From assembly GCA_944384415.1 (NCBI GenBank), contig CALWTF010000003.1:1-64000 (forward strand): a stretch of 64,000 bases of DNA. The letters are read 5' to 3'. Positions within the stretch are counted from its first letter, which is position 1. The number at the start of each line of letters is the position of its first letter. This DNA comes from an uncultured Clostridia bacterium. Lineage in GTDB: Bacteria > Bacillota > Clostridia > Christensenellales > UBA1242. Positions 1 to 64,000 of this stretch are shown here, in pieces. Made by a program: the position numbers and the translations under genes. The notes below the pieces were generated by a model. That model did no database searches. It was not told where the DNA came from and worked only from the letters and a program-made list of their open reading frames with translations.

Positions 1-952
1 CTACTAATGTTTCGGAATTTCCAAAAGTGCAATTTTCTGCTTCTATTGAGGCTCCTCGATAAAGTCCATTTGTTACAAGAGCATAATAACTTCCTAATAA
101 AGTTATATCTTTCATTTTTAGTGTTACATTAGCATTTCCAAGAACTGCAATACCATATTGACATGTTTGTGAGCCTAAAGTTCCAGTTTTTTCTTCGCTA
201 CTATCATATATATAAGCATTTATTTTATAACTATAAAATTCTTGAGTGCTTGAATTTTGATTTGATAAAGATAATGGTAAACTAATGTTAAATCCGTTTA
301 AATCAAGTTCAAAAGTTAAAGCTCTATCATCGCTTATAACACTTATTGGACTAACTAAAATACTTGTTATGTTTGAAGATAAAACTATTTTATTAGCATA
401 TTCGAATGCGTATGATAACTGAGTTCTATTTGATACTTCTGCTGCTATATATCCGTTGTTTTCAATATTTCCAAGCACATTAAAGTTGCAGTTTTTAACC
501 AATAATTCTTTATTTTCTGGTATTACTAAAGTTGTACCTTTTTCAATAGTTAAATCATTAGTAAGTTCTATTTTTGAAAAATTAGGATTTTGTAACGAGT
601 TTGATAAATCATCAAGATTATCAACAGTTGTTGTCCCTGGTTCTATATAAAAATTAACAGAAACTGAACCATAAATTTGTGTAGCATTTTCTTTTGCTGT
701 TATAGTTACTTTTGCTTTACCAGCATTTATGTTGTTTGAGTATGTAACTTCATACTGACTTTCATCAATAGTTTTCTCGTCTATAATTACACTAACTGTT
801 GGCTTTTGTTCTTGTGCATTATAGGTTGTTGAATAGTAGCTTAAATTTATGTGAGATGCTTCAAGTTCAACACTTGAATCACAAGCTGCAAAAAACAACA
901 GGCAAGGTAAAACCAATAATGACAAACTAAATAATTTTATAAAATTTTTCAT
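1..952 (-). CDS. Surface lipoprotein, 3' end cut by window edge
   Basis: The reading frame opens with ATG at 952-950, preceded on the minus strand by TATTAGGAGTATTATT, which contains AGGAG, and runs open to base 1, so the C-terminus is missing. The N-terminus is a lipoprotein signal: a short basic start (MKNFIK), a hydrophobic stretch, and FFAAC with the lipid-bearing Cys near residue 24. The rest is rich in Asn, Ser and Thr and looks like an extracellular beta-rich protein. A stretch near residues 45-100 (SQYEVTYSNNINAGKAKVTI) resembles MBG/Ig-like surface modules. It is probably membrane-anchored outside the cell; the ligand is unknown. Family assignment is weak, while the lipoprotein call is fairly firm. 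Confidence 0.7.
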   Translation of the reverse strand, partial: MKNFIKLFSLSLLVLPCLLFFAACDSSVELEASHINLSYYSTTYNAQEQKPTVSVIIDEKTIDESQYEVTYSNNINAGKAKVTITAKENATQIYGSVSVNFYIEPGTTTVDNLDDLSNSLQNPNFSKIELTNDLTIEKGTTLVIPENKELLVKNCNFNVLGNIENNGYIAAEVSNRTQLSYAFEYANKIVLSSNITSILVSPISVISDDRALTFELDLNGFNISLPLSLSNQNSSTQEFYSYKINAYIYDSSEEKTGTLGSQTCQYGIAVLGNANVTLKMKDITLLGSYYALVTNGLYRGASIEAENCTFGNSETLV

Positions 953-1051
953 AATAATACTCCTAATATTATTTAAGTTTAGTATACATTATTTATTAAA
1001 AAAAGTCAACATTGAATTATTGAATCAGTGTTAACTTTAATTTTCGACAGT

Positions 1052-1777
1052 TTATTCATTATTTCTTAATAAAATGATTGTAAATAAAAATCTTGCTACA
1101 GTTAAAATAGACATTATTAACGATGCGACATAAGTTAAAGCCGCTGAACGCAAAACTTCTTTTGCTCCTTGAATTTCTTCTTCATTAAGATAATTATCTT
1201 CTTCAAGAATTTTTAAAGCTCGATTTGATGCATCATATTCTGTTGGTAAAGTAATTAAACTAAATAACATAGAAAGTCCAAAAAATATTAATCCAGCTGA
1301 GATAAAAATTGTTCCTACTAAACCATTAGCACTTCCAAAAATATTAAACAATAAACCAATAATAACTAAAGGCCAAAGAAATGTTGAAGAAAAATTTATG
1401 AATGGTACTAATATTTTTCTAAATTTAGATGGCCAATATCCTTCATTGTCTTGTATTGCGTGCCCAACTTCGTGGCAGGCGACACCAATTGCTGATAAAC
1501 TTGTGCTATTATAAACCTCGTCGCTAAGTGCTATTTTTTCATTTTTGGGGTCATAGTGGTCTGTAAGATAACCTTTTTCTTGTACAATAGTTATATTAGT
1601 TAAACCATTTTTGTCTAAAATTTCTCTTGCGATTTCTGCAGCTGTTTTTCCGTTTGTTGATGCTACAGTTTTCCATTTATTAAAAGATGTGTTAACTTTT
1701 GCCTGTGCTATTGATGCTAAAATAATACCTGGAATCATAATAATTCCAAGAATCCAATATAAAATAAATGCGTCCAT
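1052..1777 (-). CDS. YugP-type membrane zinc metallopeptidase (Zn_peptidase_2)
   Basis: This 241-residue protein carries the zincin motif HEVGHAIQ near residue 102, in which two His ligands and the catalytic Glu are intact. It has an N-terminal membrane segment at residues 3-25 and further hydrophobic stretches after the motif (about 130-180 and 215-238), as in the B. subtilis YugP family (PF04298), whose physiological substrate is not established. The length is normal for the family. It lies 11 bases downstream of a second, divergent copy of the same family on the same strand, so the two are probably cotranscribed and may act together. The family call is secure; the function is unknown. Confidence 0.88.
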   Translation of the reverse strand: MDAFILYWILGIIMIPGIILASIAQAKVNTSFNKWKTVASTNGKTAAEIAREILDKNGLTNITIVQEKGYLTDHYDPKNEKIALSDEVYNSTSLSAIGVACHEVGHAIQDNEGYWPSKFRKILVPFINFSSTFLWPLVIIGLLFNIFGSANGLVGTIFISAGLIFFGLSMLFSLITLPTEYDASNRALKILEEDNYLNEEEIQGAKEVLRSAALTYVASLIMSILTVARFLFTIILLRNNE

Positions 1778-1788
1778 AAATTATCCTT

Positions 1789-2508
1789 TTATTTTCTATT
1801 TAATCTGTTAACCGTGTTTACTAGTTTTTGTATTCCACTAAAAAATATATATCTAAAAAGTTCTAAAATATAAGTTGTTAATGCACAATTAAGAATTTTT
1901 TTTGCGTCTTTTATTTCCTGTAAGTCAAGTGTACCTGTTTTTTCTAAAAGCTCAATTGCATTTTTGCTAGCGCGCTTCTCTGTTGGTATGTTTATTATTC
2001 TGGTTGCTATCATCATTAAAAATAAAACAACTGAAATTTCAATAATTATAGTTCCTGCTGTTAAAGTTGTGGAAAATAAACACAAAATTAAACCAACTAA
2101 TAGCAAAGGTAAAATTAATTTGGCAGTAAATCTTTCAATGTTGGCTAATGTATACCAAACTGCAATTAAAGAATTGCCATTTTTATGGTCAATTGCGTGT
2201 CCAAATTCGTGAGCACTTGCTGTTAGGTTAAATATTGAAGTGGAATCAATAGTGTTTTGTTCAATACATATGGTTTTTGTTTTTGGTATATAGTAATAAT
2301 CATTTCCATAACATAAATTTAAATTTTTTATATAGTTTTGATTTAGTGAGTTTTGCAAAAATTCACCAACTTTGATATTTGATTTTGCATAAATTTTGTT
2401 ATATTTTGTTTTTAATTGATTAAATCTTTTATTTGCATTTATAAGCCAAACTAAACCGGATATTAAAACAATAACTATTATTAATATTAACCAGAATATA
2501 AAACTCAA
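1789..2508 (-). CDS. Second, divergent YugP-like membrane zinc peptidase
   Basis: A 239-residue paralogue of the downstream gene with the same plan: an N-terminal membrane helix (residues 3-24), the zinc motif HEFGHAIDH near residue 100, three hydrophobic stretches, and a shared IPTE segment near residue 173. It keeps the two His and the Glu, so it could be active. It is shorter and more diverged before the motif than its neighbour, where a DPKNEKIALS-like stretch becomes PKTKTICIEQ. It is the first gene of the two-gene minus-strand unit. The minus-strand sequence before the start contains GGAGGAAAAAATTTG. Confidence 0.82.
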   Translation of the reverse strand: MSFIFWLILIIVIVLISGLVWLINANKRFNQLKTKYNKIYAKSNIKVGEFLQNSLNQNYIKNLNLCYGNDYYYIPKTKTICIEQNTIDSTSIFNLTASAHEFGHAIDHKNGNSLIAVWYTLANIERFTAKLILPLLLVGLILCLFSTTLTAGTIIIEISVVLFLMMIATRIINIPTEKRASKNAIELLEKTGTLDLQEIKDAKKILNCALTTYILELFRYIFFSGIQKLVNTVNRLNRK

Positions 2509-2562
2509 ATTTTTTCCTCCAATAACGGCTGGATAATATTATATAATAAATATCATTTTTTT

Positions 2563-3555
2563 TCAATCTAATTCAACTATGTTTGTTATTTTATTTTGCC
2601 TTATTTCAAAATTAAAAATTTTTGCTTTTTCAAATGGTTCATAAAAGAAACATAAGCTTTCAGGTTTGTTATCATATTTATTCCATTCAACCTGACTATA
2701 ATTTCCAAAAAAATTTTTTAAATGGTTATCATCAAGAATATTTAAAAGTTCTTGACTTAAGTATTGTTTTGCTAATTTTAAGTTACCATAATTTATTGCT
2801 TCCATAAATGCCCAAGGTATTAAATATTTATTTTCTTCAATATTAGGATGCTCGGCTGGGAAAATTAAAAATTCTTCTTCAAGTTTAAATCCATTCAAAT
2901 CTATAACAAATCTTTGAACTATTGCTTGATTTGCAATATCATTTAAGTATTTTATGCTTTCAATTTTTGTTTTTGAAACGGATATCTTATTTGAGATGAT
3001 TTGCAGATTGCAAAAAAAATTACATAAAACTAATAAAAAGTTATCATTTTTAATAGTTTTTCCCTTTAAAAATATAAAATAATTATTGTTTTGTTCAAAA
3101 TCTTCAATTGTAATATCAAATATTTCTTCTGGCAAATCAAAAGAAAAAAAACTATTTTCGCAATGAACTTCTAATTTAAAGTTGCCAGTGTTTACAACAT
3201 ATGCAAAAGTTGTTTTGTTTAACTGTTGTGTAAATATTATTTCTTTTTCTTTTATTGTATTTATTTTTATAGGCTCAAAAATAACCTCGTAATTGTTGTT
3301 TCCGTAATTTAAAATTTTTATATTTTTGCAGGTTGTTATTAATTTATTGTTTTTAAACTTGAGAATTGCCGAATAAGAAATACAATGCAAACAATAGTTT
3401 TCAATAGGAAATATTTGCACTAAAATTTGTGTATTATCGGTTTTTATTGATAATGTGTCAAGTTGATTTTCAATATAGCCTATTTGCTTATTTTCAACAT
3501 TTACAACACAAGAAAAATGGCTTTTAAAGTGTATAAAATATTCCATAACACGCAC
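2563..3555 (-). CDS. Unknown protein, 330 residues
   Basis: No family was recognised. The protein is rich in Asn, Ile, Lys and Phe, with no signal peptide or clear membrane helix, and looks like a cytoplasmic beta-rich protein: many short alternating hydrophobic strands in the first 200 residues, then a more helical C-terminal third with a cysteine-poor tail. The first Met codons are MRVMEYF, and the Met at position 4 is an alternative start. It is transcribed divergently from the gene at 3661, with about 105 bases between the starts, so the two may share control. The ORF is long for a 73-75% AT sequence, which supports its being real. Confidence 0.6.
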   Translation of the reverse strand: MRVMEYFIHFKSHFSCVVNVENKQIGYIENQLDTLSIKTDNTQILVQIFPIENYCLHCISYSAILKFKNNKLITTCKNIKILNYGNNNYEVIFEPIKINTIKEKEIIFTQQLNKTTFAYVVNTGNFKLEVHCENSFFSFDLPEEIFDITIEDFEQNNNYFIFLKGKTIKNDNFLLVLCNFFCNLQIISNKISVSKTKIESIKYLNDIANQAIVQRFVIDLNGFKLEEEFLIFPAEHPNIEENKYLIPWAFMEAINYGNLKLAKQYLSQELLNILDDNHLKNFFGNYSQVEWNKYDNKPESLCFFYEPFEKAKIFNFEIRQNKITNIVELD

Positions 3556-3660
3556 CTTTTTTATTAGTTTATTTTTTATTATTTTTAATTATTCCAAAAA
3601 ATAAATACTAAAAATTTTTTATTTGTCAATAATTTGATTAAATCCTAAAAGGGGAATGTT

Positions 3661-4551
3661 ATGAAAAATAAAATTATAAAAATTTTAGGTTGGCAAATAA
3701 ATCAAACAAAAAGTTTGATTGAGTTTGTTTATTCAAACAAAAATAAACCATTAACTGATGTTTTTGAAAATTGGGCAAAAGCTAATAATAGACAACCATT
3801 TAGCGTTAGAAATTATTACTATAAATTAGTAAAATATGTTAATGAAAATCCCGAAATTTGTAAACAGTTGGATATTAAAAAAGAATTTTTAGTAGAAGCT
3901 TTTCAATCAAAACATTTTTCAAATTTACAAGCTGTTCAGTTGTTGGAAAAAATTTTGCCTAATCAACCTGCTTGTTCTGTTAGGGCAAGATGTCATCATT
4001 TAGCTAACGGTGATTTATCTCAAATGATAAGATATCAAAACAAATATAGAAATTTAATCACACATAATAAGGATTTAGTGGAACAAGTTATGGTTGATTT
4101 ACAAAATAAAGGTGTAAAGGTACGAAATCCTTATTTAAAACAACAAACTTCAAAAATAGTAACTATGCCAGCAAATGATGTAGGACTTAGCGATAGTGAA
4201 ATACAATCATTGTTTAATGGTTTAATTCGTTTAGTAAAAAACAACACTGAAAAACAAATAACAAAAAAAATTGCTCATCAATTTGATGTTTCAAATAATA
4301 CACTACAAGTTGCTTTGGCAAATTTACGAAAGAAAGATTTAATGTTACAAGATATTACTGAGGAAAATCAAAAACTTAAAGATGATTTGAAAAATGTGCA
4401 ACAAATGTTAGCAAAAACTAAAGCGGATAATCTTTCAAATTTGCTTCAATTAAAAAATATACAAAAGTCACAAAAAATGGAAGATTTAAAAAATTTTATT
4501 GCTAGATTAACCGCAGAGGTTGAAGGTAGTGCAACTCAACCACAAAAATAA
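3661..4551 (+). CDS. Possible Myb/RsfA-like DNA-binding protein with C-terminal coiled coil
   Basis: It starts with ATG 12 bases after AAAGGGGAA. Residues about 15-60 and 65-112 look like two related three-helix units, each ending in an R-rich helix (SVRNYYYKLVK and SVRARCHHLA). This recalls the SANT/Myb-like fold of the RsfA/YlbO prespore regulators and other Bacillota proteins. A third helix-turn-helix-like piece is at about 180-225 (ITKKIAHQFDVSNNTLQVAL). Residues 228-285 are a heptad-like Lys/Glu-rich coiled coil, suggesting self-assembly. A DNA-binding regulator is therefore likely, but the target and any sporulation role are inference. Confidence 0.55.
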   Translation: MKNKIIKILGWQINQTKSLIEFVYSNKNKPLTDVFENWAKANNRQPFSVRNYYYKLVKYVNENPEICKQLDIKKEFLVEAFQSKHFSNLQAVQLLEKILPNQPACSVRARCHHLANGDLSQMIRYQNKYRNLITHNKDLVEQVMVDLQNKGVKVRNPYLKQQTSKIVTMPANDVGLSDSEIQSLFNGLIRLVKNNTEKQITKKIAHQFDVSNNTLQVALANLRKKDLMLQDITEENQKLKDDLKNVQQMLAKTKADNLSNLLQLKNIQKSQKMEDLKNFIARLTAEVEGSATQPQK

Positions 4552-4639
4552 GGTGATATTATATATCACTTTTTTGTTTTTTACTGGAAAAATTTGTTTG
4601 AATATGATATATTTATCAATATTATAAAATGGAGTGGGT

Positions 4640-7600
4640 ATGAAAGTTACAACTTTTTGTTCAAATAATTTTTTTCAAGCTTTAAATTTACAAATTGATA
4701 GTGCTAAAATAGGCTTAAAAAACAAAAGAAAACAATTTTTTATTGTACCAGACCGTTTTAGTTTAGGTATGGAAAAATATTTAATGAAAAATTTGGAAAC
4801 TTTGGCTAGTTTTGATGTTGATGTTTTAACTTTTCCTCGTCTTGCTAATATGGTTATTGGTGATTTTGGTAGTAAAAAATTGTTGAGTAAACTTGATGCT
4901 GTTTTTTTAATTCAATTAATATTGCAACAAAATGAAGATAAATTTGTTTGCTTTAAAAAAACTGTAAAAACAGTTAGTTTCGCTAGTGTTATTTTTGATA
5001 GTATTGCACAGATAAAAAGTTGTGGAATTACACCTGCTCAGTTAAAAAATTGTGTAGATAAAATTTCAAATATAAATTTAAAACAAAAAATGCAAGATAT
5101 GTGTTTAGTTTTTGAAAAGTATGAAGAATATTTAAAAAATACTTATATCGATAGTAGTAGCAGATTAAATTTGCTTTGTGAAAGTTTGAAAGATAGTTTA
5201 ATTTTTGAAAATGCTGATGTCCATTTTTGTAGGTTCGATGATTTAACAAATCAAGGATTAAATGTTTTAAAACATATTACACAAAAAGCAAAAAATGTTA
5301 CAATTGGAATTTTAACTCCTGCTCCATTACAACCAAATGCAGATGTTTATTTAACATCTCTTATAAATGGGGTGGAAAGTGTTTGTGATGAATTAGGAAT
5401 AGAATGTGTAAAAGTGGAAAAGTTTGATGGTGTTTTACCATATCAACAACAAATTTTAAATAATCTTTTTGCATTTTCAGAACCTTCAACAGCAATGGAG
5501 GTTAAAGATGAAATAAAATTATTTTCAGCAGAAAACAAAGCAAATGAAATTGATTTCATATGTAAAGAAATTTTATGGTTAACAAAAAAGGGCATTAGAT
5601 TTAAAGATATAAATATAGTTTGTTGTAATATGGAAGGGTATGAAAATATCATTGAACAAGAATTTTCAAGATTTGGTATTCCATTTTGGATTGATAAAAA
5701 TTTTTCTTTGTCTAAAACTGAAATTTATAAGTTTGTAATGTCAGCAATTATGTGTGTTAAATGTGATTTTTTATCAAGCGATGTGTTAAAATATATTTTT
5801 AATGGATTAAGTGGATTAAGTTTTGATGAAAAAGAGTGTTGTGAAACTGTTGCAGAAAAATATGGAATTACTGGTTCAATGTGGACTAAAAAATTGGTAA
5901 ACAAATTTGCTGATGAAAATTTTGAAAAGTTTGAACAAATTAAAATTAATTTAATTACACCTCTTTTAACTTTTCAAAAAAACATAAATTTAAGTAAAAA
6001 TGTTTGCGATTTTTGTAATAGTGTTGAAACTTTTTTAGTTGAATTAAATGTGGAAAATAAATTAGAAGAAATGTCTATAATGTTTGCTAAACAAGGTAAT
6101 TTAAAACAAGAAAGCCTGTGTAGGCAAAGTTTTAAAAAATTTTTTAATACTTTACAACAAATGCAAAATATTATTGGACAAGAAGAGATATCATTTCACG
6201 ATTTTGTGACAATTTTAAATGCTGGTGTTGGTGCTGTTGAGATTTCACCATTGCCAATGAGTTTAGATTGTGTTTTTGTTGGACAAATGCTTTCAAGTGT
6301 TTTTGAACCTTGTAAACAGTGTTTTGTTTTGGGGGCAACAGAAACAGATTTGCCAGCATATTTACAAGATGTTGGAATTATAAGCGATTATGAAATATCA
6401 ATAATGAAAGAAATTCCACTTTCTCCAACTATTAAACAATTAAACCAGCGCACAAGAATGACTACTTTACAAAACCTTATATTGTCAGAAAAAATTGAAT
6501 TTATTTATCCTAAAAATGTTGGGAATGACTCGTTTAATTCTAGTAATATTTTAGATGTTTTGTGTAAACTTTTTAAATTTAACAATTCACATTTAAAAGT
6601 GGTAAGTTGTGAAGATGTGATGCAAGATGATAATGTGTTTGGTGGATTAATTGAAAAACTATGTTTTAATTTTGCAACACCAAAAAATATGTTGAAAAGT
6701 TTAGCTGAAAATAATAATATGCAAGAAAAAGCTAAACAAATTGCTATTAGATTTTTACAAGAAAATAAAATTGATATTTCACCGTTATTAAATTCAGAAT
6801 CTGTTGAAAAAAATTTAATTAATGCTAAACAAATATTTTTTCCTAAAGGATATACTAAGGTATCGCAACTTGAAAGTTATTTTAGTTGTCCGTTTAAACA
6901 TTTTGTTCAATATGGTTTAAAATTAAAAGAAAAAGAAAAATCAGACATACAAGCACGCGAAGTGGGTGATATTTTGCACGCTGTTTCAGAAGTGTTTGTT
7001 AAATTAAGTAAAAATAAAAAGTTAAATAAAGAACAAATTTTTAAACTTTCACAAAAAATTTTTGAAAAAGTTATTAATACAAAACAATTTGAACATTTAA
7101 TGCTAGGAAACCAAAACAAAGCCTTAATGCAAGGTTTGAAAGAAGAAAGTTCACGGATTTGTTGTGCTATTTATTATCAAAATGAACATTCAAAATTTAA
7201 GCCTGAGTATCAAGAAGCAGTTTTTGGAGATAAAAATTTTGCTACAATACCAGAATTTAAAGTAGATGGTGAAATTGTTAAGTTAAAAGGGAAAGTTGAT
7301 AGAGTTGATAAATTTGAAAATTATTTAAGAGTGGTTGATTATAAAACAGGAAAAGTTTCATCAACTTTTAAACTGGATTATTTATACACAGGTGAAAAAA
7401 TTCAATTGTTTGTTTATCTTTGGGCTATATTAAAAGGTTTAAAAGGTGAAAATTTGCAACCAGCCGGTGTATTTTTAATGCCATTGCACAACGAATGGTC
7501 AGATACAAAACCAGTATCAGGATTTGAAAAATATAAAATGAATGGTGTGACAATAAACAGTGAAAAAATTTTAAAAGCACAAGATGACCAAGTGAGTTTT

Positions 7601-7957
7601 GATAACCCTAAGAGTAATATAATAAATTTTGCAATTTTATCTGGTGAAAAACATCGTGAAGCAAATGAATTTATTGCATCACAGCAAACAGGAAATGTGG
7701 TTTCAGTTAAGGCGATGAATGATATGTTAAATTATTCAATTAAGGTTTCAGAACAAGCGATTTCTGAAATTTTAAAAGGTTATATAAACGCAAAGCCTTT
7801 TAAAGATTCGTGTCAATTTTGTGAGGCAAAAAGCTTTTGTTCTTTTAACAAATTTACAACTAAATGTATAAGAAGTAATTCATTTAAGATTTCAGCAGAA
7901 AAAACTTTTAAAGGAGAAAATGATGGAGAGGACGCAACAACAAAAGTCGGTAATTGA
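4640..7957 (+). CDS. addB: AddB, helicase-exonuclease subunit
   Basis: Subunit B of the AddAB double-strand-break processing machine, which with AddA unwinds and trims DNA ends and loads RecA at Chi sites. The ATG at 4640 is chosen over an upstream in-frame GTG at 4634 because GGAG at 4631 is then 5 bases away. The inactive helicase fold is followed by a C-terminal RecB-type nuclease with VVDYKTGK near residue 900. The iron-sulfur cysteines are one in SCPFKHF near 749 and a CxxCxxxxxC set near 1056. Unlike B. subtilis AddB, the N-terminus (MKVTTFCSNNFFQAL) lacks a Walker A GxxGxGKT motif. It overlaps addA by 38 bases. Confidence 0.95.
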   Translation: MKVTTFCSNNFFQALNLQIDSAKIGLKNKRKQFFIVPDRFSLGMEKYLMKNLETLASFDVDVLTFPRLANMVIGDFGSKKLLSKLDAVFLIQLILQQNEDKFVCFKKTVKTVSFASVIFDSIAQIKSCGITPAQLKNCVDKISNINLKQKMQDMCLVFEKYEEYLKNTYIDSSSRLNLLCESLKDSLIFENADVHFCRFDDLTNQGLNVLKHITQKAKNVTIGILTPAPLQPNADVYLTSLINGVESVCDELGIECVKVEKFDGVLPYQQQILNNLFAFSEPSTAMEVKDEIKLFSAENKANEIDFICKEILWLTKKGIRFKDINIVCCNMEGYENIIEQEFSRFGIPFWIDKNFSLSKTEIYKFVMSAIMCVKCDFLSSDVLKYIFNGLSGLSFDEKECCETVAEKYGITGSMWTKKLVNKFADENFEKFEQIKINLITPLLTFQKNINLSKNVCDFCNSVETFLVELNVENKLEEMSIMFAKQGNLKQESLCRQSFKKFFNTLQQMQNIIGQEEISFHDFVTILNAGVGAVEISPLPMSLDCVFVGQMLSSVFEPCKQCFVLGATETDLPAYLQDVGIISDYEISIMKEIPLSPTIKQLNQRTRMTTLQNLILSEKIEFIYPKNVGNDSFNSSNILDVLCKLFKFNNSHLKVVSCEDVMQDDNVFGGLIEKLCFNFATPKNMLKSLAENNNMQEKAKQIAIRFLQENKIDISPLLNSESVEKNLINAKQIFFPKGYTKVSQLESYFSCPFKHFVQYGLKLKEKEKSDIQAREVGDILHAVSEVFVKLSKNKKLNKEQIFKLSQKIFEKVINTKQFEHLMLGNQNKALMQGLKEESSRICCAIYYQNEHSKFKPEYQEAVFGDKNFATIPEFKVDGEIVKLKGKVDRVDKFENYLRVVDYKTGKVSSTFKLDYLYTGEKIQLFVYLWAILKGLKGENLQPAGVFLMPLHNEWSDTKPVSGFEKYKMNGVTINSEKILKAQDDQVSFDNPKSNIINFAILSGEKHREANEFIASQQTGNVVSVKAMNDMLNYSIKVSEQAISEILKGYINAKPFKDSCQFCEAKSFCSFNKFTTKCIRSNSFKISAEKTFKGENDGEDATTKVGN

Positions 7958-10900
7958 TACAACAGATTGTCAATTGTTGGTTTCTGCTGGCGCAGGAAGT
8001 GGTAAAACAAGTGTTATGATTGAAAGAGCTGTAAATTTTGTGATTAAAAATGGAAGCGTAGAAAATTTGTTGATGATAACTTTTACTAATGCAGCAGCAA
8101 CCGAAATGCGTGCAAAAATGGAAAAAGAATTACAACTATATTTGAATAATTGTAGCGAACAAAATTTAAAAGCACATATTAAAGAACAATTAAATTTGTT
8201 GGGACAAGCAGATATTTGTACTGTACATAATTTTTGCCAAAAATTAATTAAAAAATATTTTTTTGTTATTAATATTGACCCATCATTTTCAATTATTGAT
8301 GAATCTGAAAGTATGGTTTTAAGAGAGCGTGCATTAAACCTGGTGTTTAATAAACTTTTAGATAAAAATGATAGTAGTTTTTTTGATTTATTATCGGTAT
8401 ATGATGAAAAACGAAATTTTAAAAAGCTTTCAACAATAGTTTTAAAAACTTTTGATTTTTTACAACAATTACCTGAAATTGATGAATTTGAAAAGAATAT
8501 ACTAAGTTTATATGAAAGCGATATAAATGAAAATGAAATTACTAAAACTATTAATAACTTTGTTATAAATAAAATGCAATACTTTGTTTGTAAATTTGAA
8601 GAATTAAACAAAAACGCTAAAATTAATGGTTATGAAAAAATTGAAAATATAACAAACAGTATTTTAACAAACATTTCTCAAATAAACAGTAAAAACAATT
8701 TTGAAACTAATCATAAATTAATATTTTTATTACCTAGTTTACCACCAAAACCTGTTAATGGAAAAGATTGTGATATTAATGAATTAAATGAAAATTATGC
8801 AAATATAAAAGAGGAATTTAATGCTGATATATTAAAAATAAAAAATAAAATTTATTGTTCAGAAAACTTTGATGAAATAGTTTCTAATTTTAAATGGTGC
8901 GAAAAAAATGTTCAAACTATTTTTATGGTTACTAAACTTTTTTCACAGTATTATTCCGATTTAAAACGCGAAAATAACCAAATGGATTTTAGTGATTTGG
9001 AACATTTCGCTTTGCAAATTTTAAAAGATAATTCAATAAAAGAGCAGGTAAAGGATAATTATAAACAAATTTATGTAGATGAATATCAAGATATAAATAA
9101 TATTCAAGAAAGTATAATTCAAAGTGTTGCCAGTGAGAACAATTTGTTTTTGGTAGGAGATGTAAAGCAAAGTATTTACAGGTTTAGGAATACAAATCCA
9201 CAAATATTTGTTGATAAATTTAATCAGTTTAATAAAGATGGTAAAAATAAAAAAGCAAAAGAATTAAATGTTAATTTTAGAAGTGATGAAGCTATATTAG
9301 ATTTTGTAAATTTTGTTTTTACTAGGGCTATGACAAAAGAAATTGCTTCAGTTGATTATGAAAAAAATGGTAAACTAGATGCTGGTATACAATTTGTTAC
9401 TCCTGAAAATGGAATTGCAAAAACTTGTATTTGTGTTGTTAAACAACAAAAAGAAAAAAAAGAAAAACCAGAGGCTTGTGGAATTTATAGTGTTGAAAAA
9501 GCCGAGCAACAACCTGAAGAAGAAAGCGTTTTTGCAAAAACAGAGGCTTATATTGTTGCTCAAAAAATAACAGAGCTTATGTCGGAGCAAAAAGTTATTT
9601 ATGACCCAAAACTTAAAAGTTTAAGACCAATTGAGTTTAATGATATAACTTTATTAGTTCGGAATAGGGGTGAATACCTTGACACTTTAACAAGCTATTT
9701 ACGATTATTAGGTGTTCCTGTAAACAGTGTTAGTGGAGTTAGTATTTTTGAAGAATATGAAATTCAAGTTTTACACAATTATTTAAAGCTTTTATTAAAC
9801 ACACAAGATGATTACACTTTAACAGCATTTTTATCAAGTCCATCAATAGGTCTTAGTATGCAAGAACTTTCAGATATAAGGCTTAAAAATTCGGATATTA
9901 ATTTTTATTTGGCTTGTTTTAAGGAACAATCTTTTAATAAAAAAGTTTCATTTGCTTTTCAATTGATAAATGATGGAAGATTAAGTTTAATAAATGGTAG
10001 TATATATGAAGTTTTAAATAATTTTTTAACTAAAACAAATTTATTAGCTTATTTTGCAACTATGGAAAATGGAAAGCAACGGTTGATTAATGTTCAAACT
10101 TATTTGCAACATTTTTTATCACACAGTTATAATTATGATTTAGTGAGTTACTTGAATTTTGTAGAAAAATCGGAAAAAGTTAATATTCCAATACAAAATT
10201 TGGGTGGTGTTGATGCTGTAAACATTAGAACTATGCACGAAAGCAAGGGGTTAGAATATCCAATTGTGTTTATTGTTGATAGTGGTCATAATTTTAATAC
10301 GGATTCGTTAAAAGGCTCAGTATTATTTAGTACAAAGTTTGGTTTAGGAATTGAAGCTTTTGATAAACAGTTGCGTGTTAAATATTCAACTTTAACTAGA
10401 AGTGCAATTGTAATTGAAGAAGATGAACAACAGTTCGCTGAGGAGTTAAGGTTGCTTTATGTTGCAATGACAAGAGCAAAAAATAACTTATATATTATAG
10501 GAAAAGCAAGTTTAGATAACATTTATCCAAGTATTCATAAGTTCGATTTGCAAAAGAAAACAAGCTTTTTAAGTATTTTATTAAGTTTGTTAGGAGAAAC
10601 AAATATTTCATCAATAAAAAACGATGTTAATAAAATTGCTATAAATTCTAGTAATAAAAACCAGTTTTTAGTTGAGTGTTATGAACCATTACAAGAGGAA
10701 GATTTGATTTTAGATGATAAAAATTGTAACTATGTTAACAAAAAAAATATAGATAGTGACAAATTTTTGCTCACATTATATAAATATTGTGGTAAACAAT
10801 ACGAGTTTAATCAGTCTACAAGCGTTGCTTTAAAAAGCTCAATAACCAAAATAATGCAACAAGAACAAGAAGAGAATAATTATAACGAAGCACCTTATAG

Positions 10901-11417
10901 GTTTAATTTGAACGAAATTAATCCAATGGATACATCAGCAGAAATAGGAACTGCATATCATAAAGCAATGCAGTTTATTGATTACAGTTTGAATTCGGTT
11001 GATGAAGTTGAAAAATACTTGAAAAAAGTTTTGTTGCCTGATGAATTATCTTTAATAAATTGTCACACAATATACAAGTGTATAAAGCATTTTAAGCCTT
11101 TAATGGAAAATGCACAAGTTTTGCGTGAACAAAGGTTTTTTATGTTAATACCATATAATGAAATTGTGCCTAATAATCAAATAAGTGATAAAATTTTAAT
11201 TCAAGGTGCTGTTGATTTAATAATTATAAAAGATAATGCGATAACATTAGTTGATTTTAAAACCACTAAACAAAAAGATGCTAATAAAATATGGCAAAAA
11301 TACAAAATTCAACTGGAATGTTACAAAAAAGCGGTGGAAAATGCTTTTAATTTACCGGTAAGTAAAAAAATTATTTATTCTTTTTTAAACGAATTGGAAA
11401 TATCGTTTGACAAATGA
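7920..11417 (+). CDS. addA: AddA, UvrD-type helicase and nuclease subunit
   Basis: Catalytic 3'-5' helicase of the AddAB complex. Visible motifs in order: Walker A SAGAGSGKTS near residue 25; the TFTNAAATEM motif; DEXX box YVDEYQD near 384; GDVKQSIYRFR; the C-terminal helicase motifs TMHESKGLEYP near 771 and YVAMTRAKNNLY near 846; and a RecB-family nuclease with GTAYHKAM, then VDFKTT near 1110 followed by a QLECYKKA helix. Two adjacent ATGs (7920, 7923) follow AAAGGAGAAA, and the first is used. The 38-base overlap with addB makes translational coupling likely. A Lys/Glu-rich insert at about 500-545 is low-complexity. Confidence 0.97.
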   Translation: MMERTQQQKSVIDTTDCQLLVSAGAGSGKTSVMIERAVNFVIKNGSVENLLMITFTNAAATEMRAKMEKELQLYLNNCSEQNLKAHIKEQLNLLGQADICTVHNFCQKLIKKYFFVINIDPSFSIIDESESMVLRERALNLVFNKLLDKNDSSFFDLLSVYDEKRNFKKLSTIVLKTFDFLQQLPEIDEFEKNILSLYESDINENEITKTINNFVINKMQYFVCKFEELNKNAKINGYEKIENITNSILTNISQINSKNNFETNHKLIFLLPSLPPKPVNGKDCDINELNENYANIKEEFNADILKIKNKIYCSENFDEIVSNFKWCEKNVQTIFMVTKLFSQYYSDLKRENNQMDFSDLEHFALQILKDNSIKEQVKDNYKQIYVDEYQDINNIQESIIQSVASENNLFLVGDVKQSIYRFRNTNPQIFVDKFNQFNKDGKNKKAKELNVNFRSDEAILDFVNFVFTRAMTKEIASVDYEKNGKLDAGIQFVTPENGIAKTCICVVKQQKEKKEKPEACGIYSVEKAEQQPEEESVFAKTEAYIVAQKITELMSEQKVIYDPKLKSLRPIEFNDITLLVRNRGEYLDTLTSYLRLLGVPVNSVSGVSIFEEYEIQVLHNYLKLLLNTQDDYTLTAFLSSPSIGLSMQELSDIRLKNSDINFYLACFKEQSFNKKVSFAFQLINDGRLSLINGSIYEVLNNFLTKTNLLAYFATMENGKQRLINVQTYLQHFLSHSYNYDLVSYLNFVEKSEKVNIPIQNLGGVDAVNIRTMHESKGLEYPIVFIVDSGHNFNTDSLKGSVLFSTKFGLGIEAFDKQLRVKYSTLTRSAIVIEEDEQQFAEELRLLYVAMTRAKNNLYIIGKASLDNIYPSIHKFDLQKKTSFLSILLSLLGETNISSIKNDVNKIAINSSNKNQFLVECYEPLQEEDLILDDKNCNYVNKKNIDSDKFLLTLYKYCGKQYEFNQSTSVALKSSITKIMQQEQEENNYNEAPYRFNLNEINPMDTSAEIGTAYHKAMQFIDYSLNSVDEVEKYLKKVLLPDELSLINCHTIYKCIKHFKPLMENAQVLREQRFFMLIPYNEIVPNNQISDKILIQGAVDLIIIKDNAITLVDFKTTKQKDANKIWQKYKIQLECYKKAVENAFNLPVSKKIIYSFLNELEISFDK

Positions 11418-11477
11418 TACAGTAGTTAATATAATAATTCTGCAAGAATAGACAAATTTTTTGTAATAGGAGATAAG

Positions 11478-14420
11478 ATGATGATTTTTCAATTATTATC
11501 AGGGTCAACATTTACTGAATCAGTTTTTGGTTTTTTACAAACTTTAATGACTGGATTAAGTATGGATTTACTTTTGCTTGTTGCTCTGGGTATTATATTT
11601 ATTGTGGTAGTTGCAGGTTCGTTTAGGGTAGGTTTTTCTTATGAAAATCGAGCTATGCGCCGAATTAGAAAAATTAATAAGTATTTAATTCGCAATCCTG
11701 TGGTAACTGACCAAAATTTGGTTGAGTTTCATCATCAAATGAAAAAATTGCCAAGGCGAATTCGTGATAGATGGCAGTTATTTATGCTTGAGCGTGAGGG
11801 AAGCCCAAGCAGATATTTAACTGTTGAATATTGCGTGAAAAGGTCTTTAAGTAACAGTAGTACGATTAATGTTATGAAACAAGTTAAAACTTTTACAATA
11901 GTTTTGGCTTTTGTTACTTTTATTTTAGGATTGGCTTGCCGTTTGAACGAGGCAGGAACCGTTTCAATGGTTAATATTATTTATGTTTTTCTTTATGCAA
12001 CACTTATACCTGCTTTGGTATGCTTAATAGGGTTTGTATTTTGTATGATTTTACAAGGTAGATTTACTTCTATAAACAAAACATTCTACGATAATTTTAC
12101 TGTATTTGTTAGAAATGTTGACAAAGCTACAAATACAATGCCAGATTATGTAGACTATGAATTATTATTTACAAAGCAAGAAATTAACGAAGGAATTCCA
12201 ATTTTACGCGAATATTTGGAAAAGCGTGCACTTGAAGAACAACGATTGCTTGAAAAATCTAAAAGAGAATCTGTTGAACACAGTCCATATAATTTTGATG
12301 ATTTAGGTGTAAACGGTTCTCAACTTATTGAACGAGCTGTACACGAAAGTGAATCATTTTTAATGAATAAAATGAATTTACAAAATGAAATAGCCGAATA
12401 TGAAAAGCAACTTAGTCAAGCAGAGAAAAATATGGACGATATTGAAAAAGATGCTAACAAAAAGTTGCAAGCTATTAAAGAAAACTTGGAAAGATTGGAT
12501 AAAGCTAGCGCAGAAACAACAAACCGTGTTGAAATTAACTATAACCGTAGACAAGCTAAAGACGAAATGGATAAAAAAGCTGTTATTGAAAAAGATTTAC
12601 AATCTATGTTAGCAAAAGAACAAACTGCAATAGACGGCTTTAACATAGAAATTCAAAGAAGAAAACAGGAAATTAAAAGTTTACAAGACGGTGTGGAAAG
12701 CGCATTAAAATCTGAATATAACACTTTTGCTACAAAAGTTTATGATGAATTAAGTGCAAAAGTTAGTGAAGAAAATTCTAACTTGGTTCGTGAGTACGAA
12801 GCACAAATAGTTCAAATGAAGGCTCAAATTAAGCAACTTAGTGCAGATAACGAAAAGAAAGATACTATGTTGCAAGTGAAAAATTTGGAATTAGAAAATA
12901 TTCGTACTTATGGTGCAACTGGTAATAATTATGTTCCACCAGTTCCAGATAATCAAATGTCTCAACCTGATGCTTATAATAACGGAGCCTACTATGGTAA
13001 TCAAGAAAATTATGATGCTAATGCTGAAAATTTAATGCAAAATGTTAATGGTGTGAATGATGAAAATCAAACCTATAATCAATATTATGATGAAAATGGA
13101 AATGCTATAGATTATTCACAATACTATGGTGATAATCAAGAAAATGTTGACCCTTCACAATATTATGATGAAAATGGCAATTTAATTGATTACTCACAAT
13201 ATTATGATGAAAATGGAAACTATATTGGTGAATCGACACAACAAAATGAGCAAGCACCACAGGGAAGTGATGAACAGGCTGCAACACAACCAACTGAAAA
13301 TGTTGAACAACAAAATGAAGTTGATAATTTACAAACAGCAAATGATGTAACACAATCAGAAACAGAACAACAAAATGCCGATAATTCTAACATTGAGCAA
13401 CCAGTTGAAAATGTAGAGCAAGCTAATTATGATAGTGCTAATGAAACAGAAGCGCAAACACCTATTGCTGATACAAGTAATGAGGTTGAACAAGAAGGAA
13501 TTGATTGGAGTCAGTTCTATGATGAAAATGGCAATTTTAAAGAATATGATGGTAGCATAGATGAAGGTGCTTCTAACAATGACAACAATAATGATTTACC
13601 AAGTTTACCACAAGTTGATGAAGATGGTAATTTGATTGAAGATGATAATATCAACACAACACAACCAATTGAAAATAATGATAATGAAAACAAAGAAGAA
13701 AAAATCATTGAAGAATTTGATGTTAATGGTAATGTTGATAATGTAACAAATGAACAAACAACCGAAACTGAAAATGGGGTTGAAAACAAAGTTGAATCTG
13801 ATGGTTTATTTGGATTAAATGATGATTTACCAAGCTTGCCACAAGTTGATGAAGATGGTAATTTAATTGAAGATGATGTAAAAGTTGATGAAAAAATTGA
13901 GCCTGTTGTTAATGATGAATCTGACAGTGATGCATCAGATGATGAGAAAGACAAACCAGATTCAGATGAAGATGATGAGGGCAGAAAGAAAAAGCAAGAA
14001 TTAGATGAAGCAACAGAAAAAGCAATGAAAAAAGTTGCAGAAGCTGAAGATGATGCAAAAATTGCTCAAGAAAAAGCTAAAAAAGCGAAAGAAGAAACTG
14101 AAGATTTAAAGAAAATTCAAGAACAGATAGCTGAAGAAAATAAGAAATTAATGCAACAACAACAAGAATTGCGTCAACAAATTGATGAAACTCTTGAGTC
14201 AATTGAAAAAAGCAACAAAAAAGCCGATAAAGCTAAAAATGTTGCAAAAATAAAAGCATTAATAGAAAAATTAAAAATTCAGGCAAAAGAGGCAAAAGCT
14301 AGTGGTGCAAGTAAAGAACAAGTAAAGCAAATTAATGCTTCGGTTGCTGAATTAGTTGCGGCAATTGCTAATTATACAACTACATCTACTTCAAAAAGTA
14401 AAAAAACAAAGAAGAGTTAA
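11478..14420 (+). CDS. Membrane-anchored coiled-coil protein with acidic YDENGN and LPSLPQVDEDGN repeats
   Basis: A 980-residue protein of unrecognised family. The N-terminal part has three hydrophobic helices at about 27-50, 137-157 and 168-190, separated by a basic loop. Residues about 295-465 are a long Glu/Lys coiled coil. Residues about 490-840 are disordered, Asn/Gln/Glu/Asp-rich, and contain four YDENGN units and two exact-length 18-residue copies of a DLPSLPQVDEDGN element. Residues 850-965 form a second Lys/Glu/Ala coiled coil, and the end is TSKSKKTKKS. It starts at the first of two ATGs after AGGAGATAAG. It has its own terminator and follows addA by 60 bases. A structural or scaffolding role at the membrane is inference. 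Confidence 0.75.
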   Translation: MMIFQLLSGSTFTESVFGFLQTLMTGLSMDLLLLVALGIIFIVVVAGSFRVGFSYENRAMRRIRKINKYLIRNPVVTDQNLVEFHHQMKKLPRRIRDRWQLFMLEREGSPSRYLTVEYCVKRSLSNSSTINVMKQVKTFTIVLAFVTFILGLACRLNEAGTVSMVNIIYVFLYATLIPALVCLIGFVFCMILQGRFTSINKTFYDNFTVFVRNVDKATNTMPDYVDYELLFTKQEINEGIPILREYLEKRALEEQRLLEKSKRESVEHSPYNFDDLGVNGSQLIERAVHESESFLMNKMNLQNEIAEYEKQLSQAEKNMDDIEKDANKKLQAIKENLERLDKASAETTNRVEINYNRRQAKDEMDKKAVIEKDLQSMLAKEQTAIDGFNIEIQRRKQEIKSLQDGVESALKSEYNTFATKVYDELSAKVSEENSNLVREYEAQIVQMKAQIKQLSADNEKKDTMLQVKNLELENIRTYGATGNNYVPPVPDNQMSQPDAYNNGAYYGNQENYDANAENLMQNVNGVNDENQTYNQYYDENGNAIDYSQYYGDNQENVDPSQYYDENGNLIDYSQYYDENGNYIGESTQQNEQAPQGSDEQAATQPTENVEQQNEVDNLQTANDVTQSETEQQNADNSNIEQPVENVEQANYDSANETEAQTPIADTSNEVEQEGIDWSQFYDENGNFKEYDGSIDEGASNNDNNNDLPSLPQVDEDGNLIEDDNINTTQPIENNDNENKEEKIIEEFDVNGNVDNVTNEQTTETENGVENKVESDGLFGLNDDLPSLPQVDEDGNLIEDDVKVDEKIEPVVNDESDSDASDDEKDKPDSDEDDEGRKKKQELDEATEKAMKKVAEAEDDAKIAQEKAKKAKEETEDLKKIQEQIAEENKKLMQQQQELRQQIDETLESIEKSNKKADKAKNVAKIKALIEKLKIQAKEAKASGASKEQVKQINASVAELVAAIANYTTTSTSKSKKTKKS
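13086..13535 (+). repeat. YDENGN repeat region inside the 980-residue protein
   Basis: Four copies of a TAT-GAT-GAA-AAT-GG-AA type unit encode YDENGN: three between 13086 and 13220, with a degenerate YGDNQEN copy between the first and second, and one near 13518-13535. They sit on an S-Q-Y spacer. The DNA copies are nearly identical, including synonymous positions, which points to recent duplication. Confidence 0.8.
13593..13646 (+). repeat. 54-base repeat, copy 1 (DLPSLPQVDEDGNLIEDD)
   Basis: Encodes 18 residues identical to the copy at 13824-13877. Only a few synonymous bases differ (for example AGT/TTA versus AGC/TTG in the Ser-Leu pair). Confidence 0.85.
13824..13877 (+). repeat. 54-base repeat, copy 2 (DLPSLPQVDEDGNLIEDD)
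   Basis: Second copy of the 18-residue acidic element, 231 bases downstream of copy 1 in the same frame. Confidence 0.85.
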
Positions 14421-14437
14421 TTCTTCTTTGTTTTTTT
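14406..14437 (+). terminator. Rho-independent terminator after the 980-residue protein gene
   Basis: Ten-base stem ACAAAGAAGA / TCTTCTTTGT with a 6-base loop that contains the stop codon, then a T run. It lies just before the convergent PRC-barrel gene. Confidence 0.85.
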
Positions 14438-14438
14438 A

Positions 14439-15125
14439 TTAATAGGCAATTAATTCTAGTTCTTTTAATACATTTAATCTTTTTGCCATTAAAATCAAGT
14501 TAGTGTTGATAACTGAATTTCTGTGAGCTAAAATTTGATTACCCATAACAATAAAATCTCGTTTTAATCTTTTACCAATTAATTGATTAGGTTGAACTCG
14601 AACAGGTGTAGGAGTTAAAGGAGAAATTTTAACATTTTGTATATTAGATTTTGAATCTATTTTAAATTTATTTTTTGGTGCAAAATTCGAAAGTTTTTTA
14701 GGCATATTTTTTGAATTTAAAATAATATATTCACCTACACATAACAAGTTATTTAATTCAATATTTTCTGTATCTGTTTTTAAATTAATTATATTCCAAT
14801 TTTCATCAAATTCAATATCATTAATTTTACCATAATATTTACCATTTATATCTATAATTTTTTTATTCATTAATCCACATAAATTAAAGTTATTTTCACA
14901 TACAATAAGTTTAGTATCATTTTTAACCAAAACAAATTGTTCTCCTAATTTGTAAATATCCTTTACTTCTAGTGTTTTAGTGTATTCTTCTGTATTATCT
15001 GCTATAATTAATTTGTTAATTTTTTTATAATTTTTAGAGTATAAAACATCAACAACATAACCAATATTTTTTTTATCATAAATAGATATAAGTTGTGCAC
15101 TAATTAATTCACTTAAAAACTTCAT
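14439..15125 (-). CDS. PRC-barrel domain protein, 228 residues
   Basis: Two PRC-barrel-like beta domains can be seen, at about 1-75 (starting MKFLSELISAQLISI and including GYVVDVLYS) and about 78-135 (NKKIIDINGKYYGKINDIEFDE). The C-terminal segment contains LIGKRLKRDFIVMGNQILAHRNSVI, a motif common at the end of clostridial PRC-barrel proteins. It has no signal or membrane segment. PRC barrels typically act as small binding or adaptor modules; the partner here is unknown. It converges on the upstream plus-strand gene across a terminator. Confidence 0.72.
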   Translation of the reverse strand: MKFLSELISAQLISIYDKKNIGYVVDVLYSKNYKKINKLIIADNTEEYTKTLEVKDIYKLGEQFVLVKNDTKLIVCENNFNLCGLMNKKIIDINGKYYGKINDIEFDENWNIINLKTDTENIELNNLLCVGEYIILNSKNMPKKLSNFAPKNKFKIDSKSNIQNVKISPLTPTPVRVQPNQLIGKRLKRDFIVMGNQILAHRNSVINTNLILMAKRLNVLKELELIAY

Positions 15126-15212
15126 AAATACCCCTTAATTTTTGGTATGAAATAATATATGAATTGTAATATTTAATTTTTACTTTTTTATATAAAAAAA
15201 TTTGCCGAAAAC

Positions 15213-15242
15213 TTGCATTATTTTTGATAATTATGTTATAAT
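15213..15242 (+). promoter_or_regulatory. Sigma-A type promoter for the SPFH/zinc-ribbon gene
   Basis: TTGCAT at 15213, 18-base spacer, TATAAT at 15237-15242. The gene starts 27 bases downstream. Confidence 0.7.
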
Positions 15243-15268
15243 CATTTTAATTAAAAAGGAATTGAAAA

Positions 15269-16480
15269 ATGGGTTTGTTTAATTTATTTAAAAAAAATAA
15301 TAAAAATACAATAAGTTTGCCATCTAAAAGCTCAAATGCTTTTATTCAATCTTATACTAGAAATTTAACAAAAATAAATATTGGTGATAAACTTATTGTT
15401 GAAAAAGGTTGGTCTGCAGTTCTTGTTGCAAAAGATACTGTTCTTGATGTTTTTTCAAGCGGTGAGTTCGAACTTAATTTGGGTATGATTCCAAAAGTTA
15501 CTGCAAAATTCAAATTAGATAAAGGTAGAAAAGTTAAGAAAGGCAAAGATATAAAAGTTGTATTGCCAAAAAGCTTTTTATGTGATGTTTATTTTGTAAA
15601 CCATAAATTATTTGAAAATCGAGTTTGGAAAAGTTATGCAATTCGTTTAAAATCAAATGATAACAAAAGATTGAAGTTTTGGGTTAATGGTAGGTATGAT
15701 GTGCGAATTGACAATCCAGGTGATGCTGTTGGTTTGTTCTTAATAGATTGGGGATATATTAACTCGGATAAGGTTTTGGGTAAGTTAGATTTTCTTGTAA
15801 GTGAAATATGTACAGATATATTGCAAAAAAACAGTAAAAAATTACCTGAAGAGATGATGTTGAAAGAATATTCTGAAACTGTTTTGCTTCCTAAAATTGA
15901 AAAACAATTTAGTAAATATGGATTAGTATTTAGTGGGGTTGGTGTAGAAAATATCATTTATCCACGGAATGTTGAAGTGCCTAAAAAAGAAGAAGAACCA
16001 GAATATGTGCCACCAGTTATAAAACCTGAAAAGATTAATTATGAAGAAAAAGCAGAAAAACTTCTTGATGGAACTGAAAATTCAAATAATATTGATAAAA
16101 TGGAAAATGAAGTTAAAAGAACCAAAAAACAGATTAAGAAGGACAAAGAGGAACTAGAAAAATCTGATTTGGAAACAATTAAATCAGAAGAAGAAATTGA
16201 AAATGTTAATAGTAAAATAGATAGTGATTCTGTTTTTGATAATGTTAAAATGCCAGATTTATCAAAAGGAAGAAGAAAAAAGAATTTAAAAATTTGTGCT
16301 AAATGTAATTCTATATTGCCAGTAGGTAGTAAGTTTTGCCCGCAATGTGGCCAACCAACTAGTGAGGAAGATTTATCATCAAATGAACAAATAGTTTGCC
16401 CAAAATGCAAAAAAGAAAACAAAGCCGGCACATTATTTTGTGAATGTGGTTGCTATTTACCACCAAAAGATGTACAATAA
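15269..16480 (+). CDS. SPFH-like (YdjI/virion core-like) protein with C-terminal double zinc ribbon
   Basis: The 403-residue protein has a globular N-terminal domain (about 25-235) with the pattern of SPFH/virion-core-like proteins: IGDKLIVEKGWSAVLV, a strand-rich core, and a C-terminal amphipathic segment YGLVFSGVGVENI. A Lys/Glu-rich coiled coil (about 255-330) follows. Two zinc ribbons then end the protein: CAKC...CPQCG near 342-362 and CPKC...CECG near 377-397. Members of this group are soluble scaffolds linked to membrane stress in B. subtilis. The zinc ribbon fusion suggests binding to another protein or nucleic acid. No transmembrane helix is seen. Confidence 0.72.
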   Translation: MGLFNLFKKNNKNTISLPSKSSNAFIQSYTRNLTKINIGDKLIVEKGWSAVLVAKDTVLDVFSSGEFELNLGMIPKVTAKFKLDKGRKVKKGKDIKVVLPKSFLCDVYFVNHKLFENRVWKSYAIRLKSNDNKRLKFWVNGRYDVRIDNPGDAVGLFLIDWGYINSDKVLGKLDFLVSEICTDILQKNSKKLPEEMMLKEYSETVLLPKIEKQFSKYGLVFSGVGVENIIYPRNVEVPKKEEEPEYVPPVIKPEKINYEEKAEKLLDGTENSNNIDKMENEVKRTKKQIKKDKEELEKSDLETIKSEEEIENVNSKIDSDSVFDNVKMPDLSKGRRKKNLKICAKCNSILPVGSKFCPQCGQPTSEEDLSSNEQIVCPKCKKENKAGTLFCECGCYLPPKDVQ

Positions 16481-16505
16481 TGGTATATTTTAAAAGGAGT
16501 TTATT

Positions 16506-16772
16506 ATGGCAAAATTTAATAAAGATATGACTATAGGTGAGGTTTTAGATATAAATCCAGAAGCTTCAACAGTTCTTACCGAGTTTGGTATGCATTGTTT
16601 TGGTTGTCCTATGAGTCAGGCTGAAACTTTGGAAGAAGCTGCTTCGGTTCACGATGCTGATGTAGATTTGATTATTAAAAAATTGGAAGAATTAAGTGAG
16701 CAAGAAAAATGTTGTTGTTCTTGCTGTGAAGAAAATGAATGTGAAGATGATTGTGATTGTGGTTGTAAATAA
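16506..16772 (+). CDS. DUF1858 / hybrid-cluster-associated redox disulfide domain protein
   Basis: Residues 5-65 match the DUF1858 (ScdA N-terminal-like) domain: MTIGEVLDINPEASTVL, then FGMHCFGCPMS with the conserved CxxC, then a helix. This small domain is associated with redox and iron-sulfur or nitric oxide responses. The last 20 residues are an added cysteine-rich acidic tail with about nine Cys, which could bind metal. It starts after AAAAGGAG. Its stop codon abuts the stop codon of the convergent LysM gene. Confidence 0.85.
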   Translation: MAKFNKDMTIGEVLDINPEASTVLTEFGMHCFGCPMSQAETLEEAASVHDADVDLIIKKLEELSEQEKCCCSCCEENECEDDCDCGCK

Positions 16773-17081
16773 TCATATTTCTAATCTCATACCTATAAAC
16801 AGAGTATTTACTCTGTTTTTTTCTTTTAAATATTGAGATGTTAAGTTATACAACTTTGCTATACTGTCAAATGTTTCACACGGTTGTACAATATGATAAT
16901 TTTTATTAGCATTTTCAATTATTATACAGCGACCTGTTTTAAAGTCGTTTTTATTTTGTTGTTTTATTTGAAAAACTGTTGTTTTATAAAATTTTGCTAA
17001 ACCTTCTATTGTGTCTTCCTCTTTAATTTGATGTAAATATTTTTCACAAAAAATACGATTTTTACCTAAAAATTCAATCAT
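16773..17081 (-). CDS. Small protein with two LysM domains
   Basis: The 102-residue protein is almost entirely two LysM motifs: residues about 12-52 (starting YLHQIKEEDTIEGLAKFYKTT) and 60-102 (starting YHIVQPCETFDSIAKLYNLT and ending GMRLEI). LysM binds peptidoglycan or GlcNAc polymers. There is no signal peptide, so export is not obvious; many clostridial spore-coat or cytoplasmic LysM proteins are like this. The minus-strand leader has AAAGGTC before ATG. It converges with the DUF1858 gene with no intergenic gap. Confidence 0.82.
   Translation of the reverse strand: MIEFLGKNRIFCEKYLHQIKEEDTIEGLAKFYKTTVFQIKQQNKNDFKTGRCIIIENANKNYHIVQPCETFDSIAKLYNLTSQYLKEKNRVNTLFIGMRLEI
16799..16822 (+). terminator. 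Terminator for the DUF1858 gene, inside the opposite LysM gene
   Basis: ACAGAG / CTCTGT stem with a TATTTA loop, then seven T. It lies within the last codons of the convergent LysM gene, so the same bases encode protein on the minus strand. Confidence 0.65.
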
Positions 17082-17220
17082 TTTTGACCTTTTTATATAA
17101 TTTTTTTTGCAATTTTGTTTTGATATATATTTTATATATGTTTTTTATTTTTTAAAAATGTAATAATTTTTAATAATTTTAGCCTCAGTTTAATATCTTA
17201 AAATAAAGGAGGCGAAATTA

Positions 17221-18732
17221 TTGGCTAAATCACTTTTTAAAGCAGTTTTAATTGTTGCTGGTTTTTCCATTATAACACGATTTTTAGGATTTATTTTTCG
17301 TGTTTATTTAGGAAGAGAATTAGGGGCAGAACTTTTAGGTGTGTATCAAGTTGCAACTTCGGTGTTTATGGTATTGCTTGTTTTGGTTTCTAGTGGTCTT
17401 CCTTTGGCTGTGTCAAAATTAACCGCAAAACAAACCGTTGTTGGAACTAGAAATAACGAGCATTCAATAGCAACAAGTGCTTTGCTTATTGGCCTTGTTA
17501 TTAGTGTTATAATATGTTTATTAGTTATTATAGGACAAAATGCTATTTCACATATTTTTACTGATGATAGATGTATGATGATTTTATTAACGCTTTTACC
17601 TGCTGTTATAGCTTCTGCAGTTTATTCTGCTTTTAGGGGTTCATTATGGGGAAGAAAAGATTATTTTTCAGTTAGTTTTACTGAACTTTTTGAACAAATA
17701 TTAAGAATTGCATTTTTTGTAATTATAATAAATTTAGCTTATGATACTGTTGATAAAAGTGTTATTGCTGGGTGGTCTCTTTCTGTAGCTTGTATAGGTT
17801 CTGCTGTTTTGGCGACAATAATTTATTTTAAAAAAGGCGGAAGACTTTCTAATCCTAAAGGTCAGTTTAAGTATATAATGCAAAGCTCAATACCTATAAC
17901 TGGTGTTAGGGCAGCTACAAGTTTAATTCAACCTTTAATAGCTGTGTTGTTTCCTGCAATGCTAGTTTTAAATGGTGTTAGTAATGAAAATGCTTTGGCT
18001 CTTTTTGGAATTATAATGGGAATGACCTTTCCATTGCTGTTTTTACCTTCAACATTGGTAGGTGCTTTGTCTTTCACTTTAATTCCTGAACTTTCATCTT
18101 CAATTGCTGGTAAACAATATGATGTGGTAAAAACAAGAGTTAAAAGCAGTTTAAGTTTTGCTATAATAGTTAGCGCTATGTTTATTCCGTTTTATTTAGG
18201 AATGGGGGAATGGATAGGTGAATTTTTGTTTGATAATTCATTAAGCGGTGTTTTTCTTTCTAAAGCTTCTTGGATAATGATACCACTTGGATTAAGTAAT
18301 ATAACATCAAGTGTTTTAAATGCTTTTAATCTTGAAATGCGTTCATTTATAAATAATGTGTTAGGCGGAATTGTTTTAATATTATTTGTTGTTGGTTTAA
18401 CAGGTGTTATGCAATCTGATGCATTAATTTATGGGTTTGGATTGTGTATGATAACTACTACAGTGTTAAATCTTATTATGATAAAAAAACGAACAAAATT
18501 TAGTTTGGGATTGGTTAAACCTACTGTTCTTAGTTTGATATTTATAGTACCATGTGCTTTATTAGGAAAATGGTTTTATCCTTTGTTAAATTTTATATTT
18601 CCATCATTTGTAAGTTTGTGTTTAGGTGCGGTAATATGTACTGGCTCATTTGTGGTTTTGTGTATAATTTTTAATTTGATTGATTTCGTTTGGGTATTTT
18701 CTAAATTTCCAAAAATGCAAAAAAAATTTTAA
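17221..18732 (+). CDS. SpoVB/MurJ-type lipid flippase (MOP superfamily)
   Basis: A 503-residue integral membrane protein, starting with TTG 9 bases after AAAGGAGG. The N-terminus (MAKSLFKAVLIVAGFSIITR, then GFIFRVYLGRELGAELLGVYQ) is typical of the SpoVB/YtgP/MurJ branch, which flips lipid II or related undecaprenyl-linked precursors. About 14 hydrophobic helices fill the whole length, as the family expects. With SpoIVA and YlmC in the window, a role in spore cortex or general wall synthesis is plausible; which of the two cannot be told from sequence alone. Confidence 0.88.
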   Translation: MAKSLFKAVLIVAGFSIITRFLGFIFRVYLGRELGAELLGVYQVATSVFMVLLVLVSSGLPLAVSKLTAKQTVVGTRNNEHSIATSALLIGLVISVIICLLVIIGQNAISHIFTDDRCMMILLTLLPAVIASAVYSAFRGSLWGRKDYFSVSFTELFEQILRIAFFVIIINLAYDTVDKSVIAGWSLSVACIGSAVLATIIYFKKGGRLSNPKGQFKYIMQSSIPITGVRAATSLIQPLIAVLFPAMLVLNGVSNENALALFGIIMGMTFPLLFLPSTLVGALSFTLIPELSSSIAGKQYDVVKTRVKSSLSFAIIVSAMFIPFYLGMGEWIGEFLFDNSLSGVFLSKASWIMIPLGLSNITSSVLNAFNLEMRSFINNVLGGIVLILFVVGLTGVMQSDALIYGFGLCMITTTVLNLIMIKKRTKFSLGLVKPTVLSLIFIVPCALLGKWFYPLLNFIFPSFVSLCLGAVICTGSFVVLCIIFNLIDFVWVFSKFPKMQKKF

Positions 18733-18742
18733 TAAAAATACA

Positions 18743-18769
18743 AAAAAAGCATAGTTAATATGCTTTTTT
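18743..18769 (+). terminator. Terminator after the SpoVB-type flippase gene
   Basis: Eleven-base stem AAAAAAGCATA / TATGCTTTTTT around GTTAA. It can also serve the minus-strand DUF4363 gene. Confidence 0.85.
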
Positions 18770-18792
18770 ATGTTATATAGTATATTATTTGC

Positions 18793-19176
18793 TTATATTA
18801 TATTTTGAAAATCAAAACTTATTGTATTATCGAATGTTTCTATCATATGCAATAATAAGTTGCACTCTACTTTTGCAAGTTCAAAATCTGTATTGGATAA
18901 ATGTGATACTATTAAGGAAATTTGTTTTCCTATTTGTTCAATATCTCTATAGTCAACAAACATACTTATTATAATTTCTTTATTGTGCCAATAGTTTTTT
19001 AAATCTTCAGCATTTTGTGAACTTAAAGTTAAATTTTCAGATTGTATATTTTCATACAATTCATTTGTTTTTGTTTTTAGGTCGTTAGTTACATTGTTTG
19101 TGTAAACTTCTTCAAAAATTGCAATACTTAAAAGAATAACTAATAAACTTATTATTATCCAAAATCTTTTTACCAT
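18793..19176 (-). CDS. DUF4363 family membrane-anchored protein
   Basis: The 127-residue protein has an N-terminal membrane anchor (residues 4-22) and an external helical domain with a conserved SENLTLSSQNAEDLKNYWHNK segment, which is the DUF4363 signature. DUF4363 genes commonly follow DUF421 (YetF) genes in spore formers, as here, where the two overlap by 7 bases. The function is unknown; a partner role for the YetF protein is inferred from the fixed neighbourhood. Confidence 0.82.
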   Translation of the reverse strand: MVKRFWIIISLLVILLSIAIFEEVYTNNVTNDLKTKTNELYENIQSENLTLSSQNAEDLKNYWHNKEIIISMFVDYRDIEQIGKQISLIVSHLSNTDFELAKVECNLLLHMIETFDNTISFDFQNII

Positions 19177-19931
19177 TTTCCACCAGCCCTATAATTGGTT
19201 TTAATTTCTTTAAATTCTTGATTGTAAGGTTGAATAATAACTTTTCCATTTCCATCAAGAGTAAATAATAATACTTCCTTTATACTTTTAAGATTTGCCT
19301 TTTTAATTATTTCATTTATAAATTCTTTATCTATACCTGCAAGTTTTATATTTTCATTTAAAATTTTCCCAGCTGTTATTATATTTAAAGGTAATGAAGT
19401 TTCGGGAAGTTTTAAATTAGCATCACCAGTTGTAAGTGGTGAACAATGGCTTTTAGGTATAACACTTAATGTGCCATTAGTTTCCATTATTGCATATTGA
19501 ACATCTTCAATTTTATAATAATTACATTGTCTTAAACTTTGCATTAAATCATCAAAATTCATATTTAGTTCTTGCATTTTTTTATAATCTACACCTGACG
19601 GGGAAATAACTATAACAGGTTTTCCGTTTATTACTCGTCGTGCAACAATGCTTTTTCTTACCAAAAATGAAACTAAATAATGAAGTACAACAATTGATGT
19701 CAAAGGAATCAAACTAAATAATAATGGCATACTTGTTTGTGTCATTGGCAGTGTTGCAATGTCTGCGATTATAAGTGTTATAACCAATTCAAATGGTTGC
19801 ATTTCACCAAGCTGTCGTTTTCCCATTATTCTCAAATATAATAAAACTATTATATACACTATTAATACACGAAAAATAAATATTAACATATCAGCATTTT
19901 GTGAAAAAATAAAAAAAATATGCAAAAGCAT
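19170..19931 (-). CDS. yetF: YetF-type DUF421 membrane protein
   Basis: The 253-residue protein has three N-terminal helices followed by a cytoplasmic alpha/beta domain. The hallmark RIMGKRQLGEMQPFELVITL, then ADIATLPM, is at about 35-65. The cytoplasmic part has GKPVIVISPSGVDYKKM and LRQCNYYKIEDVQYAIMETNG. Family members such as YetF, YdfS and YrbG occur in spore formers. No ribosome-binding site precedes ATG 19931, and the Met at about residue 15 (19889) fits the usual family start better but also lacks one; the start is uncertain. Middle gene of the ylmC-yetF-DUF4363 unit. Confidence 0.88.
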   Translation of the reverse strand: MLLHIFFIFSQNADMLIFIFRVLIVYIIVLLYLRIMGKRQLGEMQPFELVITLIIADIATLPMTQTSMPLLFSLIPLTSIVVLHYLVSFLVRKSIVARRVINGKPVIVISPSGVDYKKMQELNMNFDDLMQSLRQCNYYKIEDVQYAIMETNGTLSVIPKSHCSPLTTGDANLKLPETSLPLNIITAGKILNENIKLAGIDKEFINEIIKKANLKSIKEVLLFTLDGNGKVIIQPYNQEFKEIKTNYRAGGKW

Positions 19932-19939
19932 ATTAAATT

Positions 19940-20260
19940 TTATTTTTCATTGTAATACATATATTTAGTTTCTTGTGCTGTTGTATTGTTGTTTTGACTT
20001 GTAGTAACTGGTGGCGGTAAAGATGGTGTAAGTTCAACTAATATTGTATCTTCACCGATACGACAAATATTATGATAAGGTATAAAAATATCTTGTTGAT
20101 TTTTAAAAATTTGCCAAACACTTTTTGTGCAAGGAACAACAATGCCAAGCACTTTTGCTGTGCTTTGCTCAAAAACCAAATCTATAACATTTCCTAATTT
20201 GCGACCATCAACTAAATTTACCACAATTTTGGTTCGCAGTTCACAAAAACTTGTTTCCAT
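19940..20260 (-). CDS. ylmC: YlmC/YmxH family sporulation PRC-barrel protein
   Basis: A single PRC-barrel domain fills residues 1-80 (METSFCELRTKIVVNLVDGRKLG, then GIVVPC and IPYHNICRIGEDTILVEL). This is the YlmC/YmxH pattern: small proteins made during sporulation in Bacillus and Clostridia, of unknown mechanism. A 20-residue Pro/Gln/Asn tail is extra. It is the first gene of the operon with yetF, and a possible sigma-E type promoter lies upstream at 20287-20313. Confidence 0.85.
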   Translation of the reverse strand: METSFCELRTKIVVNLVDGRKLGNVIDLVFEQSTAKVLGIVVPCTKSVWQIFKNQQDIFIPYHNICRIGEDTILVELTPSLPPPVTTSQNNNTTAQETKYMYYNEK

Positions 20261-20286
20261 AATATAGGTTAAATAACTCCTATTTT

Positions 20287-20313
20287 ATTATATGATTAAA
20301 AACAAGAATATTT
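20287..20313 (-). promoter_or_regulatory. Possible sigma-E type promoter for ylmC
   Basis: On the minus strand, AAATATT, a 12-base spacer and CATATAAT resemble the sporulation sigma-E pattern (ATATT, about 13 bases, CATACAAT). The spacer is one base short and -10 position 5 is T, so this is only suggestive. Confidence 0.35.
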
Positions 20314-20323
20314 TACTTTTACT

Positions 20324-20352
20324 TTGATTTTTTAATTAATTTTTGATATAAT
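20324..20352 (+). promoter_or_regulatory. Sigma-A type promoter for nrdR
   Basis: TTGATT at 20324, 17-base spacer, TATAAT at 20347-20352. The untranslated leader is about 80 bases and contains an AT-only hairpin, AAAACAAAA / TTTTGTTTT, near 20370-20391. Confidence 0.7.
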
Positions 20353-20438
20353 TTATAACTACTAAAAACAAAACAAAAGTTATTTTTGTTTTTTAAAATC
20401 TTAGTTGATATTTATTACTAAAATTTAAAGGAGTTTTT

Positions 20439-20894
20439 ATGAAATGTATTTTTTGTGGTAACCTTGATAGTAAAGTTATAGATTCTAGGGCTAATGATGA
20501 TATAACTTCAATTAGGCGTAGGCGGGAATGTACTAAATGTGGAAGAAGGTTTACTACTTTTGAGGTTTATGAAACTATACCAGTTATGGTTGTTAAAAAT
20601 GATGGAAGTAGGCAACCTTTTGAGCGTGAAAAAATAAGGCACGGCATTGTAAAGGCTTGTGAAAAAAGACCTGTAACTATGGCGCAAATTGATGATATGG
20701 TTAATAAAATTGAGAAAGATATATATAACAGTTTAGAGCAAGAGGTTGAGTCGAAAAAAATAGGTGAAGCCGTTATGCAGGAGATTAAAAAAATTGATGA
20801 AGTTGCATATGTTAGATTTGCCTCGGTATATCGACAATTTACAGACATCGATAATTTTATTGAGCTATTAAACAATATAAAAAAATCAAAATAA
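20439..20894 (+). CDS. nrdR: NrdR, ribonucleotide reductase regulator
   Basis: The 151-residue protein has the N-terminal zinc ribbon C-x2-C (MKCIFCG) and CTKCGRRFTTFE. An ATP-cone follows (about 49-139), containing VVKNDGSRQPFEREKIRHGI. NrdR senses ATP/dATP and represses ribonucleotide reductase operons through NrdR boxes; no such box was seen in this window. Length and motif order match the family throughout. It starts after AAAGGAG and is preceded by its own promoter. Confidence 0.97.
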   Translation: MKCIFCGNLDSKVIDSRANDDITSIRRRRECTKCGRRFTTFEVYETIPVMVVKNDGSRQPFEREKIRHGIVKACEKRPVTMAQIDDMVNKIEKDIYNSLEQEVESKKIGEAVMQEIKKIDEVAYVRFASVYRQFTDIDNFIELLNNIKKSK

Positions 20895-21069
20895 AAAATT
20901 TAATATACAAACATAAATTTTGTATAAGCTTATAAAATTTTATTTTATGATAAACCTATATTAAAATGTCATTTATTATTATATAAACTTAGTGAAAGGT
21001 GCAACAAAAAATCAATTTAATTAATATTATCTTTAACTTTTAGCTTTATAGCAGTTTTTAGATTTTTTC
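20895..21069. other. Intergenic region with no recognised feature
   Basis: A very AT-rich stretch between nrdR and the der promoter. No ORF with a ribosome-binding site and no convincing RNA structure was seen. A weak imperfect hairpin around 20915-20950 may end the nrdR transcript. Confidence 0.5.
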
Positions 21070-21098
21070 TTGATTTTACATTAATTATGTGATATTCT
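21070..21098 (+). promoter_or_regulatory. Promoter for the der-plsY unit
   Basis: TTGATT at 21070, 17-base spacer, TATTCT at 21093-21098. Confidence 0.6.
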
Positions 21099-21128
21099 TA
21101 TCTTATATTCAAAAAGGGGGTATGTTTT

Positions 21129-22454
21129 ATGGAAAAGCCGATTTTAGCTATTGTTGGTAAACCAAATGTTGGTAAGTCAACTTTTTTTAATCGTGTAGCT
21201 GGTAGAAGAATAAGTATTGTAAAAAACACCCCTGGTGTTACTCGTGACCGAGTTTATGCTGATGCAGAATGGTCTGGTTATGCTTTTACAATGATTGATA
21301 CGGGTGGTATTGAGCCAACCTTAGATGATGAATGGCAAAAATATATTTTAGCGCAAGCACAATTGGCAATTGATATTGCTGATGTTGTTTTGTTTATTGC
21401 TGATGGTAAAGAAGGGTTAACTTCAAGTGACCAAAATGTTGCTCAACTTTTACGAAAAAGTCGAAAGCCAATTGTTTTGGCAATAAATAAGTTGGATAAT
21501 GATAAAGGCGAAGGTATAAATGATTTCTTTTCATTAGGTTTGGGTGAACCTATTTCAATGTCGGCAGAACACGGAATTGGTGTTGGTGATGTGCTTGATG
21601 CTGTGGTGTCAAAATTTAAAAATAGAGTAGAACCTTTTGAACAAGATGATAAAGTTAAAATAGCTGTTGTTGGAAGACCTAATGCTGGTAAAAGCAGTAT
21701 TACTAACCGTATTTTGGGTGAAAATCGTGTTGTGGTTAGTGATATTGCTGGAACAACAAGAGATGCAATTGATGTGCCTTTTAAATATAATGGAAAAGAT
21801 TATATAATCATCGATACAGCTGGTATTAGAAGAAAAAATAGAATTGATTATGAGTCTATTGAGGGTTATAGTGTAATGCGCTCACTTGCCGCCATTCGTC
21901 GTGCAGATGTCGTTTTATATGTGCTTGATGCTAGTGGTGAAATTACTGAACAAGATGTTCGTATATTAGGGTATATTCACGAACAAGGGAAACCTAGTGT
22001 GATAGTTTATAACAAGTGGGATTTGGTGGAAAAAGATAGCCATACAGTTAATTTTTATCAAGCAAAGTTAAAAGAAGATTTGAAATTTATGGATTATTTT
22101 GTTGTTGTTTATGTTTCTGCTTTAACTGGTACAAGGTTTGGTAAAATTATGGAAAAGGTTGAATATGTTTATAATAATGCACAAACTAGAATAACAACAG
22201 GATTGTTGAATGATATTTTACAAGATGCAATAAGCACAACCGAACCACCAAGTCACGCTGGTAAGCGTTTAAAAATAAGTTACATAACACAAGTTTCAGT
22301 TTGTCCACCTACTTTTGCTATATTTGTGAATAATCCTGATTTGTTTCACTTTTCATACAAAAGATATATTGAAAATTGTTTGCGTAGAGCAAAAAATTTT
22401 GAAGGTACACCAATTAGACTTTTGATTAGACAAAAATCAAGTAAGGAGAAATGA
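21129..22454 (+). CDS. der: Der (EngA), double-GTPase ribosome assembly factor
   Basis: Two tandem GTPase domains are seen. The first has GKPNVGKS (residues 10-17), DTGG and NKLD. The second has GRPNAGKS near 183, DTAGIRRK and NKWD. A C-terminal KH-like domain contains TPIRLLIRQKSS. Der acts in maturation of the 50S subunit. The length of 441 residues is normal. ATG follows GGGGG by 10 bases. The stop overlaps or closely precedes plsY, so the genes are coupled. Confidence 0.98.
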   Translation: MEKPILAIVGKPNVGKSTFFNRVAGRRISIVKNTPGVTRDRVYADAEWSGYAFTMIDTGGIEPTLDDEWQKYILAQAQLAIDIADVVLFIADGKEGLTSSDQNVAQLLRKSRKPIVLAINKLDNDKGEGINDFFSLGLGEPISMSAEHGIGVGDVLDAVVSKFKNRVEPFEQDDKVKIAVVGRPNAGKSSITNRILGENRVVVSDIAGTTRDAIDVPFKYNGKDYIIIDTAGIRRKNRIDYESIEGYSVMRSLAAIRRADVVLYVLDASGEITEQDVRILGYIHEQGKPSVIVYNKWDLVEKDSHTVNFYQAKLKEDLKFMDYFVVVYVSALTGTRFGKIMEKVEYVYNNAQTRITTGLLNDILQDAISTTEPPSHAGKRLKISYITQVSVCPPTFAIFVNNPDLFHFSYKRYIENCLRRAKNFEGTPIRLLIRQKSSKEK

Positions 22455-22456
22455 TA

Positions 22457-23308
22457 ATGGTATGGTGGTTACTGGCAATTTTAATTGTCGTAAGTTATTT
22501 TATTGGAAATATAAATTTTGGTAAAATAATTGCATCATCAAAAAATGTTGACCTTTCAAAACAAGGTTCTGGAAATTTGGGCGCTACAAATATGTTTAGA
22601 AATTTAGGGGCAAAACTTGGATATCTTACACTTTTTTTAGATGCTTCAAAAGGTGTGATTTCTTCACTTACTGGATATTTGGTTTTTGGTGGTGTTGCTG
22701 GTGGAAACGAAGCCATAATTGCATTGTATGCTTGTGGTTTAGCGGCTATTTTAGGGCACGATTTTCCAGTTATTTATAAGTTCAAGGGTGGAAAAGGTAT
22801 TTCAACCACGCTTGGTGTGTTTTTAGTAGCAATGCCTTTTCAAACTTTGTTGGTTTTTGTGTTTTTATTTGTTTATGTTTGGTTTTTTAAATATGTTTCT
22901 GTTGCTTCATTATTGCTTGTTACAGCAATGGTGGTTTGGCAAAATTTAACATTGCAAGAACCTAGTTTGACTATAAGCATTTTAACTTTTGTTATTTTCA
23001 TTTTGGCTTGGTGGTGTCATAGAGGAAATATTCAAAGATTGTTGTTAGGCACTGAAAGAGAAACCAACATAAAAAGAAAAATTTTTAAAGATAAAAAACT
23101 TCAACAAAAGTTAAAAGAAAAACAAGAAAATCGTGAAGAAAAGGCTGTTATAAAATCGGTTTCAAAGGAAATAAAGCAAGACTTTAAAACAGATAAAAAA
23201 GATTTAAAAAATGAATTTAAGTTAGATAAAAAACAATTAAAAAATGAGTTTAAACTGAAAAAGAAACAAAAAAAATTAAAAATAGAAATAAAAGATGAAA
23301 ACATATAA
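22457..23308 (+). CDS. plsY: PlsY acyl-phosphate glycerol-3-phosphate acyltransferase with long Lys-rich tail
   Basis: Membrane enzyme that transfers acyl groups from acyl-phosphate to glycerol-3-phosphate, the first step of phosphatidic acid synthesis with PlsX. Family motifs are visible: SGNLGATNMFRNLG, GHDFPVIYKFKGGKGISTTLG, and the later HRGNIQRLLLGTE. The core takes about 200 residues. A charged cytoplasmic extension of about 80 residues follows, with 11-residue LKNEFKLDKKQ repeats. The second ATG (22457) is preferred to 22451 because AGGAG at 22444 is then 8 bases away. It lies directly downstream of der, as in other Bacillota. Confidence 0.95.
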   Translation: MVWWLLAILIVVSYFIGNINFGKIIASSKNVDLSKQGSGNLGATNMFRNLGAKLGYLTLFLDASKGVISSLTGYLVFGGVAGGNEAIIALYACGLAAILGHDFPVIYKFKGGKGISTTLGVFLVAMPFQTLLVFVFLFVYVWFFKYVSVASLLLVTAMVVWQNLTLQEPSLTISILTFVIFILAWWCHRGNIQRLLLGTERETNIKRKIFKDKKLQQKLKEKQENREEKAVIKSVSKEIKQDFKTDKKDLKNEFKLDKKQLKNEFKLKKKQKKLKIEIKDENI

Positions 23309-23340
23309 AAACCGCATTACAATGCGGTTTTTATATGTTT
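23299..23340 (+). terminator. Strong terminator after plsY
   Basis: A perfect 20-base inverted repeat (AAACATATAAAAACCGCATT and its complement) with a central AC. It begins inside the last codons of plsY. Confidence 0.85.
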
Positions 23341-23424
23341 ATTTTTTTGTAAATTTTTATAAACATTCACTCAATTTTTATTTTTGCCATATTATGTAAA
23401 AGGAATAAAAATTAAGGAAAGAAT

Positions 23425-24678
23425 ATGCAAAAATTTTTAATACACGGTGGTAAAAAATTAAATGGCACCATAAATGTTGAATGTGCAAAAAATGCTTATT
23501 TACCAATTTTGGCTTCAACAATTTTATGTGAAGAAGAAATAGTTTTAAAAAATTGTCCTGATTTTACAGATATAAAAAATATGATAATTATATTGGAAAA
23601 TTTGGGCATAACTGTTTATAAGAAAGACGATGAATTACATATTAATGGAGCAGAAGCTTCTTTTTGTTTTATACCAAGTGAATTAGCAAAAGTTTTAAGG
23701 TCATCTATTTTTGCGTTAGGTGCATTATTAGGTAGATTTAAAAAAGCCAAAGTTGCTTATCCTGGTGGCTGTGATATAGGTTTGCGGCCTATTGATTTAC
23801 ATTTAAAAGGTTTGAAGGATTTAGGCGTAAAGATAGTTGAATGCCACGGATACATAAATTGTGATGCATCAGAAATGAAAGGTGGATTAGTTCATTTGGA
23901 TTATCCAAGTGTTGGAGCTACTGAAAATCTTATTATGGCAGGTGTTTTAAATAGTGGAACAACCACTATAGTTAATTGTGCTAAAGAACCTGAAATTGTT
24001 GATTTGCAAAATTTTTTGAATAACTTAGGAGCAAAAATTACAGGAGCAGGAACAGATACCATAGTAATAACTGGAGTAAAAAAACTGCATGGTGGAAGTT
24101 GGACCCCAATTTCAGATAGAATAATTGCTGGCACTTTTTTAATTGCTACAGCTATGGCTGGTGGTGAAGTTGAAATTTGCAATGTTATTCCTCAACATTT
24201 TTCATCATTGATTGATAAACTTCAAAAATCTGGTTGCAAAATTGAACAAAAAGATGATAAAATATTTGTTGTATGTAATAGCAGGTTAGAAAGTGTGGGG
24301 TTTTTAGAAACAATGCCATATCCAGGCTTTCCTACTGATTTACAAGCACAAATGTTGGCTTTGCAAACCGTTTGTAAAGGTAGCAGTTTGATTCAAGAAA
24401 ATTTATTTGAAACAAGGTTTAAGTTTGTTCCCGAATTAATAAAAATGGGGGCTAATGTAAAAGTAAATCAACGCACTGCATACATAAATGGTGTTGATAA
24501 ACTTTTTGGTGCCGATGTTTATTCAACAGATTTGCGTGGAGGTGTGGCTTTGGTTTTAGCTGGATTATGTGCACAAGGTTACACAACAGTTCACGATATT
24601 TATCATATTGACCGTGGTTATGCTTTTATAGAAAAAACATTAAGTTCTTTAGGTGCAAACATTCAACGAATAGATTAG
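23425..24678 (+). CDS. murA: MurA, UDP-GlcNAc 1-carboxyvinyltransferase
   Basis: Transfers enolpyruvyl from PEP to UDP-GlcNAc, the first committed step of peptidoglycan synthesis. The 417 residues show the repeated inside-out alpha/beta pattern, with KNAYLPILASTILCEE at the start and RPIDLHLKGLKDLG. The loop with the reactive Cys is present as PGGCDIGLRP (about 111-120), so the Cys is kept. The protein ends with LRGGVALVLAGLCAQG and HIDRGY. It starts after AAGGAAAG. The 11-base gap to ftsQ suggests one transcript. Confidence 0.97.
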   Translation: MQKFLIHGGKKLNGTINVECAKNAYLPILASTILCEEEIVLKNCPDFTDIKNMIIILENLGITVYKKDDELHINGAEASFCFIPSELAKVLRSSIFALGALLGRFKKAKVAYPGGCDIGLRPIDLHLKGLKDLGVKIVECHGYINCDASEMKGGLVHLDYPSVGATENLIMAGVLNSGTTTIVNCAKEPEIVDLQNFLNNLGAKITGAGTDTIVITGVKKLHGGSWTPISDRIIAGTFLIATAMAGGEVEICNVIPQHFSSLIDKLQKSGCKIEQKDDKIFVVCNSRLESVGFLETMPYPGFPTDLQAQMLALQTVCKGSSLIQENLFETRFKFVPELIKMGANVKVNQRTAYINGVDKLFGADVYSTDLRGGVALVLAGLCAQGYTTVHDIYHIDRGYAFIEKTLSSLGANIQRID

Positions 24679-24689
24679 GGGGAGTTAGG

Positions 24690-25460
24690 GTGAAAACAAA
24701 AACAAGTGTTTTAACTGTTGTTTTAGTTTTAATGGCATTTATTGTTGCCATTGTGGTTTTATGTAGCACTGTTTTTTGTGTTAGCTCGATAAAAGTGGTT
24801 TGGCACACTTCAACTATTGCTTTAACTGGGCAAGATGATAATATGATTCAAAAAAGCGGTTTAACAACAGGGCAAAGTGTTTTTCTAGTTGGAAAAGATG
24901 AAAGTGTGCAAAAGCTTGAAAGTAGTTATCCGTATGTTAAAGTTTTAGGTATTGAAACAGTGTTTCCATCTACTTTAAACATACATTTACAAGAGCGTGA
25001 AATTTTGTATGTTATTCAAATTTCTAGTTCTTCATATGCGTTTGTAGACCAAGATTTTAAGGTTTTGGAAATTAAAAATGGTGTATACGATGTTAATTCA
25101 AAAAAAGCAATACTATTAAGTGGTGATTTTAAACTGGAAAATGTTACTGTTTCTCAATTTTTATTTTTAGAAAAATATGATGCATTTAAAACATTGCAAT
25201 TAAATTTTGAAAGAATGGATTTTAACATTGTTTTACTTAAAGCCTTTATTAAACAAGCAAGTTTAGGCAATGATAGAATTATACTTGACACTTACCTTGG
25301 CGTTCAAATTCAAATTTTTTCACCTGAAATTCGTCAACAAGAAAAGGTTGCAATGGTTTTAAAAGTTTTTGACAGTTTGGATAAATCAAATCAAACCAAA
25401 GGAATTATTGGCGTGTTTGAAAACAATGAAAATCAGATTTGTGGAAGTCATTATTCATAA
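24690..25460 (+). CDS. ftsQ: FtsQ/DivIB-like division protein
   Basis: The 256-residue bitopic protein starts with GTG after GGGGGAG. It has one membrane helix (about 8-32) followed by a POTRA-like region (about 36-105: VVWHTSTIALTGQDDNMIQKSG, and then the YPYVKVLGIETVFPSTLNIHLQER match to the FtsQ consensus). The beta-domain follows (about 106-250). FtsQ/DivIB links FtsL/FtsB to the septal synthase outside the membrane. It sits between murA and ftsA-ftsZ, the normal neighbourhood. Confidence 0.85.
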   Translation: MKTKTSVLTVVLVLMAFIVAIVVLCSTVFCVSSIKVVWHTSTIALTGQDDNMIQKSGLTTGQSVFLVGKDESVQKLESSYPYVKVLGIETVFPSTLNIHLQEREILYVIQISSSSYAFVDQDFKVLEIKNGVYDVNSKKAILLSGDFKLENVTVSQFLFLEKYDAFKTLQLNFERMDFNIVLLKAFIKQASLGNDRIILDTYLGVQIQIFSPEIRQQEKVAMVLKVFDSLDKSNQTKGIIGVFENNENQICGSHYS

Positions 25461-25480
25461 ACTTGATTAAATATTCATTA

Positions 25481-25507
25481 AAAGATGTTTAAACAACATC
25501 TTTTTTT
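25481..25507 (+). terminator. Terminator after ftsQ
   Basis: AAAGATGTT / AACATCTTT stem around TAAAC, followed by T. Confidence 0.85.
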
Positions 25508-25528
25508 GTATAAAATGCATATTTTTGT

Positions 25529-25557
25529 TTGACTTATTTATTTTTTATTTATATTAT
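25529..25557 (+). promoter_or_regulatory. Promoter for ftsA-ftsZ
   Basis: TTGACT at 25529, 17-base spacer, TATTAT at 25552-25557. This separates ftsAZ transcription from murA-ftsQ. Confidence 0.65.
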
Positions 25558-25619
25558 ATAATTATATACTTACATAGTGTGCCGATACTGTTTTTGTCTA
25601 ATGAAAAAAGGAGTAGTAG

Positions 25620-26792
25620 ATGTCAAAAAGAAGTGTTGCAGTGCTAAACTTTGGAACCAGACATTTATCTGTGTTAATTGGTTCTCGAAGTGTTAACGGC
25701 ACTTTTGACATACACGGTTCTGCAGAGTCCGAGTATGGCGGATATATGAATGGTGAATTTTTAGAACCTGAAAAATTAACAGTTGCTGTTCAAGACACTA
25801 TTGCAAAAGCTGAAAATAATGCTTTTTGTAAAATAACACATTTATACATCGGTGTTCCTGCTGAGTTTAGTGCAGTTGTTGTTAAAGATGTTAACATTGA
25901 TTTTCCAAGACGAAAACGCATAAAAGAAGAAGATGTTGAAAAATTGTTTGAGTTAGCAGATGACTTTTCAGCAAGTGCAACACATTCAGTGATAAATCGT
26001 TGTCCGATATATTATGTGCTTGATGATGGTTCAAAAGTAATTGACCCACGGGGAAAAATTACACAAACGATAGATGCAACTTTGAGTTTTGTTTTAGCTG
26101 AGAAAGAGTTTTTGGGAACTGTGAATAAAATCTTATCACCTTTACATTTTGAAACAATTGATTATTTTAGTGAGCCATTAAGTGAAACTTTGTTTCTTTT
26201 AGCGCCTGAAGTTCGAGATAATGTGGCTATTTTAGTTGACTGTGGTTATTTATCTACAAGTGTTTCGTTGGTTATGGGTGACGGCCTTTTATGTTTGCGA
26301 AGTTTTTCATTAGGTGGTGGGCATATAATGGCTGATTTATGTTCAGCATTTAAAATTTCGCCAAAACAAGCAGAACAATTAAAGCAAGATATTGCTTTTA
26401 ATATTGAGTTAAGCCCTGAAGATTTTTATCAAGTACAAAGTCAAAATAGTGAAAGTGAAGATTTAAAATTTAACGCAATTGAAGTAAATCAAGTAGCAAA
26501 ATCTCGTGTGGTTCAAATTGGAAAAATGATAAAAAAATGTCTTGATGATTTTGATTTTGAGTATCCCGACTATATTCCAGTTATGATTACAGGGGGCGGG
26601 GTTTGTTATATGAAAGGGGCAACTAACATTATTTCAAAAATTGTTGACAGAGATGTACAAATTATTGTTCCACCTGTGCCACAAATGGATAAACCTGTTT
26701 CATCTGCTTCATTAAGTGTTTTGGATTTGGCTCTTAAGCAACGAAAATCATCGCCAATAATGGTGTTAATAAAAATTTTTAAAAGAAAGTAA
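25620..26792 (+). CDS. ftsA: FtsA, divisome actin-like protein
   Basis: The 390-residue actin-fold protein tethers FtsZ to the membrane. It begins SVAVLNFGTRHLSVLIG (phosphate 1 region), has SHS2-like insert residues at about 75-160, a phosphate 2 motif VALVDCGY-like at 198 (NVAILVDCGYLSTS), and an adenosine motif MITGGG near 322. The C-terminus SSPIMVLIKIFKRK is the expected amphipathic membrane-targeting helix. It is more divergent than B. subtilis FtsA but is placed directly before ftsZ. Confidence 0.92.
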   Translation: MSKRSVAVLNFGTRHLSVLIGSRSVNGTFDIHGSAESEYGGYMNGEFLEPEKLTVAVQDTIAKAENNAFCKITHLYIGVPAEFSAVVVKDVNIDFPRRKRIKEEDVEKLFELADDFSASATHSVINRCPIYYVLDDGSKVIDPRGKITQTIDATLSFVLAEKEFLGTVNKILSPLHFETIDYFSEPLSETLFLLAPEVRDNVAILVDCGYLSTSVSLVMGDGLLCLRSFSLGGGHIMADLCSAFKISPKQAEQLKQDIAFNIELSPEDFYQVQSQNSESEDLKFNAIEVNQVAKSRVVQIGKMIKKCLDDFDFEYPDYIPVMITGGGVCYMKGATNIISKIVDRDVQIIVPPVPQMDKPVSSASLSVLDLALKQRKSSPIMVLIKIFKRK

Positions 26793-26806
26793 TTTTGGAG
26801 GAATAT

Positions 26807-28060
26807 ATGAACAATTACGATAATTATCAATCGCAAAATCAAAATAATCCTGTGGTTAAAATAAAAGTTATTGGTGTAGGTGGCGGTGGTGGAAATGCTA
26901 TTAATCGTATGGTTTCTGCCGGTGTATCTGGTGTTGAATTTATTGCGGTAAACACCGATAAACAAGCATTGCAAATTAGCAAGGCTGATTATAGAATTCA
27001 AATAGGAACCAAATTAACTCGTGGTTGGGGTGCTGGTGCAGACCCTGAAGTTGGTTTAAAAGCTGCAGAAGAAAATGTTGAAGAACTTAATCAAGCTTTA
27101 AATGATGCTGACCTAGTATTTATTACTGCAGGTATGGGTGGCGGAACTGGAACTGGTGCCGCTCCATTAATAGCATCAATTGCTCGCGATAAGGAAATTT
27201 TAACTATTGCGGTTGTTACTAAACCTTTTGAGTTTGAAGGTAGAAAAAGAATGGCTAATGCAGAAAAAGGTATTGAGTCATTAAGAAAAGTTGTTGATTC
27301 TCTTGTTATAATACCAAATGAAAAATTATTTAAACTTGTTCCAAAGGGCACTTCATTGGTTGACACCTTCCGTTATGCTGATGATGTTTTGCGTCAGGGT
27401 GTTCAAGGTATTTCAAACATAATAATTGATAATTCTTTAATTAATCTTGACTTTGCAGATGTTCGCACAATTATGAAAAATCGTGGTTTAGCACATATGG
27501 GTATTGGACGAGCAAAAGGTGAAAGGAAAATTTTTGATGCTCTTAGTCAGGCTGTTTCAAGCCCATTACTTGAAACAACTATTGAAGGTGCAACTGGAAT
27601 TATATTTAACATTAAAGGTGGTGTAAATTTACCTGTTGACCAAGTTCACGAAGCTGCTGATTTGATGCGTGAAATTGTTGACCCATCTAGTACCATCATT
27701 TTTGGTACAAGTGTAGATGAATCATTAGAAGATGCTGTTGAAATAACTGTTATTGCAACTGGTTTTCAAGGTGCAGGCCCTTCTTTAATTGAAAACGAAA
27801 ATGAAGAAGATGATGAAGATGAAAAGCCAGAATTTAAAAAGCAAAAATATTCAGACATTTTGGAAAGTCGTTTATCGGGTTCAAAATCTAATTCTAAATA
27901 TGATGATGACGATGATGACGACGATGATGATGAAGATGATGACGATGATGACTACACTCCACAACAAATTAAAAATGATTCAAATAAAAAACGCTTAGGC
28001 TCACGCATTGAAATTGATGATGCGGATATTCCTCCTTTTCTTAAAAAATTGCGTAGATAA
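26807..28060 (+). CDS. ftsZ: FtsZ, tubulin-like division GTPase
   Basis: The start is ATG 26807, not the in-frame TTG at 26795, because GGAGG at 26797 then sits 5 bases upstream. GTP-binding elements are GVGGGGGNAINRM, the tubulin signature GGGTGTGAAP, and the T7 loop NLDFADV. The polymerisation core ends near residue 320. The linker is strongly acidic, with a run of about 18 Asp/Glu near 365-385. The conserved C-terminal peptide is present as ADIPPFLKKLRR and would bind FtsA and other tethers. A terminator follows. Confidence 0.98.
   Translation: MNNYDNYQSQNQNNPVVKIKVIGVGGGGGNAINRMVSAGVSGVEFIAVNTDKQALQISKADYRIQIGTKLTRGWGAGADPEVGLKAAEENVEELNQALNDADLVFITAGMGGGTGTGAAPLIASIARDKEILTIAVVTKPFEFEGRKRMANAEKGIESLRKVVDSLVIIPNEKLFKLVPKGTSLVDTFRYADDVLRQGVQGISNIIIDNSLINLDFADVRTIMKNRGLAHMGIGRAKGERKIFDALSQAVSSPLLETTIEGATGIIFNIKGGVNLPVDQVHEAADLMREIVDPSSTIIFGTSVDESLEDAVEITVIATGFQGAGPSLIENENEEDDEDEKPEFKKQKYSDILESRLSGSKSNSKYDDDDDDDDDDEDDDDDDYTPQQIKNDSNKKRLGSRIEIDDADIPPFLKKLRR
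27899..27955 (+). repeat. Asp codon tract in ftsZ linker
   Basis: GATGAT/GACGAT tract of 19 codons, nearly all Asp with one Glu, in the disordered linker. It is prone to length change by slippage. Confidence 0.9.
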
Positions 28061-28087
28061 ATAAAAACTGAATATTAAAACTAAAAG

Positions 28088-28136
28088 ATAATTATGGTTT
28101 AAATTGTTTTTATAAATAACCATAATTATTTTTTTT
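28088..28136 (+). terminator. Terminator after ftsZ
   Basis: A 12-base stem ATAATTATGGTT / AACCATAATTAT with an 18-base loop, then eight T. Confidence 0.75.
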
Positions 28137-28168
28137 ATTTAAAACTATTTTAAAATATTATATTTCTT

Positions 28169-28196
28169 CATATTTTTTATAATAAAAGCATACAAT
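28169..28196 (+). promoter_or_regulatory. Sigma-E type sporulation promoter of spoIVA
   Basis: CATATTT at 28169, 13-base spacer, CATACAAT at 28189-28196. This fits the mother-cell sigma-E consensus. The predicted start is near 28203, and AAAAGGAGA precedes the gene. Confidence 0.75.
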
Positions 28197-28225
28197 TAAT
28201 TGTCTTTAATAAAAAGGAGATTTGT

Positions 28226-29707
28226 ATGAAAAGTTCAAATATATATCACGACATAGCAAACAGAACAAATGGAGACATATATGTTGGTGTTGTTGGACCA
28301 GTTCGTGTAGGTAAGTCAACTTTTATAACCAAATTTATGGAAGAATTTGTTTTGCCTAATATATCAAATAAAAATGCAAAAGCTTGCGCTATTGATGAAC
28401 TTCCACAAAGTGCAGATGGTGTTAATATTATGACAACACAACCTAAATTTGTTCCAGCCGAATCGGTTAATGTTAAAGTTGGCGATAATGTTGAAATGAA
28501 TGTAAAAATGATTGACTGTGTTGGTTATCTTGTAGATGGTGCACAAGGACATGAGGAAGATAATAAGCCAAGAATGGTTAAAACACCTTGGAAAAAGGAG
28601 CCAATGCCATTTGAAAAGGCAGCAGAATTTGGTACACATAAGGTTGTAGCAGAGCATTCAACAATAGCAATATTAATGACAACAGACGGAAGTTTTGGAG
28701 AAATACCTCGTGAAAGTTTTGTTGAAGTAGAAAACAGGCTTGTGAAAGAGTTAAAAGAAGAAAATAAACCATTTGTAATTGTGTTAAATTCTAAATATCC
28801 GAAAGATGATGCCACACAAAAATTAGTTAAAAATTTAACTGAAAAGTATCAAGTAGGTGTTTGTGCCATAAAAGCTGATGAACTAAACGAAAAAGATGTT
28901 ACTGAAATTTTTGATAAAATGCTTGATGAATTCCCTTTGGCGGGAATAGAATTAAAAATGCCAAATTGGTTAACTGCACTTGATTTTGAAAACCCAATTA
29001 TATCTGAAATTGCAAATGAATTTAGAAAAGTTGGTGCTGATGTTCAAAAAATAGGTCAATTTGACAAAGGAACAGTTTTATTTCAAGAAAGTTCAAGATT
29101 TGAACCATTGGTTCAATCTAGTGTTGAGTTGGGGAAAGGTAAAGTTAAATTTGAACTAGTACCAAAACCAAACTTGTTTTATGAGGTGTTAAGTTCTCAG
29201 TGTGGAATAGAAATTAAAGATGAATTTGATTTAGTTTCAAATATGCGTGGGCTTGCTGAAGCTAAAACTAAATATGATAAAATGAAAGATGCCTTACAAC
29301 AAGTTGATGAAACAGGTTATGGTGTGGTTTTTCCAACAATAGAAGACCTTACTTTAGAAGACCCAGAACTAGTAAAACAAGGTGGCTCAAGATGGGGAGT
29401 TAAATTAAAAGCAACGGCACCTAGTTTGCATATAATGCGTGTTGATATTGAAACTGAAATTAATCCAATGGTTGGAACAGAACAGCAAGGTAATGATATG
29501 GTTGAATATCTTTCTGAACAAAGCAAAAATAATCCACAAGGAATTTGGCAAGCAAATATGTTTGGAAAGTCAATGCATCAACTAATGAGTGAGGGATTGA
29601 ACAGTAAATTAAACGCAATGCCTTTAGAGGCTCAAAAAAAGATGAGAAAAACTCTAACTAGAATAGTTAATGAAGGTAAAGGTGGAATTATTTGTATATT
29701 ATTGTAA
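28226..29707 (+). CDS. spoIVA: SpoIVA, spore coat basement-layer ATPase
   Basis: The 493-residue protein matches SpoIVA throughout: N-terminal DIANRTNGDIYVGVVGPVRV, Walker A GPVRVGKST (about 24-32), DCVGYLVDGAQG, and the C-terminal KGGIICILL. SpoIVA hydrolyses ATP to polymerise on the forespore outer membrane and is recruited by SpoVM to build the coat base. It is a marker of true endospore formers. The upstream promoter is of sigma-E type. In B. subtilis it follows gpsA; here it follows ftsZ. Confidence 0.97.
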   Translation: MKSSNIYHDIANRTNGDIYVGVVGPVRVGKSTFITKFMEEFVLPNISNKNAKACAIDELPQSADGVNIMTTQPKFVPAESVNVKVGDNVEMNVKMIDCVGYLVDGAQGHEEDNKPRMVKTPWKKEPMPFEKAAEFGTHKVVAEHSTIAILMTTDGSFGEIPRESFVEVENRLVKELKEENKPFVIVLNSKYPKDDATQKLVKNLTEKYQVGVCAIKADELNEKDVTEIFDKMLDEFPLAGIELKMPNWLTALDFENPIISEIANEFRKVGADVQKIGQFDKGTVLFQESSRFEPLVQSSVELGKGKVKFELVPKPNLFYEVLSSQCGIEIKDEFDLVSNMRGLAEAKTKYDKMKDALQQVDETGYGVVFPTIEDLTLEDPELVKQGGSRWGVKLKATAPSLHIMRVDIETEINPMVGTEQQGNDMVEYLSEQSKNNPQGIWQANMFGKSMHQLMSEGLNSKLNAMPLEAQKKMRKTLTRIVNEGKGGIICILL

Positions 29708-29739
29708 AAAATAATGTTTTAGTTTGAGTAAAAATAACT

Positions 29740-29771
29740 AAAAGGACGAATTAAAAATTTTCGTCCTTTTT
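29740..29771 (+). terminator. Terminator after spoIVA
   Basis: Eleven-base stem AAAAGGACGAA / TTCGTCCTTTT, followed by T-rich sequence. Confidence 0.88.
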
Positions 29772-29811
29772 ATATTCTAAATTAACCAACAAAAAAAGAC
29801 ATTAAAACTAT

Positions 29812-29839
29812 TTGCTTTTTGTATAAAATGTGATATAAT
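29812..29839 (+). promoter_or_regulatory. Promoter for ftsH
   Basis: TTGCTT at 29812, 16-base spacer, TATAAT at 29834-29839. Confidence 0.65.
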
Positions 29840-29874
29840 GCGAAATATATTATGAATAAAGTGAGGACTTTAAA

Positions 29875-32130
29875 TTGGAACAAAATAATATGCAAAGAAA
29901 AAAGCCGTTCCCAGTGTTTTCAGTTATTATGATGATTCTTTTGGTGTTTGTTTTAATAGCAATTTTTATGCCACAAGATTCTGATAAAAAAATTGAAGAA
30001 AGTGAATTTAAACAATTTGTAACTGAACACCAAGTTGAACGAGTTTATATTTATGGTGCAACAGTTAAAGGTTTGTTTGTTGATAGCAAAACCACTGTAA
30101 AAGATAAAAGCAAATTTCCAACTCAATTTGACTTCTATTTTACAGTTTCTACAAGTGGTGGTGTAGATAGAATTATTGAATATATTGACAATTATAACAG
30201 CGATGAAGCTAATGTTGATTATGCTGACATAACTTATACATCAGAGCCACAAGGTGAAAGTTGGTTGCAAACTTTACTGCCATTTATTTATATTGGTTTG
30301 ATTATTTTACTTGCGGTGCTTGTTTTCCGTTCATTAAATCGTATCAATGGTAAAAATATGGATTTTGGTCGTAATAAGGCCCGTATGGAAAATAATCTTA
30401 AAGTAAGATTTGATGATGTTGCTGGTTGTGAAGAAGAAAAACAAGAAATGCAAGAAGTTGTTGAATTTTTGAAAAATCCTAAAAAATTTACCGCACTTGG
30501 TGCTAGAATTCCAAAGGGTGTTTTGCTTGTTGGCCCACCAGGAACTGGTAAAACATTGTTAGGAAAGGCAATTGCAGGTGAAGCTGGCGTTCCTTTCTAT
30601 TCAATAACTGGTAGTGATTTTGTTGAAATGTTTGTTGGTGTTGGTGCTGCTCGTGTTCGTGATTTGTTCGAAACAGCTAAAAACAATTCTCCTTGTTTGA
30701 TTTTTATTGATGAAATTGATGCAGTTGGTAGACAGCGTGGAACTGGTTTAGGAAACACAAATGATGAGCGTGAACAAACATTAAATCAATTGCTTGTTCA
30801 AATGGATGGTTTTGAAAGCAGTGAAGGAATTGTGGTGTTAGCAGCAACTAACAGACCAGATGTTTTAGACCCTGCATTGTTGCGTGCCGGAAGATTTGAC
30901 CGTAGAATTGTGGTGAATCCTCCAAATGCAAAAGCAAGAGAAAAGATTTTAAAATTGTATGCTAAAAATAAGCCAATGGCAGAAAACATTGATTATGAAA
31001 AAATTGCAAAAGTTTTGTATGGTGAAACAGGTGCTACAATTGAAAATGTATTAAATGAAGCTGCTATTTTAGCGGCAAGAGATAATCGTTCACTTATCAC
31101 TCAAGATGATATTATGGAAGGTATTTCTAAGGTAGCTATGGGGCCTAAAAAGGTTAGTCAAAAATTAAGCAAAAAAGATAAAGAAGCAACTGCTTATCAC
31201 GAAGCTGGTCATACCATAGTTGCAAAAACTTTGGAAACATTTAAAAATGATGTGCAAGAGGTAACAATTATTCCTCGAGGAATTGCTCTTGGTGTTACTT
31301 TCCATGTACCACTTGAAGAAAGCAATTCAATTACGAAAGAATATTTATACAACTATATTGAATTAGCTTTGGGTGGTTGGGCTGCTGAACAAGTTGTTTA
31401 TGGACATCATACTGCTGGTGTTTCAAATGATATAAAAGAAGCAACTCAAATGGCAAGGCGTATGGTTGTTGAATTTGGAATGAGTGATAAAATTGGTCCT
31501 GTATTCTGTGCTGGTGATGGGGAAGTGTTCTTGGGTCGTGATTATCAAACACATTCAGCATCAAGTGAAAAAACTGCAAGCATAATTGATGAGGAGATAA
31601 AATCAATTATGGAAAAATGTTTAGCTCGGGCAATAAAACGCATTGAAAAATACAGACCTATATTAGAAGAAATGATGAAAGTTTTAGTTGAAAAAGAAAC
31701 AATTTATTCAGAAGAAGTTCAATTGTTAATGGAAGGTAAATCAGCGGAAGAAGTAATAGAAAAAATGGATGAAAAAGCAAAAATTCGTGAAGAAGCTGAT
31801 AAAAAAGCAAGAGAAGAAAAGCAACAAAAAGACTTAGAAGCCGTTAAAATTGAAGACCAGAAAGTAAAAATTTTACGGGAAAAAGCACTAGCTGCTTTTA
31901 ATGGGGTTGATTCAACAAAAACAAATGAAAAATCTGTTGTTGAACAAGAAACTGATGTGTTAAAAAATGATGAAAAAACTGAAACTAAAACAGAAAAAGT
32001 TGAACAATCAAATGATGAAAAAGTTTCAACAATAATTGAAGGTGATGCTACAAGCATTAAGCCAAATAAAAAAACAACAAAAAAATCTACTGAAAGTAAA
32101 AAAGCAACAGATAAAACAAACAAAGAATAA
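29875..32130 (+). CDS. ftsH: FtsH, membrane AAA+ zinc protease
   Basis: Degrades damaged membrane proteins and short-lived regulators. The TTG at 29875 is taken as the start because GAGG at 29863 is 8 bases upstream, while the next ATG (29890) is too far. Two membrane helices (about 14-34 and 135-157) flank an external domain. The AAA motifs are GPPGTGKT near 220, then DEIDAVGR, then [17 protein letters not shown] (SRH), and the zinc motif HEAGHTIV is near 441. The last 110 residues are a Lys/Glu-rich tail, longer than usual. Confidence 0.97.
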
Positions 32131-32197
32131 TAATGAAGTTGACAAAAGTTATTATTTGTTTTATGCTTATTGAAAATAAATCAAAAGTGAGAAAATT

Positions 32198-32794
32198 ATG
32201 AGTGTTAAAAAAATTGTGTCATATGTAGGGTTGGGGGTTATTGCAGCAATAATAATTTGTGTTATAATTTTGGCGTGTATCCCTGTTAGAATAATGCCTA
32301 ATTTTGAAAATATGAAACCAAATGAAATAAAAATTTATAATAGTGATAGTGAATCTTATATTATAACAAACAACAGTGCAAGTACTGAAGAATTTAACAA
32401 TATTTTTAATAAAGTAAATGATATGGCAACATACTCTGTTCTTGATTCGTTATTTATGGGTGTTATGGGTGAAAATTATGTTGTTAAAAGCACTTCAAGT
32501 TCTAGCAAAAATTTAAGCACATTAATTAGTGAAAATGATTATGTAATTCAATTTGATTGGGCTGAATCTCAACAAATAAAAAATGCTGATGGAACTGATT
32601 ATTCTCAGTCTACGCAAGCAAATTTTAAAAAAGCTTTAATTGGTATTTCAAACAATGCAAATGCAAAAGAAGTTTATATTTATCTTTATACTTCGTTAGA
32701 AACAACAACAGCTTATTATGCATATGTTATTTATGCAAATACTCAAAATGTTTATAACTATTGTGAAAATTTAGATAATTCACTATTTGCATAG
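32198..32794 (+). CDS. Unknown single-pass membrane protein, 198 residues
   Basis: Residues 8-28 form a membrane helix ending LACIPVR; the Cys there is not in a typical lipobox. The rest is Ser/Asn-rich and probably outside the cell, with a few alternating beta-like strands (YVIQFDWAESQ, EVYIYLYTSLETTTAYYAYVIYA). No family was recognised. It sits 67 bases after ftsH, with GTGAG before the ATG, and is followed by a clear terminator, so it may be the last gene of the ftsH unit. Confidence 0.65.
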   Translation: MSVKKIVSYVGLGVIAAIIICVIILACIPVRIMPNFENMKPNEIKIYNSDSESYIITNNSASTEEFNNIFNKVNDMATYSVLDSLFMGVMGENYVVKSTSSSSKNLSTLISENDYVIQFDWAESQQIKNADGTDYSQSTQANFKKALIGISNNANAKEVYIYLYTSLETTTAYYAYVIYANTQNVYNYCENLDNSLFA

Positions 32795-32797
32795 TAT

Positions 32798-32822
32798 AAA
32801 AAAGGCTTAAAAGCCTTTTTTC
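32798..32822 (+). terminator. Terminator after the 198-residue protein gene
   Basis: AAAAAAGGCT / AGCCTTTTTT stem, TAAA loop, then T. Confidence 0.87.
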
Positions 32823-32856
32823 TTTGTTTAAAATAAAAAAATCGATATTAATTTTA

Positions 32857-32885
32857 TTGCCAAATTTTATATTGTGTGTTATAAT
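32857..32885 (+). promoter_or_regulatory. Promoter of the 6S-like RNA candidate
   Basis: TTGCCA at 32857, exactly 17 bases, TATAAT at 32880-32885. The start is expected near 32892. Confidence 0.7.
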
Positions 32886-32891
32886 GCAACT

Positions 32892-33078
32892 AGTTAGTTA
32901 ATGGGCTTATGTGGAGGACGAATGGTTACAAGCAACATGATTCATTTAATATAGCAGCAGTGTCACAATGTTGATTAACATGGTGTTACATTGTTAATAA
33001 CTATTTTAAATGTTCAGTTGCTTGTTTTTGTTTATTAAGCATAAGTGTTAACTTATAAACCGCTGTGAAAGCGTTTTT
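32892..33078 (+). ncRNA. Candidate 6S-like regulatory RNA, about 187 nt
   Basis: The region is framed by a good promoter and a terminator-like hairpin and folds as a rod. The closing stem is AGTTAA (32896) with TTAACT (33048) plus CTTATG (32906) with CATAAG (33040). A large open bubble of 16 bases on the left and 14 on the right follows. The upper arm is ACAAGCAAC (32928) with GTTGCTTGT (33017), TGA with TCA, and CATTTAA (32943) with TTAAATG (33006), ending in a small hairpin ATGTT-GATT-AACAT. Length and layout match 6S RNA, which mimics an open promoter and binds RNA polymerase. An alternative is a leader for the downstream ATPase with a 10-codon ORF (ATG 32922 after GGAGG). Confidence 0.5.
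33057..33078 (+). terminator. Terminator-like hairpin at the end of the 6S-like RNA
   Basis: AAACCGCT / AGCGTTTT with one bulged C, a GTGAA loop and five T, immediately followed by the AAAGGAG of the next gene. Confidence 0.55.
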
Positions 33079-33093
33079 AAAGGAGTTAATTTT

Positions 33094-34866
33094 ATGAAAC
33101 TAAAACTGTTTAGAGTACAAAATTTCCGTTCATTTTTAGATTCTGGTTGGATTAATTGTCAGGATATTACAACATTAGCAGGTGTAAATGAAGCTGGAAA
33201 AAGTAATTTATTAAAAGCTTTGTGGAAGTTAAAACCTGCCTTTCAATCTGATAATAAAATTTTACATACCGATTTACCACGAGACCGTTTTGACGAGATT
33301 ATGGAAAGTAACGAATTACCAGTGTTTGTTACTGCAAAATTCAAATTTGAACCACGAGATTTAGGTTTATTAAAAAAATATTTTCCAACAATAAAACCTT
33401 TTGATTCTTGTATAGTGTCAAGAACTTTAAGTGGTAAATATATTGTTGAAGTTCCAGTAAATGTTCCTGATGAACAAAAAGCTAAATTGCATAATTTTAT
33501 AATTAAAATAATGCCAGGATTTATTTATTATAGTAATTATGGGAATTTAGATAGTAACATTTATTTACCACAAATGTTATCAAAATTTAATAAAAGTGGT
33601 GTTGCTACATCATCAAGTACAAAGCGTAGAACAATAAAATTATTATTGCTTTATATTGGAATTACGCCAGAAATGTTGAAAAACGATATGAATGTATTAT
33701 TTAATGATGAAGATACAACCAAATTGTCGGCACAAAAGCTTGCTGAAATTACAAGTAAGAAAGAAGAATATAAACAATTATTTGATGAAGCTGGGAAAAG
33801 ATTAAGTCAAGAATTTTCTGCCATTTGGCATCAAGGAACTTATAAATTTGAGTTTACCTTTGAAGGTTCAAATTTGCGTATTTGGGTGACTGATGAAAAA
33901 GGCAACAGAGCACCTCTTGAAGAACGAAGTGTAGGTATGCAATGGTTTTTATCATTTTTCCTTGTATTCACAATGGAAAGCAAACACTTTTATACAAACA
34001 CTATTTTATTATTAGATGAAAGTGGAATGACTTTACATAGTCTTGCTCAAAAAGATTTGGTTTATTTGTTTGAACAATTAGCAAATAAAAATCAAATTAT
34101 TTATTCTACTCACAGTAGTTTTATGATTCCAACTGAACACTTAAACCGTACAAAAATTATATTTAAAGATGATATGGGACATAGTGTAGTGAATAATGAT
34201 TTACGGTTAAATCAAGATAGAAGCAATGCAGCTTCATTATTTCCTGTTCAAAGTGCAGTAGGTATTGAGATTTCACGCTCTATTTTAAATGGTGCAACAC
34301 CTGTTGTTGTAATAAATAACAGTGACCAAATTTTGTTATCAGCAATAAAAAATTATTTATCTGGCAAAGGTTTGTTTCAATCAGTTTATGATACAGTTTT
34401 TGTTTCCACAGGTGTTAATGGTTTGGATGGAACTACACAAGTTCTTTCTGAAGGACACGAACTACCAGTTGTATTCCTTTCTGATGATGCAGTTAGTGAA
34501 AAAATGCGTGAACATTTGTGCAATCATTCATATAAAAATTGCCCTGAAAGAGTGTTTACAGTAAATCAATTTGGAAATTTCTCAACCCTTGAAGATTGCA
34601 TTCCTTACGAAATTTTTGCTAGAGGTGCTGGAAATTATATAGCTAAAATTTTAGATAGTAATTTTGAATTAGATACAGAAGAAAGTTTCTTGATTCAACT
34701 TGAAAGATATGCTGAAGAGAAGAAATATACTTTACCAGATAATTATCGTGAAGAAATAGCATTAAGAGTTAAAAAATATTTTCAACGAAATTATGATGCT
34801 TTAAAAATAACAAGAAATACAAAGAAATTATGGCAAAATATCTTGAATGCCTTAACATTTAATTAA
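33094..34866 (+). CDS. OLD-like AAA ATPase with degenerate Toprim region
   Basis: The 590-residue protein opens with an SMC/ABC-type ATPase: KLKLFRVQNFRSFLDSGWI, Walker A GVNEAGKS near 31-38, a Walker B region ILLLDESG near 305, and the His loop STHSSF near 338. In place of the canonical OLD Toprim motif with a conserved Glu, the C-terminal domain has TPVVVINNSDQILLSAI near 402 and VVFLSDDAVSEK near 462. The Glu is replaced by Asn, so nuclease activity is doubtful. OLD-family proteins act in DNA processing or phage defence; the role here is unknown. It stands alone with no partner gene. Confidence 0.75.
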   Translation: MKLKLFRVQNFRSFLDSGWINCQDITTLAGVNEAGKSNLLKALWKLKPAFQSDNKILHTDLPRDRFDEIMESNELPVFVTAKFKFEPRDLGLLKKYFPTIKPFDSCIVSRTLSGKYIVEVPVNVPDEQKAKLHNFIIKIMPGFIYYSNYGNLDSNIYLPQMLSKFNKSGVATSSSTKRRTIKLLLLYIGITPEMLKNDMNVLFNDEDTTKLSAQKLAEITSKKEEYKQLFDEAGKRLSQEFSAIWHQGTYKFEFTFEGSNLRIWVTDEKGNRAPLEERSVGMQWFLSFFLVFTMESKHFYTNTILLLDESGMTLHSLAQKDLVYLFEQLANKNQIIYSTHSSFMIPTEHLNRTKIIFKDDMGHSVVNNDLRLNQDRSNAASLFPVQSAVGIEISRSILNGATPVVVINNSDQILLSAIKNYLSGKGLFQSVYDTVFVSTGVNGLDGTTQVLSEGHELPVVFLSDDAVSEKMREHLCNHSYKNCPERVFTVNQFGNFSTLEDCIPYEIFARGAGNYIAKILDSNFELDTEESFLIQLERYAEEKKYTLPDNYREEIALRVKKYFQRNYDALKITRNTKKLWQNILNALTFN

Positions 34867-34893
34867 TGCTTTTGAATAAATTTGCATTAATAC

Positions 34894-34922
34894 TTGCAAA
34901 ATAAAGATTAAAATGATATAAT
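34894..34922 (+). promoter_or_regulatory. Promoter for the 176-residue protein gene
   Basis: TTGCAA at 34894, 17-base spacer, TATAAT at 34917-34922. Confidence 0.7.
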
Positions 34923-34948
34923 CAAACTATAGAACTTGGGGGTGAATT

Positions 34949-35479
34949 ATGGCAGGAAAAACTCAAACAGCAATTGTGTTAGATAAAGGTCTGGGTTTGT
35001 CTCATTGCACTTTAACAAGCAAGGGGCGAATTTATAATGTGCCTTTTGAAAAATTTGCAATAATGCCAGAAGATTTAGAAATTGGTCAGCGTGTAGTTTT
35101 AGAAACAAAAGCAGGAAAGTTATTTACAACACAAGCTTTGGAACCAGTTGAAAAACGAATTAATAATTTAACTGAAGAATCTCTATATGTTTACACTCAA
35201 CCTCAGTTTGACCAAGTTAATCAAAATGCTATTCTTCGCCGACTTTTAAAAGCTTCAATTTCTATTTTAAAAGATGAAGTGGTTACTAAAAAATCTGAAA
35301 GTTTAAATAAAGAAAATTTAGTTAGAATTTTAACAGGCGAATGTAATAATGTTGCACGCAGACCAATACAAGAAATAAACGCAAGAATGATTCATTCAGC
35401 AACATGTACAAGTCCTTTTGTTAAATGTGTTCATACTCAAGGATTACAAAAACAACGCACAATTGGAAGGCAAGCCTAA
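34949..35479 (+). CDS. Unknown 176-residue protein, distantly similar to its neighbour
   Basis: The N-terminal third (about 5-65) is a beta-rich module, TAIVLDKGLGLSHCTLTSKG, then YNVPFEKFAIMPEDLEIGQRVVL. It matches the same region of the next gene in spacing and in the Y-x-PF-x-KF and L-x-x-GQ-x-V positions. The second half is helical and ends with CTSPFVKCVHTQGLQKQRT. It has no signal or membrane segment. The small beta module recalls OB-like or S1-like folds, but this is only an impression. ATG follows TTGGGGGTGAATT. It has its own promoter and terminator. Confidence 0.65.
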   Translation: MAGKTQTAIVLDKGLGLSHCTLTSKGRIYNVPFEKFAIMPEDLEIGQRVVLETKAGKLFTTQALEPVEKRINNLTEESLYVYTQPQFDQVNQNAILRRLLKASISILKDEVVTKKSESLNKENLVRILTGECNNVARRPIQEINARMIHSATCTSPFVKCVHTQGLQKQRTIGRQA

Positions 35480-35494
35480 AGCTTGTCTTTTTTT
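35467..35494 (+). terminator. Terminator at the end of the 176-residue protein gene
   Basis: AAGGCAAGC / GCTTGTCTT with one G-U pair around CTAAA, which holds the stop codon, then T. Confidence 0.82.
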
Positions 35495-35503
35495 ATTATA
35501 ATA

Positions 35504-35531
35504 TTGACTAACTAATATTTTTTGATATAAT
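35504..35531 (+). promoter_or_regulatory. Promoter for the 208-residue protein gene
   Basis: TTGACT at 35504, 16-base spacer, TATAAT at 35526-35531. Confidence 0.68.
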
Positions 35532-35555
35532 AAATATCAAGGAAGGTGAAATATT

Positions 35556-36182
35556 TTGAAAAATCCTGTTGAATTAAATGAAACTGTTACAGCATTAATT
35601 GTTTCTGCTAATAATGATGGCAATGTTTTATTGTTAGATAAAAAGCATTTTTCTGAATTAAAATATATACCTTTTGCTAAGTTTAATAATAGTCCATTTG
35701 TTTTATTGCCTGGTCAAATTGTTGAATTTAAGTTTGATGGAGAAAAATTTTCATATTCTGATTTTAATCCTGAAAACAAAGGTTTTAATAATCGTGTTGA
35801 AACTGTTGTTGAGTTTGCAGGAAGGGTTAGAAGTATTTTTGATGATAAAACATTAAGTTATGTCAATCAGAGAAAAGGTGAAAATTGTTTATATTATCTT
35901 AATCAGACATTAAATAACATAGCCGATGAATTACAATTTGATGAAGTTAAAGATTTGCAACTTGACTTGGTTATAGAACAACAAACTGCAATTTCATTAG
36001 GAAAAAATATTTCTGAACATTATGGTTTAAATGAAAAAACCGGTGGCACAAAAATAAATGTTAAAAACAATGCAATTGGCATTTATGATTCTATAGTAAA
36101 GCAATCAAATATAATGAAATCAATTGTTAAAAGCAATATGTGTAAAAAAGTTGATTCTGTTGTTAGACAAACAACATTATAA
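35556..36182 (+). CDS. Unknown 208-residue protein, distantly similar to the preceding one
   Basis: It starts with TTG after AAGGAAGGTG. Residues 8-70 repeat the module of the gene before: TALIVSANNDGNVLLLDK, YIPFAKFNNSPFVLLPGQIVEFKF. The rest is a long helical region with no recognised family (ELQFDEVKDLQLDLVIEQQ), ending in a Lys/Ser-rich helix NIMKSIVKSNMCKKVDSVV. The function is unknown. A 76-base gap separates the two genes and each has its own promoter, so they may respond to different signals. It lies 26 bases before metG, which may be cotranscribed. Confidence 0.65.
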   Translation: MKNPVELNETVTALIVSANNDGNVLLLDKKHFSELKYIPFAKFNNSPFVLLPGQIVEFKFDGEKFSYSDFNPENKGFNNRVETVVEFAGRVRSIFDDKTLSYVNQRKGENCLYYLNQTLNNIADELQFDEVKDLQLDLVIEQQTAISLGKNISEHYGLNEKTGGTKINVKNNAIGIYDSIVKQSNIMKSIVKSNMCKKVDSVVRQTTL

Positions 36183-36208
36183 ATATATTAAATTTTCAGG
36201 AGTTAATT

Positions 36209-37834
36209 ATGGATAAAAAAAGAAATGTGCTTATAGGTTGTGCGTGGACATATGCAAACAGTGATATTCATTTAGGACATATTTGTGCCTATATAAGTGG
36301 TGATGTTTTGGCAAGATATCATCGTGCTAAAGGTGATAATGTTGCAATGGTAAGTGGAACAGATTGTCACGGTACGCCTACAACAGAACGAGCAATTCGA
36401 GAAAAAACAACACCTAATGCAATTGTAGAAAAATATCATAGTCAATATGTTGAAGTTTTTAAAAAATTAGGGTTCTCTTACGATTGTTATACTTTGACTG
36501 CTACACCTTATCATCACGAAAAAGTTAAGGAAATGATTTTAAAATTACAAGAAAATAATTTTCTTTACCCAAAAACCGAACAAGCATCTTATTGTCCAAA
36601 ATGTGGTAAATTTGTTTATGATAGAGAAGTTGAAGTTGTATGTCCAAAATGTGGTGCTATAAGTAAAGGGGACCAGTGCGGTTCTTGTGATTATGTTTTT
36701 CAAACTAAAGATTTATTAAAAGCTAAGTGCAGAATTTGTGGGAGTGAAACTGAGATAAAAGAGAATACAAATCTTTATTTTAAACTTTCAACATTAGAAG
36801 AACAGTTAGAGGAACATTTTAATAATTGTAAAAATAATTGGCGTAAAAACACTGTTAATGAAACTCAAAAGTTTTTGATGGAAGGTTTACACGATAGAGC
36901 TGTAACTAGAGATTTGAATTGGGGTGTAGAAGTTCCTTTTGAAGGCTTTGATGACAAAAGAATTTATGTTTGGGTGGAAGCAGTTTGGGGATATGTAACC
37001 GCTACAATGAAGTATTGTGAAGAAAATGGGCTTGATTGGAAAGATTGGTGGATTGACCATAAAGATGGCACAAATAAAATGTATATGTGTCATGGAAAAG
37101 ATAATATTGTTTTTCATACAATCATTTTTCCTGCACTTTTGCTTGCAACTAAACAAAATATGTTTTTACCAAATGTTTGTGTTTCTGTTGAATTTTTGAA
37201 CGCAAAAGGTGAAAAAATGAGTAAAAGCAAGGGCAATGGTTTAACAATGGTAAACATTTTAAACAGATTTGACCCAGATAGTATTCGATATTTTTGTATA
37301 GCAAATGGCCCTGAAAAGAAAGATTCAGACTTTAGTAGCGAAATTTTTATTTCACTTCATAATGGAGACATAGTAAATAAGTTTGGTAATTTTGTTAATA
37401 GAACTTTAAATTATAAAGGATTAAATGGTATTTTGCCTAATGGGGAAATTGACCCTTATATTAGAAAAAAATTTGAAGAAGTTTATGAAAACACAAGTAA
37501 ACTTATTGAAAATATATCATTTAAAGATGCATTAAGCCTAATAATTGATTTAGTTGAAGATTGCAATAAGTATTTTGACCAAAAAGAACCTTGGGTATTA
37601 TTTAAAAATGATGATAAAACTTTATTTAATAATGTTATTGCAACTTGTGTTTTTGCAATTGCAAATTTTTCAAATTTATTAATGCCTTTTATACCATTTA
37701 GTTGTGAAAAAATTAGAAAATATTTAAAAGTTAGTGATAATCCTGTTTGGAAAGTTATTGAATTTAATGGTGGAGAAAATTTTGGAAAGTTTGAACCATT
37801 ATTTAACAGACTTACAGAAAAAGATTTTGAATAA
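36209..37834 (+). CDS. metG: MetG, methionyl-tRNA synthetase without C-terminal dimerisation domain
   Basis: Class I synthetase for methionine. It has DIHLGHI (HIGH motif, about 18-24), the connective peptide with four CxxC pairs (CPKC, CPKC, CGSC and CRIC, about 126-176) as two zinc knuckles, WVEAVWGYVT, and EKMSKSKG near 333 as the KMSKS loop. The anticodon domain follows. At 541 residues it ends near the helical domain and lacks the EMAPII-like tRNA-binding tail found in many bacterial MetRS. The double-knuckle form resembles archaeal-type enzymes. It starts after TTCAGGAG. Confidence 0.94.
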   Translation: MDKKRNVLIGCAWTYANSDIHLGHICAYISGDVLARYHRAKGDNVAMVSGTDCHGTPTTERAIREKTTPNAIVEKYHSQYVEVFKKLGFSYDCYTLTATPYHHEKVKEMILKLQENNFLYPKTEQASYCPKCGKFVYDREVEVVCPKCGAISKGDQCGSCDYVFQTKDLLKAKCRICGSETEIKENTNLYFKLSTLEEQLEEHFNNCKNNWRKNTVNETQKFLMEGLHDRAVTRDLNWGVEVPFEGFDDKRIYVWVEAVWGYVTATMKYCEENGLDWKDWWIDHKDGTNKMYMCHGKDNIVFHTIIFPALLLATKQNMFLPNVCVSVEFLNAKGEKMSKSKGNGLTMVNILNRFDPDSIRYFCIANGPEKKDSDFSSEIFISLHNGDIVNKFGNFVNRTLNYKGLNGILPNGEIDPYIRKKFEEVYENTSKLIENISFKDALSLIIDLVEDCNKYFDQKEPWVLFKNDDKTLFNNVIATCVFAIANFSNLLMPFIPFSCEKIRKYLKVSDNPVWKVIEFNGGENFGKFEPLFNRLTEKDFE

Positions 37835-37876
37835 CTTGTTTCTTGAATAATTATTTCTCAAAGGTTTCATATTACA

Positions 37877-39448
37877 ATGAATGATTTGAAATATATAAAA
37901 AAATATTATGGGGAAAATTTTTCACATTTATGTCGTGAATTATTTCCAACAATTCTTGAAAACAAAGGATTACTTCCTATTATTTTAACAACTAAATTTG
38001 CTCCAAATAAATGTTTATACAATGATATATTAAATGAAGGTTTAATAGACGAATTTAAATCATTTATTTATAGTTTTGCTACAAATAGTGATAAAAAAAT
38101 AACATTACCTGAAAATAAAACACCACAAGAGTTGTTAGATGATGCTGGTTATATTTTATATCCAGAATGTAAAACAGAACAAGATATAGCTCAATTTAAA
38201 AAATATTATGAAAAAGATGAAATGCTTTGTACTTTTAATGGTGACAGATTAAAGCGATGTCGTGTTTGGTTTGCTATTAAAAAAGATGTTGAAAATATAA
38301 AACGAGAAAATTTTTGTAATCCTCAAAGACAAGATGAATATGGCACAAGTGTGATTAGTATTCAGTTTTCAAAAACAAAACCTTGTATCCTTTCTATAAA
38401 AAATAGATATAATCATAAGGTTAGTAATCCTGATGCAACTTTTGGAAATAATTTAGATAATATCATACCAGGTTTAACCGATGCTTTTGCTCGGGAATAT
38501 GATTTAGATTTGATAGATGGTATAACTAGAAAGTTTAATATTGAAAATTATATACTTGCAAGCGATGGTCGTTTTTATAAAAGTAATGTTGAAAGGAATA
38601 ATATACACTATTGTTGTAATAATTATGTTATTAAAGATGGAGTAGCTGAACAACTTGATAAAAATCGTTTTGTATTAATTGATGAATATGTTATAGATAA
38701 AAAAGAAAAAAAAGTAATGTTATTTGATTCTGGATTAAAATGTAAACAAGATGCTTTTATTGAAAGCTTGGGTGAAATATATGATATTATCATAATTTCT
38801 AAAAAAAATGATTGTTTAATTAAAATTTTATCTAATACTGGTGAAACAAAAATTGTTAGTTCTGAGAATGCAATTTTAGAGTATGAAAATAACAGCATAA
38901 AAAGTATTGGAGATGGTTTTTTATCATATAATAAAAATTTAAAAAATTTTGAAGCACAAAATTTAGAAAATGTAGGTTTAGATTTTTTATTTTATAATAA
39001 GGCTTTAAAAAACATTAATTTGCCAAATATTAAAAACTTAGGAGAATGTTTTTTATCACAGAATGAACATTTAATTAACTTAAATATGCCGAAATTAGAA
39101 GAGGTTGGCAATTATTTTTTGCAACACAACATATTTTTAGAAAAATTAAATTTACCAAACATAAAAAAAATTGGTAGTATGTTTTTGTGTAATAATGTTA
39201 TATTAAACGAATTTACTGCACCAAAACTAGAAGAGGTAGGGCAAGATTTTTTAAAAATTAATGAAAATTTGAAACTATTAAATTTACCTAATTTAAAAAA
39301 AGTTGGAGATGATTTTTTAAGTTCGAATAAAATACTAGAAGGTTTTATTGCACCCAATATAAAAACAACAGGAGAAAATTTTTTATTAAGAACAATATAT
39401 ATAGATAAATCGGTTTTTAATGAAAGTAATTGTTCTATGATAAAATAA
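37877..39448 (+). CDS. Leucine-rich repeat protein with 22-residue units and unknown N-terminal domain
   Basis: A 523-residue protein. Residues 1-340 form an unrecognised domain containing a conserved-looking segment TSVISIQFSKTKPCILSIKNRYNHKVSNPDATFGNNLDNI, broken here into shorter pieces for reading. The C-terminal part holds seven full 22-residue repeats and one partial, with consensus VGxxFLxxNxxLxxLNLPxLKK. Such short BspA-type repeats usually bind proteins. No signal peptide or membrane helix is seen, so it is probably cytoplasmic. Its ribosome-binding site is weak (AAAGG 12 bases before ATG), and it begins 42 bases after metG. Confidence 0.65.
   Translation: MNDLKYIKKYYGENFSHLCRELFPTILENKGLLPIILTTKFAPNKCLYNDILNEGLIDEFKSFIYSFATNSDKKITLPENKTPQELLDDAGYILYPECKTEQDIAQFKKYYEKDEMLCTFNGDRLKRCRVWFAIKKDVENIKRENFCNPQRQDEYGTSVISIQFSKTKPCILSIKNRYNHKVSNPDATFGNNLDNIIPGLTDAFAREYDLDLIDGITRKFNIENYILASDGRFYKSNVERNNIHYCCNNYVIKDGVAEQLDKNRFVLIDEYVIDKKEKKVMLFDSGLKCKQDAFIESLGEIYDIIIISKKNDCLIKILSNTGETKIVSSENAILEYENNSIKSIGDGFLSYNKNLKNFEAQNLENVGLDFLFYNKALKNINLPNIKNLGECFLSQNEHLINLNMPKLEEVGNYFLQHNIFLEKLNLPNIKKIGSMFLCNNVILNEFTAPKLEEVGQDFLKINENLKLLNLPNLKKVGDDFLSSNKILEGFIAPNIKTTGENFLLRTIYIDKSVFNESNCSMIK
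38906..39400 (+). repeat. Leucine-rich repeat array, 66-base period
   Basis: Seven in-frame 66-base units run 38906-39367 plus a partial unit. They encode I/V-G-x-x-FL-x-x-N-x-x-L-x-x-L-N-L-P-N-L-K-K. Protein conservation is far higher than DNA identity between units, so the array is old. Confidence 0.8.
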
Positions 39449-39463
39449 ATAGTTTATTAATTG

Positions 39464-39508
39464 CTATATAAAAAAAGATGTTAAAATTAAAACATCTTTT
39501 TTATATAT
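39464..39508. terminator. Bidirectional terminator between the repeat protein and the phosphodiesterase genes
   Basis: AAAAAAGATGTT / AACATCTTTTTT stem extended by TATATA pairs, with A on one side and T on the other. It ends both convergent genes. Confidence 0.88.
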
Positions 39509-40662
39509 TATTTTTTTACATAATGTAGAATAAGCGGAGTAACCATTTCTTCTTTTGTTAAACCGCCGTGTGAACCCAATGTTTGTTTTTTAGGAAGTTT
39601 ATATAAAGTTGAACAAAACAAATTAGCTTCATCAACACTTATTAGCCAAAAGTCACCTATAAAATCATCTATTTTAGGATGGGGAGTGCCATAACCAAAC
39701 AAATTCATTTCTAATATTTGTTTTTTACTTAATAATATAAACTTATCCCCAAAATGTTTTTTTATTAATTTTTTAAACAAATTTTGTTTGTCATTTTTAA
39801 TAAAAAGATTAAAAGCACGGGCACCTCCAGTTGGAGGCATAAGTAAAGTATCCATTATATCAGGAAAATCACTCAAATCAATAACTTCAGTTGTTTCAAA
39901 TTGTCCGTGGTCAGCAGATATTATAAATAAAGTGTCTTTACAATTTGTTGACAAAACTGAAAGTTGAGCATCTATATCAAGCAGTTTATCTGTTGTTTCA
40001 CTGCTATAAGGCCCTGTTTTATGCATTGTGTCATCTGGATGATTATGATACGCATAAATAACTTTTTTTTCATTTGTACTACAAAGTGTTTTTATCAGTG
40101 TGCACATTTCATCAAAATTGTCATAGGTTAGTTGAGATGGGCCATAGATATCTCGTGCTTCTGGTGGACAAATTGCATATGTTCTTATATTTTCGTTATT
40201 TTCTTGAATTTTTTCTAATATATGAGTATAAGGTAGAACTGTTGATGCAATGTGTTGTTTTACAACAGGTTTTCGAGAATAAGCATTAGTATTCAAATAT
40301 AAATTAACAGCTTCTCCAACTTCTTTAAAATACAAAAACAAAGATAACCAACCGTGTTCAATTGGATATAATCCAGTTTTAAAACTCATTGTTGCAGCTG
40401 TTGTTGTGCTAGGAAAAATAGAAGACATTTCACAAACATAATTTTTTCGCAAAAACGATTTTTCTGGTAAATGAAATTCCAAAATATTTTTACCCATACC
40501 ATCAAGTACTAAAATTACTATATTTTTTGGATTTTTTTTAAGTGCTTCATCAACATATGGTTGTGTTTTATGTTTAGTATCTACCCCAAATTTTTTTGCT
40601 ACAGAACTAATAAGATTTACTGCACAATTTTCATAATTGGGGAAATGTGGTTTATTTATCAT
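39508..40662 (-). CDS. Alkaline phosphatase superfamily phosphodiesterase
   Basis: The 384-residue protein has the alkaline-phosphatase/nucleotide pyrophosphatase layout. ILVLDGMGKN (about 51-60) gives the first metal Asp, then FPSTTTAATMSFKTGLYP with the catalytic Thr. AYHNHPDDTMHKTGP and ISADHGQFE provide Asp/His metal ligands, and a late GSHGG has another His. This is the type I phosphodiesterase family (PF01663). The substrate is unknown. There is no signal peptide, so it acts in the cytoplasm. It overlaps the GGCT-like gene upstream by 4 bases, so the two are coupled. Confidence 0.85.
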   Translation of the reverse strand: MINKPHFPNYENCAVNLISSVAKKFGVDTKHKTQPYVDEALKKNPKNIVILVLDGMGKNILEFHLPEKSFLRKNYVCEMSSIFPSTTTAATMSFKTGLYPIEHGWLSLFLYFKEVGEAVNLYLNTNAYSRKPVVKQHIASTVLPYTHILEKIQENNENIRTYAICPPEARDIYGPSQLTYDNFDEMCTLIKTLCSTNEKKVIYAYHNHPDDTMHKTGPYSSETTDKLLDIDAQLSVLSTNCKDTLFIISADHGQFETTEVIDLSDFPDIMDTLLMPPTGGARAFNLFIKNDKQNLFKKLIKKHFGDKFILLSKKQILEMNLFGYGTPHPKIDDFIGDFWLISVDEANLFCSTLYKLPKKQTLGSHGGLTKEEMVTPLILHYVKK

Positions 40663-41111
40663 TTTATATCCTTAACTTGATTATATGCATTGTCAATAAT
40701 GTCTTGGTCAAAGTCTGCTTCCCAATACGCATTATGCAATGCTTTTAAATATGCTTCACCAGGAACATTAGGTGGTAGTTTTTGTTTTAAAATATAAATC
40801 CAACCTTTTACTTTTTGCCCATTAAAAATAGCATGAGCTTTTAATTTTTTATATTTGTAAGGGAATTTTTCAAAATTATCAATGGTGAAACGAGCTTCTG
40901 GTTGAACTTCATAAATTGCAACAGGTAACTCACTATTTCGTTTTTTAACTAAATTTGCTATTGCGTGTCGTTTAAACCCTTCAAATTTTAATTCATAATC
41001 AAGCAAAGTTCCATATCCTAATAAAACCGAGTTATCACAATGTGAAAGCATTTGTGATTGTGCAATATTTGTACCATATGCAAATAACAAAATTTTTTCT
41101 TGTTTTGGCAT
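40659..41111 (-). CDS. Gamma-glutamylcyclotransferase-like (AIG2/GGCT) protein
   Basis: The 150-residue protein starts with the hallmark FAYGTNIAQSQM (YGxN type) near residue 10, and carries VAIYEVQPEARFTIDNFEKFPYKYKKL, whose D-x-x-E pattern includes the acid residue expected for catalysis. This family cleaves gamma-glutamyl bonds, for example in antibiotic or amine metabolism, with 5-oxoproline release. The substrate here is unknown. The minus-strand leader has AAAAAAGGAGTTAATATG. It is coupled to the phosphodiesterase gene that follows. Confidence 0.78.
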   Translation of the reverse strand: MPKQEKILLFAYGTNIAQSQMLSHCDNSVLLGYGTLLDYELKFEGFKRHAIANLVKKRNSELPVAIYEVQPEARFTIDNFEKFPYKYKKLKAHAIFNGQKVKGWIYILKQKLPPNVPGEAYLKALHNAYWEADFDQDIIDNAYNQVKDIK

Positions 41112-41257
41112 ATTAACTCCTTTTTTTGTGATTTATAAATTTATTTTAAGTAATTTAAATTTTATTAATCATATTATATTATAATTAAAAAAATAAAAAA
41201 AGTCTAATAAATAAAATATATTTATTAAGGTGTTTAAATATTTGATAAATTATTTAG

Positions 41258-41287
41258 TTGCAAATATTGTTCTAGTTGTGATATAAT
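41258..41287 (+). promoter_or_regulatory. Promoter giving a near-leaderless transcript of the YfcE-type gene
   Basis: TTGCAA at 41258, 18-base spacer, TATAAT at 41282-41287. Transcription is expected at about 41294, one base before ATG 41295, with no ribosome-binding site. Confidence 0.55.
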
Positions 41288-41294
41288 GATAAAT

Positions 41295-41765
41295 ATGAAG
41301 ATTTTAGTTGTTTCTGATTCGCATACTCACATAAAAGAAATACAAATGGCAATTGATAGAACTAATCCTGAAATGCTAATATTTTTAGGTGATGGTGTTG
41401 ATGATTTAAAACACATTACTTTACCAAAAAATTGTAAAATTGAAGCCGTTGTGGGGAATAATGATTTTGAAAACACTGAGTATCCAATTTGGAAAATAGT
41501 TGAAGTTTTAAATCATAAAATCTTCATAACACACGGTCATACTTTTTTTGTGCCACAGGGTGTTTTGTTTATTGCGGACCAAGCTAAAAAACTTAATTGT
41601 GAAATGGCACTTTTTGGTCATACACATCATCGCTTTAATGAAACAATATATGGGGTAAAATGTGTTAATCCTGGTTGTATTTGTGGGCAATTCGATATAA
41701 TTCAAAGTTATGTTGTGTTAAATGTTTCAAAAAATAATATAAAAATTGATTTTTTTGAAATTTAA
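41295..41765 (+). CDS. YfcE/MJ0936-type metallophosphoesterase
   Basis: The sequence begins MKILVVSDSHTH, the family start with D-x-H, then GDGVDDL, VVGNND, THGH and FGHTHHRFN, all di-metal ligands of calcineurin-like enzymes. The 157-residue length from this start is normal for YfcE/YsnB-type phosphodiesterases. The ATG 41295 is preferred to the in-frame ATG 41286, which lies inside the -10 box. Family members hydrolyse phosphodiester model substrates; the physiological substrate is unknown. Confidence 0.9.
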   Translation: MKILVVSDSHTHIKEIQMAIDRTNPEMLIFLGDGVDDLKHITLPKNCKIEAVVGNNDFENTEYPIWKIVEVLNHKIFITHGHTFFVPQGVLFIADQAKKLNCEMALFGHTHHRFNETIYGVKCVNPGCICGQFDIIQSYVVLNVSKNNIKIDFFEI

Positions 41766-41796
41766 TTAATTTTTTTATGTTTAATCATAAAATTAT

Positions 41797-41870
41797 GCAG
41801 GTATAGTTTAGTGGTAGAACATCAGCTTCCCAAGCTGAATATGAGGGTTCGATTCCCTTTACCTGCTCCA
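41797..41870 (+). tRNA. tRNA-Gly(CCC)
   Basis: Cloverleaf: acceptor GCAGGTA / TACCTGC, D-arm with GTTTAGTGGTAGAAC, anticodon stem TCAGC / GCTGA with loop TTCCCAA (anticodon CCC), T-arm AGGGTTCGATTCCCT, discriminator T and encoded CCA. U73 and the stem sequence support glycine identity. Confidence 0.95.
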
Positions 41871-42003
41871 TTATTGTTTGTGAAATATGTTTTACAAATT
41901 TCTAGTTAAATTTTATGTTTAAACCTGTAAAAAATTTTAATATATTGCAAGTGTTTTATTAATTAAAACTATTTTCAAAATTTTAATTATGTGAGGTGTA
42001 TGT

Positions 42004-43029
42004 TTGCAAAAAAATGAATTTATAGATTTTGTTAGCAAAAAATTAAAACAAGGTGAAAATGTTAATGCGAAGTTTGATTTAGATGGTATAACTTATGAAA
42101 TTAATTTTATTGCTTCAAATCCTGAAAAGGGAATTAATATCCCAGCTATAATAGCTGTTCCGTTAGTTGAAAACATAAATAACCAAATTATGTTACAAGC
42201 TAATAATTTGGAAACAAACGATTTAACTCAACTTTTATCGCAATCGTTACAAACAGGTGCTGCCATAGCAAAACAAACCCAATTTAAACCTTGTCCAATT
42301 GTTGTTCCTGTTTTACCAAGTGAGAAAAATGGTCCATATTATCAACAACTTTCAAAAGAATGTTTTGATTTATCCAGCACTGATATAAATTATCGGTTAG
42401 ATGAACAAGTTGTAAATGTTATAAATTTAGCAAAACATATTTTAAAAGACAAACATAAAGTTGAGGCAAAAGAAAAAATTTTTTTAAACGGCTATTCTAG
42501 TTCTGGTGTTTTTGCACAAAGGTTTTCATTGATACACCCTGAATTAATAGAATCAGCTTGCATAGGTGGTGCTAGTGGAAGTATTCCCGTACCATCGGAA
42601 AAAATTGAATATCCTATTGGAATCAAAGACTATGAAAATTTGTTTAATAAAAAATTTGATTACGAGGCATATTCTGCTATTAAATTTAGATATTATGTAG
42701 GGGAATTTGAAACAGTTACAAAATCTGAATCTAGATATGATGAAAATAATATGCCTGCACCTATGCACGATATGAGTTATTTTAATAGGAGTGTGCCTTT
42801 TGAGGTTGGGCAAAAGCAACGCGAATTGTTTGGTAAAGAAATGTTTGAAAGAGCGAATAATACAGTTGAATATTTACACAATTTAGGAATTAATATTTCA
42901 CATTTTGTTATTAACGGTAGAATGCACAGCAATAATAAAAATGGTATTGGGGTTAATGAATTGGGTGATAGGTTTATTAGAGATTGTTATAAACAAAGCT
43001 TTTCAAAAGAAATGGAAAGAATTAAATAA
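42004..43029 (+). CDS. Alpha/beta-hydrolase-like protein
   Basis: The 341-residue protein starts with TTG after GTGAGGTG. The nucleophile elbow NGYSSSG (about 164-170) fits G-x-S-x-G, followed by AQRFSLIHPELIESACIGGASG, as in PHB-depolymerase or esterase folds. A later HSNNKNGIGVN could supply the catalytic His. Asp placement is unclear. There is no signal peptide. The substrate is unknown. It lies about 130 bases after tRNA-Gly and seems to be its own unit. Confidence 0.72.
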   Translation: MQKNEFIDFVSKKLKQGENVNAKFDLDGITYEINFIASNPEKGINIPAIIAVPLVENINNQIMLQANNLETNDLTQLLSQSLQTGAAIAKQTQFKPCPIVVPVLPSEKNGPYYQQLSKECFDLSSTDINYRLDEQVVNVINLAKHILKDKHKVEAKEKIFLNGYSSSGVFAQRFSLIHPELIESACIGGASGSIPVPSEKIEYPIGIKDYENLFNKKFDYEAYSAIKFRYYVGEFETVTKSESRYDENNMPAPMHDMSYFNRSVPFEVGQKQRELFGKEMFERANNTVEYLHNLGINISHFVINGRMHSNNKNGIGVNELGDRFIRDCYKQSFSKEMERIK

Positions 43030-43035
43030 ATATTA

Positions 43036-43070
43036 AAAAATGCAATATTAAATATTGCATTTTAATTTTT
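43036..43070. terminator. Bidirectional terminator between the hydrolase and HAD genes
   Basis: AAAATGCAATATT / AATATTGCATTTT hairpin with A and T flanks, reading into the convergent HAD gene. Confidence 0.75.
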
Positions 43071-43706
43071 AGTTAGGTTTTCAATATAATTATAAATTTT
43101 TTTAAAACTTTTAAAGCAAGTGTAATTTTTTAGTTTAGTGTTTATTCCAATAAAATTTAATCCACAATTTTCTGCTAAACCTGAATCGTTTGAAGAATCT
43201 CCAATTACAATCGAATCAGAAGAGATTTTATCATTAATTTCTTTTTCAATGATTTCAACAACTTTTTTATTTGGTTTTTTAATATCATCAAATTCATAAG
43301 TTCTTTTAAAAACATATTTAAAATATTTTTTTATATCGAATTTGTCTAAAACAAAATCAACCCATTTAGGGCTAGAATTTGAAACTAATATAATAGGAAT
43401 TTTAATATTTTTTAAAAAATCAATTGTATCTTTTTTAATTTTTATTTTTCCTTGATTGTATTTTTTAACATAAACTTCAAATTCAATATCGTTTAAGTTT
43501 TTATACCAAGTTTCATATGTTTTTATGTTTATGTTTAGTAATTCTAGTCTAGTACTTCTAGTTTTAAATTTAGGGTTAAAAAATATTTTTTTTGGATTTT
43601 TAACATTGTTAAATTTCAACCATTCAATCATTAAATTATTATATCTGTTTTTATAATTATGAATTGTTATAGTGTCTTCCAAATCTATTAAAATATATCT
43701 ACTCAA
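43062..43706 (-). CDS. HAD-superfamily hydrolase with Asp-to-Glu change in motif I
   Basis: The 214-residue protein has HAD motifs: motif I LIDLEDTI (residues 6-13), where the nucleophile Asp is present but the second Asp of DxDxT is Glu; motif II ILVSNSSP; motif III Lys in KKPNKK; and motif IV VIGDSSND. It is rich in Lys, Asn and Ile and looks like a cytosolic phosphatase. The Glu may alter proton transfer and lower or change activity. The minus-strand leader before ATG contains AGGAG. Confidence 0.8.
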   Translation of the reverse strand: MSRYILIDLEDTITIHNYKNRYNNLMIEWLKFNNVKNPKKIFFNPKFKTRSTRLELLNINIKTYETWYKNLNDIEFEVYVKKYNQGKIKIKKDTIDFLKNIKIPIILVSNSSPKWVDFVLDKFDIKKYFKYVFKRTYEFDDIKKPNKKVVEIIEKEINDKISSDSIVIGDSSNDSGLAENCGLNFIGINTKLKNYTCFKSFKKIYNYIENLTKN

Positions 43707-43834
43707 ATTGTTCTCCTAAAAAATTTGTGTGTTTAATATATCATATTTATTTGTTAGTATGCAATAAATTATTTAAAAAATTTATAAAAAAGTTATAAAT
43801 TATGATATTTTTTTAACAAAAATTAAAATTGGTA

Positions 43835-43863
43835 TTGACTTGATGATTTTTTTATGTTAAATT
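43835..43863 (+). promoter_or_regulatory. Promoter of the ABC exporter leader
   Basis: TTGACT at 43835, 17-base spacer, TAAATT at 43858-43863. Confidence 0.65.
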
Positions 43864-43895
43864 AATATTAATTAAGAAAAAAGGAGGTCATTCGT

Positions 43896-43967
43896 ATGTT
43901 TTATGCTATAATAAATAGTAATTCACAATTTAATTTAATAAAAATGACATACGAATGGTTTTCGTAA
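43896..43967 (+). CDS. 23-codon leader peptide of the ABC exporter attenuator
   Basis: The ORF has ATG 43896, eight bases after AGGAGG (43882-43887), and stops at 43965. The peptide begins MFYAIINSNSQF and ends MTYEWFS. Its start lies in segment 1 and its end in segment 2 of the attenuator, the arrangement expected of a control peptide. It could instead be a peptide exported by the transporter, but no double-Gly leader or Cys pattern is present. It is shorter than normal annotation limits. Confidence 0.68.
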   Translation: MFYAIINSNSQFNLIKMTYEWFS

Positions 43968-43980
43968 GTTGCTTTTTATA

Positions 43981-43997
43981 CTATAAATAATTTATAG
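43981..43997 (+). promoter_or_regulatory. Spacer hairpin between leader ORF and attenuator stem
   Basis: CTATAAA / TTTATAG stem with a TAA loop, between segments 2 and 3. Confidence 0.55.
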
Positions 43998-44035
43998 ATT
44001 ATAAAGAACCTTTCGTATGTTACGGGGGGTTCTTT

Positions 44036-45826
44036 ATGTTTGATAAAAAACAAGTAAGAATAAAAGATTATTTTCTAAAACATAAAGTTGCAATATCATT
44101 TTTTGTATTATTGTATGTAATAAGTTCAATAGCTACATTTTTTGCAATTTTATTTTTTGCAAATGCAGTTGAACAGTTAACATTAGGAAATTATATTGAA
44201 ACAATAAATATTTTTATAATTGCAACAATTATTATAGTTTTTGCTATTTTAACTTGGTATTTATCTGAAATTTGTTATAGTAATTTTTCTCTCAAAATTA
44301 TGTCACAATTAAATTCAGATTTAGCAAGGCAAACTTTTAATTTAAAATCTAAAACTTTTGAAAGCCACAACACTGGTACATTTGTTCAAAGAATAGTTAA
44401 TTCACCTGAAAGCTTGGCGAGAAGTTTTCGAGATATAATTGTAATTTCAACAGATTTGATAACAGAATTATGTGTTGTTGTTTATTTATTGGTAATGAAC
44501 TTTTATATTGGTTTGGTTTTGGTATTTGCGATTATTGTATGTAATGTGATTGATGGATTTAGATTAAAATGTTACAAAAAGAATAACAACAAATTGTTCA
44601 AAGTTGGCGATAAAATAAATTCTTTTACTAATGAAATTATTAAAAGTGAAAAAGATATTAAATCTTTAAATTTGGAAAATTCATTAAATAAAATAATTAC
44701 TAATGAATATGAACAATATAAGGATATTAAATATAAACTGCTTACAAATAATATGAATTTTTTTGTAATAAGAAATATAGTAGTAAATATTTTTACTTTA
44801 GTTGTCTTAATTTTAGGTATATATTTTTTGCAAAAAGAACTTATTACTGTTGCTGTTTTTATGTTAATTTATTCTAGAAAAGAATCATTATATCAGATTA
44901 TATATTATTTAGGAAGTATTAAAACATTTTTAATTGATTTTAATAAATCAAAAGAAAGAATATTAGAGCTTTTTAATAATGAAGAATTTGCTACTGAGAA
45001 ATTTGGTGATAAGGTTTTAGAAAATGCTAAGGGTAAAATTGAATTTAAAAATGTTGCTTATAAATATCAAGAATATAAATATAATGAAGTAAAAAATAAA
45101 TCATATAAAAAAGGTTCTCAAAAACCAGAACGAGTTTTAATTTCTGAAAATCAACTTTTTACTAATTTATCATTTAAAATTGAGCCAAACACTACGGTTG
45201 CTTTTGTTGGTAAATCGGGTAGTGGAAAAACAACAATTTTAAATTTGTTATCAAAAATGTATGAAGTAGATAGTGGTGAAATATTAATTGATGGTATTAA
45301 TATTAATGATTTAACTAAAGAATCTTTGCGAAATAATATTTCACTTGTAAATCAATTTCCATATCTTTTTGATATGTCAATAAAAGAAAATTTATTATTA
45401 TCTAAAAATGATGCAACTGATGAGGAAATTATTAAGGTTTTAGAAGATGCTTCTTTATTAGAATTTGTAAACAGTATACCTAATGGAATAGATACAGTAA
45501 TTGGTGAAAGTGGAATAAAACTTTCTGGTGGTCAAAGACAACGATTAGCTATTGCTAGGGCTATGTTAAAAAAATCACCAATAATAATTTTTGATGAAAG
45601 TACAAGTTCGCTTGACAATTTTGCCCAAAATAAAATAAAAGAAAGCATAGACAAAATGAAAGGTAAAACTACAATTGTCATTGTTGCTCACCGTTTATCA
45701 ACAATTCGAGGTGCAGATAAAATTTTCTTTTTAGATTCTGGGGAAATTATCGATGAAGGTACATTTGATGAATTGTTTGAAAGAAATGAAAAATTTCAAT
45801 CAATGTTTTTGGTTGAAAATATTTAG
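44036..45826 (+). CDS. ABC-type exporter, half-transporter with fused TMD and NBD
   Basis: The 596-residue protein has about six membrane helices in residues 15-300, then the nucleotide-binding domain. Walker A GKSGSGKTT is near 392, Q-loop VNQFPYLFD near 439, signature LSGGQRQRLAIARA near 496, Walker B IIIFDESTSSLD near 516, and H-loop VAHRLS near 545. A Lys/Tyr-rich insert of about 25 residues sits just before Walker A (about 343-370) and is absent from typical exporters. It would act as a homodimer or with another half outside this window. The upstream attenuator suggests expression is induced by a translation inhibitor; this is inference. Confidence 0.92.
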   Translation: MFDKKQVRIKDYFLKHKVAISFFVLLYVISSIATFFAILFFANAVEQLTLGNYIETINIFIIATIIIVFAILTWYLSEICYSNFSLKIMSQLNSDLARQTFNLKSKTFESHNTGTFVQRIVNSPESLARSFRDIIVISTDLITELCVVVYLLVMNFYIGLVLVFAIIVCNVIDGFRLKCYKKNNNKLFKVGDKINSFTNEIIKSEKDIKSLNLENSLNKIITNEYEQYKDIKYKLLTNNMNFFVIRNIVVNIFTLVVLILGIYFLQKELITVAVFMLIYSRKESLYQIIYYLGSIKTFLIDFNKSKERILELFNNEEFATEKFGDKVLENAKGKIEFKNVAYKYQEYKYNEVKNKSYKKGSQKPERVLISENQLFTNLSFKIEPNTTVAFVGKSGSGKTTILNLLSKMYEVDSGEILIDGININDLTKESLRNNISLVNQFPYLFDMSIKENLLLSKNDATDEEIIKVLEDASLLEFVNSIPNGIDTVIGESGIKLSGGQRQRLAIARAMLKKSPIIIFDESTSSLDNFAQNKIKESIDKMKGKTTIVIVAHRLSTIRGADKIFFLDSGEIIDEGTFDELFERNEKFQSMFLVENI

Positions 45827-45874
45827 TTGACTTATTGTTCATAATAAATTATACTGAAAAACAAAGGAGTTATT

Positions 45875-46735
45875 ATGAAAAACGATTTACATATTAGAAC
45901 AAATTTTTCTGCAAGTGCAACGCCAGAATGTAGTTGGGAAAAAGTTTTAACTTTAGCTGAACAAAAAAAGTTAGACAGAATTTCAATCACTGATTTTGAT
46001 ACTTGTATCTTTCATTTGGTTAGTAAAATAATTGATACCTCAAAATATTTTTCTGGTGAAATTATTCCAGGAATGGAGTGTGATGTATGCGAAAATGGTG
46101 TAACTTTTGAACTTTTAGCATACAATTTTGATGTGTTAAAAACATTTAGTTGGTCATTTGAAACTTATGAAACATTAGAAAGCAGACAAACAAAAATTAA
46201 AAATTTATTGATTGATTTAGCTAAAAAAAATAATTATGAAGTTGATGAAACAATCAAATTTAACGGAAAGGTTGATTTTGGTCATAAATATGTGTATGAA
46301 AATTTGTTGTTAAGTGAAAAAAATAAATCTTTTTTTGAAAAATATAATATTAATTGCTTAACTGATTTCTATCGTTTAAGTACAACACAAAAGTCTTTTC
46401 CATTTTATATTGATATGAATGTGGTTTGGCCAACGGTTAAAAAAGTGGTTGATTTTATTCATTCTGTTGGGGGTAGCGTAATTTTGGCTCATCCATATAA
46501 ATATCAAAATAAAATAGATATAAATGAATTATTAAGTTTGGCATTAAAATATAAATTAGATGGGATTGAAGTTTATCATCCATCTCACACTAAAGAACAA
46601 ATTGATTATTTATTAAGTTTTGCAAAATCAAATAATTTAAAGGTTTCGGGTGGAAGTAATTTTAATGGAAAATCTGAATATAATGAACTTGGAATAAAAA
46701 ATATAAGTGAAAATCAAGATGAAATTACAATTTAA
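45875..46735 (+). CDS. PHP-domain-like protein with several metal ligands lost
   Basis: The 286 residues keep the PHP layout: DLHIR (4-8) at the motif DLHxH, ISITDFDT near 38 instead of TDHD, IPGMECDV near 65, ILAHPY near 203, GIEVYHPSH near 231, and GSNFNG near 259 instead of SDFHG. Three or more of the usual His/Asp metal ligands are changed (second His to Arg, TDHD His to Phe, SDFHG to SNFNG). The fold is likely, but phosphoesterase activity is doubtful. It starts after AAAGGAG, 48 bases after the ABC gene, and ends with its own terminator. Confidence 0.8.
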   Translation: MKNDLHIRTNFSASATPECSWEKVLTLAEQKKLDRISITDFDTCIFHLVSKIIDTSKYFSGEIIPGMECDVCENGVTFELLAYNFDVLKTFSWSFETYETLESRQTKIKNLLIDLAKKNNYEVDETIKFNGKVDFGHKYVYENLLLSEKNKSFFEKYNINCLTDFYRLSTTQKSFPFYIDMNVVWPTVKKVVDFIHSVGGSVILAHPYKYQNKIDINELLSLALKYKLDGIEVYHPSHTKEQIDYLLSFAKSNNLKVSGGSNFNGKSEYNELGIKNISENQDEITI

Positions 46736-46737
46736 TT

Positions 46738-46767
46738 AAAAAAATGCAAATTTTTTTGCATTTTTTT
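46738..46767 (+). terminator. Terminator after the PHP-like gene
   Basis: AAAAATGCAAA / TTTGCATTTTT stem, then a T run. Confidence 0.82.
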
Positions 46768-46802
46768 ATATTTTTAAAATAAAATTTATTGTTTACATTT
46801 GG

Positions 46803-46831
46803 TTTACAAAAATATTTTACATTGATATAAT
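46803..46831 (+). promoter_or_regulatory. Promoter giving a leaderless P-type ATPase transcript
   Basis: TTTACA at 46803, 17-base spacer, TATAAT at 46826-46831. Seven bases further is ATG 46838, exactly where transcription should begin. No ribosome-binding site is present. Confidence 0.6.
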
Positions 46832-46837
46832 CATAGT

Positions 46838-49243
46838 ATGAAAAAAATTAAAGATGAAATCAAAATTGAGCGTGTTGTTCCCGATATTAAAAATGGTTTG
46901 AGTTCGGTTCAAGTTGAAAATTTAATTAAAGCGGGAAAAACAAATAAGATTATTAAAAAAACAAGCAAACCTTATTGGAAAATTATTTTATCAAACATTT
47001 TTACTTTTTTTAATATTCTTTGTTTTTTAGTTTGTGGTGTTTTAATTTCAATTAACAGTTGGACAAATATACTTTTTATTTTTATATTTTTAGCTAATCT
47101 TTTTATTGGTATTATTCAAGAATGTAGAAGTAAATATATTGTAGATAGAATATCATTGATAACTGCACCAAAGGCTAATGTGATTCGTGATGGAAAAATG
47201 CAAGAAGTACCTGTAGAAAATGTTGTTTTAGATGACATAATAAAATTTTCATCGGGTTCACAAATTATGGCAGACTGTATATTAATGGAAGGTAGTGTTG
47301 AAGTTAATGAAAATTTATTAACTGGAGAAAGTAATTCGGTTAAAAAAGTAGTTGGTGATGTTTTATATAGTGGTAGTTATGTTGTGTTGGGTGAGTGTTT
47401 AGCAAGAGCCGATAAAATTGGTGAAGAAAGTTATGTATCAACTTTGATAAAAAAAGCCAAAAATATGAAACACGCACAAAGTGAGATTTTAAGAACTTTA
47501 AATAAAGTTATCAAAATTATCGCTATTGTTATTTTACCACTTGCAGTTTTAACATTTATAGATTACAGTGTTATAGGTAAAAGTGATACTATTTCATCAA
47601 TAGAATATACATCGGGAAGTATGCTTGGTATGATTCCTGCAGGAATGTTTTTGCTTACAAGCGTAGCCCTTGCTGTTGGTGTTATGAAGCTTGCAAAGAA
47701 AAGAACTTTAGTTCAAGATTTATACAGTATAGAAATGCTTGCTCGTACAGATATTTTATGTTTAGACAAAACTGGTACTTTAACAGATGGGAAAATGAAA
47801 TTTAATAAACTTGTTACCGTTGGTAAAGTTTCAGAAAATGAAGTTGCTAAAATTTTACAAAAGTATATGGGGGCATTAAAAAATAGAAATTTTACAAGTG
47901 ATGCTATTGTAGATAAATTTGGGGAAACTGAATTTAAACCTGTTAATGTTTTGGAGTTTAGTAGTGATAGAAAATACAGTGCTGTTCAATTTTCTAACAA
48001 CGAAACCTATATAATGGGAGCAAGTGAGTTTGTTGGTGCAAAAATTTCTAAAACTGTTCAACAAACCATTGATGATTTTTCTAATAAAGGTTTGCGCGTT
48101 TTAGTTTTAGCTAAATCTGATAAACCTATTATGAATGATAAAGTGTCAAAAGGTAGTTCAATTATAGCTATTTTGGTAATTGAAGATACTATAAGAAAAG
48201 ATGCTATTCAAGTTATTAAATGGTTTGAAAATAATGAAGTTGAAATTAAAATAATATCAGGTGACAATGCTAACGCAGTTAGTAAAATTGCTAAGCTGGT
48301 AGGATTAAAAAATGCAGATAAGTTTATAAGTTTGGAAAATTTGTCAGATGAGGAAGTTATTGAATCTGCAAATAAATATTCGGTGTTTGGAAGAGTTAAA
48401 CCAGAACAAAAAAGTTTGTTAATCAAAGCTTTAAAAAATAATGGAAGTAAAAAAGTTGCTATGACAGGTGACGGTGTGAACGATATTTTAGCTTTAAAAG
48501 AAGCTGATTGTTCAATTGCTATGGCAAGTGGAAGTGAAGCAACAAGAAGTGCAAGTAATTTAGTTATGTTAGATAGTAATTTTTCAAGTATGCCTTTAGT
48601 TGTTGCTGAGGGTAGAAGAGTTATAAATAATATTTCAAAAAGTTCAACTTTATTTTTAATGAAAAATCTATTTACAATTTTAATGACAATTTTCTGTTTA
48701 ATCACTATTTATCAATATCCATTTCAACCAAAGCATATGTTCATAATGCAAACTTTATTTGTTGGTATACCTTCGTTCTTTTTAGCATTACAACCTAACA
48801 ATGAAAAAGTAAAAGGTAGTTTTTCTTCGGGATTAATAGCTAAAACTGTTCCTGCTGGTTTAATTTTAACATTTAATGTTTTGTTATGTTATGCGTTTTT
48901 AGCTATATTAGGTATTGATGATAGTGGGGTTTTAACAACCTTGGCTTCACTTACTGTTGCGTTTAGTACTTCTATGATTTTATTAAAAATTTGCTTACCA
49001 TTAAATTGGTATAGGGGAATATTATGGTTTGGTGCGGTTTTAGCAAGTGTTTTAGCTTTGTTAATTTTTTATGATATTTTCTTTGAGTATTCACAATTAC
49101 CTTTAAGTTGTATAATATTTATGATAGTTATATCTGGTTTAACATTTTTTGAATATTTTGGACTCAATATGTTATTTGAAAAAATTTTAAAGAAAGGTGT
49201 TTTCAAAAGAAAAAATAAAAATAAGGAAGTAAAAAATGCGTAA
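46838..49243 (+). CDS. Cation P-type ATPase, CtpE-like
   Basis: The 801-residue pump has the order actuator TGES near 161, phosphorylation site DKTGTLTD near 309, hinge TGDGVNDILALKEADCSIAMASG near 543, and about ten membrane helices. The LYSIEMLARTDILCLDKTG stretch is typical of the CtpE-like P-type group of Bacillota; mycobacterial CtpE takes up calcium. The M4 cation motif is PAGM rather than PEGL, so the transported ion is uncertain. The start at 46838 is leaderless in appearance. The last 8 bases overlap the dUTPase-like gene. Confidence 0.88.
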   Translation: MKKIKDEIKIERVVPDIKNGLSSVQVENLIKAGKTNKIIKKTSKPYWKIILSNIFTFFNILCFLVCGVLISINSWTNILFIFIFLANLFIGIIQECRSKYIVDRISLITAPKANVIRDGKMQEVPVENVVLDDIIKFSSGSQIMADCILMEGSVEVNENLLTGESNSVKKVVGDVLYSGSYVVLGECLARADKIGEESYVSTLIKKAKNMKHAQSEILRTLNKVIKIIAIVILPLAVLTFIDYSVIGKSDTISSIEYTSGSMLGMIPAGMFLLTSVALAVGVMKLAKKRTLVQDLYSIEMLARTDILCLDKTGTLTDGKMKFNKLVTVGKVSENEVAKILQKYMGALKNRNFTSDAIVDKFGETEFKPVNVLEFSSDRKYSAVQFSNNETYIMGASEFVGAKISKTVQQTIDDFSNKGLRVLVLAKSDKPIMNDKVSKGSSIIAILVIEDTIRKDAIQVIKWFENNEVEIKIISGDNANAVSKIAKLVGLKNADKFISLENLSDEEVIESANKYSVFGRVKPEQKSLLIKALKNNGSKKVAMTGDGVNDILALKEADCSIAMASGSEATRSASNLVMLDSNFSSMPLVVAEGRRVINNISKSSTLFLMKNLFTILMTIFCLITIYQYPFQPKHMFIMQTLFVGIPSFFLALQPNNEKVKGSFSSGLIAKTVPAGLILTFNVLLCYAFLAILGIDDSGVLTTLASLTVAFSTSMILLKICLPLNWYRGILWFGAVLASVLALLIFYDIFFEYSQLPLSCIIFMIVISGLTFFEYFGLNMLFEKILKKGVFKRKNKNKEVKNA

Positions 49244-49694
49244 ATTTGAAATTGTAAGTAAACAAAAAAGAAAATATACTGATGTCGAAATAAAAATGCC
49301 TAAAAGAGCAACAAAATTTTCAGCAGGATATGACTTTTATTCTCCGATTGATATTGTTATTGAACCAAACAAAACAGAAATGATTTGGACTGATATTAAA
49401 GCTCAATTTAATACAAATGAAGTTTTAATTTTATGTGTAACTAGCGGAATGGGGAAAAAGGGCATTATGCTTGCTAATAATATAGGAATAATAGATTGTG
49501 ATTATTATAATAATGTAAACAATGATGGTAATTTAGGTTTTATGTTATATAATAGAGGTAGTGAACCATATGTTATAAAATGTGGGGATAAAATAGGGCA
49601 AGGTATTTTTACAACATTTTTAACAGTTGATAACGAAGATGAAATTTTAGAAACCAGAGTTGGAGGTTTCGGAAGTACTGTTAAAGTTAGTTAA
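49236..49694 (+). CDS. dut: dUTPase-like protein
   Basis: A 152-residue protein with trimeric dUTPase motifs: AGYDFYSP (motif 1, about 31-38), SGMGKKGIMLANNIGIID (motifs 2 and 3, with the Asp), KIGQGIF (motif 4) and RVGGFGST (motif 5, about 140-147). It hydrolyses dUTP to dUMP if active; a dUTPase-type role in nucleotide clean-up is likely. Between motifs 3 and 4 an Asn-rich stretch (YYNNVNNDGN) replaces the usual YRGE. It overlaps the pump gene by 8 bases, so expression is coupled. Confidence 0.85.
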   Translation: MRKFEIVSKQKRKYTDVEIKMPKRATKFSAGYDFYSPIDIVIEPNKTEMIWTDIKAQFNTNEVLILCVTSGMGKKGIMLANNIGIIDCDYYNNVNNDGNLGFMLYNRGSEPYVIKCGDKIGQGIFTTFLTVDNEDEILETRVGGFGSTVKVS

Positions 49695-49712
49695 AAAGAT
49701 TTATATTAAAAA

Positions 49713-49752
49713 CAAAAAGACATTTTATTAATTCATATAAAATGCCTTTTTT
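49713..49752 (+). terminator. Terminator after the dUTPase-like gene
   Basis: AAAAAGACATTTTAT / ATAAAATGCCTTTTT stem with one A-C mismatch, then T. Confidence 0.72.
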
Positions 49753-49905
49753 AATAAAATTAAAAATTTTTAAATAAAAAACAAAGCTTAATTTTTTTTG
49801 TAAAATTTATATACCTCTTAATTCAACACTTTTTTAATTTTTTGTTGCTTGGTTTTTAAAGTTTATCTGATATAATGTGTTTGTATTTTAAAGGAGGTCA
49901 AAAAT

Positions 49906-50259
49906 ATGAATACAGACAAAATTTACGCTGAACATATTGCTAATGAATATTCTAAAAAAGAAACAACCAAAGTTATGCAATTAAAAAAATTGGATTCAAA
50001 AGTTAAAACTCCTGCAAATATATTTGCTTATACTTTTGGAATTATAAGCACTTTATTGTTAGGTGTAGGTATGTGCTTGGCAATGGAAGTTATAGGTGCA
50101 GGTATTGTGGCTTTAATAGCAGGAATAATAATTGGAGTAGTTGGTATATTTGGTTGTTCTATCAATTACTATATTTATAAAAAGCTTATTGAAAAAGGTA
50201 AAAATAAATATGGTTCAGATATAATGCGTTTAGCAAAAGAAATAAGTGATGAAGAATAA
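49906..50259 (+). CDS. Small membrane protein of a conserved clostridial family
   Basis: The 117-residue protein has two membrane helices (about 41-60 and 65-90) and charged ends. NTDKIYAEHIANEYSKKETTKVMQLKKLD is a conserved N-terminus in low-GC anaerobes; similar entries are often named dihydropteridine reductase, but no reductase motif is visible here. It starts after AAAGGAGG. Sixteen bases before the TetR-type gene, it is probably the first gene of a three-gene unit. Confidence 0.8.
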   Translation: MNTDKIYAEHIANEYSKKETTKVMQLKKLDSKVKTPANIFAYTFGIISTLLLGVGMCLAMEVIGAGIVALIAGIIIGVVGIFGCSINYYIYKKLIEKGKNKYGSDIMRLAKEISDEE

Positions 50260-50274
50260 AAAGGAGGCAGTATT

Positions 50275-50871
50275 ATGAATAAAGCAGAAAGTAAGTATTA
50301 TAATACTGCTATTTTAATGAATAAGGCTTTAATAGAATTGCTTAATAAAAAAGATTTCGAATTTATTACTGTTAAAGAAATATGCGAAAAAGCTGGAGTA
50401 AATCGTTCAACATTTTATCTTCATTATGAAACAGTAAATGATTTATTGGAAGAGTGTGTTGAAGATATAAATCGAAATTTTATTACTTATTTTGATGAAA
50501 ATACCAAAAAGGTTGTTGAAAAAATTAAAAATTGTCTGGTTGAAGAATTAATTTTAATTACTCCTCAATATTTAACACCTTATTTAACTTTCATAAAAGA
50601 AAATAAAGTTGTACATCAAGTAGCAGTTAAACATTCAAATATTATGAATTCCGTTCAAAAATTTAATTTACTTAATACACATATTTTTAAGCCAATTTTT
50701 AACAGGTTTGGTGTAGATGAAAAAACAGGTAATTATATGATTTCATATTATCTTAGTGGTATTAATGCAATAATAAACGAATGGATTAAAAATGATTGTA
50801 AGGAAGAAATTGATTACATAGAGCAAATTATAATAAAGTGTGTTAGACCAAATCTTGTGGATAAATTATGA
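50275..50871 (+). CDS. TetR/AcrR-type regulator
   Basis: The 198-residue protein has a classic N-terminal HTH: KEICEKAGVNRSTFYLHYETVNDLL (about 36-60), followed by a helical ligand-binding domain. It starts after AAAAAGGAGGC. It would act as a dimeric repressor, and its neighbours on both sides are small membrane proteins, so they may be its targets or sensors. It overlaps the next gene by 4 bases (ATGA). The TetR call is firm; the ligand is unknown. Confidence 0.9.
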   Translation: MNKAESKYYNTAILMNKALIELLNKKDFEFITVKEICEKAGVNRSTFYLHYETVNDLLEECVEDINRNFITYFDENTKKVVEKIKNCLVEELILITPQYLTPYLTFIKENKVVHQVAVKHSNIMNSVQKFNLLNTHIFKPIFNRFGVDEKTGNYMISYYLSGINAIINEWIKNDCKEEIDYIEQIIIKCVRPNLVDKL

Positions 50872-51527
50872 GCATAAAAGAAAATGTTAAAAATTTTATA
50901 AAAAATCCAGATAAAATTGTTATTAGCACTATTTTTTCTGTTCTATTCACTTTTTTCTTTGCTTTGTATAATATAATTTTAGGTTTGTTATATAATGATT
51001 TTTTCGGTATCAGTATTTCTATTTATTATGTATGTTTAATATTAGCAAGAGTAATTGTTGTAAGAATTGAAAACCATATTAAAAATTTTAAGGAAAATAT
51101 AAAATCAAACATTAGGGAAAAAACATATATATGTATGTCGATTTTTATTTTTTTTATTGATTTATGTTTGTTTGTACCAATAACATTAATGATAATTTCT
51201 CCAAAAGATTTTGTTTTTGGAATTATTCCAGCGATAGTTGTTGCAAGTTACACAACATATAAGATTATTATAGCTATAATAAATTATGTTAAGGTAAAAA
51301 AGTTTAACAATTTAGTGTATAAGTTTTTAAAAGAATTATCTGTTATTGATGCATTAGTTTCTGTTTTAGTATTACAACACATTTTAATTATGGTTAATGG
51401 TGGAATGTCGGGAGATATGCTGGTTTTATCTTCAATTACAAGTTTTATTTTTTTAACATTTATAATAATTTTTTCAATTGTTGAAATGATAAAAACTTTA
51501 AAATTAAAAAAATCCAAAATTTTATAA
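50868..51527 (+). CDS. Unknown polytopic membrane protein
   Basis: The 219-residue protein has about six predicted hydrophobic helices (18-38, 45-65, 90-110, 115-140, 160-180 and 185-205) and Lys-rich loops. No family was recognised. Coupling to the TetR-type regulator by the ATGA overlap suggests a membrane sensor or an efflux or permease partner; that is inference. The terminator begins inside its last codons. Confidence 0.75.
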   Translation: MSIKENVKNFIKNPDKIVISTIFSVLFTFFFALYNIILGLLYNDFFGISISIYYVCLILARVIVVRIENHIKNFKENIKSNIREKTYICMSIFIFFIDLCLFVPITLMIISPKDFVFGIIPAIVVASYTTYKIIIAIINYVKVKKFNNLVYKFLKELSVIDALVSVLVLQHILIMVNGGMSGDMLVLSSITSFIFLTFIIIFSIVEMIKTLKLKKSKIL

Positions 51528-51547
51528 ATTTAATTTTGGATTTTTTA
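51506..51547. terminator. Bidirectional terminator between the TetR unit and the HAD gene
   Basis: AAAAAATCCAAAATT / AATTTTGGATTTTTT stem with an AT loop and T-run on both sides. Confidence 0.88.
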
Positions 51548-52249
51548 TTTTATTATTAACCAATCATTTAAGCTTTGAATTTCATTTTCCCAAATTTTAA
51601 CACTTTTTAATGATAATGCTTTTTGTGTTGTTAAGCTTTCACTATTATCCAATTTTTTGATATACTTCCAAAAATTATTGTTATAGTTTTTAACATCATC
51701 TACTAAAAAAACATTTAACCCTAATTCAAGTGCAGGTACAATATCTTTTAAATAATTGTCTCCAATCATTAAAACTTCGTTTGGATTAATTTTTTCTTTT
51801 TCTAAAATATATTTATAATATTTTATTTTTGAGTTTTCTTCAAAACTGTTAGATATTATTTCTTCAAAATAACTTGTATCTAATCCTATCAACTTATTAG
51901 TTATTTTTAAAAAATTTGGTGGTGAATTTGTAACCACATAAAGTTTATGATTAGATTTTAATTTTTTTAAAAATTCAGAATTTGTTGGTCTTAATTTTTC
52001 TGCATTAAGTTGATATGGTGTTGAATTTATGGCATTATACCAATCTTCGGGTTTAAGGTTACAATAGTTTAAAGCTTTTATCAATATACCGGGTTCCCTA
52101 AAATTTGGTTTCTGTGTTATATAAGTCTTATATTTAGAATTATTTTTTGTTAATTCAAAAAGCCTTTCTTCACAATAACTTTGCCAATTTGTAAAATTAT
52201 CTCCTGAATAAAGTGTTCCATCATAATCTAATATAACTAATTTTAACAT
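51545..52249 (-). CDS. HAD-superfamily hydrolase
   Basis: The 234-residue protein has canonical motif I DYDGTL (8-13), motif II VVTNSPP near 95, a Lys near 150 (SKIKYYKY), and motif IV MIGDNYLKD near 166. The cap is inserted after motif I (about 20-80), so it is a C1-cap subtype. It would be a small-molecule phosphatase; the substrate is unknown. The minus-strand leader before ATG has AAAGGAAAA. Confidence 0.85.
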   Translation of the reverse strand: MLKLVILDYDGTLYSGDNFTNWQSYCEERLFELTKNNSKYKTYITQKPNFREPGILIKALNYCNLKPEDWYNAINSTPYQLNAEKLRPTNSEFLKKLKSNHKLYVVTNSPPNFLKITNKLIGLDTSYFEEIISNSFEENSKIKYYKYILEKEKINPNEVLMIGDNYLKDIVPALELGLNVFLVDDVKNYNNNFWKYIKKLDNSESLTTQKALSLKSVKIWENEIQSLNDWLIIK

Positions 52250-52276
52250 TTATTTTTCCTTTTTAATTCCTTAATA

Positions 52277-52303
52277 ATAAAAAATGTGGAAATCCACATT
52301 TTT
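52277..52303 (-). terminator. Terminator of the NfeD-SPFH operon
   Basis: AAAAATGTGGA / TCCACATTTTT stem, with a T-rich 3' side on the minus strand. Confidence 0.82.
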
Positions 52304-52324
52304 AAGTTTTACACCAAGTGTAAA

Positions 52325-53227
52325 CTATTTTTTAGTTTTGTTCTTACTGGTGTTTTTAGGGTCTTTTAAACTTTCTGCAAGCGATGTTAATAATCCAGTT
52401 ATGTTTTGAATATCGCTTGGTACAATTATTTTTGTTGCTTCACCTTCTGCTAAACTTTTTAACGCTTCATATCCTTGTAATGTTAAATATGCAGCATCTG
52501 GTTTTGCATCAACAATTCGTTTAATAGCTGCTGCTTCACCTTCTGCTTCTGTCATTAATGCAATTTTTGTTGCTTCGGCACGCAAAATAGCCGCTTGTTT
52601 TTCACCTTCGGCAACCAAAATATTACTTTTCTTTTCACCTTCGGCACGCAAAATAGCTTCACGGCGTTCTCTTTCAGCCCGCATTTGTTTTTCCATTGCA
52701 TCTTGAATGTCTCGAGGAGGTAAAATGTTTTTTAATTCAACACGATTAATTTTTATGCCCCAAGGGTCAGTTGCTTCATCTAATATAACTCTCATTTTTG
52801 AATTAACAGTATCACGACTGGTTAAAGTTTCATCAAGTTCTAATTCACCAACAATATTACGCAATGTTGTAGCTGTTAAATTTTCAATAGCACTCATTGG
52901 GCGTTCAACACCATAACGATAAAGCTTTGGGTCGGTTATTTGAAAATATACAACTGTATCAATTTGCATTGTTACATTATCTTTTGTTATAACTGGTTGA
53001 GGTTTAAAATCTGCTACAATTTCTTTTAAATTTATTGGTGTGCTAACACGGTCGATAAATGGAATTACAAAGTGGATACCAGTATCTAAAGTACGGTGAT
53101 ATTTTCCCAATCTTTCCACTATTAGGGCAGTTGATTGCCTAACAACCTTTACCGAAGCCACCAAAATAAATAATGCTACAACAGCTATACAACTAAAAAC
53201 TATTGCAAAAATTCCTGCTCCACTCAT
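52325..53227 (-). CDS. SPFH/Band 7 stomatin-like protein (QmcA family)
   Basis: The 300 residues have a membrane anchor (about 5-27), the SPFH domain (ALIVERLGKYHRTLDTGIHFVIPFID, then RVELKNILPPRDIQDAM) and a C-terminal coiled coil of ERREAILRAEGEKKS-type repeats. The family forms membrane microdomain scaffolds. It is in an operon with the NfeD-like gene upstream, the usual pair in bacteria. The ribosome-binding site GGAAGG is inside the end of the NfeD gene, 2 bases separating stop and start. Confidence 0.93.
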   Translation of the reverse strand: MSGAGIFAIVFSCIAVVALFILVASVKVVRQSTALIVERLGKYHRTLDTGIHFVIPFIDRVSTPINLKEIVADFKPQPVITKDNVTMQIDTVVYFQITDPKLYRYGVERPMSAIENLTATTLRNIVGELELDETLTSRDTVNSKMRVILDEATDPWGIKINRVELKNILPPRDIQDAMEKQMRAERERREAILRAEGEKKSNILVAEGEKQAAILRAEATKIALMTEAEGEAAAIKRIVDAKPDAAYLTLQGYEALKSLAEGEATKIIVPSDIQNITGLLTSLAESLKDPKNTSKNKTKK

Positions 53228-53229
53228 AT

Positions 53230-53730
53230 TTATTTACCTTCCTTATTTGTTGATTTTTTTGTTTTGTTAGTTTTTATTTCTTCTTGTTCTGGTTTCATTT
53301 CTTCAATTGGTTTTACAATCACTTTATTACCTGAAATTTTAATAATTTCCACCAAAGTGTTTGCAGGTATAACTTGTGTGTTATTTTCAGTTGTTGCATT
53401 CCAAATAACGCCATTTATTTTAACAGTTCCGTATTTGTCTTCATTAATTTCATTTATCAAGCGAATTTGTTGCGAAATTAATGCATCTGCATTTGTTTTT
53501 GTTTTATCTTTTCCAAGTAAAAACTTTAATGCAAGTTTTCTGAAAGATAATAAAAGAACTGCTGATATAACAACAAAAACAACTAATTGAACCCAAACTG
53601 GAACACTTAAAGCTGCTAAAATTAAAGAAACTAATCCACCAACAGAGAACCAAATAGCTATCATATCAGTTGAAATAAATTCTAGTATCATAGTTATTAC
53701 AACTACGCCTAGCCAAATCCAAATCCACAT
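53230..53730 (-). CDS. NfeD-like membrane protein
   Basis: The 166 residues have a short N-terminal hydrophobic part (3-75, several helices) and a soluble OB-fold (about 85-145: KINGVIWNATTENNTQVIPANTLVEIIKISGNKVIV), the NfeD C-terminal domain. This is the short NfeD type without the serine protease domain. It partners SPFH proteins such as the one next to it. The Lys-rich end is MKPEQEEIKTNKTKK. ATG on the minus strand follows AAGGAGGG. Confidence 0.9.
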   Translation of the reverse strand: MWIWIWLGVVVITMILEFISTDMIAIWFSVGGLVSLILAALSVPVWVQLVVFVVISAVLLLSFRKLALKFLLGKDKTKTNADALISQQIRLINEINEDKYGTVKINGVIWNATTENNTQVIPANTLVEIIKISGNKVIVKPIEEMKPEQEEIKTNKTKKSTNKEGK

Positions 53731-53908
53731 ATTAACCCTCCTTAATCTATATATAAAGTTATGTCTAAAATTATATTATAGATATTCTATGTTTGTCAAG
53801 AAATTGACATTATTTGAAAATTTTAAAATATAAAATTTAATTTTTTAAAAATTATGTAAAAATAATTGTTTTTGTGTTATAATTATTCAAAATTAAAAAG
53901 GATTTATT

Positions 53909-54952
53909 ATGCAAATTATACAAGATTTAAGTTTATCACAGTTAGAAAATATTATTATTGAAATGGGTGAACCTAAATATAGAGCAAAGCAAATTTTTGA
54001 GAATATTTATAATGGAAAAAATATAAATAATATTTCAAACATACCTAATGATTTGAAGCAAAAGTTAAAACAGCTTTTTATTGATGAACCAGTAAAAATT
54101 TATACTGTTCAAGAAAGTCACGATGGTACACAAAAATTTGCTTATGAACTTTTTGATGGTAATATTGTTGAGGGTGTTTTAATGAGATATAAACACGGCA
54201 ATACATTATGCGTATCTTGTCAAGTCGGTTGTAGAATGGGGTGTAAATTTTGTGCTTCTACTTTGGGTGGTTTGGTTCGTAATTTAACAGCAGGTGAAAT
54301 TTTAGCGCAAGTGTTAACAGTTAATGCAATGCTTGGTGGAACTGCTAAAAAGCGACAAATAACAAATATTGTTATGATGGGAAGTGGTGAGCCGTTAGAT
54401 AATTTTGAAAATGTTGCACAATTTTTAAAACTTGTTACAAGTAAAGATGGTATTAATTTTTCACCTAGAAATATTTCTGTTTCAACTTGTGGTATTGTTC
54501 CTAACATTGATAAACTGGCCGAATTAGGCTTGCCAGTTATTTTAACTATTTCTTTACACGCACCAAACGATTTTATTCGTAAACAAATTATGCCAATAGC
54601 AAACAGTTATTCAATAAAACAATTAATAGAAGCTAGCAAAAGATATTTTGAAAAAACTGGAAGACGAGTAGTGTTTGAATATGCTCTTACCGATGGAATA
54701 AACAATACCGATGAATGTGCAAAACAGTTATCAAAATTGATAAAAGGTTTTCCTAATCACATTAATTTAATACCTTTAAACGAGGTTAATGAAAGAAATT
54801 TAAAAAGTGTTACAAAAAAATCTTGTCAACATTTTGCAAATTTGCTTGAACGATATGGAATGTCGGTTACTATCAGAAGGACAATGGCTGATGATATTGA
54901 TGGTGCGTGTGGGCAACTGAGAAATAAAATTATTAACGAAAATAAAATATAA
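53909..54952 (+). CDS. rlmN: RlmN, dual-specificity 23S rRNA/tRNA methyltransferase
   Basis: The radical SAM enzyme methylates C2 of adenosine 2503 in 23S rRNA and A37 in some tRNAs. The CRMGCKFC motif (about 108-115) binds the 4Fe-4S cluster. GSGEPLDNFENV and SISLHAPND-type stretches follow, with the active-site Cys near 335 in IDGACGQL. The 347-residue length is normal. It starts after AAAAAGGA and is preceded by a TATAAT box (53871-53876). Confidence 0.96.
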   Translation: MQIIQDLSLSQLENIIIEMGEPKYRAKQIFENIYNGKNINNISNIPNDLKQKLKQLFIDEPVKIYTVQESHDGTQKFAYELFDGNIVEGVLMRYKHGNTLCVSCQVGCRMGCKFCASTLGGLVRNLTAGEILAQVLTVNAMLGGTAKKRQITNIVMMGSGEPLDNFENVAQFLKLVTSKDGINFSPRNISVSTCGIVPNIDKLAELGLPVILTISLHAPNDFIRKQIMPIANSYSIKQLIEASKRYFEKTGRRVVFEYALTDGINNTDECAKQLSKLIKGFPNHINLIPLNEVNERNLKSVTKKSCQHFANLLERYGMSVTIRRTMADDIDGACGQLRNKIINENKI

Positions 54953-55048
54953 TAGTAACATAAAAGATTTTATATTTTTAATTTAGTATTATAATTTAAA
55001 ATTTGCAGAAAATATTTTAAATAATATTATATAGATTTTCGTTTTTGT

Positions 55049-55078
55049 TTGACTTGTATGTTATATGTTTATTATAAT
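55049..55078 (+). promoter_or_regulatory. Promoter for the surface protein gene
   Basis: TTGACT at 55049, 18-base spacer, TATAAT at 55073-55078. Confidence 0.65.
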
Positions 55079-55104
55079 TAAAAATAACATTAGGAGAAAA
55101 TGAT

Positions 55105-57456
55105 ATGCAAATTTTAAAAAACATAAGATTAAATTTAAAAAATGCATTAATTTACGGTTTCCTTGCTTTGCTGGTTTTATGTGCATTTGCGGTTGTTTTT
55201 AATTTTAATAAAACAGAAGTTTATGCAGATAGTTATACAATAACTTATAAGGCTGATTTTATGAACCAAGATGGTGAAATGTCTTCAACAAGTGTCAGTT
55301 CAGATGTAAATGGTGAATTCACAACATTGGGTGCAAGTACTTTTTCGCGTAAAGGGTTTAAACTGGTTGGTTGGTATTCGGTTGAAGTTTCTGAACCACC
55401 TGTAGGGGAAGAAGGTGGTGAAGTTAAAGAAACAATTATTGATTATGAATTTGACACGGTTTATCAAATTGACAAAAACATTGAATTGTTAGCTAAGTGG
55501 CAAATGATAGATGAACCAATATGTGAATTAACTGTTGAATTCTCTAAAAATCAAGAAGAAAACTTGCAACACAGTTTACAGTTACAAACAAATTTGTTAG
55601 ATGGTACATATGAAGGTATAGATTCAGAAAGCATTTTAATTGATTGGCAAAAATATGATGAAAATGCTGATGTTTGGTTAACTGTTTTATCAAGAGATAA
55701 AGTGTTTTATTTTGATGAAGAAAAAACTAATAATGGTCAGTATCGAGTAGTTTTAACATATGTTTTAAATTGGAATGATGTTGAATGTATTTCAAATATT
55801 GTAACTGTTGAAATAAATGAAACAAGTTTGCAACCAGATATAGAAAATTTTATGGGTAATTATGATGGTAATGAACACAGTATTTCAGTGAATGTTGATG
55901 AACAAACAGAAGTATTATACAGTTTAAACAATTCAGAATGGGTCAGTGTTCTTCCAACTTTTTCATTACCTGGTACATATTCTATTTTTGTTTCTGTTAA
56001 TAAAGGTTCTACATATAATTTTGAAAGTGAAAGTGGTATTGCTCAAATAAATAAATATTCAGCACATACTAAAGAATATTTTGTTGAAATATTACAACCT
56101 ACATTAACTGTTAAAGTTAATGGTCAAACAATTTATTTTGGAGATGAGCCCGAACAATTTTCTGTTAATTATGAGGGTTTTATTGTTGGTGATGATGAAA
56201 ACAATTTAAGTGGAAAGCTAGTGTTTGAGTGTGATTATGAAGCAGGAATGCCTGTTGGAAATTATCAAATAAAAGTTTCTGGATTATCATCGGATATTTA
56301 TAAAATAGAATATGTAAATGGTTTGCTTCAAGTAATATCAACATCTGAAAAGCTTTGGCAACTTTCAGGAATTATTTTAAATGAAAACGATGTTCCTGTT
56401 GAAGGTGCTAATGTAAGTTTAGAATTAAATAAGGAAAATATCACAAGCACAATTACAAATTCTAATGGTGAGTTTATAATTCCAGATATATCAAACAACA
56501 AATATATAATTCGAGTTGAAAAAGATAATGCTTCCATATTTAAAACTGTTTTTGTAAATGGTTCAAATGTAGAAGATATTAAAATATGTTTAAGCTCAAA
56601 AAATATAAAAATAGATTATATAACAGAAACTGAAATTGATTTTGAAATAGATGGACTTGAACAAATTTTAACTGATGAAATAGTATTTGATAATGAGATT
56701 AATCAATCAATTTTAGATGGTAGCAATGCTGAAATAGTTTTTTCATTAAACTCGGTTGATGAAGATAATTACTTTGTAACTCAATTAAATGAAAGCGCTA
56801 CTACAAACAATAAAAAGTTAACAAATTTTATTGATATTAACATAACTATGTCTTTAAGTAATAAAACTGAAAAAATTAATGTAACATCATTAACTAATCC
56901 ATTGTGTTTCACTATTCCTTTAAGTGAAAAATTACAAGAAAAAACAGGTGTTGTTTTATATCGTTTTCATAATAACGAAATACAAATTCTTACACAGGAA
57001 GAAAATGCCGATGGAGAAAGATTTAGTTTAAGTGAAGATGGTTCAACTGTAACAATTTATTCAAATAAATTTAGCATTTACAGTTTAGGATATGATTTCA
57101 ACATATCACCAACAGAAACTGGTGAACAGTTAACTGGTGAACAAATTTTTATAATTTGGTGTATAATTGTTCTGGTAGCTATATGTGTTATATCTGGTTA
57201 TTCTGGAATTTTGGTTACAGTAAATCAAAAATCAAGAAATCATAGCCACAATACTAATGTAGTTGAAAATCAAAGCACAACTGAAACTTTATCAAATAAA
57301 TTACAAACCAAAGAACAAAAAAGGGCAGAAAAGTTGGCTAAAAAGCAAGAAAAAATTTTATCAAAACTTAATTCAAGTCAAACGCAAGAGCAACCAAATT
57401 TAACAAATCAACAAGATGTTAAAAACAATAATGAAAATTCGGATTTTAATAAATAA
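55105..57456 (+). CDS. Cell-surface protein with InlB-type, MBG and carboxypeptidase-regulatory-like domains
   Basis: The 783-residue protein has a signal or anchor helix (about 13-38). An InlB B-repeat region (about 43-133; FSRKGFKLVGWYS, then ELLAKWQ) comes next, then Ig-like stretches and an MBG-like domain (VKVNGQTIYFGDEPEQFSVNYEGFIVGDD) near 330-400. A carboxypeptidase-regulatory-like domain follows (about 412-495; WQLSGIILNENDVPVEGANVSLEL). The C-terminal membrane helix is near 682-705, with a Lys/Gln-rich cytoplasmic tail. There is no LPxTG motif, so it is held by its helix. It is likely a surface adhesin or sensor; the partner is unknown. Confidence 0.8.
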   Translation: MQILKNIRLNLKNALIYGFLALLVLCAFAVVFNFNKTEVYADSYTITYKADFMNQDGEMSSTSVSSDVNGEFTTLGASTFSRKGFKLVGWYSVEVSEPPVGEEGGEVKETIIDYEFDTVYQIDKNIELLAKWQMIDEPICELTVEFSKNQEENLQHSLQLQTNLLDGTYEGIDSESILIDWQKYDENADVWLTVLSRDKVFYFDEEKTNNGQYRVVLTYVLNWNDVECISNIVTVEINETSLQPDIENFMGNYDGNEHSISVNVDEQTEVLYSLNNSEWVSVLPTFSLPGTYSIFVSVNKGSTYNFESESGIAQINKYSAHTKEYFVEILQPTLTVKVNGQTIYFGDEPEQFSVNYEGFIVGDDENNLSGKLVFECDYEAGMPVGNYQIKVSGLSSDIYKIEYVNGLLQVISTSEKLWQLSGIILNENDVPVEGANVSLELNKENITSTITNSNGEFIIPDISNNKYIIRVEKDNASIFKTVFVNGSNVEDIKICLSSKNIKIDYITETEIDFEIDGLEQILTDEIVFDNEINQSILDGSNAEIVFSLNSVDEDNYFVTQLNESATTNNKKLTNFIDINITMSLSNKTEKINVTSLTNPLCFTIPLSEKLQEKTGVVLYRFHNNEIQILTQEENADGERFSLSEDGSTVTIYSNKFSIYSLGYDFNISPTETGEQLTGEQIFIIWCIIVLVAICVISGYSGILVTVNQKSRNHSHNTNVVENQSTTETLSNKLQTKEQKRAEKLAKKQEKILSKLNSSQTQEQPNLTNQQDVKNNNENSDFNK

Positions 57457-57481
57457 TTATTTTGCTAATATTTGAACTTGT

Positions 57482-57511
57482 TTGACAAATATTTCACTAA
57501 TATGATAAAAT
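57482..57511 (+). promoter_or_regulatory. Promoter for the 108-residue membrane protein gene
   Basis: TTGACA at 57482, 18-base spacer, TAAAAT at 57506-57511. Confidence 0.65.
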
Positions 57512-57546
57512 ATTCATATTAGGATAATCATATTGGGGAGGTATTT

Positions 57547-57873
57547 ATGTTTAATGAATTAGGCGAAGGTTTGTCAAAATTGTTCGATGCTATTAATAAA
57601 CTTTGTGCTTTTGTATTAATTGTTGTTTATGTTTTATTTGCTATTAATGCCAATTGGACATTTATTACAAATGAAACAGCTTTACAAATCATAACTTATA
57701 TTATGTATTATGGGCCATTAGTGATTGTTTCTTTAGTTGCCATTGAATTTGCAATTAAAAGAACTTTAATAACTCAAATTATTATTTATGCTTTAATAGC
57801 AGTTATGATAATTTTTCAATTTGTTCCTGGAACTTGGGAGTATTTAGTAGGTTTAGTTCCATCTGGAAATTAA
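57547..57873 (+). CDS. Small membrane protein, 108 residues
   Basis: Three hydrophobic helices (about 15-33, 48-68 and 72-95) make up most of the protein. No family was recognised. It starts after TTGGGGAGGT, with its own promoter and terminator. Function unknown. Confidence 0.75.
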   Translation: MFNELGEGLSKLFDAINKLCAFVLIVVYVLFAINANWTFITNETALQIITYIMYYGPLVIVSLVAIEFAIKRTLITQIIIYALIAVMIIFQFVPGTWEYLVGLVPSGN

Positions 57874-57874
57874 A

Positions 57875-57903
57875 AAAACAGCCAATTTTAACGGCTGTTT
57901 TTT
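57875..57903 (+). terminator. Terminator after the 108-residue protein gene
   Basis: AAAACAGCC / GGCTGTTTT stem with an AATTTTAAC loop, then T. Confidence 0.88.
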
Positions 57904-57915
57904 AATTATATAACA

Positions 57916-57944
57916 TTGACAAATAAAATTTTTTACATTATAAT
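57916..57944 (+). promoter_or_regulatory. Promoter for cmk
   Basis: TTGACA at 57916, 17-base spacer, TATAAT at 57939-57944. Confidence 0.72.
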
Positions 57945-57975
57945 AAGTAAAATTTTTACAGAAAAGGAGTTTTTT

Positions 57976-58758
57976 ATGCAAGTTGCAATAGATGGTTTGG
58001 CTGGTTCGGGTAAATCCTTTTTAGGCAAACAGTTGGCAAAAAAATTAAATTATAAATTTTTAAGTACGGGAAAGTTATACAGGTCATTAGCATTTAAATT
58101 TATACAACAAAATTTGGATATTGATGATGAACAATCAATGAATGATTTTTTTCAATTGAAACAATTAGATGAAGATGTTGTTGAAAAATTTTTAAGTAAC
58201 ACAGAACTTGGAATTGTTTTTGATGAAACTGGAGTAGGTAAAATTCTTTTAGATGGTACGGTTATTCAAGAACAATTTTTGGAAAGTGAAATAGTAAGCA
58301 GTGTAACTCGAAAAATTTCACAAAATCCAAGTATTAGGGCTTCTGTTTTAGATGTGCAAAGATGTGTTGCAAAAGAAAATGATATTGTAATGGAAGGGCG
58401 AGATATTGGTTCGGTTGTTTTGCCAAATGCCGATGTAAAATTTTTTATTACAGCACCAGATGATTTAAGATATGAAAGAATTTATATGCGAGAATGTGAA
58501 AGTGGTTGTCAGGCAAATGCTGAAAAAGTTAAACAAAGCACAAAAGAGCGTGATTTAGCTGACCAAACACGAAAAATTAGCCCAGTGGTTAAACCAGAAG
58601 GTTCAATTGAAATAAAAAATGCCGGCAATTTAGAGGTTGTTGATTTTTTAGTACATTCGATGGGGTTAGTTGTTAACAAAGCACAACAAAGAAGTGAAAT
58701 TATTAAACATTTTTCTGCTATTAATGAAAACACAAAAAGTGAAGAAATGATAAAATAA
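57976..58758 (+). CDS. cmk: Cmk, cytidylate kinase
   Basis: Phosphorylates CMP and dCMP. ATG 57976 follows AAAAGGAG; upstream in-frame codons start before this site and are not used. The P-loop is GLAGSGKS (residues 6-13), then STGKLYRSLAFKF, MEGRDIGSVVLP (about 137) and the LID with ADQTRKISP. It has 260 residues, about 40 more than usual, as a C-terminal helical extension (IIKHFSAINENTKSEEMIK). Confidence 0.92.
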   Translation: MQVAIDGLAGSGKSFLGKQLAKKLNYKFLSTGKLYRSLAFKFIQQNLDIDDEQSMNDFFQLKQLDEDVVEKFLSNTELGIVFDETGVGKILLDGTVIQEQFLESEIVSSVTRKISQNPSIRASVLDVQRCVAKENDIVMEGRDIGSVVLPNADVKFFITAPDDLRYERIYMRECESGCQANAEKVKQSTKERDLADQTRKISPVVKPEGSIEIKNAGNLEVVDFLVHSMGLVVNKAQQRSEIIKHFSAINENTKSEEMIK

Positions 58759-58784
58759 AAAATGGCTTAAAGCCATTTTTTTTT
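58757..58784. terminator. Bidirectional terminator between cmk and the 223-residue protein gene
   Basis: AAAAAATGGCT / AGCCATTTTTT stem with T on both sides. Confidence 0.87.
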
Positions 58785-58785
58785 A

Positions 58786-59457
58786 TTAAAGTTTTACTAA
58801 ATCATCTAAATTTTTATCTTTTTCCAATGTATCAATCTTTTGAGTTAAAACATCTCGTTCATTTGTTAAATTTTGAATATTTTTTGCAATTATTTTACCA
58901 ACATTTTCTTCTACAATGCCCCATAAAGTGTCTTCCATATTATACTTTGTTGATAGATAACAATCGTTTGGATTGTTAAAATTTGCTATATATATTGGAT
59001 TGATAGGTTTTAATAAATCTACCATTTTTCTATTTAAACAATCATTAGCATAATCAGTATCAAATACTAAATCGTCTTTGTTTGATGAAACAACACTATA
59101 TTTATCTTTTATAATATTAAAAGTTTGTTTTGTTTCAGTATTTGCGATTTGCAAAGAAAATTCAAATTCTGCCATTTGCATTTTATGAAAAGGATCATCA
59201 AATTCATTAATTTTTGTTGAATCATGAGTTATAAATCTAACAAATGATTTAGATGAGGTTTTTTGTTCTTCAGCCAATTTTGTTTCAACTGCGTTTATTA
59301 AATCAATTGCACTAACTTGAAAAAATTTGCTATATTCAATTAATTTATAGTTTAAATAAGCTGCTGTTTGATATTTTGATTTGTCTCCAGTTTGTTTATA
59401 TTCATTTAAGTTTTTTAAAATTTTTTCATTAATTTCTCTAATTTGTGTAAAATTCAT
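58786..59457 (-). CDS. Unknown 223-residue protein
   Basis: The start is ATG 59457 (MNFTQIREIN), with AAAAGGGACAA upstream on the minus strand; longer forms lack a ribosome-binding site. The N-terminal half is helical (YLNYKLIEYSKFFQVSAIDLINAVE), the middle may be a beta domain, and the C-terminal 40 residues are a coiled coil (NLTNERDVLTQKIDTLEKDKN). There is no membrane segment. The family was not recognised. Convergent with cmk and divergent from valS. Confidence 0.65.
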   Translation of the reverse strand: MNFTQIREINEKILKNLNEYKQTGDKSKYQTAAYLNYKLIEYSKFFQVSAIDLINAVETKLAEEQKTSSKSFVRFITHDSTKINEFDDPFHKMQMAEFEFSLQIANTETKQTFNIIKDKYSVVSSNKDDLVFDTDYANDCLNRKMVDLLKPINPIYIANFNNPNDCYLSTKYNMEDTLWGIVEENVGKIIAKNIQNLTNERDVLTQKIDTLEKDKNLDDLVKL

Positions 59458-59597
59458 AATTGTCCCTTTTAAAATTGTTTTGTCAATTATAACACACAAT
59501 ATTATTTTTTTCAATACTGCTTTTAATTTTTATATTAAATTTTAAAATCTTTTTGTAATTTTGGTTAAACATACAAAGTTTTTGCTGTTTTAATTTA

Positions 59598-59626
59598 TTG
59601 ACATTAAAGCCAAATTTTGATAAAAT
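59598..59626 (+). promoter_or_regulatory. Promoter for valS
   Basis: TTGACA at 59598, 17-base spacer, TAAAAT at 59621-59626. The leader to ATG is only about 20 bases, with no room for a T-box. Confidence 0.72.
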
Positions 59627-59652
59627 TTCATAAAATCTATAAGGAAGAAGCA

Positions 59653-62070
59653 ATGTTAGAAAAGAAATATAATTATAAAACAGTTGAGGAAAAATGGCAC
59701 AATTATTGGAATGAAAACAATATTTATAAGTTTAATCCACAAGATAAAAGACCTAAATATACAATTGATACACCTCCGCCTACAATTAGTGGTCCAAATT
59801 TGCATACAGGACATATGTTTAGTTATACACAAATTGATGTTATTGCAAGACATAAAAGAATGAGTGGTTATAATGTGTATTTTCCAATGGGATTTGATAA
59901 CAACGGTTTACCTAGTTATCGGTTTGTTCAAAAAAAATACAACTTACATACTGATTCAATGGAACGCAGTGAGTTAGTAAAAATGTGTTTAAATGAAATG
60001 AAAAACATACAACCGATTTATGCTAATTTGTTTAACAGTTTAGGGTTTTCTTGTGCGTTGGATAATTGTTATTCAACAATAGACGAAAAATCTCAAAAAA
60101 TTAGTCAACAATCGTTTATTGAGCTTTATAATAAAGGTGAGATATCTAGAAAAAATTCAGCAACTTTATGGTGTCCTGAGTGTAGAACTGCAATAGCTTT
60201 AAGTGAAATAGATACTGTTGAAAAACCTAGTGTAATGAACTATATTTATTTTGGTATTAAAGATAGTGATGAAAAACTTGAAATTGCAACCACAAGGCCA
60301 GAACTTTTAAGTGCTTGTGTTTGCGTTTTTATTAACCCTGAAGATAAAAAGCATTCTCATTTATTTGGTAAAACAGCAATTAGTCCAATTTACAACATAG
60401 AGGTTCCAATAATTGCAAATCCAGATGCGTTGATGGATAAAGGAACTGGTGTTGTAATGTGTTGTACATTTGGTGATGAGGCTGATATGCAGTGGCAAAA
60501 AACCTATAATTTGCCTATTAAGGAGGCAATTTCTGCTAATGGTAGAATGACAGAACTTTCTGGCTTTTTATCTGGAATGAAAGTTAAAGATGCACGAAAT
60601 GCAATTATTGAAAAACTTAAACAAGAAAAATTACTTTATAAGCAAGAAGAAATCACTCATTTGGTTGCTACACACGAAAGGTGTTCTCATGAGATTGAAA
60701 TTTTGTCTAAGCCACAATGGTTTATAAATATTTTGGAGCATAAAGAAGAAATTTATCAGGCTGGGCTTAAGTGTAATTGGTATCCAAATGCAATGCAAAA
60801 ACGATTTTTAAATTGGGTAGATGGTTTGAAATGGGATTGGTGTATATCAAGACAAAATTTATATGGTGTACCTTTTCCCGTTTGGTATTGTAAAAAATGT
60901 GGTAAAATACATTTAGCAAATGTTCAAGATTTACCTGTTGACCCAGTTAAAACACAACCTAAAAATTCTTGTGAGTGCGGTTGTAGTGAATTTGAACCTG
61001 AAAAAGATGTTATGGATACTTGGGCAACTTCATCGTTAACTCCTGAAATTTGTATGAATTTGGTTACAAATAAAGGTTTAAATGATGAGCATTTGCCAAT
61101 GAGTTTGCGACCAACTGCACACGATAATATAAGAGTTTGGAATTTTTATACTATTGTAAAAAGTTTGCTTCATTTTAATAAAATGCCTTGGAATGATGTG
61201 GTAATATCTGGATATGCTGTAGATGAAAAGGGTGATAAGATAAGCAAAAGTAAAGGAAATGAAAAACTTACACCACAGCAATTAGTGGAACAATATTCAG
61301 CAGATGTTGCTAGATATTGGGCAAGTAATATTTCTATTGGGCAAGATACCACTTTCACAATGGAACAACTTACAAATGCTTCAAAACTAATTCAAAAAAT
61401 TTGGAATGCTAGCAAATTTGTGATTTCATTTTTAGATGGGGCTCCTAAAACTGAACCTGAAAATTTAGAGGTAATGGATAAGTGGATTATTAATGAATTA
61501 AAAATTACTCAACAAAATTTTCATAAAAATATGTTAAAGTATGAAATTGGTCTTGCTTTAAAAGAGGTTGAAAAGTTGTTTTGGAATTTTTGCGATAATT
61601 ATATTGAAATTGCAAAAAATAGATTATATAAACCAGAAGTATATGGCGAAAAAGCAAAACTTAGTGCTCAGTATGCATCTTCACTTTTACTTCGCGGAAT
61701 GCTAAAAATGTTTTCAATTTATATGCCTCATATAACAGAAGAAATTTATATGGATACTTTTGGGCAAGTTAACAACGAAAAATCAATTCATTTATCAGGA
61801 TATTTACAACTAGATGATAATATTGATAATGATTTAACTAAACTAGGTGAAGAAGTTGTTGAAATTGTTAGCGCTATTCGCGGATTTAAGTCGCAAAACA
61901 ATGTATCTTTAAAGACTGAGGTTGAAAATTTAGTAATAACTGGTTATAGCGAAAAAATTAAACAAGTTGAAAAAGATATAAAAGCTGTTGGTGCTGTTAA
62001 AAACATTGAATATAAAGATGGAGAAAAAAATATTGATATTACATTAGTTTTTGATGAAACTAACAATTAA
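59653..62070 (+). CDS. valS: ValS, valyl-tRNA synthetase of archaeal-like type
   Basis: The class I synthetase uses valine. ATG 59653 follows AAGGAAGAAG; an earlier in-frame TTG is not used. HIGH is seen as NLHTGHMF (about 45-52), DNNGLPSYR matches ValRS, the editing domain has a TTRPEL motif, DTWATSSL is conserved, and the KMSKS is DKISKSKGNE near 537. At 805 residues it lacks the long C-terminal coiled coil that stabilises many bacterial ValRS proteins. Overall it resembles the shorter archaeal-type ValRS. Confidence 0.88.
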   Translation: MLEKKYNYKTVEEKWHNYWNENNIYKFNPQDKRPKYTIDTPPPTISGPNLHTGHMFSYTQIDVIARHKRMSGYNVYFPMGFDNNGLPSYRFVQKKYNLHTDSMERSELVKMCLNEMKNIQPIYANLFNSLGFSCALDNCYSTIDEKSQKISQQSFIELYNKGEISRKNSATLWCPECRTAIALSEIDTVEKPSVMNYIYFGIKDSDEKLEIATTRPELLSACVCVFINPEDKKHSHLFGKTAISPIYNIEVPIIANPDALMDKGTGVVMCCTFGDEADMQWQKTYNLPIKEAISANGRMTELSGFLSGMKVKDARNAIIEKLKQEKLLYKQEEITHLVATHERCSHEIEILSKPQWFINILEHKEEIYQAGLKCNWYPNAMQKRFLNWVDGLKWDWCISRQNLYGVPFPVWYCKKCGKIHLANVQDLPVDPVKTQPKNSCECGCSEFEPEKDVMDTWATSSLTPEICMNLVTNKGLNDEHLPMSLRPTAHDNIRVWNFYTIVKSLLHFNKMPWNDVVISGYAVDEKGDKISKSKGNEKLTPQQLVEQYSADVARYWASNISIGQDTTFTMEQLTNASKLIQKIWNASKFVISFLDGAPKTEPENLEVMDKWIINELKITQQNFHKNMLKYEIGLALKEVEKLFWNFCDNYIEIAKNRLYKPEVYGEKAKLSAQYASSLLLRGMLKMFSIYMPHITEEIYMDTFGQVNNEKSIHLSGYLQLDDNIDNDLTKLGEEVVEIVSAIRGFKSQNNVSLKTEVENLVITGYSEKIKQVEKDIKAVGAVKNIEYKDGEKNIDITLVFDETNN

Positions 62071-62106
62071 TTTAAATTTAAATAAAAACTAATATCAATA
62101 TTAATA

Positions 62107-62140
62107 AAAAATAACTTAACAAGTTAGTTAAGTTATTTTT
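62107..62140. terminator. Terminator between valS and the desulfoferrodoxin gene
   Basis: AAAAATAACTTAAC / GTTAAGTTATTTTT stem with an AAGTTA loop. Confidence 0.82.
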
Positions 62141-62180
62141 CTTTTTAATTTATTTAATGTTAGCTTTTTTGGGCTATTGT

Positions 62181-62552
62181 TTATTTGTCAGACCACAAAC
62201 CGTGTAAATTACAATAAGAATATACATTTAAAACTTCTTCGTTTTCTTTTATGTAGAATATTGCTTTGGGTTCATCTGTTGGTTTTAAATATTTTATTTG
62301 ATATCCATTTTCTGTTTCAAGAACAATCCATTGAATATAATGTTCTTCTGACATTGGGTGTAAAACCGAAGAAACAGTTACTGTAACTTCATTACCATTG
62401 ATTGAACAAGTTGGCTTATGTTTTTCTTGTGAAGCGTCTGTTGTATTTGCAACTATTTCCTCCATTTGTTCACCGCAACACATAATCTTTACCCCTGAAT
62501 TGTTAATGTATGCTATTATATTTCCACAATGTTTACATCTATAAAATTTCAT
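62181..62552 (-). CDS. Desulfoferrodoxin (superoxide reductase)
   Basis: The 123-residue 2Fe-type superoxide reductase of anaerobes. Centre I is a rubredoxin-like Cys4 site with C6, C9, C25 and C26. Centre II, the catalytic site, has His45, His65, His71, Cys114 and His117, all visible in EKHKP, VLHPM, EEHYI and YCNLHGLW. It reduces superoxide to peroxide in the cytoplasm without making oxygen. It is convergent with valS. The minus-strand leader has AAGGGG before ATG. Confidence 0.96.
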   Translation of the reverse strand: MKFYRCKHCGNIIAYINNSGVKIMCCGEQMEEIVANTTDASQEKHKPTCSINGNEVTVTVSSVLHPMSEEHYIQWIVLETENGYQIKYLKPTDEPKAIFYIKENEEVLNVYSYCNLHGLWSDK

Positions 62553-62740
62553 ATCATTACCCCTTAATTTAATTATTTATTATTTTAATTTTAATAAAAA
62601 TTTTTGTCAAATAATATTGATAAGAATGTTTTTTTAATTTTTACAATTCATATTACATATAAATTTTTATAAACTACTAGACAAACAAAATTAAAAAAGC
62701 TATACTAATATAAGTCTTATATAACTTAGGAGAAAAAAAA

Positions 62741-63481
62741 ATGAAAGTAATTGTTTTATGTGCAGGTTACGCAACTAGGCTTTATCCGTTAACTTTAAAT
62801 ACACCAAAAGCATTGTTAAAAGTTGGTAATACAAGTATACTAGACTTATTAATGAATGAATTACAAACATTACCAAATGTTAATGAAGTAAACATAGTAA
62901 CAAACTCAAAATTCTACAGTAATTTTGAAGATTGGAATAATAAAAATAACTATAATCTTACTATAAAGGTTATCGATGATGGTACAAAAACCAATGAAAC
63001 CAGATTGGGTGCAATTGGAGATATTCAATTTTGTATTGAAAAGCAGAACATTGATGATGATGTTATGGTTTTGGTAAGTGATAACTATTTCACATTCAAG
63101 TTGTCAGATTTTTATAATTATTATAAACAAAAAGACAGTGATGTAGTGTTAGCCGCAAAATTTGATGATTTGGAATATTTATCAAAGCATTTTGGTGTTG
63201 CTGTTGTTGGTGATGATGACCTTATGTTAGATATGGTTGAAAAACCTGGTAGAATTATTAGTGACACTGGTTTGTATGGTTTATATATTTTAAAGAAAAA
63301 CAGTGTTAGAAGAATTAGAGACTATCTTGATGAGGGGAATAGCCATGATGCTTTAGGTAACTTTATAAGTTGGTTACATAAAAAATCACCAGTTTATTGT
63401 TATAAATTTAAAGGTGAATGTTATGATATTGGTACACGAGAAATGTACGATACATTAAATGAGCGATTTAAAAATAATTAA
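62741..63481 (+). CDS. Nucleotidyltransferase (RmlA/glucose-1-phosphate thymidylyltransferase-like)
   Basis: The 246-residue protein starts after AGGAGAAA. The N-terminal nucleotide-binding signature VIVLCAGYATRLYPLTLNTPKALLKVG (about 3-29) and later GDNYF-type residues, EKPGR and LGxFISWLH indicate an NTP-transferase that makes nucleotide-activated sugars from sugar 1-phosphate. The next gene is a glycosyltransferase, so they probably belong to an envelope glycan pathway continuing beyond the window. The sugar cannot be told. Confidence 0.88.
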   Translation: MKVIVLCAGYATRLYPLTLNTPKALLKVGNTSILDLLMNELQTLPNVNEVNIVTNSKFYSNFEDWNNKNNYNLTIKVIDDGTKTNETRLGAIGDIQFCIEKQNIDDDVMVLVSDNYFTFKLSDFYNYYKQKDSDVVLAAKFDDLEYLSKHFGVAVVGDDDLMLDMVEKPGRIISDTGLYGLYILKKNSVRRIRDYLDEGNSHDALGNFISWLHKKSPVYCYKFKGECYDIGTREMYDTLNERFKNN

Positions 63482-63505
63482 AACAGTTATTCGACTGTTT
63501 TTTGT
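63481..63505 (+). terminator. Terminator after the nucleotidyltransferase gene
   Basis: AAAACAG / CTGTTTT stem with a TTATTCGA loop, then T. Confidence 0.78.
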
Positions 63506-63581
63506 TTTAAATAATACTTGATAAAAATGTCTAAATTTGCTATTATTGTTATTAGAAATTATTTTTAAAGGGATAAATATT

Positions 63582-64000
63582 ATGAAAGCAAAATATTCAG
63601 TTGTTGTTCCAGTTTATAATGAGCAAGAAGCAATTCCTATTTTTTATGAAGCAATATGTCCAGTTATGGATAAATTAAATGAACCTTACGAAATAGTTTT
63701 TGTAAACGATGGTAGTAAAGATAACACATTAAAGGTTTTGGAAGAACTTGCCGATAAAAACAAAAATGTTAAAGTTGTAAGTTTTTCTAGAAACTTTGGA
63801 CAGCAAGCTGCTATATTTTGTGGTTTTGAATATGCAACAGGTGAAGCGGTTGTAAGTATTGATGTTGATTTACAAGACCCTGTTGAAGTTATTCCGCTAA
63901 TGATTGAAAAATGGAAAGAAGGTTTTGATATTGTTCACGGTAAAAGGTTGAAAAGGAAAGGGGAAACCTTTTTTAAGAAAATAACATCTAAAATTTATTT
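63582..64000 (+). CDS. Family 2 glycosyltransferase, 3' end cut by window edge
   Basis: The gene starts with ATG 63582 after AAAGGGATA and is open to the window end. The visible 139 residues show the GT2 fold: YSVVVPVYNEQEAIP, then VNDGSKDNT, FSRNFGQQAA and VSIDVDLQDP with the D-x-D-type metal and nucleotide site. The N-terminal pattern resembles dolichol-phosphate mannosyltransferase and GtrB-type enzymes, which usually have C-terminal membrane helices; those are outside the window. It probably transfers a sugar to a lipid carrier. A 100-base gap follows the nucleotidyltransferase gene. Confidence 0.9.
   Translation, partial: MKAKYSVVVPVYNEQEAIPIFYEAICPVMDKLNEPYEIVFVNDGSKDNTLKVLEELADKNKNVKVVSFSRNFGQQAAIFCGFEYATGEAVVSIDVDLQDPVEVIPLMIEKWKEGFDIVHGKRLKRKGETFFKKITSKIY

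Follow-up and report, generated by a model that had tools for sequence, protein, structure and literature searches.

A putative ribosome-controlled attenuator combining transcription termination and start-site burial upstream of an ABC exporter gene in uncultured Clostridia

How might a bacterium control an ABC exporter gene that is preceded by a short open reading frame (ORF) and by repeated sequences able to pair with one another in more than one way? The question is raised by one locus in a 64,000-nucleotide stretch of DNA from an uncultured Clostridia bacterium (the window), for which a sequence-only reading had proposed an Erm-like translational attenuator. Comparison with related loci leads us to suggest, with a probability of roughly 0.7, that the element is a ribosome-controlled attenuator of the exporter that acts by both transcription termination and burial of the exporter's Shine-Dalgarno sequence (SD).

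The leader region of the window

The features of the region, given in window coordinates, are these:

43835..43863 (+), probable promoter of the leader-exporter transcript (TTGACT, 17 nt, TAAATT), with a TTGAC box conserved in relatives
43882..43887 (+), SD of the leader ORF, AGGAGG, within helix 1:2 and mostly paired in the full-leader fold
43883..43900 (+), arm 1, whose partner is arm 2 (fold and covariation)
43896..43967 (+), leader ORF MFYAIINSNSQFNLIKMTYEWFS, 23 codons, with its ATG at 43896 and the TAA included (ORF with SD)
43946..43963 (+), arm 2, near the end of the leader ORF, whose partner is arm 1 (OFF) or arm 3 (ON) (fold and covariation)
44000..44017 (+), arm 3, the 5' side of the 3:4 hairpin; the complement of arm 2, TTCGTATGT, extends to 44020 (fold and covariation)
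44021..44038 (+), arm 4, the 3' side of the hairpin, with the exporter SD GGGGGG (44024-44029), a U-rich stretch and the ATG (fold and covariation)
43891-43899, 43947-43955 and 44012-44020 (+), the arm copies TTCGTATGT, ACATACGAA and TTCGTATGT, all exact matches
44036..45826 (+), ABC exporter half-transporter of 596 aa (ABC_membrane and ABC_tran; Pfam PF00664, PF00005)

The AGGAGG, the 23-codon leader and the three arm copies lie exactly where the sequence-only reading had put them, and the hairpin that it described, with 15 bp and a 3-base loop burying GGGGGG up to the ATG, proved to be even longer: 18 consecutive pairs including G-U join 44000-44017 to 44021-44038 across a loop of 3, and both the GGGGGG SD and the exporter ATG lie inside. 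Fold prediction for the RNA of 43868-44060, which that reading had named as a check, gave -46.6 kcal/mol, as compared with -26.9 ± 3.3 for shuffled sequences (z -6.0), and 0 of 200 shuffles equalled it. Among the 25 window genes with a clear SD, which served as controls, the exporter has the most buried one. Helix 1:2 (43883-43900 with 43946-43963) in turn covers most of the leader's own SD, and relatives maintain the pairing between that SD and the end of arm 2. The window thus has a hallmark of ribosome-mediated attenuators in general, a short leader ORF with its own SD before the regulated gene (43882-43967, and likewise in related loci), and one of Erm-type systems, a hairpin that sequesters the SD of that gene; the gene itself is an ABC exporter rather than a 23S rRNA methyltransferase.

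The promoter that had also been claimed is not significant on the window sequence alone, in which 29 sites resembling TTGACT-17-TAAATT were found and 29.9 were expected. Its support comes from related loci, 58 of 59 of which have a TTGAC box ahead of the leader (8 of 59 in the opposite-strand control), followed in 53 of 59 by a -10 box at a spacing of 16-18 nt.

Solved structures related to the window exporter include chains of Sav1866, MsbA and P-glycoprotein. Searches of NCBIfam identified no specific exporter subfamily, every match being below cut-off, and family profiles assign no substrate. The named relatives at 44-56% identity belong to metagenome-assembled genomes of uncultured Clostridia, 'Christensenella sp.' and Candidatus Caccovivens; the assembly of the window's own genome is about 1.05 Mb. 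A gene for a HAD-like phosphatase (43062-43706, - strand; Pfam match) is divergent from the exporter promoter, and a second lies at 51545-52249 (-). At 49906-51527, a regulator that appears TetR-like (50275-50871) is flanked by two small membrane proteins, as judged from translation only.

Conservation and covariation among related loci

A relative of the exporter (E <= 1e-100) is present in 140 of 297 family genomes, and upstream regions were read, with strand corrected, at 129 exporter places including that of the window. About 60 of these loci, from more than 10 genera, share a promoter, a strong SD, a short ORF, an arm 2 near the end of that ORF, and then the hairpin; at several orthologs among the regions read, no leader was recognisable. 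In the relatives' sequences arm 2 reads CATACGAATGGTTC, arm 3 reads CCTTCGTATG and arm 4 reads TACGGAGG-UUUUUUU-AUG, the last being the exporter SD and a terminator tail at once. Two leaders (L009 and L043) keep both arm 2 and arm 3 even though about 100 nt or more have been inserted between them. Several family genomes (e.g. G131, G204 and G251) hold two copies of the exporter, and for some of the second copies (G131:C4, for example) no leader was recognised.

Covariance of the arms across homologous loci, another check named by the earlier reading, bears out its claim that the middle arm can pair with either flank: before orthologous exporters, the mutually exclusive helices 1:2, 2:3 and 3:4 are conserved with compensatory changes. 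In an alignment of 39 distinct block-aligned sequences (A1), for which loci were chosen partly for complementarity and blocks were cut around the arms, helix 2:3 has 91% of its cells paired and 6 of 8 pairs changed on both sides, helix 1:2 has 76% and 7 of 13, and helix 3:4 has 86% and 4 of 13. All three beat slid versions of themselves, both in cells paired and in covariation score. Since shuffles ignore relatedness, whole arms were also swapped among loci. With 27 loci of less than 90% identity, the cognate 1:2, 2:3 and 3:4 helices were the stronger ones (z -7.1, -5.3 and -5.2; 0 of 5000 in each case), and the combinations 1:3, 2:4 and 1:4 gave no signal; a threshold of 80% (14 loci) had the same outcome, with 3:4 at 1 in 5000. 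At the level of sequence comparison, the promoter, the leader ORF and the mutually exclusive helices are established.

A covariance model spanning arm 2 to the exporter start (R1), whose E-values are rough, has one strong match in the window's genome and matches in 47 of 297 family genomes, located before this exporter in 45 of the 47; a leader ORF with an SD precedes the exporter-linked matches. Order-level and class-level samples gave no convincing R1 match beyond the family, all those with E <= 1e-3 being within it, and three weaker order-level matches were rejected as further members, with unrelated genes downstream. The family matches that do not precede the exporter, in G080 and G192, were considered as other genes under the same leader and rejected, since they are leaderless hairpins at the SD of a small membrane protein. 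At both places (L173 and L177; G080:C7 and G192:C32) a U-tailed, SD-containing hairpin stands before a small multi-spanning membrane protein (MKKSQIRCIVGN...), no leader ORF was recognised in the stretch read, and the hairpin is possibly another fusion of terminator and ribosome-binding site (RBS). No Rfam family matched the element at its gathering score, and the weak sub-threshold matches look like chance. An exact pattern scan of viral contigs found no instance of the element, and a literature search found no earlier description of it in these bacteria.

Terminators, leader translation and the proposed switch

A free-standing intrinsic terminator with a U tail separates the leader from the exporter start in 14 orthologs (L016, L020, L037, L053, L054, L059, L061, L062, L066, L068, L071, L077, L103 and L133), and its hairpin leaves out the exporter SD; three of them, L016, L061 and L068, carry a further hairpin at the SD. 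Coevolution of helices 1:2 and 2:3 persists among ten representatives of these orthologs (0 of 5000 permutations). Where terminator and RBS are fused, at least 5 U occur in the 8 nt after the SD in 35 of 37 members (other SDs of the window have a median of 3), and most members have 6-8 U directly after the SD-burying hairpin. Taken together, the free terminators and the U-tailed SD hairpins make it very likely that the family uses transcription attenuation at least in part, and it is most likely a transcription attenuator like bmrB-bmrCD in which the terminator is often fused with the exporter RBS. The window copy is of the fused form, with 6 U of 8 in an interrupted tract (UUCUUUAUG), and a terminator scan of the window found no intrinsic terminator; given this fusion and the interrupted tract, control there probably depends to a large extent on SD burial. 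Of the original description as an Erm-like translational attenuator, then, the leader ORF, the SD burial and the exclusive pairings stand, and the translational label captures at most half of the picture, given the free terminators and the U-tailed fused hairpins.

On the exporter tree, which we labelled ourselves as fused, free or none ('none' meaning that no leader was recognised), the free-terminator label needs 7 changes, at least 5 of which are forced by well-supported branches, and sister positions are held by fused, free and leaderless forms. From this distribution we infer that the ancestor of this exporter group already had the attenuator, that terminator and RBS have since fused or separated repeatedly, and that the element has been lost more than once.

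The leader ORF is closely tied to arm 2. Its stop codon falls 3-25 nt past the arm 2 core in all 39 loci measured, its length varies from 13 to 38 codons across the family, and arm 2 starts at leader nucleotide 26-80, typically near 46. With a ribosome footprint of about 15 nt, arm 2 of the shortest leaders (L065, L075 and L094) would be free only if the ribosome were within about the first five codons, so that early stalling is predicted. Eleven of the 39 loci, among them the window, read arm 2 outside the common HTNG frame, and it is therefore the RNA that is conserved and not that part of the peptide. For nine related leaders dN was 0.35 and dS 0.63 over codons 2-15, and codons 16-20 are invariant in eight of the nine; no codon run common to the leaders was found. 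A conserved arrest peptide was rejected, as the N-termini vary, no motif is shared and arm 2 is read in another frame in those 11 leaders.

We propose that a ribosome slowed on the leader probably turns the pump on, both by polymerase read-through and by uncovering of the start site. When the leader is freely translated, or carries no ribosome, arm 2 would be covered or taken by arm 1, and a finishing ribosome at the stop codon would cover arm 2 and favour 3:4. With arm 2 so occupied, 3:4 would form, terminate transcription where a U-tract follows, and bury the exporter SD in any read-through RNA. A ribosome stalled in the first codons would instead cover arm 1 and leave arm 2 free to form 2:3 before arm 4 is made; the terminator or sequestor would then be blocked, and the exporter transcribed and translated. 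The likeliest signal would be a ribosome inhibitor, sensed as early slowing on the leader without a conserved peptide motif. Because bmrB-bmrCD of Bacillus subtilis is induced by 50S inhibitors and needs translation of its leader (PMC4191407), and because tlrB combines termination with SD burial (PMC6851288), we infer by analogy that ribosome-targeting drugs may induce the exporter. The sequence-only reading had supposed further that the exporter may pump out the drug that induces it.

In equilibrium folding, no position of a ribosome on the window leader released the exporter SD, and partial release was seen in a few relatives, for which reason such masked folding was rejected as a test of the switch. 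When the 2:3 and 3:4 conformers are compared alone, with arm 1 out of play, they are nearly isoenergetic (median -18.2 and -16.0 kcal/mol). Equilibrium folding thus cannot prove the switch, and as the SD stays buried at equilibrium, either the switch works kinetically or the model is incomplete; we think that the RNA commits to one fold while it is being transcribed, before arm 4 exists.

The strongest competitor, to which we give about one chance in five, is pure translational attenuation as in ermC, with the full transcript always made and a stalled ribosome switching only access to the exporter SD. It would suit the window, where both SD and ATG lie inside the hairpin, the run of U is broken (UUCUUUAUG) and no terminator emerged from the scan, but it leaves unexplained the free-standing terminators of 14 orthologs and the 6-8 U after the stem in most fused members, and equilibrium folding does not release the SD. 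Less plausible is that the helices answer another ligand (a protein, a metabolite or temperature) and that the leader ORF is incidental. The 11 of 39 loci, again including the window, that read arm 2 off the HTNG frame do show that part of the peptide to be dispensable; yet a leader ORF with an SD accompanies the element throughout and ends just past arm 2, and neither a compact conserved ligand-binding domain nor an Rfam family was seen. Amino-acid attenuation, in which the leader would sense a shortage of charged tRNA and the exporter would be a metabolic transporter, shares the arm logic of the trp and his leaders and is improbable, given leaders without a common codon run and an exporter, not a biosynthetic gene, downstream. 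An ordinary SD hairpin with chance complementarity can practically be dismissed: AT-rich sequence is expected to yield many weak inverted repeats, but not a fold z of -6.0, the results of the covariation and swap tests, or one element per genome that is almost exporter-specific.

The element may further represent a class of ribosome-speed sensors specific to one lineage of uncultured gut Clostridia, in which the terminator is the exporter RBS hairpin, terminator-only and terminator-plus-RBS forms have switched repeatedly and a stall within the first few codons is sensed although no arrest peptide is conserved, a broader proposal to which we give even odds. The approximately 60 loci form a large natural series of one attenuator before orthologous exporters, and with their free and fused sister pairs one can test how transcription and translation attenuation are related. 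Should the inducer be a ribosome inhibitor, the element would point to a pump for inducible intrinsic resistance in uncultured gut bacteria, one that would go unflagged in gene lists.

Relation to known attenuators

In erm-type attenuators a stalled ribosome shifts the leader from 1:2 + 3:4 to 2:3, freeing the downstream SD (summarised in PMC4191407). The element described here has the same arm scheme around a downstream SD, with the stall-driven shift as a proposal; it differs in the terminators of many members, in regulating an exporter and not a methyltransferase, in a leader SD buried in helix 1:2 and in having no conserved stalling peptide.

Similar in organisation is bmrB-bmrCD, in which a leader ORF, a terminator, an anti-terminator and a predicted anti-anti-terminator also precede an ABC exporter (PMC4191407). 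There, the terminator lies inside a 54-codon leader and the exporter is encoded by a gene pair (PMC4191407), whereas here the leaders, of 13-38 codons, stop short of the terminator, one gene encodes the exporter, and most members have the exporter SD within the terminator. The tlrB (yxjB) gene of B. subtilis likewise joins a leader peptide to termination and SD sequestration, with a ribosome stalling that is a proposal here (PMC6851288). Unlike our element, it encodes an rRNA methyltransferase, has a leader of 9 codons in which an RXR motif causes macrolide arrest, and uses a separate, overlapping terminator and sequestor, with no antiterminator found (PMC6851288); here a single hairpin would do both jobs, and an antiterminator, 2:3, is conserved. 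The patAB attenuator of Streptococcus pneumoniae also places an ABC exporter, in that case a pair, under a terminator, anti-terminator and anti-anti-terminator, but no leader ORF has been described for it (PMC4319486). Dual riboswitch expression platforms resemble the fused form in that the 3' side of the terminator hairpin holds the RBS, a single structure thereby serving for termination and SD burial; they are driven by a ligand-binding aptamer, whereas the driver proposed here is a ribosome on the leader ORF (PMC2258182). Most likely, then, the system belongs to ribosome-mediated attenuation, with terminator and RBS fused in most members.
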